NCBI RefSeq assembly: GCF_004762035.2
Contig: NZ_SIJK02000005.1
Location: forward strand, 139,507-175,416
Reading direction: 5' to 3'
DNA: 35,910 bases
Origin: Candidatus Chloroploca mongolica
GTDB lineage: Bacteria > Chloroflexota > Chloroflexia > Chloroflexales > Chloroflexaceae
Part shown: piece after piece, positions 1-35,910 of the stretch
Layout: the number at the start of each line of letters is the position of its first letter
How positions within the stretch are numbered: the first letter of the stretch is position 1
Made by a program: the position numbers and the translations under genes
The notes under the pieces: model-generated
Database searches by the model: none
What the model saw: only the letters and a program-made list of their open reading frames with translations
Told to the model about the DNA's origin: nothing

Positions 1-475
1 CCGCCGCAACGGGCTTGGGGGCTTCAGGGGCCACTGCTACGGGCTTGGGGGCTTCGGGGGCCGGGGCCGCCTTTGCCTCGGGTGATGGGACTTCTCTGGG
101 TGGCGGGTTCGTCGCTACCGCAGCTGATGTCGCTTTGACCGCAGGCCCAACTGGGGCCGCCGGGGCGACAGGCTCATCATCAAAAAGATCAATCGTAACT
201 TTTTGCACTCGTGCGGGGGGCTCTTCATCGGTGTTGGCCCAGTGCTCGATCTCTTCGCCCGCGATATCGGCAAAATCACGTGGGAGTCGGGCAAAGCCGT
301 AACTGAGTTCGCGGACCGCTGTATGCATCGACTCGCGCGATTGTTTCGGCAGAATGTTGAGGCCGAGTGAGAGCAGGCTATAACCAAAACGTCCAACGCC
401 AACAGCTACTTCGCTCACCGTATCGAGGAGATCGCCTGTGCGTTGTGGTCGATTCTTTGTCGGTTCACTTGACAT
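1..475 (-). CDS. Hypothetical protein with Ala/Pro-rich tail (C-terminus outside window)
   Basis: The frame is open from an ATG at 475 to the window edge, so only the first 158 residues are visible and the 3' end is missing. An AAGGAA ribosome-binding site lies six to seven bases before the ATG. Residues 1-95 are ordinary mixed sequence with a short hydrophobic stretch near residues 29-41. From about residue 100 the chain becomes almost purely Ala, Pro, Glu, Val and Lys, and near the edge the decapeptide APEAPKPVAV begins to repeat. Such tails are usually flexible linkers or protein- or polymer-binding arms. I do not recognise the family. The gene is divergent from the CinA-like gene, with about 90 bases between the two starts. 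Confidence 0.75.
   Translation of the reverse strand, partial: MSSEPTKNRPQRTGDLLDTVSEVAVGVGRFGYSLLSLGLNILPKQSRESMHTAVRELSYGFARLPRDFADIAGEEIEHWANTDEEPPARVQKVTIDLFDDEPVAPAAPVGPAVKATSAAVATNPPPREVPSPEAKAAPAPEAPKPVAVAPEAPKPVAA
9..64. repeat. Two tandem copies of a 30-bp coding repeat
   Basis: The block ACGGGCTTGGGGGCTTC recurs at 9 and 39 with a 30-base period and only a single-base change in its body. It encodes the decapeptide repeat APEAPKPVAV of the minus-strand protein. The repeat may continue beyond the window edge. Confidence 0.7.
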
Positions 476-566
476 ACCAAATTCCTTATGCAGATGTACG
501 GAGACCACTTTTGTTGTATGATAAGCATCCTACATAGGTTCCCTAATGTCAAGAGGGAGAAACATC

Positions 567-1145
567 GTGTTGCCGTCGCTTCCTGTTAACCAGACGATTA
601 TTGCCATCCATGCGGCACCGCCCCGCCTTGTCTATGTCTGCGCAGGGGCTGGTTCGCTGGCGCTTGCCTGGTTGCACGCGGTGGCCGGTTCGTCGCGCAC
701 GATCCTTGAGGCGCGCGATGTGTATGCACCACAGGCGCTTGCCGAGCTCGTGGTTGATCCAGCGCCGCAGGCCGTCAGCGCGACGACCGCGCTGGCATTG
801 GCAAACTGGGCCTTGCAACGCGCTCGAATGCTTGCTGAAGGCGACTGGCCATTGCTGGGGGTGGCCTGTACGGCAGCGATTGCGACGGATCGCGTGCGGC
901 GCGGGGCCGATCGTGCGTTGGTTGCGGTTGCCAGTCGGGGCGAGCCGTGGCTTGGGGCGTTGACCCTTCGTGGGCCGGGGGCGTCGGTGGTAGCTGATCG
1001 GGTGACGCAAGAGGCGGCGATCAGTGAACTGGTGATTGGTGCGATCGCCCGGGCATGTGGCCTGGTCGCACCCCCACTCAGTTATGGGTACGCTCTCGAA
1101 CAACCCGAGATGCCACCAGGTTGCGCCTACCGCGAGAGTGAGTAA
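567..1145 (+). CDS. CinA C-terminal domain-like protein
   Basis: The translation contains the segment CAGAGSLALAWLHAVAGSSR, then VSATTALALANWALQRAR, then GVACTAAIATDRVRRGADR. This is the order of blocks found in CinA C-terminal (NMN amidohydrolase-like) proteins: a Gly-rich loop, a VS..TA helix and a G..CTA.IATDR..RG strand. Whether this short paralogue acts on nicotinamide mononucleotide is inferred only. I chose the GTG at 567 because GGGAG lies seven bases upstream; the in-frame ATG at 546 has no ribosome-binding site. From 567 the protein has 192 residues. It is followed nine bases later by nth and probably shares a transcript with it. Confidence 0.72.
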   Translation: MLPSLPVNQTIIAIHAAPPRLVYVCAGAGSLALAWLHAVAGSSRTILEARDVYAPQALAELVVDPAPQAVSATTALALANWALQRARMLAEGDWPLLGVACTAAIATDRVRRGADRALVAVASRGEPWLGALTLRGPGASVVADRVTQEAAISELVIGAIARACGLVAPPLSYGYALEQPEMPPGCAYRESE

Positions 1146-1154
1146 AATACATAT

Positions 1155-1847
1155 ATGACAAAAAGAGCTGATCTTCCTGACCCGGCTGAGCGTCAGCCGT
1201 TTCCGATTGATACGGTCATGGCGACCCTCGCAGCGACGATGCCACACTATGCGCAACCCTTGATTGACCAGATGGGTGGCGAAGGGGCTACCCCGTTTCG
1301 GATTCTGGTTGCGACGATCTTGAGTCTGCGGACCAAAGATACGTTGACGTCCGTGGTTGCGCCACGTCTTTTTGCGGTTGCCGATACACCAGCAGCCTTG
1401 CGCAACCTAAGCGAAGCGCAAGTGACCGAACTGATCTTTCCGGTCGGTTTCTATCGGAACAAAGCCCGCTCACTGCGCGAGATCAGCCGGATTTTGCTGG
1501 AGCAGTACGATGGCAAGGTGCCGAGCGAGCTCGATCAGTTGCTGGCCTTGCCAGGGGTGGGCCGCAAAACGGCCAATCTTGTGCTCACAGCTGGTTTCGG
1601 GTTGCCCGGCATCTGTGTGGATATTCATGTCCACCGTATTTGCAATCGCTGGGGCTACGTTCGCACCCGCAATCCTGATGCAACCGAGATGGTCCTGCGG
1701 GCACAGCTACCTGGTACGTACTGGCTCGCGATTAATCGGCTCCTCGTCACGCTCGGGCAGCACATCTGTCTCCCGATCGCGCCGAAATGTTCCCTCTGTC
1801 CTATTGCCGCCGCGTGTGACCGTGTAGGAGTAACGCGTAGCCGATGA
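1155..1847 (+). CDS. nth: Endonuclease III (DNA glycosylase/AP lyase)
   Basis: This is a base-excision repair enzyme that removes oxidised pyrimidines and cleaves the resulting abasic site. The 230-residue product has the helix-hairpin-helix LPGVGRKTA at residues 132-140, with the catalytic lysine at 138. The catalytic aspartate is D156 in VDIHVHR. A C-terminal [4Fe-4S] loop has Cys 205, 212, 215 and 221 with the canonical C-x6-C-x2-C-x5-C spacing. The helix before the HhH reads ILSLRTKDT, as in thermophile-type Nth, rather than the E. coli ILSAQATD. The stop codon overlaps the start of the next gene (ATGA), which indicates translational coupling. Confidence 0.96.
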   Translation: MTKRADLPDPAERQPFPIDTVMATLAATMPHYAQPLIDQMGGEGATPFRILVATILSLRTKDTLTSVVAPRLFAVADTPAALRNLSEAQVTELIFPVGFYRNKARSLREISRILLEQYDGKVPSELDQLLALPGVGRKTANLVLTAGFGLPGICVDIHVHRICNRWGYVRTRNPDATEMVLRAQLPGTYWLAINRLLVTLGQHICLPIAPKCSLCPIAAACDRVGVTRSR

Positions 1848-2488
1848 AACAGCGACCTGTCCTGATTATTATGGCGAAACAGCCCCTGCCTGGCCGTACC
1901 AAGACCCGGCTTTGTCCCCCGTTGACCCTCGAAGAGGCTACGCTGCTCTATGAGGGGATGTTGCGTGATACGCTTGCCCTAACCCGGCGCGTACCTGGGA
2001 TTGAAGTGGTTCTGGGGATTGATTCACCCGTCAGCGAGGCCTATTTTCGTGGCCTTGCGCCTGACCTGCGGCAACTGCCTCAGGGCGATGGGACGCTAGG
2101 TGAGCGCCTGGCTCGTGTGAGTGAGGCCGCCTTTGCGGATGGGGCGCCTGCGGTTGGCGTGATGAGCAGCGACAGCCCGAGTTTGCCGCCAAGCTATCTG
2201 GAGCGTGCGTTTGCGTTGCTTGCGGAATACGATCTGAGCATCGGGCCATGCGAGGATGGTGGCTATTATATGGCTGCCTTGTCTCAATCTGCCCCGCCCC
2301 TCTTCCGCGAGGTCACCATGAGCACCCCGCACGTCCTGCACGACACCCTCGAACGTGCCGCCGAACTGGGCCTACGCACGGCCCTGTTGCCAGCCTGGTA
2401 TGACATTGACACCGCTGCTGACCTCGAACGGCTGCGCAATGATCCTGCGCCGCTGCGGTATACGCGGCCTCTTTTGCACCGTCTCTAG
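1844..2488 (+). CDS. TIGR04282/DUF2064 family GT-A-fold transferase
   Basis: The N-terminus LIIMAKQPLPGRTKTRLCPP is the nucleotide-binding signature of this glycosyltransferase-A-like family. It is followed by GVMSSDSPSLPP (the metal-binding D-x-D/SDSP region) and GPCEDGGYYMAAL, which matches the conserved DGGY block. The length of 214 residues is normal. Family members are annotated as putative glycosyltransferases or guanylyltransferases, and the substrate is unknown. It overlaps nth by four bases and ends just before a hairpin pair. A link to repair is not implied beyond co-transcription. Confidence 0.88.
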   Translation: MKQRPVLIIMAKQPLPGRTKTRLCPPLTLEEATLLYEGMLRDTLALTRRVPGIEVVLGIDSPVSEAYFRGLAPDLRQLPQGDGTLGERLARVSEAAFADGAPAVGVMSSDSPSLPPSYLERAFALLAEYDLSIGPCEDGGYYMAALSQSAPPLFREVTMSTPHVLHDTLERAAELGLRTALLPAWYDIDTAADLERLRNDPAPLRYTRPLLHRL

Positions 2489-2503
2489 CGGGCTGCGCCC
2501 TAA

Positions 2504-2624
2504 AAACCTGTGCTTGTGCTGGTGGCAACGGTCAGCACAAGCACGTTCCGGAAACCTGACAGGTGGGCGCCGCCGCAATCTTTGGGGTATCCGAGACATA
2601 TCCTGGCACCCACCTGTCAGGTTT
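2504..2624. repeat. Intergenic double-hairpin repeat element
   Basis: Two perfect stems fill the space after the DUF2064 gene. The first pairs 2510-2521 with 2533-2544 (12 bp, 11-base loop). The second pairs 2552-2567 with 2609-2624 (16 bp, 41-base loop, arm AAACCTGACAGGTGGG). The heptamer AAACCTG occurs at 2504 and 2552 and inverted at 2618. No U-tract follows, so this is not a classic intrinsic terminator. It could be a REP-like dispersed element that also ends or stabilises the upstream transcript. Confidence 0.75.
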
Positions 2625-2642
2625 GACGGGGATCGCCCCTAT

Positions 2643-2671
2643 TTGACAGAGCAAAGGTTCCATCCTATACT
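2643..2671 (+). promoter_or_regulatory. Sigma-70-type promoter of the SulP-ArsR operon
   Basis: A perfect -35 TTGACA (2643-2648) and a -10 TATACT (2666-2671) are separated by exactly 17 bases. The predicted start of transcription is near 2678, immediately beside the palindrome at 2679-2702. Confidence 0.85.
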
Positions 2672-2678
2672 CTTTCTT

Positions 2679-2702
2679 AAATATATGAATATTCATATAT
2701 TT
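2679..2702. promoter_or_regulatory. 24-bp perfect palindrome, probable ArsR operator
   Basis: The half-site ATATATGAAT is followed directly by its reverse complement, and the symmetry extends to 12+12 bases. The motif resembles known ArsR/SmtB operators (ATATGAA...TTCATAT). A looser outer symmetry pairs 2674-2681 with 2708-2715. It sits on the predicted +1 of the promoter at 2643-2671, so a bound repressor would block initiation. The ArsR gene closing the operon is the obvious candidate ligand, by inference. Confidence 0.85.
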
Positions 2703-2731
2703 GATTATTTAAGAAAGGAGCGGATGAATCT

Positions 2732-4477
2732 ATGCAGCGTCTTGCGCAGTTTCCGCTCGTTGAGCAGTTGCGTCACGAGTTTGCCGGGTACAACGGCGAT
2801 ACCTTGCGGCGTGATTTGTTGGCGGGCATTACGGTTGGGGCCGTCAGTTTGCCATTGGCCCTGGCCTTTGGGGTCGCGTCAGGCGCTGATGCCGCCGCAG
2901 GGTTGGTGACAGCGATCCTCGCTGGGATCATCATTGGGGGGTTGAGTGGGGCGAGTTTTCAGATTTCTGGCCCGACGGGGGCCATGTCGGCGGTGTTGAT
3001 CGTGGTAGCCCAACGCTATGGCTTAGGCGGGCTTTGGGTTACGGCATTGATGGCCGGGGTCTTCATTCTCTTGCTGGGGCTCTTTCGTCTTGGCCGCTAC
3101 ATTTCGTTCATTCCCTCACCAGTTATTGCGGGTTTTACCAGCGGCATTGCCATCATTATCGTGATCGGGCAACTCGACAATGTGCTCGGCGTGACGACGC
3201 CCCCCGCCGAGAATGCGTTTGCACGGTTGGTACACTATTTCACCCATCCCTTGATGCCCGATTGGCGTACGATCCTGGTGACGGCGCTGGTCATTGTGGT
3301 GATGATCATTATGCCACGCTTGACCCGGGTGATCCCTGGTTCGCTGGTCGGCATGGTGCTGGTGACGATCCTGGTGGCCGTGGTGGGCTGGGATATCCCG
3401 GTGATCGGGGCAATCCCGCAGACAATTTTGCTCGATGAGCGACTGACCTTTGGCGCGATCCCCTGGCTCGAACTGAACGATCTGCTTTTGCCTGCGGTTT
3501 CGATTGCCGCCCTCGGCGCGATCGAGAGCTTGCTCTGCGGTTCGGTGGGGGCGACGATGAGTGGACGACGTTTTGAGAGCAATCAAGAGTTGCTGGCGCA
3601 GGGCATTGGCAACCTGATCATTCCCTTTTTTGGTGGCGTGCCAGCCACGGCCGCCATTGCCCGGACGAGTGTGGCGATCAAGAGTGGTGGGGTCACGCGC
3701 ATGACGAGCATCGTGCATTCACTTGTGCTCTTGCTTAGTGTCTTTGTGCTGGCCCCCCTGATTAGCCGTGTGCCACTGGCTGCCCTTGCCGGGGTGTTGC
3801 TGGTTACGGCCTGGCGCATGAATGAATGGGAAAGCATCCACTTCTTTGTGCATAGTGGCCTGAAACATGCCGTTATTGGCTTTTTTGTGACCATGATCGC
3901 GACCGCCGCCCTCGATTTGACTCAGGCGATCATGATTGGGATCAGCCTGTCGGCCATTATTTACTTGCGGCAGTCGGCCATCAGTACCACCGTCACGAGC
4001 CAGCCGATTGATGCCGAGAAGATGCAGCAGCAGGGCTTCCCGATTACCGCCACCTGCCCAAGCATTCATGTCTATTATCTGACCGGCCCACTCTTTTTTG
4101 GGAGTGTCAATACGATTCTTGAAGCCTTCAAGCATGCGAACGAGTATTATAGTATCATCATCAGCATGCGCGGGGTTCCCATGATCGATGTCATGGGAAC
4201 CCAGGCGATCAGCCAGATTGTCGAAGAGCATCGCGCCCGTGGGGGCGAGATCTTCTTTACCGCCTTGCAGCCAGCGGTGATGGAGCTCTTTCAGCGTACC
4301 GGGCTTGCCGAGAAGATTGGCATGCGCTACATCTACTGGAGTTCTGCCGATGTAATTATTGAGTTGCACGAGCGTCGTATGGTGGCGGGGTGCCCCCATT
4401 GTCATGCCCACGGCGAGCGTTGCAGTGTCTTGCAGCAAGCCCAGGAACGCCTGGCGTTTGAGGCAAAGGTGACATAA
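2732..4477 (+). CDS. SulP family inorganic anion transporter with STAS domain
   Basis: This 581-residue membrane protein is a SLC26/SulP-type carrier for anions such as sulfate or bicarbonate. The N-terminal block LLAGITVGAVSLPLALAFGV and the following FQISGPTGAMSAV match the family signature, and about a dozen hydrophobic segments run to residue ~415. A STAS domain spans roughly residues 430-545; its usual phosphorylatable serine loop reads MRGVPMIDVMG. The tail is unusual: after the STAS domain the chain ends with C554, H556, C557, H558, H560 and C564 within eleven residues, a possible metal or redox site. An AGGAG lies 11 bases before the ATG. The stop overlaps the ArsR start. Sulfate versus bicarbonate cannot be decided from sequence alone. 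Confidence 0.93.
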   Translation: MQRLAQFPLVEQLRHEFAGYNGDTLRRDLLAGITVGAVSLPLALAFGVASGADAAAGLVTAILAGIIIGGLSGASFQISGPTGAMSAVLIVVAQRYGLGGLWVTALMAGVFILLLGLFRLGRYISFIPSPVIAGFTSGIAIIIVIGQLDNVLGVTTPPAENAFARLVHYFTHPLMPDWRTILVTALVIVVMIIMPRLTRVIPGSLVGMVLVTILVAVVGWDIPVIGAIPQTILLDERLTFGAIPWLELNDLLLPAVSIAALGAIESLLCGSVGATMSGRRFESNQELLAQGIGNLIIPFFGGVPATAAIARTSVAIKSGGVTRMTSIVHSLVLLLSVFVLAPLISRVPLAALAGVLLVTAWRMNEWESIHFFVHSGLKHAVIGFFVTMIATAALDLTQAIMIGISLSAIIYLRQSAISTTVTSQPIDAEKMQQQGFPITATCPSIHVYYLTGPLFFGSVNTILEAFKHANEYYSIIISMRGVPMIDVMGTQAISQIVEEHRARGGEIFFTALQPAVMELFQRTGLAEKIGMRYIYWSSADVIIELHERRMVAGCPHCHAHGERCSVLQQAQERLAFEAKVT

Positions 4478-4809
4478 TGTATCAGCCTCTTCATCAATTC
4501 AAAGCCGAGTTCTTCAAAGCGCTCGGCCATCCGTTACGCCTGGTGATCCTTGAGCAACTGGTCGCCGGGGAAAAGAGCGTGACCGACTTGCAGGCAGCGC
4601 TTGGCGTGGATCAGTCAAGTGTGTCGCAACAACTGGCGATCTTGCGTACGCGCAATATTGTTGAGCCACGCAAAGATGGTACCAGTGTCTTTTACCGCCT
4701 GCGTGACCCGTTGATTGCCGAGTTGCTAGACCTTGCCCGCAGCATCTTTAACAATCACCTGATTGATACCCAGGCGATGTTGCAGCAACTCGCCACGAGC
4801 GAGACCTGA
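4477..4809 (+). CDS. ArsR/SmtB-fold transcriptional repressor
   Basis: The 110-residue protein has the standard winged-helix layout: FKALGHPLRLVILEQL (helix 1-2), SVTDLQAALGVDQSSVSQQL (recognition helix-turn-helix) and a beta wing at RKDGTSVFYRL. It contains no cysteine at all, so the Cys-based metal or persulfide sensing of classical ArsR, CadC or BigR proteins is not possible. The His/Asp residues in the last helix (DPLIAELLDLARSIFNNH) could still form a helix-5 type site. The start codon overlaps the SulP stop (TAATG), so the two are translated together. It probably binds the palindrome at 2679-2702 and represses its own operon. Confidence 0.92.
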   Translation: MYQPLHQFKAEFFKALGHPLRLVILEQLVAGEKSVTDLQAALGVDQSSVSQQLAILRTRNIVEPRKDGTSVFYRLRDPLIAELLDLARSIFNNHLIDTQAMLQQLATSET

Positions 4810-4864
4810 ACGTCAGCCTCCGGCTAGGGCTTTGAAGGCCTGCCGTTTATGCTGATGGATCGCC

Positions 4865-4927
4865 GGCGAGCGGTACGGGCGCAGCGCGCTGCGCCGGGCG
4901 AGCGGTACGGGCGCAGCGCGCTGCGCC
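4865..4927. repeat. Tandem 31-bp GC-rich palindromic repeat between convergent genes
   Basis: A 31-base unit beginning GGCGAGCGGTACGGGC occurs at 4865-4895 and again at 4897-4927. Each copy holds the perfect palindrome GCGCAGCGCGCTGCGC. It lies in the short gap between the arsR stop and the stop of the minus-strand kinase-like gene, so it may act as a two-way terminator or transcript stabiliser, although no U-tract is present. Confidence 0.75.
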
Positions 4928-4931
4928 CCAA

Positions 4932-6329
4932 CTATCCTTCGCTCTCGCTGAGACGGAGGGCCATTTTGAGATAAAACGGCGGCATAAGTTCGAGTTCCCA
5001 CTTGACTTCGAGGCTGGGCAAGACAACCGTATGGTAATAGACGGCCTGCTGAAGCGCGGCGAGCAACTGGGTTTGCTCGAAGGTATGCACCAGGTTGACC
5101 CCTGGCACAACCGAGGTCCACGGTTCAAGATAGGCATCACGCAGGCGTTCGCGTACGTGGGGAATATGGGGCAAGAAATCCTCGCTCTCGACCAGAAAGA
5201 GCAGCAGGCTAAAGAAGGGATGACTGAGTGAACTGTCGGCCCAATCGAGAAAGACAAAGGCGTCCTGGTTGATCAGTACCTGCCCGGCCCAGAAATCACC
5301 ATGTTCGAGCGCAAGGGGAATGCCATCGCTCTGCAGCGCTTCCCAGCGCCTCCCGATCTGCCCTGCCAGACGGCGCAGCCGTTCACGTTCATGGCGTGAA
5401 AGCCCGGCTGGACGGTTGGGCAGGGTGGCGGGAAGATCGTGGAGCAAGGCCATCACGTGGCGCTCGAGTTCAGCGAGTGGGCGTGTCGGGAGGCCCGTTG
5501 CCCGCAGGTCGCTCAGGTGCCTGGTCGTCGCGATCTGGAGTGTGGCAAATTCGGCGAGGGCCTGTTGCCAGAGGGCGAGATCATCATCGTCACGGTACAG
5601 CATCAAGCTGGTGCCCTGGACTTCACGCATCAGCAACCGTCCGTGCTGCTGATCAAGCGCAATGGGCTGGGCCACACGACGTGGCATCAGCGAGGCCAGC
5701 ACCGTCGTCAGGGCTGGCTCGTAATGCGCTACTGATGGTACCACTTTCAAATAGGCCGCACCCTGGTCGGTTGGCAGGCGCACAATGGCCGACCGCTGCC
5801 ATGAACGCAGTTGGATCGGCTGGCCGGTGAGCCGCATCTGGTGTTTATGCAGGGTGTGGTTGGCCCAGGCAACCGCAGCTTCATACCACCCTGGCATATA
5901 CCATGGCGTCCGCAGTGCTGGCGCAGGTGTTGCACTTGCACTGTACCAGGCAAACCAGTCAACCAGGGCCGTCCGATGTTCTTCCACCGCCAGCGGCAGG
6001 GTCAAGACCTCTTCGGCTGAGACCCAGGAAGCCTCGTGGGGCAGAACAGGAACTCGTTCTTCGAGTACGGCGGCATAGACTTTGGAGAGCACCTCGTCGT
6101 CGGGCGTATAATTGATCGCCAGGCAGCGCAGTGTGGTCGCGGCGATCCCGAGATGTTCAGCCATCCAGTGATTGATATGCCCGATCTCCTGCCAGAAGTG
6201 GCCTTTAGCCTCAACAAACGCTGGCAGGCGCCATCCGTTGGCAGCGGGCAAGACGAGCACCCGACGGCGATCAGGATGCCCAAGGGCAATATGATTCTCA
6301 TATCGTACTGGAATAGAAGGGAGGGTCAT
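4932..6329 (-). CDS. APH-fold phosphotransferase-like protein with Nudix-like N-terminal region
   Basis: The C-terminal half resembles the aminoglycoside/choline kinase (APH) superfamily. It has a lysine strand AAYLKVVP (K195), the Brenner motif HGDFWAGQ (H343, D345) and the metal-binding FLDWAD (D362). The position that is normally Asn in HGDxxxxN is Gln here (Q350), so activity is uncertain. Residues 1-110 look like a Nudix-type beta fold (VLVLPAANGWRLPAF) but lack a Nudix box. I chose the ATG at 6329 (465 residues) because the promoter at 6378-6407 places the transcript start near 6371, which excludes the longer frame to 6440. The ribosome-binding site is weak. The substrate is unknown. 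The gene is divergent from the binding-protein gene at 6474. Confidence 0.78.
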   Translation of the reverse strand: MTLPSIPVRYENHIALGHPDRRRVLVLPAANGWRLPAFVEAKGHFWQEIGHINHWMAEHLGIAATTLRCLAINYTPDDEVLSKVYAAVLEERVPVLPHEASWVSAEEVLTLPLAVEEHRTALVDWFAWYSASATPAPALRTPWYMPGWYEAAVAWANHTLHKHQMRLTGQPIQLRSWQRSAIVRLPTDQGAAYLKVVPSVAHYEPALTTVLASLMPRRVAQPIALDQQHGRLLMREVQGTSLMLYRDDDDLALWQQALAEFATLQIATTRHLSDLRATGLPTRPLAELERHVMALLHDLPATLPNRPAGLSRHERERLRRLAGQIGRRWEALQSDGIPLALEHGDFWAGQVLINQDAFVFLDWADSSLSHPFFSLLLFLVESEDFLPHIPHVRERLRDAYLEPWTSVVPGVNLVHTFEQTQLLAALQQAVYYHTVVLPSLEVKWELELMPPFYLKMALRLSESEG

Positions 6330-6377
6330 TGTTTCTGTACAGCCATACCGGCATATTCTCAGAACATGCGTAGCGCG

Positions 6378-6407
6378 ATTGTAAACCGTCTTGTTTTGTT
6401 TTGTCAA
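6378..6407 (-). promoter_or_regulatory. Promoter of the APH-fold gene
   Basis: Read on the minus strand, TTGACA (6407-6402) and TACAAT (6383-6378) are separated by 18 bases. The predicted transcript start near 6371 leaves about 42 bases of leader before the ATG at 6329. Confidence 0.7.
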
Positions 6408-6433
6408 CCAGCTTACGTGAGTTGCCAGGGCAT

Positions 6434-6462
6434 TAGACAATTAGACCCTGATCAGCTACAAT
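6434..6462 (+). promoter_or_regulatory. Promoter of the binding lipoprotein, near-leaderless
   Basis: TAGACA (6434-6439) and TACAAT (6457-6462) are separated by 17 bases. The expected start of transcription is near 6469, only about five bases before the ATG at 6474, and no Shine-Dalgarno sequence is present. The mRNA is probably leaderless or almost so. Confidence 0.6.
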
Positions 6463-6473
6463 GTCATATCGAT

Positions 6474-8288
6474 ATGAAAAAACCTATTCTTTTCTCCATA
6501 CTACTCTTTGTATGGCTCTTGAGCGCCTGTCAGATTGAAGGTGGTGTTGACCGACGTATGACGGTTGCGCCCACCGCAATGGCAACAGGTGAACTGGTTG
6601 CTGAGGCGACAGCGGCAACCGAAGCCCTTGCCGCGACGGAACCACCGGTTGTCAGCGCAGGCAGTGTGCGCATCGGTCTCGCCGCTGAACCAGCTGATCT
6701 CTTGCCTTACCACATTGATAGTGCCGATGAACGAGTGAGTGCGCCGCTGACCGAGTTGCTCTTTCCTTCGCCCCTGTTGCTCATGGGCTATACCTATACG
6801 AATACTGGCGTGCTTGAACGTGTGCCCAGTTTCGAAAATGGCGATGTGACCTTCACCGAGGTCGAGGTCTATCTTGACGCGCTCGGCCTCATTAGCCCGA
6901 CCCCAACCGAGACGATTACAACAGTCGAACAGATCAATGTGACCTTCCGTTGGAATCCTGACCTTGTCTGGTCAGATGGAACGCCGTTGACTGCTGAAGA
7001 CTCGCTCTTTGCCTACGAACTGGCACGCCAGATCAATCTGGGCCAGGAGACGAACGATAAGTTGGCGCTGCTCGAACGCTATGAGCTCGTTGATGCCTAT
7101 ACGACGCGCGCCGTGTTGAAGCCCGATTTTGTTGATCCAGCGTATGCGAGTACCTACTTTACTCCCCTTCCCCGCCATCTGCTGGCCGATCAGCCACTCG
7201 CTGATTTCATGAAGAGTGAGTTTGCCCTCAAGCCGGTGGGCTATGGCCCCTTTATGGTCGAACGCCGTGAACCGGGCAGCGTCCGGTTGATCCGTAATCC
7301 GTTTTATCCCGAGGCAAACGAGAATATCACGGGCATTAGCGTTGTCTTTCGTGATAACGTCGATCTCTTGCGTACGTCGGTCTCAGGTGGGAGTCTCGAT
7401 GTCGTTGCACTCAATCAGCCCCCTCCCGAGCTCCTGGTTGCGCTTCGTGCCGATGCCGAGGCTGGTTTGCTGATGGTTGATGCAGTCAATAGCCCGATCT
7501 GGGAACATCTCGATTTCAATCTTGATGTGGCGGTCTTGCAAGATATTCGTGTTCGTCGGGCTATTGCCCACGCGATCAATCGCGAGGCGATGAATGCGAC
7601 CTTGCTCGGCGGCTATGGCCGTGTGCTCGAAAGCTGGATTGTGCCTGAGCAGTGGGCCGCCGCACCGCTTGACCAGTTGACGCGCTATCCCTTCAATCCT
7701 GACCTGGCGCGGCAGTTGCTTGATGAAGTTGGCATCGTTGATACGGATGGCGATGGTTTGCGTGAAGTGGCCGGTCAACCCTTCATTCTTAATCTCATTA
7801 CGACCCAGGGTTCCCCGCTGCGCGTTGCTACCGCTGAACAGATTCGCGATGATCTCGCGGCCGTTGGCCTTGGCATCTCGGTGCAAGAATTGCCGACCGC
7901 AACCCTCTATAGCCCTGAGGGGCAACTCTTCCGCCGCACCTTTGATCTCGCCCTCTTTGCCTGGATCGCCGGGCCTGACCCCCGCGGATGGGAGCGCTGG
8001 AGCTGTGCGGGGGTGCCGAATGAGAGCAATGGCTGGACAGGCAATAATTTCTCGGGTTGGTGTTTCTTTGAGGCCGACCGGGCGATCCGTGTGGCAACAA
8101 CCTCGCTCGATCGCCAGGAACGACTTGCCGCCTATCTCAAGCAGCAACAGCTCTTTACGCAGGAAGTTCCGGTCTTGCCCCTCTTCCAACGCGTGGATCT
8201 GGTTCTCGTCAATCCGACGATCCTCGGGATCGAGGCCGATCCAACGGCACCCTTTACCTGGAATCTGCTGACCTGGACACGTCAGTGA
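6474..8288 (+). CDS. Family 5 (oligopeptide/dipeptide-type) solute-binding lipoprotein
   Basis: The 604-residue protein begins with a lipoprotein signal peptide ending in LLSAC, so C19 would be lipidated and the protein anchored outside the membrane. A Thr/Ala/Glu linker (residues ~28-62) precedes the SBP_bac_5 domain. Recognisable family blocks are TFRWNPDLVWSDGTPLTAEDSL, VGYGPFMVERREPGSVRLIRNP, RVRRAIAHAINREAM and the late DLALFAWIAGPDPRGWE. Such proteins feed peptides, nickel chelates or sugars to Opp/Dpp-type ABC importers. No permease or ATPase gene is adjacent, so it must act with components coded elsewhere. I placed the start at 6474 because only the frame from there begins with a signal peptide; the longer frame to 6036 would run through the divergent gene. 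Confidence 0.93.
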   Translation: MKKPILFSILLFVWLLSACQIEGGVDRRMTVAPTAMATGELVAEATAATEALAATEPPVVSAGSVRIGLAAEPADLLPYHIDSADERVSAPLTELLFPSPLLLMGYTYTNTGVLERVPSFENGDVTFTEVEVYLDALGLISPTPTETITTVEQINVTFRWNPDLVWSDGTPLTAEDSLFAYELARQINLGQETNDKLALLERYELVDAYTTRAVLKPDFVDPAYASTYFTPLPRHLLADQPLADFMKSEFALKPVGYGPFMVERREPGSVRLIRNPFYPEANENITGISVVFRDNVDLLRTSVSGGSLDVVALNQPPPELLVALRADAEAGLLMVDAVNSPIWEHLDFNLDVAVLQDIRVRRAIAHAINREAMNATLLGGYGRVLESWIVPEQWAAAPLDQLTRYPFNPDLARQLLDEVGIVDTDGDGLREVAGQPFILNLITTQGSPLRVATAEQIRDDLAAVGLGISVQELPTATLYSPEGQLFRRTFDLALFAWIAGPDPRGWERWSCAGVPNESNGWTGNNFSGWCFFEADRAIRVATTSLDRQERLAAYLKQQQLFTQEVPVLPLFQRVDLVLVNPTILGIEADPTAPFTWNLLTWTRQ

Positions 8289-8369
8289 CCGAGCATAGCG
8301 ATCCTCTCGTGCCTCTGCTCACCAAAAGGGTACTGACAAACGAATGGGCCGCCCTACCCGCATTGGTAG

Positions 8370-8398
8370 TTGACGCAATATGCCACTCCCGTTACACT
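8370..8398 (+). promoter_or_regulatory. Promoter of the CBS-domain gene
   Basis: TTGACG (8370-8375) and TACACT (8393-8398) are separated by 17 bases, predicting transcription from about 8405 and a leader of about 50 bases before the ATG at 8454. Confidence 0.7.
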
Positions 8399-8453
8399 CG
8401 TATGTAGAATTATTCACAAGGTCGTCTTCTTTTGCGCGAAAGGATCCCTCTGT

Positions 8454-8858
8454 ATGGAGCGTCTGGTCAGTGAGATTATGCATCATGGTGTGCTTACCTG
8501 CTCACGCGATACCCCGATTCAGGATGTTGCGCGGCAAATGGCCGATAATGATGTCAGTGCCCTCATTGTGATTAATGAGGATGGAGATATGATCGGGCTC
8601 ATCTCGCGCACTGACCTTGTTAATGCGCGGCTCTATGAGCAGTATTGGAAGCATTGGCGCGGTCTGACGGCTGGTCATATTATGGTGACTGATGTTGTTT
8701 CGGTACGCAGCCAGGATACGATGCAAGATGCGAGTAAGCTGATGATGGAGCGGCGGATTCATCGTGTGGTGGTTCTTGATGATAGCGATGAGGGCAAAAA
8801 GCCCCTGGGTATTCTCTCGGTCACCGACGTTGTCCGTGATATCGCTCGCGACGAGTAA
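8454..8858 (+). CDS. Tandem CBS-domain protein
   Basis: The 134-residue product is a stand-alone pair of CBS domains (Bateman module), at about residues 8-63 and 75-134. Each carries the usual pattern: IMHHGVLTCSRDTPIQDVARQM...DMIGLISRTDLV, then HIMVTDVVSVRSQDTMQDAS...PLGILSVTDVVRDIA. Such modules bind adenine nucleotides or S-adenosylmethionine and regulate partner proteins. No partner is encoded beside it. I chose the ATG at 8454, which follows an AAAGGA ribosome-binding site; the longer frame from 8370 would start inside the promoter. A long hairpin terminator follows. Confidence 0.93.
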   Translation: MERLVSEIMHHGVLTCSRDTPIQDVARQMADNDVSALIVINEDGDMIGLISRTDLVNARLYEQYWKHWRGLTAGHIMVTDVVSVRSQDTMQDASKLMMERRIHRVVVLDDSDEGKKPLGILSVTDVVRDIARDE

Positions 8859-8863
8859 GTTCT

Positions 8864-8914
8864 TTTGTCCATGCAAAAAAGGCCAGCTTAGCTGGCCTTT
8901 TTTTCATGGACAAA
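8864..8914. terminator. Bidirectional intrinsic terminator, long stem
   Basis: The core GGCCAGC-TTA-GCTGGCC (8881-8897) is flanked by A6 and T7, then by a further 10-bp pairing of 8864-8873 with 8905-8914. One mismatch interrupts the stem. It serves the plus-strand CBS gene and the minus-strand membrane-protein operon, which converge here. Confidence 0.93.
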
Positions 8915-8915
8915 C

Positions 8916-10937
8916 TTAGATGTGAAAATAATCGCGTACCTGGATGATCCAGTGGATCATGCCGTAGGTGATGATGAAGGCAATCATCAGACTGCTGACC
9001 CATCTGCCAGCGCGTCCGCGTTGCCAGAAGGCCCCGAGCAATGGCCCCGCACTCAGGCAGAGGACCGGGTAGAGGAAGAGCCCCCAGCGGACGCCCTGGT
9101 CGGCGACGAGCAGCAAGCCCTGGGTGAGCAAGGTACCGGCCCACCAGACGAGCAGGGTGGCTCGTAAGGCCCGTGCGCGGGGTTGCAGGTTCCGTTGGGT
9201 CCAGATCAGCGCCAGCCCACCGAGGGCTGCGAGGCTCAGCACAAAGGGGATCGCAATGGACCGTCGACCTGGTGGGGCCAGCCCGAGGATGCCCTTTGCT
9301 GTATCGACCACAATGGTGCTTAACGCCATCCCACTGACCCCTTCACCTCCGCCACGCTCACGCAGGCTGGCAAGGTAGACCGGTGCCGTGTAATAAAAGA
9401 TCAGCACGAACCCGAGCGCACAGGCCGCAACCAGACTCAGGCGCACGAGGTTGAAGGGGCCATCGCGCTGGCGCAGGTAGTCGAGCAGGGCGATCAGCCA
9501 GGCCACGGCCATCACCGCCCCGATCGAGAGCGTTACCCCTGAATGGGCGACGAGCGCGACGGCAAGCGCGACGACAAGCAGGCTGACTAGCGCGGGCGCG
9601 TGCCGGCTCACAGGGCCGATCGGTCGCGCTCCTGCCCCCAGCGCGAGCAGCAGCAACAGCGGGATGGCCAGCGCCTGACCACTCAGATTGGCAAGTTCAC
9701 CCACAGAAAAGGATTCGAGGGCCGTCACAGGCAGCAGATAGCCTGTCAGGGCAAGCAAGGCCACATGCTGACGATAACCGGCGCGCCGGAGCATCACCCA
9801 GAGCGCGACCATGACCAGGCTATCGAGCATGGCCGTTCCTGTCTGCACCACAAGCACGCGGTTGGCCGCACTCGACTCAACCAGGAGCATGGCCGGCATC
9901 ATAATCAGAAAAGGCGCAGGCGGATAAGGCCCTACTCCGCCTCCGGTTGCTGTTGGCAACCCGGCAGTCATGAAAATCTGCCCAAGGCTGGCCTCAAAGA
10001 GCTTATTGGCCTGGAGCATGGTGTCGCTGTAGAGCGCGTGCGGATGCAGCATGCCAGCCATCCGCAGCGCAAAGGCGGCTGTTACCAGTCCGACAACCGG
10101 TGCGAGGCCAGCCACCAGCAGATGGCGTTCACCGAGACGGCGTGCGGCCCATGCGGCAAGTAGGGTTGCCGTCGCCCCAATCAGGGCTAACTGGGCCGTC
10201 AGGCTGGTAAACAGGGTGAGGGCGGGGCGCTGCCAGATCAAGGTTGCCGCTGCTGCGAGCATGGCAAGGCTGGTCAGCGCAACCGCACCACCGAGGCCAG
10301 CCCCAGCGGCCAGTACCCAGACATAGAGGGCGAGCAAGGCCACACTAAGCCAGAGCAGTTGCGGCCAGGCAGGGGTGTGTAACCCCTGATCAACGCCTTG
10401 CAGACGAAGATCATAGAGCACAAAACCGAGTTCACGCCGATCACCGGGGGCTTCAAACGGTGGCGTGCGCATGGTGATGCGTAGATCGCCATTGCGCTCG
10501 GTGCTCGCAAGGAGTTGGTAGCGGCGCGGGTCGCCCTCGGGCAAGAACAGCGTGGTGCCCAGTCCTCTCCCGGTCTCCCATGTTGTCACCACCCCACCAG
10601 GTTGACCGCCTGCCACAAGCTCAACCAGATAGGTCTGCCCACCGATCCCGGGCACCAGCAGGGTCGACTCAGCGGTTGTCCAGCGGTAGGAACGGCCACC
10701 CGTACGTTCGACCACCTCCCACCACCAGAGCCACGCCTCGGGTTGTTCGGGGTCAGCCACGCGATCGGCAGGTTCAGAGCCATTGACTTGCAGCAAGAAA
10801 GGTTGATCATCAAAGCGGCGCTGCGTTGTGACATCGCCGCCGACGTGGATGACCTGACGGAACGGTACCTGATAGGCAAAAATCCAGAGCGTGAGTGCGA
10901 CAACGAGCAAGCCAGCAGGAACCAGAAACCCCTTCAT
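8916..10937 (-). CDS. Large polytopic membrane protein, possible GT-C-type glycosyltransferase
   Basis: The 673-residue protein starts with one hydrophobic segment (residues 4-22). About 165 residues of soluble, probably extracytoplasmic sequence rich in Trp, Gly and beta-type stretches follow. From residue ~193 on there are many membrane segments. Between two of these lies LYSDTMLQANKLFEASLG with D305, and shortly afterwards GPYPPAP (residues 337-342). An acidic residue in the first luminal loop plus a later YPP is the pattern of GT-C glycosyltransferases that use polyprenyl-phosphate sugars. That assignment is inference only; I do not recognise a named family. It is the last gene of an operon with two methyltransferases and a half-size transporter, which fits a role in surface glycan or glycolipid assembly. 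Confidence 0.8.
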   Translation of the reverse strand: MKGFLVPAGLLVVALTLWIFAYQVPFRQVIHVGGDVTTQRRFDDQPFLLQVNGSEPADRVADPEQPEAWLWWWEVVERTGGRSYRWTTAESTLLVPGIGGQTYLVELVAGGQPGGVVTTWETGRGLGTTLFLPEGDPRRYQLLASTERNGDLRITMRTPPFEAPGDRRELGFVLYDLRLQGVDQGLHTPAWPQLLWLSVALLALYVWVLAAGAGLGGAVALTSLAMLAAAATLIWQRPALTLFTSLTAQLALIGATATLLAAWAARRLGERHLLVAGLAPVVGLVTAAFALRMAGMLHPHALYSDTMLQANKLFEASLGQIFMTAGLPTATGGGVGPYPPAPFLIMMPAMLLVESSAANRVLVVQTGTAMLDSLVMVALWVMLRRAGYRQHVALLALTGYLLPVTALESFSVGELANLSGQALAIPLLLLLALGAGARPIGPVSRHAPALVSLLVVALAVALVAHSGVTLSIGAVMAVAWLIALLDYLRQRDGPFNLVRLSLVAACALGFVLIFYYTAPVYLASLRERGGGEGVSGMALSTIVVDTAKGILGLAPPGRRSIAIPFVLSLAALGGLALIWTQRNLQPRARALRATLLVWWAGTLLTQGLLLVADQGVRWGLFLYPVLCLSAGPLLGAFWQRGRAGRWVSSLMIAFIITYGMIHWIIQVRDYFHI

Positions 10938-10947
10938 GCCCCGCCTT

Positions 10948-11421
10948 TCATCCCTGATTAGCGGCGCCCCAAGTAATCACAATCACCCCAATCACCACAA
11001 TCACGGCACCAATAATCTTGGTTGGTGTAATCATCTCATTGAGGACCAGGCGCGAAGGCACGAGCACAAGCACATAATTGAGGGCGAGCAGCGGATAGGC
11101 AAACGACAGGTTCACCCGTGAGATCACCCCGAGCCAGAAGATCGCGCCCCCAAAGATCAGTGCAAAACCACTGATCACCCGCCAGTCCGTAAATGTTGCC
11201 CAGAGCACCTCGGGCGCAAGCGAAAAAGCCCCGACCTGCTCACTGACCACATTGACCCCAAGCTTCAGCAGTACTTCACCAATCACGGTCAGCGTACTGG
11301 CTGTCAGCAGCATTAAAAACACAAGCAGCATAGGTACTAGCCCCTTTTGGGACACGTGAGACTGGCTCATTGATGTTGTTGGCTGATCGGTTGCCACCCG
11401 CTGTCTATCGTTCATCATCAT
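10948..11421 (-). CDS. Half-size EamA/SMR-type drug/metabolite transporter-like protein
   Basis: The 157-residue product has a polar N-terminal tail of about 28 residues and then four hydrophobic segments, the size of one DMT/EamA repeat. The late motif RVNLSFAYPLLALNYVLVLV followed by NEMITPTKIIGAVIVVIGV is typical of EamA/SMR proteins and of ArnE/ArnF-like undecaprenyl-phosphate-sugar flippases. Acting as a dimer that flips a lipid-linked sugar is plausible in this operon but inferred. The start overlaps the stop of the preceding methyltransferase (TGATG), and three in-frame ATG codons lie in a row, so the exact start could be up to six bases further in. Confidence 0.82.
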   Translation of the reverse strand: MMMNDRQRVATDQPTTSMSQSHVSQKGLVPMLLVFLMLLTASTLTVIGEVLLKLGVNVVSEQVGAFSLAPEVLWATFTDWRVISGFALIFGGAIFWLGVISRVNLSFAYPLLALNYVLVLVPSRLVLNEMITPTKIIGAVIVVIGVIVITWGAANQG

Positions 11422-12053
11422 CCACGACGCAGCAGATAGACCGCATAATCACAGATACCAGTGCGCATCGGATAGGTTTGCTCAACCCGAAAAGCTGGCC
11501 CAAAGATAGCACAATAGGCCTCGGTCGTACGAATATAGCCACCACGATCAAGCGTGTGCAGCACCTGCCCGGCAGGATTCGCGCGGCCTGGCGGTGGGAC
11601 ATCTTCGATCACCAGAAGCGGAGCCTTGGGGCGCAAGACGCGGGCCATTTCGCTCATTGCGGCACTGGCAGTTGCATCAGGCAGATGGTGAAGCACCCCG
11701 CAGACAAGGCCGGCGTCGAAGCTTGCATCGTAGAAGGGCAACGCCTCACCGAGCCCGGTGAGATAGGCCCCGGGGCGATGGTGGGCGGCAAACTGGACAT
11801 AGGCAATCGACGGATCGACGCCGACATAATGGCCCGGGGGAAACTCGCGAGCAAACTCACCGGTACCACAGCCAAGATCAAGGAAGCGGCGCGTATCACC
11901 GTGCCAGGGGCGCAACTCACGGGCAATCGCCATCCGTTCACCGGCAAACCCAGCCTCGGCGAGCCAGCGCAGGGCATTCCAGAGCCGTGGTGAGCTACTC
12001 AAACGATCGAGAGCCCGTTCAGTGGGCGACGAAACAGGTTCAACCTGATGCAT
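11418..12053 (-). CDS. Class I SAM-dependent methyltransferase
   Basis: The Rossmann-type SAM-binding loop DLGCGTGEF lies at residues 59-67. It is followed by the acidic residue of motif II (YVGVDPS), a motif near FDAGLVCGVLHHLPD, and RVLRPKAPLLVIED, the order of a class I methyltransferase (Methyltransf_11 type). The length is 211 residues. The acceptor is unknown. It lies two bases after the preceding methyltransferase and overlaps the EamA-like gene by four bases, so all three are translated as a unit. A glycan or lipid-linked acceptor is suggested by context only. Confidence 0.9.
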   Translation of the reverse strand: MHQVEPVSSPTERALDRLSSSPRLWNALRWLAEAGFAGERMAIARELRPWHGDTRRFLDLGCGTGEFAREFPPGHYVGVDPSIAYVQFAAHHRPGAYLTGLGEALPFYDASFDAGLVCGVLHHLPDATASAAMSEMARVLRPKAPLLVIEDVPPPGRANPAGQVLHTLDRGGYIRTTEAYCAIFGPAFRVEQTYPMRTGICDYAVYLLRRG

Positions 12054-12055
12054 AA

Positions 12056-12835
12056 CTACTTCACCATCCTTGGAAGCATTGTTTTGGGCAAGGCTGGCTT
12101 GACCCGTGCCAAACAGAGAATCGACAGACCATAGGGAAACGTTCCGCCCATCTTGAGCCAGTTGGCCTCAAACGCCATGGGAAGATAGAGGATCGTATTG
12201 AGCAGCGTGCCAGGTAATTCCATAGCTGACGCTTCACCGTGATCAGGCTGGAACCGTTCGAGCAAGCGGGTCGTTGCCGGCAACGGAAAGAGCAGGCTCA
12301 ACACATAACTGAGACGCTCGACGACAAACCCCGCCCTGGCGAGCATCTGGCGTACCTCACTGGCAACATAGCGCCTGCGCGTATGCACCTGACGGTCGTG
12401 GCGTGAGCGCAACCACTCATAGGCCGGCAGGCGCAACAACAGATGTCCCTCGGGACGCAAGACACGCCGCACCTCACGCAACGCCGGGATCTCATCGGGC
12501 ACCCCGGTATGATAGAGCACATCGTACGATGTGACAAGGTCAAAGCTATGCTCGGCAAACGGCAGATCAAGGACTGAGCCACGGGCAAAGCGTCCGGGCA
12601 GCCGTTCCCCAACGAAAGCCGCCGCTTCGGCAGCATAATCAAGCCCGATGACCGTCCCATACCGGCGCAAAAAGAGCGCATCGCCGCCGGTACCGCAGCC
12701 GGCATCAAGGATGTGCAGGTCGCGCCTGCTGGCAAACACATGATCGAGCCAGGCCGCGCTGAGGGTACGCATACCCACATACCACCAGTGTTGCCGCTCG
12801 ACGGCTGCCATTGTTACGTATTCACCCTTTTCCAT
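12056..12835 (-). CDS. Class I SAM-dependent methyltransferase
   Basis: The 259-residue protein opens with an ERQHWWYVGMR motif (residues 13-23), found in a subgroup of methyltransferases that occur in cell-surface glycan clusters. The SAM loop DAGCGTGG is at residues 44-51, with LDLPFAEHSFDLVTSYDVLYHT and REVRRVLRPEGHLLLRLPAYEW downstream. The C-terminal 90 residues include a hydrophobic, possibly membrane-associated stretch (TLLNTILYLPMAFEA). GAGG lies a few bases before the ATG. The gene is 25 bases after the LapA-like gene and two bases before the second methyltransferase. Confidence 0.9.
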   Translation of the reverse strand: MEKGEYVTMAAVERQHWWYVGMRTLSAAWLDHVFASRRDLHILDAGCGTGGDALFLRRYGTVIGLDYAAEAAAFVGERLPGRFARGSVLDLPFAEHSFDLVTSYDVLYHTGVPDEIPALREVRRVLRPEGHLLLRLPAYEWLRSRHDRQVHTRRRYVASEVRQMLARAGFVVERLSYVLSLLFPLPATTRLLERFQPDHGEASAMELPGTLLNTILYLPMAFEANWLKMGGTFPYGLSILCLARVKPALPKTMLPRMVK

Positions 12836-12860
12836 GCTACCTCAACAGAGCCCTGTAACC

Positions 12861-13241
12861 TCACAGGCGCGAGGTTGATTTTTTGGTTGCCGTCTGGCTC
12901 TCCGTGTTTGCATCGAGCAGACCGGCAGTCCGCAGTTGACGTTCGAGTTCCTTCACGCGGGTATCAAGTGTCTTATTCTTGCTTTCTAGCAAGGCCCGCT
13001 CCTTGGCCTCGCGGCGATGGCGAAGGCTCAGGCGTGCTTCACGCCAGAGCCCCATCAGCCAGATGAGCACCGCCCCCATAATAACCGATCCAATCATCAC
13101 CAGCGAAACCGAGATGTTATTGCTGCTGAAATTGAGAAACTTGATCTGCACTGGTTCGGTATTCTGAACCCCAAAAATGACCAGGCCCACCGACAGAACG
13201 GCAGTTATAATGCCAAGGACTATGCGTGAAAGTGCTTGCAT
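12861..13241 (-). CDS. LapA-domain (DUF1049) small membrane protein
   Basis: The 126-residue protein has two hydrophobic segments (about residues 7-29 and 44-66) separated by the short loop NTEPVQIKFLNFS, which matches the LapA/YciS domain. A charged helical region (residues ~70-110, EAKERALLESKNKTLDTRVK) that looks like a coiled coil follows, and a Lys/Ser tail ends the chain. In enterobacteria LapA/LapB act in lipopolysaccharide assembly, but the domain is widespread and its role here is not known. It sits 15 bases after the FAH-fold gene and 25 bases before a methyltransferase, inside one operon. Confidence 0.88.
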   Translation of the reverse strand: MQALSRIVLGIITAVLSVGLVIFGVQNTEPVQIKFLNFSSNNISVSLVMIGSVIMGAVLIWLMGLWREARLSLRHRREAKERALLESKNKTLDTRVKELERQLRTAGLLDANTESQTATKKSTSRL

Positions 13242-13256
13242 GCTGCTCTTTCCCTC

Positions 13257-14273
13257 TCAGACTATCCGATTGCTCAATATTCCCAGACCGGTTATTTCAC
13301 ACGCAACGACATCTTCCTGGGCTAGCCAGGGTCCGTAGCCATTGGTACGTTCGAAGAGCGAACCTCCACCCACAGCGCCCGTACCAAGCACATCACCTGG
13401 ATAGAGCGTCACATTGCGACTGGCGTGAGCAATCATCTCAGCGAACGAATAGTATTGCAGGGCTGCCGTCGCGCGTGACATCTCGATGCCATTGACGCGA
13501 GCGATCATCGTCAGGCTCATCCGCCCCTGATCATCGGCATAGAGGTCAAGCTCATCGGGTGTGACGAGCCAGGGCCCAAGCGATGTGGCAAAATCACGCG
13601 CTTTGATCGGGCCAAGGCCCAACGCCTGCTCTTCGGCCTCGTAATCGCGGGCCGTCCAGGTATTGATAATCATGTAGCCAGCGATGGCCTCACGTGCCGT
13701 CTCAGGGCTAACATCGCGAATACGCTGGCCGATGACACAGCCCAAACCCAACCCATAATCCAGTTCATCGCTCGGTGGGGCAGGGATTTCTGCCCCGGGG
13801 CCATACACTGCCCCGTGATTAGCAAAGCTAAAGGCCGGGCCACGGTACCAAACATCCGTGAGTTGGGTCTCGCGGAGGCTTGCCAAGGCCAGCGCATGCT
13901 CTTCAAAGCTCGCATAGATACGCAGACTCGCCGGCCGTGGCAATGGCGCGAGCAAGCTCACCTGGTTCAATGGATAGACCATCGCCTCACCGCCGAGCGA
14001 TACACTGCCGGTTGAGATGGAGAGCATCTCTTCGTACGCACCGATCTCTTCAGGCGCAAAACCAAGCATTTGTACCACGGCGCTTACAATCACCTCGACC
14101 GTATCGAGGCCAACATCCTGTTCAGTTCCCAAGAGACTGAGCAGATCCCAGCGCAGGTCGGCAGACTCTTCGAGCACGAGTGGTGCAGCAGAGGCCAGAT
14201 CAATGACACTCTCTACGAGCAAAGCCCCGGCACGGGCGTGACCATCAGGCGGCACAAAAGTTACCAGGCGCAT
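13257..14273 (-). CDS. Fumarylacetoacetate hydrolase-fold protein lacking the metal ligands
   Basis: The fold is clear from YRGPAFSFANHGAVYGPG, ELDYGLGLGCVIGQR, NTWTARDYEAEE, ARDFATSLGPWLVTPDEL and DVLGTGAVGGGS in family order over 338 residues. In active family members the two Glu of the E-x-E motif (normally DYELEL) and the Asp of NDWSARD bind Mg or Ca. Here these positions are G174, G176 and T205. This is seen directly in the codons (GGG, GGT, ACC). Hydrolase or decarboxylase activity by the usual mechanism is therefore doubtful. A GGAG lies five bases before the ATG. The gene heads a six-gene operon ending at 8916. Confidence 0.88.
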   Translation of the reverse strand: MRLVTFVPPDGHARAGALLVESVIDLASAAPLVLEESADLRWDLLSLLGTEQDVGLDTVEVIVSAVVQMLGFAPEEIGAYEEMLSISTGSVSLGGEAMVYPLNQVSLLAPLPRPASLRIYASFEEHALALASLRETQLTDVWYRGPAFSFANHGAVYGPGAEIPAPPSDELDYGLGLGCVIGQRIRDVSPETAREAIAGYMIINTWTARDYEAEEQALGLGPIKARDFATSLGPWLVTPDELDLYADDQGRMSLTMIARVNGIEMSRATAALQYYSFAEMIAHASRNVTLYPGDVLGTGAVGGGSLFERTNGYGPWLAQEDVVACEITGLGILSNRIV

Positions 14274-14292
14274 AGTTGCTCCACGCGGAAGA

Positions 14293-14320
14293 ACGATGAC
14301 ATCGTACGCTCTATTATAGC
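14293..14320 (-). promoter_or_regulatory. Promoter -10 and small palindrome before the FAH-fold operon
   Basis: On the minus strand GCTATAAT is present with the hexamer TATAAT at 14318-14313; no good -35 is visible at 17 bases. Directly downstream the sequence ACGATG-A-CATCGT (14293-14305) is a perfect inverted repeat located at the expected transcription start, a possible operator. Confidence 0.5.
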
Positions 14321-14379
14321 GGATGTCAGTTTGGCGTGATGCGTCAATCCGCTATCCGCCTGTGACTAGGCTCATCGCC

Positions 14380-14946
14380 TCACCCGATGAGGAAATTTTG
14401 CAACATCCGCTTGCCATCGTCGGTGAGGATCGACTCGGGATGGAACTGCACCCCTTCAATAGGATAGGTGCGATGGCGCAGGCCCATAATGAGGCCATCG
14501 TCAGTCCAGGCGGTAATGGCGAGGGTGTCGGGCAGGTCGTCGCGACGTACGATCAAGGAATGGTAGCGGGTCGCCTGAAAAGGCCGGGGCATCCCGGCGA
14601 AGACGCCTTCACCTTCGTGGTAGATGGCCGAGCGTTTGCCGTGCATCACCTGGGGGGCACGGATGACCGCCCCGCCAAAAGCGGCCCCGAGTGCCTGATG
14701 CCCCAGGCAGACGCCCAGCGTGGGAATATGAGGCCCCAGTTCCTGGATCAACGCGATGCTAATCCCGGCATCGGTGGGCGTACACGGCCCGGGACTGACG
14801 ACAATGCGTTCAGGTTGCAGTGCAGCGGCTTCGTCCACCGTGATCGCATCGTTCCGGCGCACGTCGACTGTGGCTCCAAGTTCACTGAGATACTGATAGA
14901 GATTATAGGTAAACGAGTCGTAGTTATCCAAGAGCAAGACCCGCAT
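14380..14946 (-). CDS. trpG: Glutamine amidotransferase of anthranilate / aminodeoxychorismate synthase
   Basis: The 188-residue class I amidotransferase hydrolyses glutamine and passes ammonia to the TrpE or PabB partner. The start [16 protein letters not shown], the nucleophile loop [10 protein letters not shown] (C80) and the pair H169/E171 in FHPES are complete. Sequence alone does not separate TrpG from PabA, and many bacteria use one protein for both. No trpE, pabB or other trp gene is next to it. The ATG at 14946 follows GGAGGAG at six bases and lies downstream of the promoter at 15015-15043, so the longer frame to 15030 is rejected. Confidence 0.93.
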
Positions 14947-15014
14947 TGGTGACTCCTCCGTGATCAGACGCCTGATTTGTTCTGGCTGAGGACTAGATTT
15001 TGTCTGCATTACGC

Positions 15015-15043
15015 AGTATAGTCTGAGCAAGCTTGAGGCGCAA
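15015..15043 (-). promoter_or_regulatory. Promoter of trpG
   Basis: On the minus strand TTGCGC (15043-15038) and TATACT (15020-15015) are separated by 17 bases, giving a start near 15008 and a leader of about 60 bases. Just downstream lies the inverted repeat CTGCGTAATGCAG. Confidence 0.65.
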
Positions 15044-15158
15044 CTTGTCTCGGGGGCTGGTTTTCCCCTGGAAAGAAGAAAGAGCAGGGCGCGAACGCCT
15101 ATGAATCATCGTCTGGCTATTTGCTTGCCATCGTGGCGCCGTCGCTGCGGGGCATATC

Positions 15159-15542
15159 ATGTTGCCAGGCATGGCGAAGCCCATCCTGTTGAGGCAATTG
15201 AGGCACCGTTTTCGTCGCCCCGACGGTACCCGTTGTGTGGCCCACTCTACCGTAGTACGGGTTGGCCCCAATCTCCACCAGAGCGTGCTGCGTGATATTA
15301 CGGCCCTACCGGGGCAGCCGGGGACAATCACGATCACCGGGGTACGCGAGGCCTCACGGGCGATCATGCTGACGGTTGTCGACACTGGAGCGGGGTTGCC
15401 CGCCGATCGCGAGCCGTCGATCAGTTCGACAATGGGTCTCCAGATCATCTATGCGCTTGCCTCGCAGATCGGCGGCAAGCTTATCTGGCAACACTCACCC
15501 GGCACAACGGTCACGCTTCGTATCCCCGAGAGCACGGCTTAG
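15159..15542 (+). pseudogene. Remnant of a histidine-kinase ATPase (HATPase_c) domain
   Basis: The last 80 residues carry the end of a sensor-kinase ATP-binding domain: TITITGVREASRAIMLTVVD, DTGAGLP (G1 box), STMGLQIIYALASQIGGKL (G2 region) and SPGTTVTLRIP. The N-box with its essential Asn (ELxxNA) is missing; at the corresponding place the chain reads VLRDITALPGQPGT. No dimerisation or His-containing domain lies upstream, because the frame hits stops at 15024 and 15099. Residues 1-45 are Arg-rich and unlike any domain I know. I see no good ribosome-binding site. It is most likely a decayed kinase end; a short functional orphan cannot be excluded. It converges with the REC-PAS gene and overlaps its stop. 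The rest of 14947-15538 holds only the trpG promoter. Confidence 0.55.
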
Positions 15543-16774
15543 CACAGAAAATCCCAGGGGGGTGGCTGGCGCATCATCCGTTCCTGTTGGGCCGCACGGA
15601 CACGGGTAACGAGGAGTTGACGTAACTCGGGATCATCAAAAGCGCGTGCCAGCGCGGCAACCCCACGCTGACCATTGCCCGCGATAAGATGGTAGGCAGG
15701 CGTACTGGTCTCGCCATTATGGGCAAGCAGACCAATCTCAGTCAATTCGGCCAACGCCTCTTGCACATCCCAGGGCGGCTCTTTGAGCCACTCGCTCAGG
15801 CTCAGCGCATCGTGGTGTAATTGCGGATGTTGCTGAAGCACGAGCAAGAGGTGTAGTTTGAGCAGACGGTCAACATGGCCGGGGGCGATCAAGCTTGCGC
15901 AGACTGCGCTGAGGTTTGCGACCTGGGTTGCCGGGCTAAGCGGACGTGGCGCAGACTGAGGCGACGGGGACGCTTCGGGCGTTAGGGCTTGTGCGATTGG
16001 CGTGAATTGTGGGGTGCGATTGGTACCAGCGGGTTGTTCCCAGAGGATCATCACCGCACCGGTGACCCCCGAGGTGTCATTGGCAGGGGCAGCGCCGACC
16101 ATAACCGAGCGGATGGCATGACCGGGGATGCAAAGATCGAGCGTTCGGGGGCGTGGGGACGCTGCGGCTCCGAGGAGCGTATCAAGCGCAGGGGGGGCCA
16201 CGAGCGCCCCGGTAAACGGATCGCGCAGCGGCACCACCGAAGCGACAGGTCGCCCGATTGCTTGGTGGGGATCCTGGTGCAAAATCCGTGCCGCGTGGTC
16301 ATTTACATAGGTCACAAGGCCATTCGCATCGACGGCAAGCACCGCATCACCGCTGCCATTGAGGATGGTACTGAGCAGTTGGGCACGCGAAGTAGCGCGG
16401 CTATCATGGGAATGGCGTTCAACGGCCATCGTGATTGAAGCAATCAGTGTCGATTCATCAAACGGCTTGACGAGATAGCCATAGGGGGCCATGGTACGTG
16501 CACGCAGCAGCGTGGCCTCATCAGCAAAAGCGGTGACATAGATCACCGGTATGCTTAAATGACTTAAAATCTGGGTTGCGGCAGTCACGCCATCAATCTC
16601 GCCCCTGAGCCGAATATCCATCAAGACCAGATCGGGGCGCAGGTTCAACGCTTGCTTGATCGCCTCGCCTCCACTCGCCACGACCCCGGTCACATTATAG
16701 CCGTGGTTTGTCAGCAACGCCTTGGTATCCATTGCGACCAGAAGTTCATCTTCGACAATCAAAATGCTGGTCAT
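15539..16774 (-). CDS. Response regulator: REC-PAS protein with possible winged-helix C-terminus
   Basis: The 411-residue protein begins with a receiver domain: acidic pair E8/D9/E10, phospho-acceptor D53 in LMDIRLRG, T81, and K103 in LVKPF. A PAS domain follows at about residues 130-247 (ILNGSGDAVLAVDANGLVTYVN). A Pro/Ser/Ala linker comes next, then a helical domain from ~300 with a pattern resembling a winged helix (LSEWLKEPPWDVQEALAELTEIGLLAHNG). No kinase or GGDEF output is present. The start ATG at 16774 has GGAGG five bases upstream; the 43 extra residues of the longer frame look non-coding. A kinase-domain remnant converges with it from the other side. Confidence 0.87.
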   Translation of the reverse strand: MTSILIVEDELLVAMDTKALLTNHGYNVTGVVASGGEAIKQALNLRPDLVLMDIRLRGEIDGVTAATQILSHLSIPVIYVTAFADEATLLRARTMAPYGYLVKPFDESTLIASITMAVERHSHDSRATSRAQLLSTILNGSGDAVLAVDANGLVTYVNDHAARILHQDPHQAIGRPVASVVPLRDPFTGALVAPPALDTLLGAAASPRPRTLDLCIPGHAIRSVMVGAAPANDTSGVTGAVMILWEQPAGTNRTPQFTPIAQALTPEASPSPQSAPRPLSPATQVANLSAVCASLIAPGHVDRLLKLHLLLVLQQHPQLHHDALSLSEWLKEPPWDVQEALAELTEIGLLAHNGETSTPAYHLIAGNGQRGVAALARAFDDPELRQLLVTRVRAAQQERMMRQPPPWDFLC

Positions 16775-16942
16775 GCCCCCTCCACCCAGCGTGTCACATA
16801 CCCTACCCATAGGTCGCCCTGATGACCTTGCCGCAGGCACAATCTTGTCTGATATGCAGTATAATCCCTGATTGTTCAATTCATTGTAAAGAAATCGCAA
16901 CATGCTGGCAATATTCTGCGGGCTGTGGCCTCATGGCAATGT

Positions 16943-16971
16943 TTGACAAACCGCCACGACCTGACTATAAT
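16943..16971 (+). promoter_or_regulatory. Consensus promoter of the tRNA cluster
   Basis: A perfect TTGACA (16943-16948) and a perfect TATAAT (16966-16971) are separated by 17 bases. The expected start near 16978 lies 14 bases before the first tRNA. Confidence 0.92.
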
Positions 16972-16991
16972 AATGCGGTGTTTAACAGATT

Positions 16992-17081
<90 letters not shown>

Positions 17082-17091
17082 CAAAAACTTG

Positions 17092-17166
17092 GGGCGATTA
17101 GCTCAGTGGTAGAGCACCTCGCTTACACCGAGGGTGTCGGCGGTTCGACCCCGTCATCGCCCACCA
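17092..17166 (+). tRNA. tRNA-Val (anticodon TAC)
   Basis: The acceptor stem GGGCGAT/ATCGCCC, D arm GCTC...GAGC, and anticodon arm CCTCG-CTTACAC-CGAGG with TAC are complete. CCA is encoded at 17164-17166. Confidence 0.96.
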
Positions 17167-17214
17167 TCGGGTTTTCCGAAATCTTCCCGTCTGTTTGTCG
17201 GTAAACCAAAATCA

Positions 17215-17290
17215 GCCAAGGTAGCTCAGTTGGTAGAGCATCGCACTGAAAATGCGGGGGTCACCGGTTCAAGTCCGGTCCTTGGCACCA
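17215..17290 (+). tRNA. tRNA-Phe (anticodon GAA)
   Basis: The acceptor stem GCCAAGG/CCTTGGC is perfect, and the anticodon loop CTGAAAA shows GAA. The anticodon stem has one T-G pair at its outer end. CCA is encoded at 17288-17290. Confidence 0.96.
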
Positions 17291-17303
17291 GCGTTTGACC
17301 CAC

Positions 17304-17344
17304 ACGCAGCACCCGCAACGGCGAGACCGTTGCGGGTGCTGCGT
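17304..17344 (+). terminator. Strong hairpin after the tRNA cluster
   Basis: An 18-bp perfect stem (17304-17321 with 17327-17344) closes a five-base loop CGAGA, followed by CTTTCC. It begins 14 bases after tRNA-Phe and is the likely end of the tRNA transcript. Confidence 0.85.
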
Positions 17345-17410
17345 CTTTCCCTGCCCTCGCGCTGCGCCACCTCGAAATTGATCCGCCTGGTTGTCGCCCC
17401 GGGATTTAAG

Positions 17411-17453
17411 CATAGGCAACGGGCCAGGGTTGTGCCCTGGCCCGTTGTCTATG
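17411..17453. terminator. Second hairpin before rpsO, possible backup terminator
   Basis: A 19-bp stem with one G-T pair (17411-17429 with 17435-17453) closes the loop TTGTG. No T-run follows, so it may be a processing or stabilising structure rather than a terminator. The loop size matches the hairpin at 17304-17344. Confidence 0.6.
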
Positions 17454-17473
17454 AAGGGAAAGCCTTAGAGTAG

Positions 17474-17503
17474 TTAGCACATGCTGGCGATCTGTGCTAT
17501 AAT
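17474..17503 (+). promoter_or_regulatory. Extended -10 promoter of rpsO-pnp
   Basis: TTAGCA (17474-17479) is followed after 18 bases by TATAAT (17498-17503), preceded by TGC to give the extended -10 TGCTATAAT. The leader is about 74 bases long and contains a small CGGGC/GCCCG hairpin (17542-17559). Confidence 0.8.
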
Positions 17504-17583
17504 GTGACCGCTTGTACAAGCTTGCCAAAAGCCAGGAACGCCGGGCTGCGCCAGGCCCGTGCGCGATTATCCAGGAGGAAGAC

Positions 17584-17853
17584 GTGGCGCTCGAAAAAGA
17601 TGAGAAGTCCGGTCTGATTGATTCTTATCAGGTGCATAGCACTGATACCGGGTCACCTGAAGTTCAGGTCGCGTTGCTTACCGAGCGGATCAATCAGTTG
17701 ATCGAACATTTGCGGATCCATATTCACGATCACCACTCACGGCGTGGTTTGTTGAAGCTCGTGGGGCGCCGCCGCCGCTTGCTCAACTACCTCCAGAGTC
17801 GTGATAAGGAACGGTATCGCAGTGTGATCGAGCGGCTTGGTCTGCGTCGTTAA
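17584..17853 (+). CDS. rpsO: 30S ribosomal protein S15
   Basis: The product binds 16S rRNA early in assembly of the small-subunit platform. From the GTG at 17584 it has 89 residues, the canonical S15 length, with the signature blocks [39 protein letters not shown] and [12 protein letters not shown]. An AGGAGG lies eight bases before the GTG, which settles this start over the longer frame to 17512. It is followed by pnp, the classic rpsO-pnp order. S15 represses its own translation in several bacteria, and the roughly 80-base leader could hold such a site, but I cannot show it. Confidence 0.97.
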
Positions 17854-17894
17854 GGCATGGTGATTGTGTCGCTTATGCCAGGTTAAAGCAAGGG

Positions 17895-17922
17895 GTGCTG
17901 ATGGTCGTTTGACCGTCGGCAC
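17895..17922 (+). promoter_or_regulatory. rpsO-pnp intercistronic stem-loop
   Basis: GTGCTGATGGTC pairs with GACCGTCGGCAC (12 bp, two G-T pairs) around a GTTT loop, followed by a T-rich stretch TCTTGTGTTGTCTTT. In the gap between rpsO and pnp this could be a partial terminator or an RNase processing site, as seen at this position in other bacteria. The rest of the 225-base gap shows no gene. Confidence 0.6.
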
Positions 17923-18078
17923 TCTTGTGTTGTCTTTGGCAGAGGATCAGGTTGTTCGGGATTGGAGCGCGCCAGGGGCTGGTCGTTGCTATCCGCTGGC
18001 GGGCTCCAGTACCGAACCCCTCCTCTGCAATGTAAATGGTTGGCTTCGTGTTGAGCCAGATGAGGAGAAAAAGAACGT

Positions 18079-20331
18079 ATGACAGAACGAAAGGTCTTTT
18101 CGGTCAGTGCTGAGATTGCTGGCCGTACGCTGACGCTTGAGGCGGGGCGTTTCGCTGAGCAGGCTGATGGTGCGGTGACGGTGCGCTACGGCGATACGCT
18201 GTTGCTCGCCACGGTGGTTGGGGCGAAAGAGGCGCGCGAGGGGGTGGATTTTTTTCCGCTGACGGTTGATTATGAAGAGCGAATGTATTCGGCGGGCAAG
18301 ATTCCTGGTAATTTCTTTAAGCGCGAGGGCCGCCCGACGACGACGGCGATTTTGACTTCACGCCTTACTGACCGCCCGCTTCGTCCGCTTTTCCCCAAAG
18401 GCTACCAGAACGAAGTGCAGATCATCATTACGACCTTCGCGATGGATATGGTCAATGATCCTGGCCCTATGGCGATTATTGGCGCTTCAGCCGCCCTTGC
18501 CATTAGCGATTTGCCCTTCCAGGGGCCAGTCGGTGCCGTGCAAATGGGTTTTCTTGATGGGCAACTTGTTGCGAATCCGCCGATGAGCGCAATAGAGCAG
18601 AGCCGCCTCGATCTGGTGATCGCAGGTACCCGCGATGCGGTGTTGATGGTGGAGGCCGGGGCGTATGAGTTGACCGAAGCGCAGATGCTGCAGGCGGTGA
18701 CTGAAGGCCATCAGGTTTGTCAGCAACTCTGTGCTTTGCAAGAAGAACTGGTGCGCCTCTGCGGCAAGCCCAAACGTGAGTTTGTGCCCCCGGCAGCTGA
18801 CACCTCTCTAGAGGAGTCGGTCAGTGGATGGATGGCTCACCGTTTGCGTGATGCTGTGCGAAGTACCGATAAGACCGAGCGCGAAGAGCGTACCAGTGCG
18901 CTCAAGGCTGAGGTGGTTGCCCACTTTACCGTTGATGAGCCCGAAGAGGAGCTCGCTGCCCGCAGCAAAGAGGTGAGCAAGGCGTTCGAGAAGTTGCTCA
19001 AGGCTGAAGTGCGCGATGCCATTCTTGACGAGGGCATCCGCGTTGATGGGCGTGCGCTGCACGAGGTTCGTCCGATTGCCATTGATGTTGGGGTGCTTCC
19101 CCGCGTTCACGGTACCGGGCTCTTTGCGCGTGGTCAGACGCAGGTCTTGACGATTACGACGCTTGGCTCACCCGGTGATGAGCAGCGCCTTGATGACCTG
19201 GGAATCGAGACGACCAAGCGCTATATCCATCATTACAATTTCCCGCCCTTCTCGACCGGTGAGGCAAAGCGGATGGGCTCGCCCCGGCGCCGCGATATTG
19301 GCCATGGTGCCCTTGCCGAGCGCTCGCTCCACGCGGTTCTGCCCTCACAGGCCGAGTTCCCTTATACGATGCGCTTGGTCTCTGAGGTGCTCAGTTCAAA
19401 TGGGTCGTCGTCGATGGCGAGCGTCTGTGGTTCGTCGCTGAGCATGATGGATGCGGGTGTGCCGCTGAAGTCACACGTGGCGGGCGTGGCGATGGGCCTG
19501 ATCACCGGTGCCGATGGCCGCTGGAAGGTGCTCACCGATATTCAGGGCCTCGAAGATGCGCTCGGTGATATGGACTTCAAAGTTGCTGGAACCGCCGATG
19601 GCATTACCGGTTTGCAGATGGATATCAAGACGACCGGCATTACCTACGAGATTATGGCCGAGGCGTTTGAGCAGGCGCGCCAGGGGCGGCTCTTCATTCT
19701 CGACAAGATGAATGCGGTGCTTCCTAGCCATCGTACCGAGATGTCGCCACATGCGCCGCGCATCATTTCGCTGCAGATTCCGGTCGAGAAGATCGGGGCG
19801 CTCATTGGGCCTGGTGGCAAGACAATCCGTGGCATTGTCGAAAGCACTGGGGCGCAGATCGATGTTGAAGACGATGGCCGCGTCTTTGTCACTTCCAGTG
19901 ATGGCGAAGGGGCCAAGGTTGCGGTGGCGTTTATCGAAGGCCTGACCCGTGAGGCGAAGGTCGGCGATATCTTCCTCGGCAAGGTCGTGAGCATCAAGCC
20001 GTTTGGCGCGTTTGTCAATATTCTGCCCGGCAAAGACGGCATGGTTCACGTCAGTGAACTCGCCGAAACTCGGGTCGAGAATGTTGAGGATGTGATCCAG
20101 ATCGGCGATGAGATCAATGTGATGGTGATCGCGGTTGACGGTGGAACGGGCAAGATTAGCCTGAGCCGTCGGGCGGTGTTGACCGGCGAAACGGCTGATG
20201 ATCGGCGGGCAGCCGGGGCAGCGCCGCGCAGCGATCGCGGTGATCGTGGGGGAGATCGCGGCGACCGCCGTGGCCCACCACGGAGTGGCAGTGGCGACCG
20301 CCCACGACCACGCCGCCGCGAGCAAGACTAG
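18079..20331 (+). CDS. pnp: Polynucleotide phosphorylase
   Basis: This 750-residue phosphorolytic 3'-5' exoribonuclease has the full domain order. The first RNase PH domain spans about residues 10-145, then comes the helical linker. The second RNase PH domain carries the metal-binding LQMDIKTTG with D515 and K517. The KH domain is at ~562-625 ([12 protein letters not shown]), and the S1 domain at ~626-697 ([21 protein letters not shown]). A basic RGD/RGG-rich tail (residues ~710-750) is an addition seen in some PNPases and probably helps RNA binding. An AGGAG lies about 10 bases before the ATG. It acts with S15 and tRNA genes in a translation and RNA-turnover block. Confidence 0.97.
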
Positions 20332-20340
20332 ATCACAAGC

Positions 20341-20387
20341 AAGAGGCGTCTCTGCCAGCACCGCTGGCAGAGACGCCTCTTTTTTAT
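20341..20387. terminator. Bidirectional terminator between pnp and the ABC operon
   Basis: A perfect 19-bp stem (20341-20359 with 20363-20381) closes the three-base loop ACC and is followed by a T-run. Its top is GCCAGC-ACC-GCTGGC. The stop codon of the minus-strand binding protein (20384-20386) lies just beyond the stem. Confidence 0.95.
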
Positions 20388-21769
20388 CCCTCCACCTCGC
20401 GGAGATCCTCCAGGATCGGTTGAGCGGCCTTCGTTAGTTCAGCGTCAATGTCGGCAAAGACTGTACTCGGCACTTCCCCGTTCACAATGATGCGCTCGAG
20501 GCCCTTGCCAATGATCTGGTCGCCGTTGCGCACAAAGACGCGGGCGGCATCTTGGGCGCGGGTCAGCGGCAACTGATCCACGGCTGTCTTGAAGTTCGGA
20601 TTTTCCTCGAAAAACGCGACCATATCAGGTGTCTGTTTGGTGCTGATGCGCACCGGCATATAACCGGTGTTGCGCGCCCAAATGCCTGCCTGTTCGGGAT
20701 TGGTGGCAAAGGCGAGATAGGTCATGGCCGCGAGTTTCTTTTCGTCGGGAATGCCGTTCGGAATGGCCAGACCAGCACCGCCCGTACAACAGCCAAAGTT
20801 AGCCTCTTTGGGCAAAAAGCCGACGCCAACGGGGAAGGTTGCATTTGTTGTTAGCCCGGCCAGGCTGCCCGTCGAGGCCATCATCGCAGCGGCAGCCCCG
20901 CCGAGGAAATCACGGTTGATGTCTTGCCCGAGGGTGGCCCATCCCAGGTCACGCACCGTATCCTGATAAAACTGGGCGGCACGGATCGTATTCGGGTCAG
21001 TCATGGTCATCGTGAAGTCATCGTTCGAGTACTTCCCACCGTGCTGCCAGGTGACGCCCTGGAAGAGCCAGGCGATGTAACTGGCCCCGTCGGGATGCAC
21101 AAATGCCGAGCGGCGCAAGGTGTTCCCCTCGCGCTGAATCAACTGCGGTGCCCACTCGCCAAACTCGGCCCAGGTCTCGGGCGCACGATCAGGCAAGCCC
21201 GCCTCGGCCCAGAGATCCTTGTTGTAATAGAAGAGCGGAGTCGAGCGGGCAAAGGGGATCCAGAACTGCTTGCCCTGACGGTTGCCTTCATTGAGCAAGA
21301 CTGGCTCGTAGTCACTGAAATCCAACCCGGCCTGCTGCGCCAGTCCATCGAGCTCGCTGATCGCCCCGGCGACATAAAAGCCGAACCACCAGACATCCGA
21401 GAGCAGGATCAGATCGGGAATCGTATTCGCCTGCAAGCCAGCGGTATATTTCTGGGCCGTCTCTTCGTAGCTTCCCTGGAACTGGTAATCAACGACGATA
21501 TCGTTCTGCGACTCGTTGAAACGTTGCACCATTGCTTGCTCGGCTTCACCAAGATTGCCACTGAACGAGCCCCAGTAGGTAATCGTTACAGTTGAACCGG
21601 TCTGACTCACCTGGGCCGGAGCGCCTGTGGCGGCGGCTGGGGCCGCTGGTTCATCGGTGGGGGTCGTTGTGGCCGCCGGGGCAGTGCCACACGCAGCGAG
21701 CGCTGCCACGCTGCCTCCAGCGAGCATCATCCGTAGCATCTGTCGCCGCGTCAACTTCAGTTGATCCAT
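20384..21769 (-). CDS. Family 1 ABC substrate-binding lipoprotein (sugar or glycerol-3-phosphate type)
   Basis: The 461-residue protein starts with TRRQMLRMMLAGG, a twin-arginine signal, and ends the signal with LAAC (C27), so it is probably Tat-exported and lipidated. A Thr/Pro/Ala linker precedes the SBP_bac_1 domain: VTITYWGSFSGNLGEAEQAM, PDLILLSDVWWFGFYVAG, RSTPLFYYNKDLWAEAGLP and the GAGLAIPNG block. The pattern fits the UgpB/MalE-like group, with UgpB (sn-glycerol-3-phosphate) as the best guess. AAGGAG is eight bases before the ATG. It is the third gene after two permeases; no ATPase subunit is present, so a shared MsmK/UgpC-like ATPase elsewhere is likely. Confidence 0.92.
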   Translation of the reverse strand: MDQLKLTRRQMLRMMLAGGSVAALAACGTAPAATTTPTDEPAAPAAATGAPAQVSQTGSTVTITYWGSFSGNLGEAEQAMVQRFNESQNDIVVDYQFQGSYEETAQKYTAGLQANTIPDLILLSDVWWFGFYVAGAISELDGLAQQAGLDFSDYEPVLLNEGNRQGKQFWIPFARSTPLFYYNKDLWAEAGLPDRAPETWAEFGEWAPQLIQREGNTLRRSAFVHPDGASYIAWLFQGVTWQHGGKYSNDDFTMTMTDPNTIRAAQFYQDTVRDLGWATLGQDINRDFLGGAAAAMMASTGSLAGLTTNATFPVGVGFLPKEANFGCCTGGAGLAIPNGIPDEKKLAAMTYLAFATNPEQAGIWARNTGYMPVRISTKQTPDMVAFFEENPNFKTAVDQLPLTRAQDAARVFVRNGDQIIGKGLERIIVNGEVPSTVFADIDAELTKAAQPILEDLREVEG

Positions 21770-21838
21770 CTCACGGACTCCTTTCTCCTCACGAATCTAT
21801 GTGCCCACGGGGCGTTTCCTCCCCCAGCGGTGCCTACC

Positions 21839-22714
21839 TTACCCTTTGACAGCACCAGCAGCGATGCCATCAACGATGTAGCGCTGAACCATCAGAAAGA
21901 CGATCAGCACAGGGATAATCAAAAAGAGTGAACCAGCCATAATGACGCCCCAGTTGATCAGGCCCTCGCTATTGCGGAGCCAGAAGATGCCGATGGGCAG
22001 GGTACGCATATTGGTGGTATTCGTAACAATGAGGGGCCAGAGGAAATCGTTCCATTTGGCGACCATCGAGAGCAGCGCCATGGTGACGATGGCTGGCTGG
22101 GCCATCGGCATCACCACATTGAACATAATGCGCAGGTGCCCGGCCCCATCGACGCGCGCCGCCTCGATCACCTCGTAGGGCAGCGAGAGAAACGCCTGGC
22201 GCAGCAGGAACGTGCCATAGGCAATCGCGGCACCGGGGATAATGATGCCCGCATAGGTATTGATCCAGCCGAGACGGGCGACGGTCAGGTAATTGGGCAC
22301 GATGGTGATTTCGACCGGGATCATCAATGCCGCAAGCAAGAGTAAAAAGACGAGTTGCTTGCGGGGAAAGCGCAGGAAAGCCAGGGCATAGGCCGACATA
22401 ATTGCCAGGGTCACTTCAGCCGCCATGCCCCCCAGCGTGGTAATGAAACTATTGAGATAGTAACGCTCAAAGGGAGCCGCATTCCAGGCCTGGGGGAAAT
22501 TCGCCAGGGTTGGTTCCGCAGGGAACCAGGTGACCGGAATGCGATAAATTTCGCCGGTCGTCTTAAACGCCGCGCTCACCGTCCAGTAGACAGGCAAGCC
22601 AATCACGATCACGGTCGCCAGCATCGCGAGATACCCCGCGAAGCGCCAGAGCCGTGGTGTGCGCCAGCTTGTCTCGAGGGTACGGGTCAGCGTGATTTCT
22701 TCACTCAAAGCCAT
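21839..22714 (-). CDS. Carbohydrate ABC transporter permease (MalG/UgpE type)
   Basis: The inner-membrane protein of 291 residues has six hydrophobic segments. The EAA loop that docks to the ATPase reads EVIEAARVDGAGHLRIMFNV followed by VMPMAQPAI. The gene order and C-terminal sequence IVDGIAAGAVKG mark it as the MalG/UgpE-like half. I start it at the ATG at 22714, after GGGAG, rather than at the upstream ATG of the frame. It lies between the partner permease and the binding protein. Confidence 0.93.
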   Translation of the reverse strand: MALSEEITLTRTLETSWRTPRLWRFAGYLAMLATVIVIGLPVYWTVSAAFKTTGEIYRIPVTWFPAEPTLANFPQAWNAAPFERYYLNSFITTLGGMAAEVTLAIMSAYALAFLRFPRKQLVFLLLLAALMIPVEITIVPNYLTVARLGWINTYAGIIIPGAAIAYGTFLLRQAFLSLPYEVIEAARVDGAGHLRIMFNVVMPMAQPAIVTMALLSMVAKWNDFLWPLIVTNTTNMRTLPIGIFWLRNSEGLINWGVIMAGSLFLIIPVLIVFLMVQRYIVDGIAAGAVKG

Positions 22715-22755
22715 GTTCTCTTCTCCCAGGCGGGTTCCATACCGCATTGTCAGGC

Positions 22756-23661
22756 TTAACTGTAGGCCACCCGTTGTTCGAGATAGCGGAGTTGAATGAT
22801 GGTCAGGATGAGCATGATGGCAAAGAGCACGATCGCGATCACTCCCGCCTCGCCAGCGTTATAACTGACGAAACCCAGATCGTAGAGATGAAAGATAAGC
22901 GTTGTCGTGGCAATGACCGGGCCACCATTGGTCAGCACCTTGATAATATCGAAGGCCTGAAAAGTGGCGAGAATGCTGGTCACTGACAAAAAGAAGGCTA
23001 CGGGGGAAAGCCCGGGCAGCGTCACATGCCAGAAACGATCCCAGGGGCCAGCCCCATCCACGCGTGCCGCATCATAGAGTTCACGGGGAATGCCCTGAAG
23101 ACCGGCGAGATAGATGACGACCGCATAGCCCAGATTCTTCCAGACATAGACCATAATCACGGCAGGCATCGCCCAGGCCGGGTCGCCGAGCCAGTTTGGC
23201 GAATTGAGGCCAATCAGACCCAGCAACTGATCAATGAGCCCATAGCGCGGATCAAAGATATAGCTCCAGACCACCGCCACCACGGCACCCGACATAATCA
23301 CGGGCGAGAAGAGCACGGCGCGGGCACCATTGCGATAGCGCAGGGGTTGATTGAGCAACAACGCAAGGGCAAGCCCAATAAGCAGGGTCAGGCCCACCGA
23401 AAAGAGCGCAAAGATGACGGTATTCCAGACGATCGTCCAGAACTGAGGCTGACTAAAGACGTCGAGATAATTCTCGAACCAGACAAAGCGTTTCCTGGGA
23501 CGCAAAAAATTCCAACTGACAAAGCTGAGGTAGAAATTGTAGAGCAAGGGCCAGTAGGTAAACACCCCGAACAAGAAGAGGTTGGGGCCGATCAACAGCG
23601 CAAAGAGAAGCCATTCGCGTCGTTCGCGCATTGTCACATGACGAGTTTGTTTTTGAAGCAT
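22756..23661 (-). CDS. Carbohydrate ABC transporter permease (MalF/UgpA type)
   Basis: The 301-residue protein has six hydrophobic segments. It has the family opening LLFALLIGPNLFLFGVFTYW and the EAA loop ELYDAARVDGAGPWDRFWHV followed by TLPGLSP. It is the first gene of the three-gene importer. No good ribosome-binding site precedes the ATG at 23661, and the start could instead be the in-frame ATG ten codons further in. It pairs with the MalG-type permease whose start is 41 bases downstream. Confidence 0.93.
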   Translation of the reverse strand: MLQKQTRHVTMRERREWLLFALLIGPNLFLFGVFTYWPLLYNFYLSFVSWNFLRPRKRFVWFENYLDVFSQPQFWTIVWNTVIFALFSVGLTLLIGLALALLLNQPLRYRNGARAVLFSPVIMSGAVVAVVWSYIFDPRYGLIDQLLGLIGLNSPNWLGDPAWAMPAVIMVYVWKNLGYAVVIYLAGLQGIPRELYDAARVDGAGPWDRFWHVTLPGLSPVAFFLSVTSILATFQAFDIIKVLTNGGPVIATTTLIFHLYDLGFVSYNAGEAGVIAIVLFAIMLILTIIQLRYLEQRVAYS

Positions 23662-23678
23662 TGCTTATACCAGACAGC

Positions 23679-23698
23679 GCGTCATGCTCACATGACGC
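23679..23698. promoter_or_regulatory. Inverted repeat in the leader of the ABC importer operon
   Basis: GCGTCATG (23679-23686) and CATGACGC (23691-23698) form a perfect 8-bp inverted repeat with spacer CTCA, starting 18 bases before the first start codon. TCACATGACG recurs at 23634-23643 inside the gene start. The size and symmetry suggest a repressor operator, for example of the LacI type, but the regulator is not encoded here. Confidence 0.6.
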
Positions 23699-23775
23699 AT
23701 CATTGAAGCGGTGACTCGGTTGCACATCATGGTGCGTATACGTTGAATTGATCTTGGAAAAGCTGCTGTGGTATC

Positions 23776-23804
23776 GTACTAGAGTTGCATTAATCGGGGG
23801 TCAA
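23776..23804 (-). promoter_or_regulatory. Candidate promoter of the ABC importer operon
   Basis: On the minus strand TTGACC (23804-23799) and TAGTAC (23781-23776) are separated by 17 bases. The -10 is a weak match. Transcription would start near 23769, upstream of the inverted repeat at 23679-23698. Confidence 0.4.
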
Positions 23805-23860
23805 TGAAGTATTAAGGCGCGATGAAGGCGTGATTAAGCACCTAGAATGACTACATCCGA

Positions 23861-23911
23861 TTTCTTTGCGCGAAAAAAGCCAGCTACGCTGGCTTTTTTC
23901 GCGCAAAGAAA
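23861..23911. terminator. Very long perfect terminator hairpin after accA
   Basis: A perfect 24-bp stem (23861-23884 with 23888-23911) closes the loop TAC. From the loop outward it is GCCAGC/GCTGGC, A6/T6, then TTTCTTTGCGCG and its complement. It terminates the accD-accA transcript and shields the importer promoter behind it. Confidence 0.95.
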
Positions 23912-23928
23912 CAAGTTTTGGACGTGTT

Positions 23929-24789
23929 TTATAAGATCCCGCGCCCACCGAAACTCTGCTGTTCTTCGTAATGTCCGATGCGGCGATACTTGTCATACCG
24001 CTGACGCATCAGGATCTCGAGGTCAAGGGCGCAGACATCTTCAAGGTGAGCCGCAATGCGTTTACCGACCGTATCTATGGTGGCGAGGCGATCGGTATGT
24101 GCGCCGCCGGGGATTTCAGGAATAATCTCGTCGATAATTTCGAGCGCATAGAGATCCTGGGCGGTCAATTTGAGGGCCCGTGCAGCATCGGGGGCGCGGG
24201 CGGCATCGCGCCACAGGATCGATGCCGTTGCCTCGGGTGAAGCGACCGAATAGATCGAGTTTTCCTGCATCAAGATGCGGTCACCGACGCTAAGCGCCAG
24301 GGCCCCACCGCTCCCACCTTCGCCAATCACCGTCACGACGATTGGTGTCTTGAGCACCGTCATGAGTTGGATGCTCTCGGCGATGGCATTGCCCTGGCCG
24401 CGTTCTTCCGACTCTTTATTCGGATCGGCGGCAGGGGTATCTACAAAACAGAGCACCGGAATACCAAACTTCTCGGCGTGGCGCATCAAGCGCTGGGCTT
24501 TACGATACCCTTCGGGATGGGGCATGCCAAAGTTACGCTTCATATTCTCGCGGGTATCATTGCCCTTCTGATGCCCGATCACCATCACCGTCCGCGTGCC
24601 GAACGAGGCCATCCCACCGACGATGGCTGCATCATCGCCAAAACGACGGTCACCGTGAAGTTCCACAAAATCTTCGCAGAGCGCGAAAATATAATCGAGC
24701 GAATGAGGGCGCTGGGGATGGCGGGCCAGTTGTACCCGATCCCAGGGCGTCAACTCGACAGGAACATGGGGCGTATCGAGCTGATCCAT
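23929..24789 (-). CDS. accA: Acetyl-CoA carboxylase carboxyltransferase subunit alpha
   Basis: The alpha subunit of the carboxyltransferase moves CO2 from carboxybiotin to acetyl-CoA to form malonyl-CoA. The 286-residue protein has DYIFALCEDFVELHGDRRFG, GMPHPEGYRKAQRLMRHAEK and VIGEGGSGGALALSVGD. It is shorter than the E. coli protein (319) because the N-terminal region is reduced. The ATG overlaps the accD stop by one base (TGATG). In Chloroflexota malonyl-CoA serves fatty acid synthesis and, in some phototrophs, the 3-hydroxypropionate cycle; which applies here cannot be told. Confidence 0.96.
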   Translation of the reverse strand: MDQLDTPHVPVELTPWDRVQLARHPQRPHSLDYIFALCEDFVELHGDRRFGDDAAIVGGMASFGTRTVMVIGHQKGNDTRENMKRNFGMPHPEGYRKAQRLMRHAEKFGIPVLCFVDTPAADPNKESEERGQGNAIAESIQLMTVLKTPIVVTVIGEGGSGGALALSVGDRILMQENSIYSVASPEATASILWRDAARAPDAARALKLTAQDLYALEIIDEIIPEIPGGAHTDRLATIDTVGKRIAAHLEDVCALDLEILMRQRYDKYRRIGHYEEQQSFGGRGIL

Positions 24790-25718
24790 CAGACCCTCCC
24801 ATGCACATAGATCGGCGTTGCGTCAGTTGCTTCCATCCCATCGTCACCTTCTTCCATGGAGGGTGACTGACGGCGATAGTGTTGCAATAAACGTGCCAGG
24901 ACATCACGTAATTCGCCACGTGGAGTGACCATATCAATCATCCCGTGGTTCAACATAAACTCGGAAGTCTGGAAGCCAGCGGGCAGTTTCTGACGCATAA
25001 TCTGCTCGATCAAGCGTTTGCCAGCAAACCCGATATTAGCCCCTGGTTCGGCAATGATCACATCGGCGACCGATGGATACGATGCGGTGACCCCGCCGTA
25101 ACACGGGTCAACAAGGATGGCAATATGGGGCTGACGCGCCTCGGCGAGGCGGCTGAGCGCCATCGTCACCTTGGCCATCTGCATCAGCGCGATGACGCCC
25201 TCTTGCTGACGTGCCCCACCCGAGGTGTTGATCGTCAAGAGGGGAATGCCAAGCTCGGCACCGCGTTCAGCTGCCCGGGACATCTTTTCGCCATAGACGC
25301 TACCCATCGACGAACCCATAAACGCGAAATCGCCGACAGCCAGAGCCATCCAGAGCCCATCAATACTGCCGACACCCGCAAGCACGGCATCGGCGAGACC
25401 GGTGCGATGTTGCGACTTCTTCAGCTTATCAGCATAAGCCTCGTCGGGAGTCACAAAGCCAAGGGGATCAGTTGGCAAGAGGTGCGCGTCGGTTTCGCTA
25501 AAGGAGCCAACATCAAGCAGGCCGATCCACTCGCGGGCACTCATGCGCATATGGTGGCCACACTTGGGACAGACCTTGAGATTGTCGTTCAGTTCTTTCC
25601 GATAGATCAGTTCGCGGCACGAGGAACATTTCACCCAGAGGTCATCGGGGATCTGGGCCTGTTCGCTACTCTGATCAGCGGGGAAACTCTTTTTCGTTCG
25701 GCGGAAAAACTCTTTCAC
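24789..25718 (-). CDS. accD: Acetyl-CoA carboxylase carboxyltransferase subunit beta
   Basis: The N-terminal zinc ribbon has the pattern C-x2-C-x15-C-x2-C (CSSCRELI and CPKCGHH, about residues 31-53), typical of AccD. It is followed by the crotonase-like fold with GDFAFMGSSMGSVYGEKMSR and NTSGGARQQEGVIALMQMAK. I chose the GTG at 25718 (MKEFFRR, 309 residues) because GGAAAG sits ten bases upstream; the in-frame TTG three codons earlier directly abuts that site. The biotin carboxylase and biotin carrier genes are not in the window. accD is followed immediately by accA. Confidence 0.95.
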   Translation of the reverse strand: MKEFFRRTKKSFPADQSSEQAQIPDDLWVKCSSCRELIYRKELNDNLKVCPKCGHHMRMSAREWIGLLDVGSFSETDAHLLPTDPLGFVTPDEAYADKLKKSQHRTGLADAVLAGVGSIDGLWMALAVGDFAFMGSSMGSVYGEKMSRAAERGAELGIPLLTINTSGGARQQEGVIALMQMAKVTMALSRLAEARQPHIAILVDPCYGGVTASYPSVADVIIAEPGANIGFAGKRLIEQIMRQKLPAGFQTSEFMLNHGMIDMVTPRGELRDVLARLLQHYRRQSPSMEEGDDGMEATDATPIYVHGRV

Positions 25719-25802
25719 GTGCAGCAATCTTTCCGGGAGGGTTAGAACCTCCTCATGAGGCGCACAGCCTTTGTGTATTCTATCACAGCCAGATCTTGCT
25801 GT

Positions 25803-25811
25803 ATTATAGCA
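25803..25811 (-). promoter_or_regulatory. Extended -10 promoter of accD-accA
   Basis: The minus strand reads TGCTATAAT, with TATAAT at 25808-25803. No convincing -35 lies upstream, in keeping with an extended -10 promoter. The leader would be about 80 bases. Confidence 0.6.
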
Positions 25812-25858
25812 TTTCTTTGTGGTGATGGAAGCTATCAGGTCTAGTGGAGGATGCTATC

Positions 25859-25902
25859 CATTTGGCTAGGTGGCGGGCGTGCGCCCGCCACCTAGCCAAA
25901 TG
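25859..25902. repeat. Perfect 20-bp inverted repeat in the accD-ppa intergenic region
   Basis: The arm 25859-25878 and its exact complement 25883-25902 flank a GTGC loop. ACCTAGCCAAA from the right arm occurs again at 25993-26003. The 378-base gap 25719-26096 otherwise contains the two outward-facing promoters and a degenerate GC-rich inverted segment near 25930-25975, with no gene I can support. It may be a small dispersed repeat or a terminator-like structure. Confidence 0.75.
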
Positions 25903-26047
25903 CAGATGGCAGATTTGCGATGATAGATTGGGCGCAGCGCATCGGGACGCAGTCGGCGTCGCGCTGATGCCCGAACAGGTCGCATGGGCACGACCTAGCC
26001 AAAGAGTGCTTTTAGGTGCATAGGGCTGCCGCTGAATAGCTATCACA

Positions 26048-26056
26048 TGCTATAAT
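26048..26056 (+). promoter_or_regulatory. Extended -10 promoter of ppa
   Basis: TGCTATAAT (TATAAT at 26051-26056) is identical to the accD and rpsO elements. Transcription would begin near 26063, 34 bases before the ATG at 26097; this also argues against the longer frame from 26055. Confidence 0.7.
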
Positions 26057-26096
26057 GGCGATGTTTGTGCAAGAAGGGTCTATTGAGGGGCCGACA

Positions 26097-26648
26097 ATGC
26101 AGAATTATTGGCATGATTTGGATCCGGGGCCGAATGTCCCCGATGTGATCCATACGGTTGTAGAGATTCCCAAAGGTTCACGGAACAAGTACGAGTTCGA
26201 TAAGCGGATCGGGGCTTTTAAGCTTGATCGGGTGCTCTATTCAGCCGTGCAGTACCCTGGTGATTATGGGTTTATTCCCCAGACGTACTACGACGATAAC
26301 GATCCCCTTGATGTGCTGGTGATGACGAACTTGCCCACATTCACGGGCTGTATCGTCGAAGCCCGCCCCATCGGGGTCTTCCGGATGCTCGATAAGGGCG
26401 AAGCTGATGATAAGATCCTGGCGGTATTGCAGTATGATCCGTTCTTTTCGAGTTTCCTGGATTATACCGACCTTCCGCCGCACTATTTGAAGGAAGTCGA
26501 GCACTTCTTTACGGTGTATAAGGATCTTGAGGGTACGCGGGTAGAGCCGGTAGGCTGGGAGCATGTTGATGTTGCGCGGCAGCGTATCCATTATGCGATC
26601 AATACCTACTGGGATATGCGCGCTGGGCGCAGTATCAAGCGTGGCTGA
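26097..26648 (+). CDS. ppa: Inorganic pyrophosphatase (family I)
   Basis: This soluble enzyme splits pyrophosphate and so pulls biosynthetic reactions forward. The 183-residue protein carries IPKGSRNKYEFDKRIGAFKL, YPGDYGFIPQT and the metal-binding signature DDNDPLDVL. GAGGGG lies about seven bases before the ATG at 26097. It is the first gene of a run with a Nudix hydrolase and ybeY. Length is typical of bacterial family I enzymes. Confidence 0.97.
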   Translation: MQNYWHDLDPGPNVPDVIHTVVEIPKGSRNKYEFDKRIGAFKLDRVLYSAVQYPGDYGFIPQTYYDDNDPLDVLVMTNLPTFTGCIVEARPIGVFRMLDKGEADDKILAVLQYDPFFSSFLDYTDLPPHYLKEVEHFFTVYKDLEGTRVEPVGWEHVDVARQRIHYAINTYWDMRAGRSIKRG

Positions 26649-26664
26649 TAAAAAGTCTTTGCCT

Positions 26665-27123
26665 ATGCCCGCACGTTCCAATCACGCGCTTACCCATCGT
26701 ACCGCCTATTCTGCGGGTGGGGTGATGTTTCGTGTGCTTCAAGATCAGATCGAGGTCGCCCTGATTGCTACGGATCGGGGCGGCCGTTGGGGTTTACCCA
26801 AAGGTCATGTCAATCGCGGTGAGACGGCTGAAGCGGCTGCGTTACGCGAGGTGGCCGAAGAGACTGGCCTTGAAGGGGCAATTGTGTGTCACCTTGCGAC
26901 GATCGAGTACTGGTTTCGCGCCGGACCTTCCCGGGTGCATAAGTATGTCGATCTCTTTTTGATGCGCTATGAGCGCGGTGAGGTTCGCCCCCAGCAGAGT
27001 GAAGTGGACGATGCCCGCTGGTTTCCCCTTGATGAGGCGGTGTTGCGCGTTTCGTTTGCCCGCGAACGTGATGTGCTGGTGCAGGTGCAGAACCTGATTT
27101 TTCGTGATGAGGAGCATCAGTAA
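26665..27123 (+). CDS. Nudix hydrolase
   Basis: The 152-residue protein contains a full Nudix box, GHVNRGETAEAAALREVAEE followed by TGL, so it should hydrolyse a nucleoside diphosphate linked to another moiety. YSAGGVMFRV at the N-terminus and EVDDARWFPLDEA near the end complete the fold; the preceding RWGLPKG is the usual run-in to the box. The pattern resembles Ap4A- or 8-oxo-dGTP-type enzymes, but the substrate cannot be read off. No ribosome-binding site is evident. The start may be the ATG at 26665 or the GTG at 26641, which overlaps the ppa stop. Confidence 0.92.
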   Translation: MPARSNHALTHRTAYSAGGVMFRVLQDQIEVALIATDRGGRWGLPKGHVNRGETAEAAALREVAEETGLEGAIVCHLATIEYWFRAGPSRVHKYVDLFLMRYERGEVRPQQSEVDDARWFPLDEAVLRVSFARERDVLVQVQNLIFRDEEHQ

Positions 27124-27188
27124 GCTGCGAGCCTTCGTGCTGCAAGCTTGATTGTCTGTTGGGCCTGCGCCTGTCTGGTTGATGGGAT

Positions 27189-27680
27189 ATGAGTCGTTAT
27201 CAGATTGATGTACTGGTGGAAGATGGGTTGGAGGCAGAGGTCGCTATGGTCGGCCTCGATCTGGCGCTGGTTGAGCAGGCCGTGGCCGCCGTACTTGCGC
27301 TTGAAGACGTCGCTGGCCCGCTGGAGGTGAGTATTTTGCTCGCCAATGATGCGCGCCTGCAGGCCCTGAATTGTGATTTTCGTGGCCTTGATGAGCCGAC
27401 CGATGTGCTTTCGTTTGCCGATGATGGCGATGGTGCCGCGTTTGTGGCTCAACCCGATGCGGTGCGCTACCTCGGTGATGTTGCCCTTTCGTATGAGCGG
27501 GTCGTCGCTCAGGCGCACGAGTATGGCCATAGCCTCGACCGCGAACTCGCTTATTTGACGGTTCATGGTATGCTGCATCTGCTTGGCTATGATCACGAAC
27601 GCGGCCCCGATGATGCCGCTTTGATGCGCGCCCGCGAAGAGGCTGCCCTCGCCCAGCTTGTGCTCCCCGAAACACCATGA
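27189..27680 (+). CDS. ybeY: Endoribonuclease YbeY (rRNA maturation factor)
   Basis: YbeY is a zinc-dependent single-strand RNase for 16S rRNA 3' processing and ribosome quality control. The 163-residue protein has the catalytic HGMLHLLGYDH (H126, H130, H136) and the conserved FRGLDEPTDVLSF upstream. The N-terminal 45 residues are slightly longer than in E. coli. The stop codon overlaps the ATG of the glycosyltransferase fusion by four bases (ATGA), so the two are coupled. Confidence 0.96.
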   Translation: MSRYQIDVLVEDGLEAEVAMVGLDLALVEQAVAAVLALEDVAGPLEVSILLANDARLQALNCDFRGLDEPTDVLSFADDGDGAAFVAQPDAVRYLGDVALSYERVVAQAHEYGHSLDRELAYLTVHGMLHLLGYDHERGPDDAALMRAREEAALAQLVLPETP

Positions 27681-29797
27681 AGATTTTGATTGTCTTGACC
27701 TATTACCACCCCCACTGGACCGGGTTGACGGTCCACGCGGTACGGGTGGCCGAGCATTTGGCCGTGCGTGGGCACCAGGTGACGGTGTTAACCAGTCGCC
27801 ATGCTTCCGATCTTGCCCGCGATGAGATGCTCAATGGGGTGCGGGTCGTGCGCTTGCAACCAGTCGCGCGCTTTAGTCGTGGGATGGTGACACCGGCGTT
27901 TCCCTGGGCGGCGGCGCGCCTGATTGCGGAACATGAGGTGGTGCAGATCCATACGCCGCTGCCTGAAGCCCCGCTGGTGGCGCTGCTCTGTCGGAGCCTG
28001 GGGCGGCCGCTGTTGATGACGCATCACGGTGATGTGGTGATGCCGGATAGCCCTGTTGAGCAGTTGTTGGAACAGGCGGCATTTCAGGTGCTGCGTACCG
28101 CCGCGAGCCTCGCCGATGGCCTTACTTCGTATAGTGAGGATTATGCCCGTCATTCGCGCTTGCTCTCGCCTTTTCATGAAAAGCTGACCTGTATTTTGCC
28201 GCCGGTTGAGTTCCCTGAACCCGATTCCACCGCTGCCGCTGCCTGGAAGCAGGAACTTGGCCTGGCTGACCGGCGTTTGATCGGCTTTGGGGGCCGTTGG
28301 GTCAGTGAGAAGGGGTTTGACGATCTGCTCCGTGCCTTGCCGCTGATCCGTGCCGAGGTGCCCGAGGCGCATCTGGTCTTTGCCGGTGAGCGCAATGTGG
28401 TCTACGATGATTTTTATGCGATCTGCCGCCCCCTGATCGAGGCTGAGCAGGAGCATATCACCTTTCTGGGGTTGATCAAGGATCGCGAGCGGCTTGCCAG
28501 TTTCTATGCGATGCTCGATCTTTTTGTGCTGCCCAGCCATACCGATATGATGGCAATTACCCAGGTCGAGGCGCTGCTCTGTGGGACGCCGGTGGTGGCG
28601 ACGGATATTCCTGGGGCGCGGGTGGTGGTGCGTGAGACTGGTTTTGGGCAACTTGCGCCGCCGCACGATCCGCCGGGCTTGGCGCGGACGATTCTGGCGA
28701 CCCTGGCCAAGCGTGAGCGTTATCGCCCGAGCCGGGATGTGGTGTGTCGGATCTTTGATACGGATCAAACGATGAACGCTTATGAGCAGTTGCTGGCCCG
28801 GTTGGTGCAGACGCGGAGTCGCTCTGATCTTGGGGCACGGGCATCACGTCGGCTGGTCGGTGGTTCCTGGCCTGCCCTGGCGGCGGCCCCAATGACGGCG
28901 GCAGCTTCGCTTCATTCGCTCAACGGGGCGCCTCAGGCGCACACCGGGCTTTCCGCCGACGATCGGGCTTTGCTTGGGCAGTTGTTGCGCAACGAGGCTG
29001 ATATGGCCTATCGCCGCCGTGCGCCGACGCTGCTTGGCTTTCTCGATCTCCACGATGGCGAGACGGTGCTCGATTGTGGCTGCGGGATGGGGGTGTATCT
29101 GATGATGATGGGCCGTCTCCGCCGACTCAACCTGATCGGTGTTGATGGCGATCGCGAGCGTTTGCACTGGGCCGAGCGCGAGCAGGTGCCCGCCGATCTG
29201 TCCGAGGTTGATATTCATCAGTTGCCCTTTGCTGATGCGAGTTTTGATAAGGTGCTGATGAGTGAGGTGCTAGAGCATCTGCAGGATGATCGCGGGGCGC
29301 TGCGCGAGATCTGGCGCATTCTCAAGCCTGGTGGCATCCTTGCGATCAGTGTGCCGCACGCCAATTATCCCTTCTGGTGGGATCCGATCAATAAGACGAT
29401 CGAGGCGTTTGGGGGGCAACCGATCACCAGTGCCGGGCCAATTACCGGCATCTGGAGCAACCACGAGCGCCTGTATCTGCCTGAGCAACTACGTGAGGCG
29501 GTGCGTGAGGCTGGTTTCACGGTCGAGGTGGTGGAAGAACAGACCCACTATTCCTTCCCGTTTATTCATTTCATTGTGTACAGCATTGGCAAGCCGTTGA
29601 TCGAGCGCAATCTGTTGCCCAAAGGGCTGCGTGATAGTGCTGACCGCTTTCGTGGCGAGCGCAACAGCGGTAGCCCCTTGAATCCGATCAACCTCGGGGT
29701 GGGGCTGTTTCGGCTCTTTGATGCGCGCAATGACCGTTTGCGGGGTACTGAGCGGACGTTTGTGACGCTGGCGTTGAAGGCGCGGAAGCCTGGGTGA
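27677..29797 (+). CDS. Fusion of GT4 glycosyltransferase and SAM methyltransferase
   Basis: The 706-residue protein joins two enzymes. Residues 1 to ~385 are a GT-B, family 4 glycosyltransferase: MKILIVLTYYHPHWTGLTVH opening, GFGGRWVSEKGFDDLLRALP, and the donor-site segment DMMAITQVEALLCGTPVV. In the usual E-x7-E motif the first Glu is Asp. After a linker with Ala-rich sequence (~395-430), residues ~435-600 form a class I methyltransferase with LDCGCGMGVYLMM (near residue 465), DIHQLPFADASFDKVLMSEV and RILKPGGILAISVPHANYPF. A C-terminal region follows. The likely role is adding and methylating a sugar on a surface or lipid-linked glycan, an inference. The frame shows no stop or shift at the junction. 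Confidence 0.9.
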   Translation: MKILIVLTYYHPHWTGLTVHAVRVAEHLAVRGHQVTVLTSRHASDLARDEMLNGVRVVRLQPVARFSRGMVTPAFPWAAARLIAEHEVVQIHTPLPEAPLVALLCRSLGRPLLMTHHGDVVMPDSPVEQLLEQAAFQVLRTAASLADGLTSYSEDYARHSRLLSPFHEKLTCILPPVEFPEPDSTAAAAWKQELGLADRRLIGFGGRWVSEKGFDDLLRALPLIRAEVPEAHLVFAGERNVVYDDFYAICRPLIEAEQEHITFLGLIKDRERLASFYAMLDLFVLPSHTDMMAITQVEALLCGTPVVATDIPGARVVVRETGFGQLAPPHDPPGLARTILATLAKRERYRPSRDVVCRIFDTDQTMNAYEQLLARLVQTRSRSDLGARASRRLVGGSWPALAAAPMTAAASLHSLNGAPQAHTGLSADDRALLGQLLRNEADMAYRRRAPTLLGFLDLHDGETVLDCGCGMGVYLMMMGRLRRLNLIGVDGDRERLHWAEREQVPADLSEVDIHQLPFADASFDKVLMSEVLEHLQDDRGALREIWRILKPGGILAISVPHANYPFWWDPINKTIEAFGGQPITSAGPITGIWSNHERLYLPEQLREAVREAGFTVEVVEEQTHYSFPFIHFIVYSIGKPLIERNLLPKGLRDSADRFRGERNSGSPLNPINLGVGLFRLFDARNDRLRGTERTFVTLALKARKPG

Positions 29798-29814
29798 GAG
29801 GCGCGGAGGTTTTG

Positions 29815-29949
29815 ATGCAAAGGCGCGAAGGCGCAGAGGTTTTTGACGCAAAGGCGCGAAGGCGCAGAGGTTTTTAGGTAACTTTGCGTCTTTGCGTCTT
29901 TGCGTCTTTGCGTCAATAGGTAACTTTGCGTCTTTGCGTCTTTGCGTCA
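29815..29949. repeat. Inverted set of tandem TTTGCGTC-type repeats
   Basis: On the left, two 30-base copies of GCAAAGGCGCGAAGGCGCAG end in AGGTTTT. On the right, AGGTAAC is followed by four TTTGCGTC octamers and then again by AGGTAAC and three octamers. The two halves are in opposite orientation, so they can pair. It lies between convergent genes and may act as a terminator. It is a low-complexity repeat, not coding. Confidence 0.85.
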
Positions 29950-29955
29950 AAAGAA

Positions 29956-31674
29956 TTAGCGTTGGAGGTACCAGCGTTCGATGTTCCAGTAGTAGCGTGG
30001 TGAACTGAGGTCGATCGGGCCATCGAGCGTGGTGATCGCTTCGTTGAGCATAACGGGCATCTGGTCAACCCAGAGGAAGAGGTAGGGCAGATCTTCGGCG
30101 ATGATCGCCTGGGTCTGTCTGAGTGCTGCTACGCGCTGGTCAAGGTTGTAGAGCTGGCGCGCGGCTTCGGCGTTGGCATCGTAGGCAGAATTGCGATAGC
30201 CAACGACGTTCCGTGTGGCGCGGGTATCGGCGTCACCCTGATTGAGTTGGCTTGAGTGAAAGAGCGCAAAATCGTCGGGGTCATAGAAGGCGACATCGCC
30301 AAAGCTCGGATCGCCCGCGCCGTTGATCCAGCCGCCCATCAGCAGATCGAAGGCAAAGGGTGGAGCGTAGCGCGCCCGGATGACCTCGTCAAAACTGCCG
30401 GTCTCAACCTCGATCGCCATCCCGATGGTCGCAGCGGCGGCGGCGATCTGGCGAGCAGCGAGCAAGCGGCGCTCGTCGTCGTCGCGCACATAGAGGCTCA
30501 CGGTCAGCGTGGTGTCATCGCGCTGGCGGATTGTTGCGCCGTCAGGCAAGACCCAGCCAGCTTCATCGAGCAGCGTGCGGGCGGTTTCGAGGTTGACCGG
30601 CGTGTTTGGCGGTGGGGTGAGATCGGCCCATGAGCCGGGGAGGGCCGTGGAGCCGAAGGTGATGCCCTGGCCTTTGGTGGCGCCTTCGACCAACCGCGGG
30701 ATATCGAGGGCCAGGGCGAGCGCCTGACGCAGGCGGAGGTCGGCAAAGGGCCGTCCTTCACGCAGATTGAAGCCGACAAAATAGTAGCCATTCTCGGGGT
30801 AGGCCGAGGCGCGCACCCCGGCAGGCGGGGTCAGCGTCGGGAACCATGGCAATTCGGCGAGCAGCAAGCGCTGGTCGCTCAGCTGATCCAGGGTTGCCGC
30901 AGGATCGGCGAGCAGCTGAAAAGTGATCGTTTCGAGCAACGGCGCACCGTGATGATAGCGCTCGAACCGTTCAAGCACCAGCGTACGGCCTGGCGCAACG
31001 CTAGCCAGTTGAAACGGCCCGCTGCCGACTGGCATAGCCCAGGCATTGAAACTGGCAATATCTTGATCCAGCAACTGATGGCGGGGCAAAATAGGCAGCG
31101 CCATCGTCGCGAGGATGGGGGCAAAACGACTTGTCAGGGTCATCACGACGGTATCGGGGGCGGGGGCGGTCGCTGCACTGATATAGCGCAGATCGGCGAG
31201 CAAGGCCGTCGTGGTGAGTGGCAGGTTCCGCAGGCGTTCCAGCGTAAAGAGCACATCGGCGGCGGTGAGTGGCTCGCCATCGTGCCAGGTGAGATTGCTG
31301 CGGAGGGTAAAGGTCAGCACGCGCCCATCGGCATCGGTGATCCAGCGTTCGGCGAGATCAGGGACAGGCCGCAACTGGCTATCGAGGCGCAGTAGGCCAC
31401 TATAGAGCAGCGCGACAAGCTGCTCTTCATCGCGTGAGCGAGGCTGCCAGGGACGCAACGCGGGCACGTCGGCGGCGAGGCGGATCGTCAATTCGCCGCC
31501 ACGCGGCAACGGCGTCGGGGTTGGCGGCAGAACCTCGGTTGGCGCAGAGGGTGGTTCGGGAAGTGAGGTTGGCGTTGCCGAGCCGGGCATGCTACAGGCA
31601 GCCAGCCAGGCAAACAGCATGATCGAGGCCCCGAGGCTAAGCAGCAAGGGGCGCAGCGTTGCGATAAAACTCAT
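29956..31674 (-). CDS. Family 5 (peptide/nickel-type) solute-binding lipoprotein
   Basis: The 572-residue protein has a signal peptide ending in LAAC (C27) and a Pro/Thr/Ser linker (~30-58). The SBP_bac_5 domain follows: GELTIRLAADVPALRPWQPR, LTFTLRSNLTWHDGEPLTAA, VGSGPFQLASVAPGRTLVLE, LRLRQALALALDIPRLVEG and a late FDLLMGGWINGAGDP. The start at 31674 is eight bases after the stop of the preceding lipoprotein gene. The site has no clear ribosome-binding sequence. TATAAT lies seven bases upstream, so a leaderless start inside the operon is possible. No permease gene is adjacent. It is distinct from the binding protein at 6474. Confidence 0.9.
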   Translation of the reverse strand: MSFIATLRPLLLSLGASIMLFAWLAACSMPGSATPTSLPEPPSAPTEVLPPTPTPLPRGGELTIRLAADVPALRPWQPRSRDEEQLVALLYSGLLRLDSQLRPVPDLAERWITDADGRVLTFTLRSNLTWHDGEPLTAADVLFTLERLRNLPLTTTALLADLRYISAATAPAPDTVVMTLTSRFAPILATMALPILPRHQLLDQDIASFNAWAMPVGSGPFQLASVAPGRTLVLERFERYHHGAPLLETITFQLLADPAATLDQLSDQRLLLAELPWFPTLTPPAGVRASAYPENGYYFVGFNLREGRPFADLRLRQALALALDIPRLVEGATKGQGITFGSTALPGSWADLTPPPNTPVNLETARTLLDEAGWVLPDGATIRQRDDTTLTVSLYVRDDDERRLLAARQIAAAAATIGMAIEVETGSFDEVIRARYAPPFAFDLLMGGWINGAGDPSFGDVAFYDPDDFALFHSSQLNQGDADTRATRNVVGYRNSAYDANAEAARQLYNLDQRVAALRQTQAIIAEDLPYLFLWVDQMPVMLNEAITTLDGPIDLSSPRYYWNIERWYLQR

Positions 31675-31682
31675 AAGGCCTA

Positions 31683-33437
31683 TTATAATCCACTTAACAG
31701 GGCCAGTGCGAAGGGCCGATCGAGCAACCATGTCTCGGTCGGGGCAAGGTAGAGCGAGGCCACCTGATTATTTCTACTCATGCGCAAGGCCCCGGCGACA
31801 CTCTCGCCTTCGGGGGTTGTGCCGCGCAGCTCGCGCACCATGCTACCATCGGGCAAGACGAGCGGCTCGCCGAGCGTTGCATCGGGCAGAATCAGTTCGG
31901 GGAAGAGCGTGATCGAACCACCGGGAGGCCCACCGGCGACCAGGCGCGAGGCAATTACGCGGCTATCGGGGCCATCGGCGATACGATAATCCACCGGGCC
32001 GCGCCGTTCCTCCCACTCGGCGGGTACAGCGAGGGCAATCTCGGCGCTGCTGACCGTGATGACGGGTGGCGGCGGCAGCCAGAGCACGGGCGACGCGAAG
32101 GCAACATCCTGTGCCAGCCGCTCACTCGGGTCGGCTTCAGGTTCCCAGAGCCAGAGTTCACCAGCTTCAACGTCGGGAAACTGCGGTTCGAAGGTACTCA
32201 AACCGGGTTTCCAGTCAGGGGGCAAGAGCACGGCCAATTGCGAACCATCGGGCGACCAGGCGACGGTACGCGCATGCGGGAGCGTCGTGATTGGGCTTGC
32301 ACTCAGCGTCAGTTCGCGGTCAGGCATCATCGTGGTCGACGTCTCGCCGAGTTGCAACAGCGTCGTATACCAGACATCATAGCCGGTAAACCCGCGAGCA
32401 TCGCTGAAATTATACTCGGTGATAGCGACCAGGCGATTGCCAGGGCCATAGCGGGGTGTTTCGGCCCAGCCTGCCCCGAGATTCAGCGGCTCACCGCGGC
32501 GATCAAACGAACTCGTCTGCTCGGTCAGATTGAGATCAACGAGCGTCTGATAGCCAAGGAAACGCTGATAGGCAATGGTCAGGGCATCAGGTGACCATGC
32601 GGGCGCATAGAGGACGTGACCCTGGGGAAAGCCGCCCGCGCCATCAGAGATCGCAATCGCCCAATCGTTATCTCCCTGGCGATTCATCATCCGCAGATTA
32701 TTGGCAGCACCACGAAAATTAAGCCCATTGAGGGTATACTCGGGCGGGGTTGCATACACAAGACGGCGCCCGGTCGGGCTAAAGGCTGGTTCGCAGCCAC
32801 TGCCGAGGGTTTGTTCCTCACCTGAAGCGACATCAAGGAGGCGCACCTCGGCCTCGGCGCACCAGGCACTCCAGGCGGCCCATTCGGGCAAACTCGGGCG
32901 CGCCATCGTTGCCGAGGTGTAGGCGATGGTTTGACCATCGGGGGCCCAACTCAGCGTGCTTGCAAAACGATTGTTGGATGTCACCTGTTGCAAGCCCGAG
33001 CCATCACGGGCTACGAGCCAGAGCTCGCCCTGCGCATCGACCGTGCGCACCAGGGCGAGCATGCGTCCATCGGGCGTTGCGGCCATCTCACTGACCGCAG
33101 CGGCGAGCGTTCGGATTGACCGTGTGGTCACATCGAGCGCAACCAGATCGTCCGCCTGAAGAAAGAGAATCTCGCTGCCAGGCAGCGCCTCGGCGGGGGG
33201 CGTCGTGGCAACGGGTGACGGTGTTGGCGGCGGGGGCGCTGTGGTCGGTGACGGGGGCACCGTAGGCACCGTTGGCGACGGACTCGGCGCAGGCGTTGGT
33301 GGTACTTCCGTCGCGTCCATTGCTGGCGTTGGCGTAGGTGAGACCACAGGGCGAAGGGCCTGATTGCTATTGCAACCAGTGAGTCCTAGCGCCAGCACAA
33401 TCAGCACCATCCATAGCATGTACGTTACGCGACGCAT
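31683..33437 (-). CDS. Lipoprotein with TolB/WD40-like beta-propeller
   Basis: The 584-residue protein has a signal peptide ending in LTGC (C22), then a long Pro/Thr/Ser spacer to residue ~85. Repeated propeller blades of the form SWAPDGQTIAYTS, AFSPTGRRLVYA, AWSPDALTIAYQ, RYGPGNRLVAI and AWSPDGSQLAVL follow. These are TolB/PD40-type repeats that usually form a scaffold or binding platform outside the membrane. The last ~130 residues are a separate beta-rich region. AAGGAG sits eight bases before the ATG. It is 19 bases after coxM in the same direction and eight bases before the binding-protein gene. Its ligand is unknown. Confidence 0.88.
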   Translation of the reverse strand: MRRVTYMLWMVLIVLALGLTGCNSNQALRPVVSPTPTPAMDATEVPPTPAPSPSPTVPTVPPSPTTAPPPPTPSPVATTPPAEALPGSEILFLQADDLVALDVTTRSIRTLAAAVSEMAATPDGRMLALVRTVDAQGELWLVARDGSGLQQVTSNNRFASTLSWAPDGQTIAYTSATMARPSLPEWAAWSAWCAEAEVRLLDVASGEEQTLGSGCEPAFSPTGRRLVYATPPEYTLNGLNFRGAANNLRMMNRQGDNDWAIAISDGAGGFPQGHVLYAPAWSPDALTIAYQRFLGYQTLVDLNLTEQTSSFDRRGEPLNLGAGWAETPRYGPGNRLVAITEYNFSDARGFTGYDVWYTTLLQLGETSTTMMPDRELTLSASPITTLPHARTVAWSPDGSQLAVLLPPDWKPGLSTFEPQFPDVEAGELWLWEPEADPSERLAQDVAFASPVLWLPPPPVITVSSAEIALAVPAEWEERRGPVDYRIADGPDSRVIASRLVAGGPPGGSITLFPELILPDATLGEPLVLPDGSMVRELRGTTPEGESVAGALRMSRNNQVASLYLAPTETWLLDRPFALALLSGL

Positions 33438-33456
33438 AAGGGGCTCCTTGGATCAA

Positions 33457-34323
33457 TCACGATGCGCGAAGGCTTGCGGCAGCGGCCACGAGAGCGCGAT
33501 GGATATAGACTTCGACCATCGCACGGCGGTAGGTTTCGCTGGCGTGGAGATCGCCCAGAATCTCAAGCGTATCGGCGGCACCCCTGGCGGCTCGAGCGAA
33601 GAGGTCGGGTTGAGCGGGTTGATGCAGAAGCATGGCCTCGACATTCGTGAGGCGTTCAGCGCGCACACCGGCACCGGTGACAGCGACGCGGCAGGCGCTC
33701 ACCTGACCGGCCTCGACGCGGAGGAACGCCGCGACGCCTACCAGGGCATAGCGACTGGCGGGATGGGCGAACTTCAGATAGGCCGCCCCTTCACCGGGGC
33801 CGACGCGGTCGAGCGTGATGGCAGTCAGAATCTCATCGGGCGCGAGCGCGGTCGTCAACATATCAACAAAAAAGTCATCAGCGGCGATGGTGCGTATCCC
33901 GGCAGGCCCATAGATCGTCAGCGTCCCATTGAGCACGAGCACCACAGCGGGTGCATCGGCAGCGGGATCGGCGTGAGCCAGGGCCCCACCGAGGGTACCG
34001 CGATTACGCACCTGACGATCCCCGATCAGCCGGATGGTCGCAGCGAGCACCGGGAGGGCCTCGCAGAGCGTGGCATCAGCTTCGAGGGCACTCCAGGTTG
34101 TCATACTGCCAATGGTCACCCGCTCACCAACGGTAACGCCAACCAGGTCAGAGATCTTATGGAGATCAATGAGCACCGCAGGCGTGGCGAGGCGGAGTTT
34201 CATCGTGGGCAAGAGCGAATGGCCGCCGGCGAGCAGTTTCGCTTCATCGCCATACTGCTGCAAGAGACGGACGGCCTCATCAAGCCGAGACGGCGCATAG
34301 AAGGCAAAAGGACTAGGGATCAT
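33457..34323 (-). CDS. coxM: FAD-binding medium subunit of a CO-dehydrogenase/xanthine-dehydrogenase-type enzyme
   Basis: The 288-residue subunit carries FAD in molybdenum hydroxylases. The two FAD-binding signatures are present: LAGGHSLLPTMKLR (residues 31-44) and GTLGGALAHADPAAD (109-123). The gene order coxS-coxM without a large subunit next to them is unusual. The stop of coxS is 21 bases upstream. The gene may belong to CO oxidation or to another molybdenum hydroxylase; only the large subunit's active-site loop could decide that, and it is not in the window. Confidence 0.93.
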   Translation of the reverse strand: MIPSPFAFYAPSRLDEAVRLLQQYGDEAKLLAGGHSLLPTMKLRLATPAVLIDLHKISDLVGVTVGERVTIGSMTTWSALEADATLCEALPVLAATIRLIGDRQVRNRGTLGGALAHADPAADAPAVVLVLNGTLTIYGPAGIRTIAADDFFVDMLTTALAPDEILTAITLDRVGPGEGAAYLKFAHPASRYALVGVAAFLRVEAGQVSACRVAVTGAGVRAERLTNVEAMLLHQPAQPDLFARAARGAADTLEILGDLHASETYRRAMVEVYIHRALVAAAASLRAS

Positions 34324-34344
34324 CGCAACTCCTGGCTCAGCGGG

Positions 34345-34824
34345 TTAGGTCTTCTGGGCCGACTGCATCTGTTGGGCCGCATAGCGCACCGCGCGCACAA
34401 TATTCTCATAGCCCGTACAGCGGCAGAGATTGCCCTCGAGGGCGTGCCGGATTTCCTCATCAGAGGGATCGGGATTCTGCTGCAAAAGATCGGCAGCCGA
34501 CATAATCATGCCGGGGGTACAGAACCCACACTGTAACCCGTGTTCAGCCCAGAACCCCTCTTGCAACGGATGCAACGTCGCTTCCTGGGCGAGGCCCTCA
34601 ATGGTTGTCACGGTAGCGCCATCGGCCTGCAGGGCCAGCACCGTACATGCCTTGACACTGATCCCATCGAGATGAACCACACAAGCCCCGCACTGGCTCG
34701 TATCACAGCCAATATGGGTACCGGTGAGGTGCAGATGGTCACGCAACAACGTCACGAGCAACGTCCGTGGTTCAACCTCACCTTGGTATGGGCGACCATT
34801 GACGGTCAGCGAAATCCGCACCAC
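34345..34824 (-). CDS. coxS: [2Fe-2S] small subunit of a CO-dehydrogenase/xanthine-dehydrogenase-type enzyme
   Basis: The 159-residue electron-transfer subunit has the plant-type cluster Cys 40, 45, 48 and 60 ([12 protein letters not shown]) and the second cluster Cys 99, 102, 134 and 136 ([10 protein letters not shown] and [12 protein letters not shown]). All eight ligands are present. It starts at a GTG with AGGAAGG six bases upstream. The coxG stop is 139 bases upstream, a gap containing a triple heptamer repeat, so coxS may have its own promoter. Confidence 0.95.
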
Positions 34825-34846
34825 AAGTTACCTTCCTTTAGACAAA

Positions 34847-34867
34847 GGTTCAGGGTTCAGGGTTCAG
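34847..34867. repeat. Three tandem heptamers in the coxG-coxS gap
   Basis: GGTTCAG occurs three times without interruption, 23 bases upstream of the coxS start codon. It is a simple-sequence repeat that could vary in copy number and so shift the spacing of regulatory signals. Confidence 0.8.
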
Positions 34868-34963
34868 ATCGAGCGGATCAAGATGCGGTGCAGAGCTCTG
34901 AACGGTAACATGTCCTGGAACCTTCCCTTATGATAGATCACTGCCATAGAGGCAGGCCTTGCT

Positions 34964-35728
34964 TTAGCGACGACGACCGAGCAAGTAGCCAACGAGGAAT
35001 GCAATAATAAGCCAGGGAGTTGCCGGGTTCTGCTTGAGGAAATCCTCGACAGCCCCGCGCACCACGGCTGTCTCGGTCAGCCCTTGACCTGGCTCAACCT
35101 TGATTGAGCGGCGTACCGCATCGGGCGGAAGCGGTTCCTGCACCGTCGCAGGCGAAGCCTCTGGTATTACAGGTATGTCGGCAGAGAGTGGTGGTGCATA
35201 AAGGTTCGCGGTCACAGAGGGTATTTCGTAGAGCGCCTCGGCCACCGCATGTTCTACCTCAGCGGCGTGGGCAGCGGCATGGGCAAAGCGCCGCGACGCA
35301 ATCTGCTGTTCGAGGGCTTTGAGGCTCTGATTGATCAACGTACGAGCGGCACCATCGATTAAGCGTTGACCAATACTCGCAAGCTTGCCACCGATCTGGG
35401 CCTCGCCGCCATAATCAAGAATCGTCTCGACGCCATCGGTACGAAGCTTAATCGTACCGGCCCCCTTGAGGAACCCATTGCTGCCCTTGCCATCGACATG
35501 GAGATCGTAGGACTCGGGGGCGACCACATTATCAATCTGGACGGTACCGGTATAGACACCGCGAACCGCCTGGAGCCCTATTTTGAGGGTTGTCTGGTAG
35601 TGATGGGGCGCAACTTCATCAAGTTGTTGACAACCTGGGATCGTCTGCGCAAGCACCTCGGGATCATTGAGGGCAGTCCAGACCTCTTCGCGGGTTGCTT
35701 CAAACGTATAATTGCCAGCAATTCTCAC
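34964..35728 (-). CDS. coxG: CoxG-like SRPBCC-fold protein with C-terminal membrane anchor
   Basis: Residues 1-145 form the SRPBCC/CoxG domain (GNYTFEATREEVWTALNDPE, AQTIPGCQQL, GFLKGAGTIKLR). A Pro/Ala-rich middle and the final hydrophobic segment PWLIIAFLVGYLLG followed by RRR make a membrane anchor. In carboxydotrophic bacteria CoxG is thought to help tether CO dehydrogenase to the membrane. I chose the GTG at 35728 (254 residues) because AAGGA is seven bases upstream and the promoter at 35790-35818 would start transcription after the ATG of the longer frame (35791). It heads the cox genes coxS and coxM. Confidence 0.87.
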   Translation of the reverse strand: MRIAGNYTFEATREEVWTALNDPEVLAQTIPGCQQLDEVAPHHYQTTLKIGLQAVRGVYTGTVQIDNVVAPESYDLHVDGKGSNGFLKGAGTIKLRTDGVETILDYGGEAQIGGKLASIGQRLIDGAARTLINQSLKALEQQIASRRFAHAAAHAAEVEHAVAEALYEIPSVTANLYAPPLSADIPVIPEASPATVQEPLPPDAVRRSIKVEPGQGLTETAVVRGAVEDFLKQNPATPWLIIAFLVGYLLGRRR

Positions 35729-35789
35729 AGATACATCCTTACAAGTACCACGTGCCTGGTGACGAAAACCTCCAATCGGTCTCAGGTAC

Positions 35790-35818
35790 ATTCTAGTCTA
35801 TCCATATGGTCGTGGCAA
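35790..35818 (-). promoter_or_regulatory. Promoter of coxG
   Basis: On the minus strand TTGCCA (35818-35813) and TAGAAT (35795-35790) are separated by 17 bases, with transcription expected near 35783. Confidence 0.65.
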
Positions 35819-35910
35819 GGGGCAGGGCGGCGGGGGGCACGGCGGCGGGGGGCAGGGCGGCGGGGGGCACGGGCAAGCCGTGCCCGTACGGGGCGGCGGG
35901 GCGCGGCGGC
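35819..35910. repeat. GC-rich tandem repeat with palindrome at the window edge
   Basis: GGCGGGGGGCA-type units alternate as GGCACGGCGGCGGG and GGCAGGGCGGCGGG, three to four times, and end in the inverted repeat GGCACGG-GCAAG-CCGTGCC. CGGTACGGGC-like sequence also occurs in the repeat at 4865-4927. No gene is visible to the end of the window. Confidence 0.75.

Follow-up and report, generated by a model that had tools for sequence, protein, structure and literature searches.

A SulP-ArsR unit behind one probable promoter

The window, a stretch of 35,910 nucleotides from Candidatus Chloroploca mongolica, carries a sigma-70-like promoter followed by a 24-bp dyad, a SulP gene with a STAS domain and an overlapping ArsR gene. 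The original prediction had described this arrangement, and all of its elements were confirmed (Table 1). The -35/-10 pair alone does not exceed chance (2 found in a loose promoter scan against 1.4 expected), and the transcription start, placed from the position of the -10 element, would likely lie at 2678. The stop/start overlap between the two genes likely couples their translation.

Table 1. Features of the SulP-ArsR locus, in window coordinates
Feature	Coordinates	Strand	Remarks
Sigma-70-like promoter TTGACA-17-TATACT	2643..2671	+	TTGACA 2643-2648, TATACT 2666-2671, 17-nt spacer; 11/12 consensus bases
Extended AT-rich operator region (predicted)	2672..2717		Inverted repeat arms 2672-2692 / 2697-2717, 81% complementary
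Perfect 24-bp palindrome AAATATATGAATATTCATATATTT	2679..2702		12/12 dyad pairs
Second strong register ATATTCATATATTTGATTAT	2689..2708		18/20 against consensus ATATTCAAATATTTGAATAT
SulP/SLC26 transporter gene with STAS domain	2732..4477	+	581-aa ORF; nearest DauA; E265 in TM8
C-terminal Cys cluster C-x2-C-x6-C of SulP	4391..4423	+	After the STAS domain
TAATG stop/start overlap, SulP-ArsR	4475..4479	+	One base shared; likely translational coupling
ArsR-type repressor gene, cysteine-free	4477..4809	+	110 aa; nearest solved structure Rv0081 (6jmi)

The palindrome that the original prediction had picked out pairs at every position and lies beyond chance: when the 244-bp intergenic stretch was shuffled 3000 times with its dinucleotides kept, no shuffle yielded a palindrome with 12-base arms and no spacer (the longest shuffled arm was 9), and it is the sole palindrome of its size in the whole window. 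The exact sequence ATATNNNAATATTNNNATAT occurs once in the 6.3 Mb genome, with no other exact operator copy. The claim of a self-contained unit is supported. In two congeners the dyad is imperfect, with 11/12 pairs in L055 and 10/12 in L056. A first comparison with these congeners had suggested that the palindrome was unconserved and that a 7-4-7 element, CAAATAT-n4-ATATTTG, was the operator, an idea dropped when a de novo search showed both to be registers of one motif.

Four overlapping registers of this motif, 8 bp apart, start at 2673, 2681, 2689 and 2697 within the operator region. The palindrome core is one of them (2681-2700; 14/20 consensus bases) and scores 20.0 bits with a joint matrix and 12.9 bits with a Bacillota matrix, while register 2689-2708 scores 21.7 and 25.1 bits, respectively. 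The Bacillota matrix favours the latter register in the window and in both congeners; the joint matrix rates the two nearly equal in the window, and in each congener its top score (21.4 and 22.7) falls on the palindrome register. This disagreement over order weakens the proposal that the true register lies 8 bp downstream of the palindrome's. The operator had been predicted to lie on the +1, and the motif does sit at the presumed start site; what is conserved, however, is not the perfect 24-bp palindrome but a motif of 20 bp that occurs in overlapping registers.

A probable operator motif that accompanies the ArsR gene

The loci compared were the best 80 of 270 confirmed relatives; L058, where SulP is cut by the contig end, was left out of the motif set. 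A palindromic EM search run de novo on 80 upstream regions gave the motif ATATTCAAATATTTGAATAT, which reached at least 10 bits in 68 of the 80. Its log-likelihood was 568; refits to six shuffled sets gave 32-52, with 7-16 of 80 regions reaching 10 bits. Absence of the palindrome upstream of orthologous SulP-ArsR pairs, which the original prediction had named as counting against it, was thus not what we found, and the operator motif is conserved with the repressor gene, as in an auto-regulated ArsR-transporter operon. All 12 exceptions among the 80 are from Bacillota, with eight in Paenibacillus; in L127, the upstream DNA is limited to 30 bases. When a matrix was trained on 40 Bacillota regions and scored on the other 40, which come from phyla outside the training set and include the window, 33 of the 40 held-out regions beat all 60 of their own shuffles, and in the remaining seven only 1 or 2 of 60 matched; the window region outscored 2000 of 2000 shuffles with the Bacillota-trained matrix.

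The site also tracks the repressor gene at SulP-orthologue loci. With the Bacillota matrix, the best score was at least 3.7 in 15/15 loci from genomes with an ArsR orthologue (window included) and at most -1.1 in 14/14 from genomes without one; L166, a SulP fragment without promoter, was excluded. With scoring confined to the DNA upstream of the SulP gene, 8/15 loci with ArsR and 0/14 without reached 10 bits, and ArsR precedes SulP in four of the seven that missed. In a further set of 37 ArsR loci, 36 of which have enough upstream DNA (L217 was excluded), the site beat all shuffles in 19/36, comprising 9/17 Hyf-linked loci and 10/19 others. This set overlaps partly with the first (L234/L064, L237/L079). 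In the first set, taken from the best 80 of 270, every locus with a Hyf partner (8/8) passed 10 bits, but the 9/17 result led us to reject a single operator shared by all relatives of this kind. Because these are related loci from draft genomes, the counts are not independent. Together, these findings demonstrate that the operator motif recurs with this ArsR type across phyla, and a switch that recurs in distant bacteria with the same gene pair points to one shared chemical signal.

SulP lies within 1.5 kb of ArsR at 13/15 orthologous loci (window included) versus 0/21 paralogous loci; the window's own locus (L006) was set aside from the paralogous count, and a sixteenth orthologous ArsR with no SulP match (G030:C1273) stands outside the 15. 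Under a stricter count (within 900 bp and non-convergent, 81 loci), SulP is the partner at 62, Hyf at eight and neither at 11. L062 was dropped as a Hyf operon here, its Hyf genes being convergent. The ArsR tree left out L233 and four duplicate sequences, and L251 has no ArsR. ArsR genes of the same type also precede Hyf-like complexes, and some of these loci have the motif. That such partners are always hydrogenases is doubtful: the HycE-like subunits of L062 and L224 lack a CxxC pair, while that of L242 has two.

Repressor, transporter and candidate signals

The ArsR protein belongs to the ArsR/SmtB family (PF01022, 40.7 bits, cut-off 22). Its model (pLDDT 79.6) has helices at 4-15, 19-29, 35-42 and 46-58, strands at 62-67 and 70-75, and a helix at 78-107. 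Among solved chains, Rv0081 (6jmi) is the top match both by sequence (5.9e-22, residues 3-106) and by fold (E 1.3e-08, 44% identity), which places the protein in the Rv0081 type. As predicted, there is no Cys in its 110 residues, and the thiol alpha3N/CxC site is absent. The argument drawn from this held in that a classic thiol or persulfide site is missing, but the lack of Cys is ordinary for this type (50/72 SulP-linked and 22/25 Hyf-linked relatives), with the remaining Cys at scattered positions. The protein does not qualify as a persulfide sensor of the BigR/SqrR kind either; BigR is its second-best NCBIfam profile, at 68.4 bits against a cut-off of 155. For the alpha5 metal site, we took the SmtB ligands to be D104, H106, H117 and E120 and mapped them by the offset from the query and chain ranges of the structure-sequence match; the window protein has D77, L79, I90 and N93 there, so that one of four ligands (Asp) is kept and the suggested metal through His/Asp finds no support at an SmtB-type site. 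With a single alpha5 ligand of four retained and cysteines unconserved, an inducer of the classical kinds, metal or persulfide, appears unlikely.

The transporter is a SulP/SLC26 protein with a STAS domain (PF00916, 227.6 bits; PF01740, 61.5 bits; both over cut-off). NCBIfam ranks DauA (383.4 bits) above sulP (287) and BicA (227.6), with none over its own cut-off; the equivalog cut-offs of DauA (614) and BicA (880) are well above these scores. Identity is 33% to DauA over 504 aa and 34% to the BicA segment over 391 aa, and among solved structures 6ki1 (2.4e-42), which we take to be BicA, matches the sequence best. We rejected a BicA identity for the ArsR-linked SulP because another SulP of this genome, L254, is the BicA-like copy (67% identical to the 6ki1 segment). 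The TM8 residue is Glu, not Asp. Judged by these profiles, the ArsR-linked protein is nearer DauA than BicA. Its Cys tail occurs in 46/64 SulP rows and was considered as a partner of ArsR, an idea abandoned since 8/14 SulP loci without an ArsR gene also have it. Four CBS domains stand in place of the tail in L063 and L065.

Our main reading, to which we give a probability of about 0.75, is that the locus is a dedicated and probably auto-regulated switch of an Rv0081-type ArsR and a DauA-like SulP, whose inducer is neither a thiol reagent nor an alpha5 metal. The single promoter would drive the anion transporter and the translationally coupled winged-helix repressor. We infer that an ArsR dimer binds the AT-rich dyad at or just downstream of the start site (registers 2681-2700 and 2689-2708), repressing the operon and its own gene; the bound dimer would block initiation or escape until the inducer releases it, such that transporter synthesis follows demand and the additional repressor turns the switch off again. 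That the switch responds to an anion is a guess, as is the inducer being a small carboxylate (formate, C4-dicarboxylates) or bicarbonate. Two observations put these first: the likeness of the SulP to DauA, and the presence of repressors of this type upstream of operons resembling Hyf/formate hydrogenlyase and, in one case, of DabA.

Other signals can be weighed against the same evidence. A sulfate- or sulfur-limitation switch with SulP as sulfate importer would fit the family name, which derives from sulfate, and the available part of one study reports that N2-fixing conditions raised sulP of Paenibacillus WLY78 along with other sulfate transporters (PMC4774088), in a copy not known to be ArsR-linked. 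It is unlikely given that DauA outranks the sulP profile, that no connection to sulfur is obvious for Hyf-type partners, and that the DauA and BicA clades are taken as bicarbonate/dicarboxylate rather than sulfate carriers in a published tree, in the portion of PMC5840216 available, which would count here if the window SulP falls in one of these clades. We consider an inorganic-carbon switch induced by bicarbonate/CO2 equally unlikely. BicA belongs to the SulP family and is the top solved match, and a Terriglobales relative (L089) has the order ArsR-MerR-DabA (DabA, 212.5 bits) where its near relative L094 has ArsR-MerR-SulP. DabA, however, occurs in just 1/18 genomes searched and not among the genes listed for the 37 further loci, which weakens the case for inorganic carbon as the main signal; moreover, it is L254 that is BicA-like, and no carbonic anhydrase was recognised among the neighbour families listed. 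An SmtB/CzrA-kind metal sensor, with SulP as an accessory or metal-related transporter, seems less probable still, despite an HTH_metalloreg score over cut-off (88.2 vs 55 bits), Asp at D77 in 99% of SulP-linked rows and a relative before a P-type ATPase (L219). That relative lacks the motif, the window protein keeps only the Asp of the four ligands and has no Cys, and SulP or Hyf subunits are close by at 98/118 loci.

The palindrome could instead act as RNA, through a 5' leader hairpin controlling stability or translation: the leader folds into an 11-bp hairpin, and a fold begun at 2672 extends the pairing of the outer arm as far as the ribosome-binding site (z -2.82, 2/200 shuffles as good). 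From the likely start at 2678, however, z is only -1.01 with 31/200 shuffles as good, the motif's position varies widely within relatives' upstream regions, and the site is absent where the ArsR gene is absent; we therefore rejected this highly improbable role. Least credible is a chance neighbourhood in which ArsR regulates something else. ArsR genes are common (nine family matches in this genome), and at 20/118 loci no SulP or Hyf gene lies nearby, yet the pairing with SulP at 62/81 against 0/21 paralogous loci, the motif's tracking of ArsR and its single exact site all speak against it.

The dedicated switch could also be one member of something larger. Rv0081-type ArsR proteins may form one cross-phylum regulon class whose target was swapped repeatedly between DauA-like SulP transporters and complexes of the Hyf/formate-hydrogenlyase kind, and in one case for DabA. 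The reason would be direct sensing by the repressor of a small carboxylate-type anion (formate, C4-dicarboxylate or bicarbonate), with no metal or thiol involved. We find this doubtful and lowered its odds slightly because of the 9/17 count in further Hyf-linked loci. If true, a large ArsR cluster so far lacking an assigned inducer would gain one.

Relation to known systems

According to the available part of PMC10509353, most of ArsR network cluster 3, which includes Rv0081, is uncharacterised and metal sensing is not evident in it; the same work describes large ArsR clusters that lack an obvious metal site. We found no description of the SulP-ArsR pair or its operator in the open-licence literature searched, as far as the available text extends: in PMC12423496 and PMC10451225 "sulp" stands for "sulphur", not SulP, and the accessible portions of PMC5634878 and PMC2654142 hold nothing bearing on the pair. 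The locus may represent a compact, dedicated relative of the cluster 3 type, with one promoter, one operator region and one transporter, and would offer a handle for finding the inducer of the Rv0081 group and the cargo of ArsR-controlled SulP.

Small repressor, transporter and AT-rich dyad at the promoter make up the circuit of SmtB/CzrA-type operons, and the circuit proposed here is of the same kind. The window ArsR shares their fold but has no thiol site and one of four alpha5 ligands, and its target is an anion transporter. The fold is likewise common to the persulfide sensors BigR, SqrR and HlyU, but the window protein lacks their two cysteines, which in BigR/SqrR lie in alpha2 and alpha5. 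Like DauA, the E. coli SulP for C4-dicarboxylates, and BicA, the bicarbonate transporter, the window SulP combines SulP and STAS domains, and it shares the TM8 Glu with DauA; unlike them it falls below both equivalog cut-offs and has an adjacent ArsR, and its extra C-terminal Cys cluster is absent in DauA. The closest likeness is to Rv0081, which in the available text of PMC6177252 has no defined metal site, forms a dimer, is reported to repress by binding an inverted repeat within the promoter of its own gene, and sits at a predicted formate-hydrogenlyase locus. The Rv0081 site lists seen in part of PMC4757040 consist of short words with no resemblance to the window motif. The window ArsR nevertheless differs from Rv0081 in its partner, SulP, in D77, N93 and H94, which are A, R and V in Rv0081, and in scope, with Rv0081 described as a wide hypoxia regulator and the window ArsR having a single exact site in its genome.

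Anatomy and conservation of the SulP-ArsR operon

Base by base, the anatomy originally predicted for 2643-4809 in this 6.3-Mb genome was borne out: promoter, palindrome, SulP and ArsR all lie where they had been placed (see table). Since palindrome arms of 12 were reached by 0/3000 shuffles of the intergenic stretch, the 24-bp palindrome is not a product of chance.

When the ArsR was run as a query against 60 relatives and its own genome, 16 matches were set apart at 65-100% identity, and the remainder reached at most 51%, except for a fragment of 33 residues at the edge of a contig (79%). The ArsR proteins of two same-genus genomes are 94-95% identical to that of the window. Of 15 high-identity ArsR loci (window included), 13 have a SulP gene no more than 1.5 kb away, compared to 0 of 21 paralogous ArsR loci; the 16th high-identity ArsR, for which there was no SulP match, was left out of this count. 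In a first set comprising the best 80 of 270 confirmed relatives, all taken from named genomes, plus the window, a non-convergent SulP lay within 900 bp at 62 of 81 loci, a Hyf-type gene at 8, and neither at 11. SulP-linked ArsR genes occur chiefly in Chloroflexota and Bacillota, plus one Thermaceae bin and a few Acidobacteriota. Across the 118 loci of this set and a second set of 37 further loci, ArsR comes first in 52, SulP in 11, and the genes diverge in 10, so the gene order of the window is a minority one. The predicted switch is real and conserved, with its parts correctly named.

The transporter matches the NCBIfam models in the order DauA (383 bits), sulP (287 bits) and BicA (228 bits), all below cut-off, and shares 34% identity with BicA and 33% with DauA. 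Its acidic residue in TM8 is Glu, as in DauA, while BicA and the SulP at L254, a second locus in the same genome, have Asp. On these scores, identities and the TM8 residue, we adopted neither a bicarbonate nor a sulfate transporter label. The genome contains four further SulP matches, among them the L254 protein, which shares 67% identity with the BicA segment of 6ki1. The C-terminus of the ArsR-linked SulP is a C-x2-C-x6-C tail, modelled at low confidence over that stretch, and the tail occurs also in SulP relatives without ArsR.

Features of the window and of related loci
Sequence	Position	Strand	Feature
Window	2552-2624		dispersed hairpin element, AAACCTGACAGGTGGGCGCC plus inverted copy 53 bp on
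Window	within 2643-4809		consensus-like promoter and perfect 24-bp palindrome (sequence reading)
Window	start 2673		register; Bacillota matrix 13.0 bits
Window	start 2681		register (palindrome); Bacillota matrix 12.9 bits, joint matrix 20.0 bits
Window	start 2689		register; Bacillota matrix 25.1 bits, joint matrix 21.7 bits
Window	start 2697		register; Bacillota matrix 11.3 bits
Window	2732-4477		SulP with STAS domain, 581 aa
Window	4477-4809		ArsR, 110 aa; ATG overlaps SulP stop in TAATG
Window	4861-4927		tandem repeat directly downstream of ArsR, 32-bp GC-rich unit, 2.1 copies
Window	16992-17287	+	three consecutive tRNA genes
Window	29799-29948		tandem repeats, periods 31 and 8
L254	G000:C74:5500-8500		BicA-like second SulP, likely the organism's bicarbonate transporter
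L063	6447-9080		ArsR-linked SulP, 877-878 aa; four CBS domains replace Cys tail after STAS
L065	4206-6842		as L063
L089 (Terriglobales/Terriglobia)	1767-4733		ArsR, small MerR-like protein, then DabA
L094 (Terriglobales/Terriglobia)	5992-10542		ArsR, small MerR-like protein, then SulP
L219 (same phylum as Terriglobales bin)	5409-8582		ArsR relative preceding P-type ATPase; motif absent
L062	4582-6159		HycE-like large subunit without any CxxC pair, in Hyf-type cluster near ArsR type
L224	5779-7365		as L062

A putative operator that accompanies the repressor gene

Reading the promoter regions revealed AT-rich dyads directly past the -10 in many Chloroflexota loci. Palindromic EM over 80 upstream regions converged on ATATTCAAATATTTGAATAT from 3 of 4 seeds, and this motif reached at least 10 bits in 68/80 regions; six refits on shuffled sets yielded 7-16/80. 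The 12 regions below 10 bits are Bacillota without exception, 8 of them from Paenibacillus. To avoid circularity, we split training and test regions by phylum, training a matrix on 40 Bacillota regions (Bacillota matrix) and testing it on the 40 non-Bacillota regions with 60 shuffles each: 33 regions outscored every shuffle, 5 had one shuffle that scored as high, and 2 had two. Scores spanned 1.7 to 25.3 bits, so the set includes weak sites.

In the window, four registers (20-bp motif placements) overlap in 8-bp steps; elsewhere in the 35.9 kb, the Bacillota matrix gives at most 2.0 bits. The joint matrix, built from all 80 regions, ranks the palindrome register top in both congeners. Given these scores and this ranking, the longer putative operator contains two strong registers, and the palindrome corresponds to one of them. 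The emphasis originally placed on its perfection was misplaced. The palindrome is perfect in the window and imperfect in the congeners.

SulP orthologues were found in Chloroflexales genomes both with and without ArsR. The best Bacillota-matrix score over the whole locus was at least 3.7 bits in 15/15 loci from ArsR-containing genomes and at most -1.1 in 14/14 from genomes without ArsR. For the stretch upstream of SulP alone, 8/15 loci of the former group compared to 0/14 of the latter reached at least 10 bits (Fisher p = 0.002); in 4 of the 7 misses, ArsR is positioned ahead of SulP. In genome G024, SulP and ArsR lie on separate contigs with one site on each (17.0 and 17.4 bits with the joint matrix, 3.7 and 11.8 with the Bacillota matrix, respectively), which suggests regulation in trans, the contigs being draft. 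Within its own genome, exact ATATNNNAATATTNNNATAT was found at the window locus only; with up to 2 mismatches, it and the reversed pattern are about equally few (4 vs 3 per strand). These counts argue strongly that the site follows the repressor, yet the loci are kin by descent and the counts are not independent.

The hairpin ahead of the promoter belongs to a REP-like family. With up to 2 mismatches, its arm pattern has 36 genome matches (16 forward, 20 reverse), several paired 53 bp apart, and the reversed control has none. By eye, it is found upstream of SulP in Khr17 and not in C. asiatica.

Other partners of the ArsR type

Hyf-like membrane complexes lie behind or beside this ArsR type in Acidobacteriota, Rokubacteria-labelled bins and some Chloroflexota, including 17 of the 37 second-set loci. 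With the joint matrix, the motif scores 12.8-16.6 bits in all 8 first-set loci linked to Hyf. Among second-set loci, it outscores every shuffle at 9/17 Hyf-linked and 10/19 others, and several loci, e.g., L224, L228 and L229, clearly lack it. Over both sets, 20/118 loci have neither SulP nor Hyf nearby. Mapped onto a 114-sequence tree, the SulP/Hyf labels require 7 exchanges, a soft number because 110 columns leave many forks weak.

Since the HycE-like subunits of L062 and L224 have no CxxC pair, they are probably not hydrogenases. The MerR-like name in L089 and L094 was taken from a similar L132 protein. Thirteen Bacillota loci, most of them from Paenibacillus (L096, L106, L112, L113, L114, L118, L121, L122, L124, L126, L128, L130 and L133), encode a cysteine-rich protein of ~212 aa close to ArsR; no Pfam family matches the L122 copy, and the recurrence may be plain synteny.

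Regulatory model and relation to Rv0081

We infer binding, repression and induction at the operon, and the locus anatomy supports a repressor model: ArsR would sit over the transcription start of the operon that encodes it until released by an inducer. With low confidence, a small carboxylate or bicarbonate is the best fit to the recurring partners; "formate" should not be read too literally, because the Hyf complexes of L062 (convergent) and L224 lack hydrogenase motifs.

The window ArsR contains no Cys, as first noted, and none is conserved among its relatives; the emphasis on this absence was misplaced. In this protein, the four SmtB alpha5 ligand positions correspond to D77, L79, I90 and N93. 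Nearly invariant among the relatives are H18, R21, R57, D77 and F91, while N93 and H94 occur in 88% and 83% of SulP-linked rows and in 56% and 52% of Hyf-linked rows (partner labels within 3.5 kb).

Both by sequence and by predicted fold, the closest solved relative is Rv0081. PMC6177252 describes it as dimeric, with no defined metal site, and as binding its own promoter at an inverted repeat. At the positions where the ArsR relatives have D77 and F91, Rv0081 carries A and L. PMC10509353 puts Rv0081 into a network cluster to which no inducer has been assigned. The value of the present locus is that it offers a simple relative of that group.
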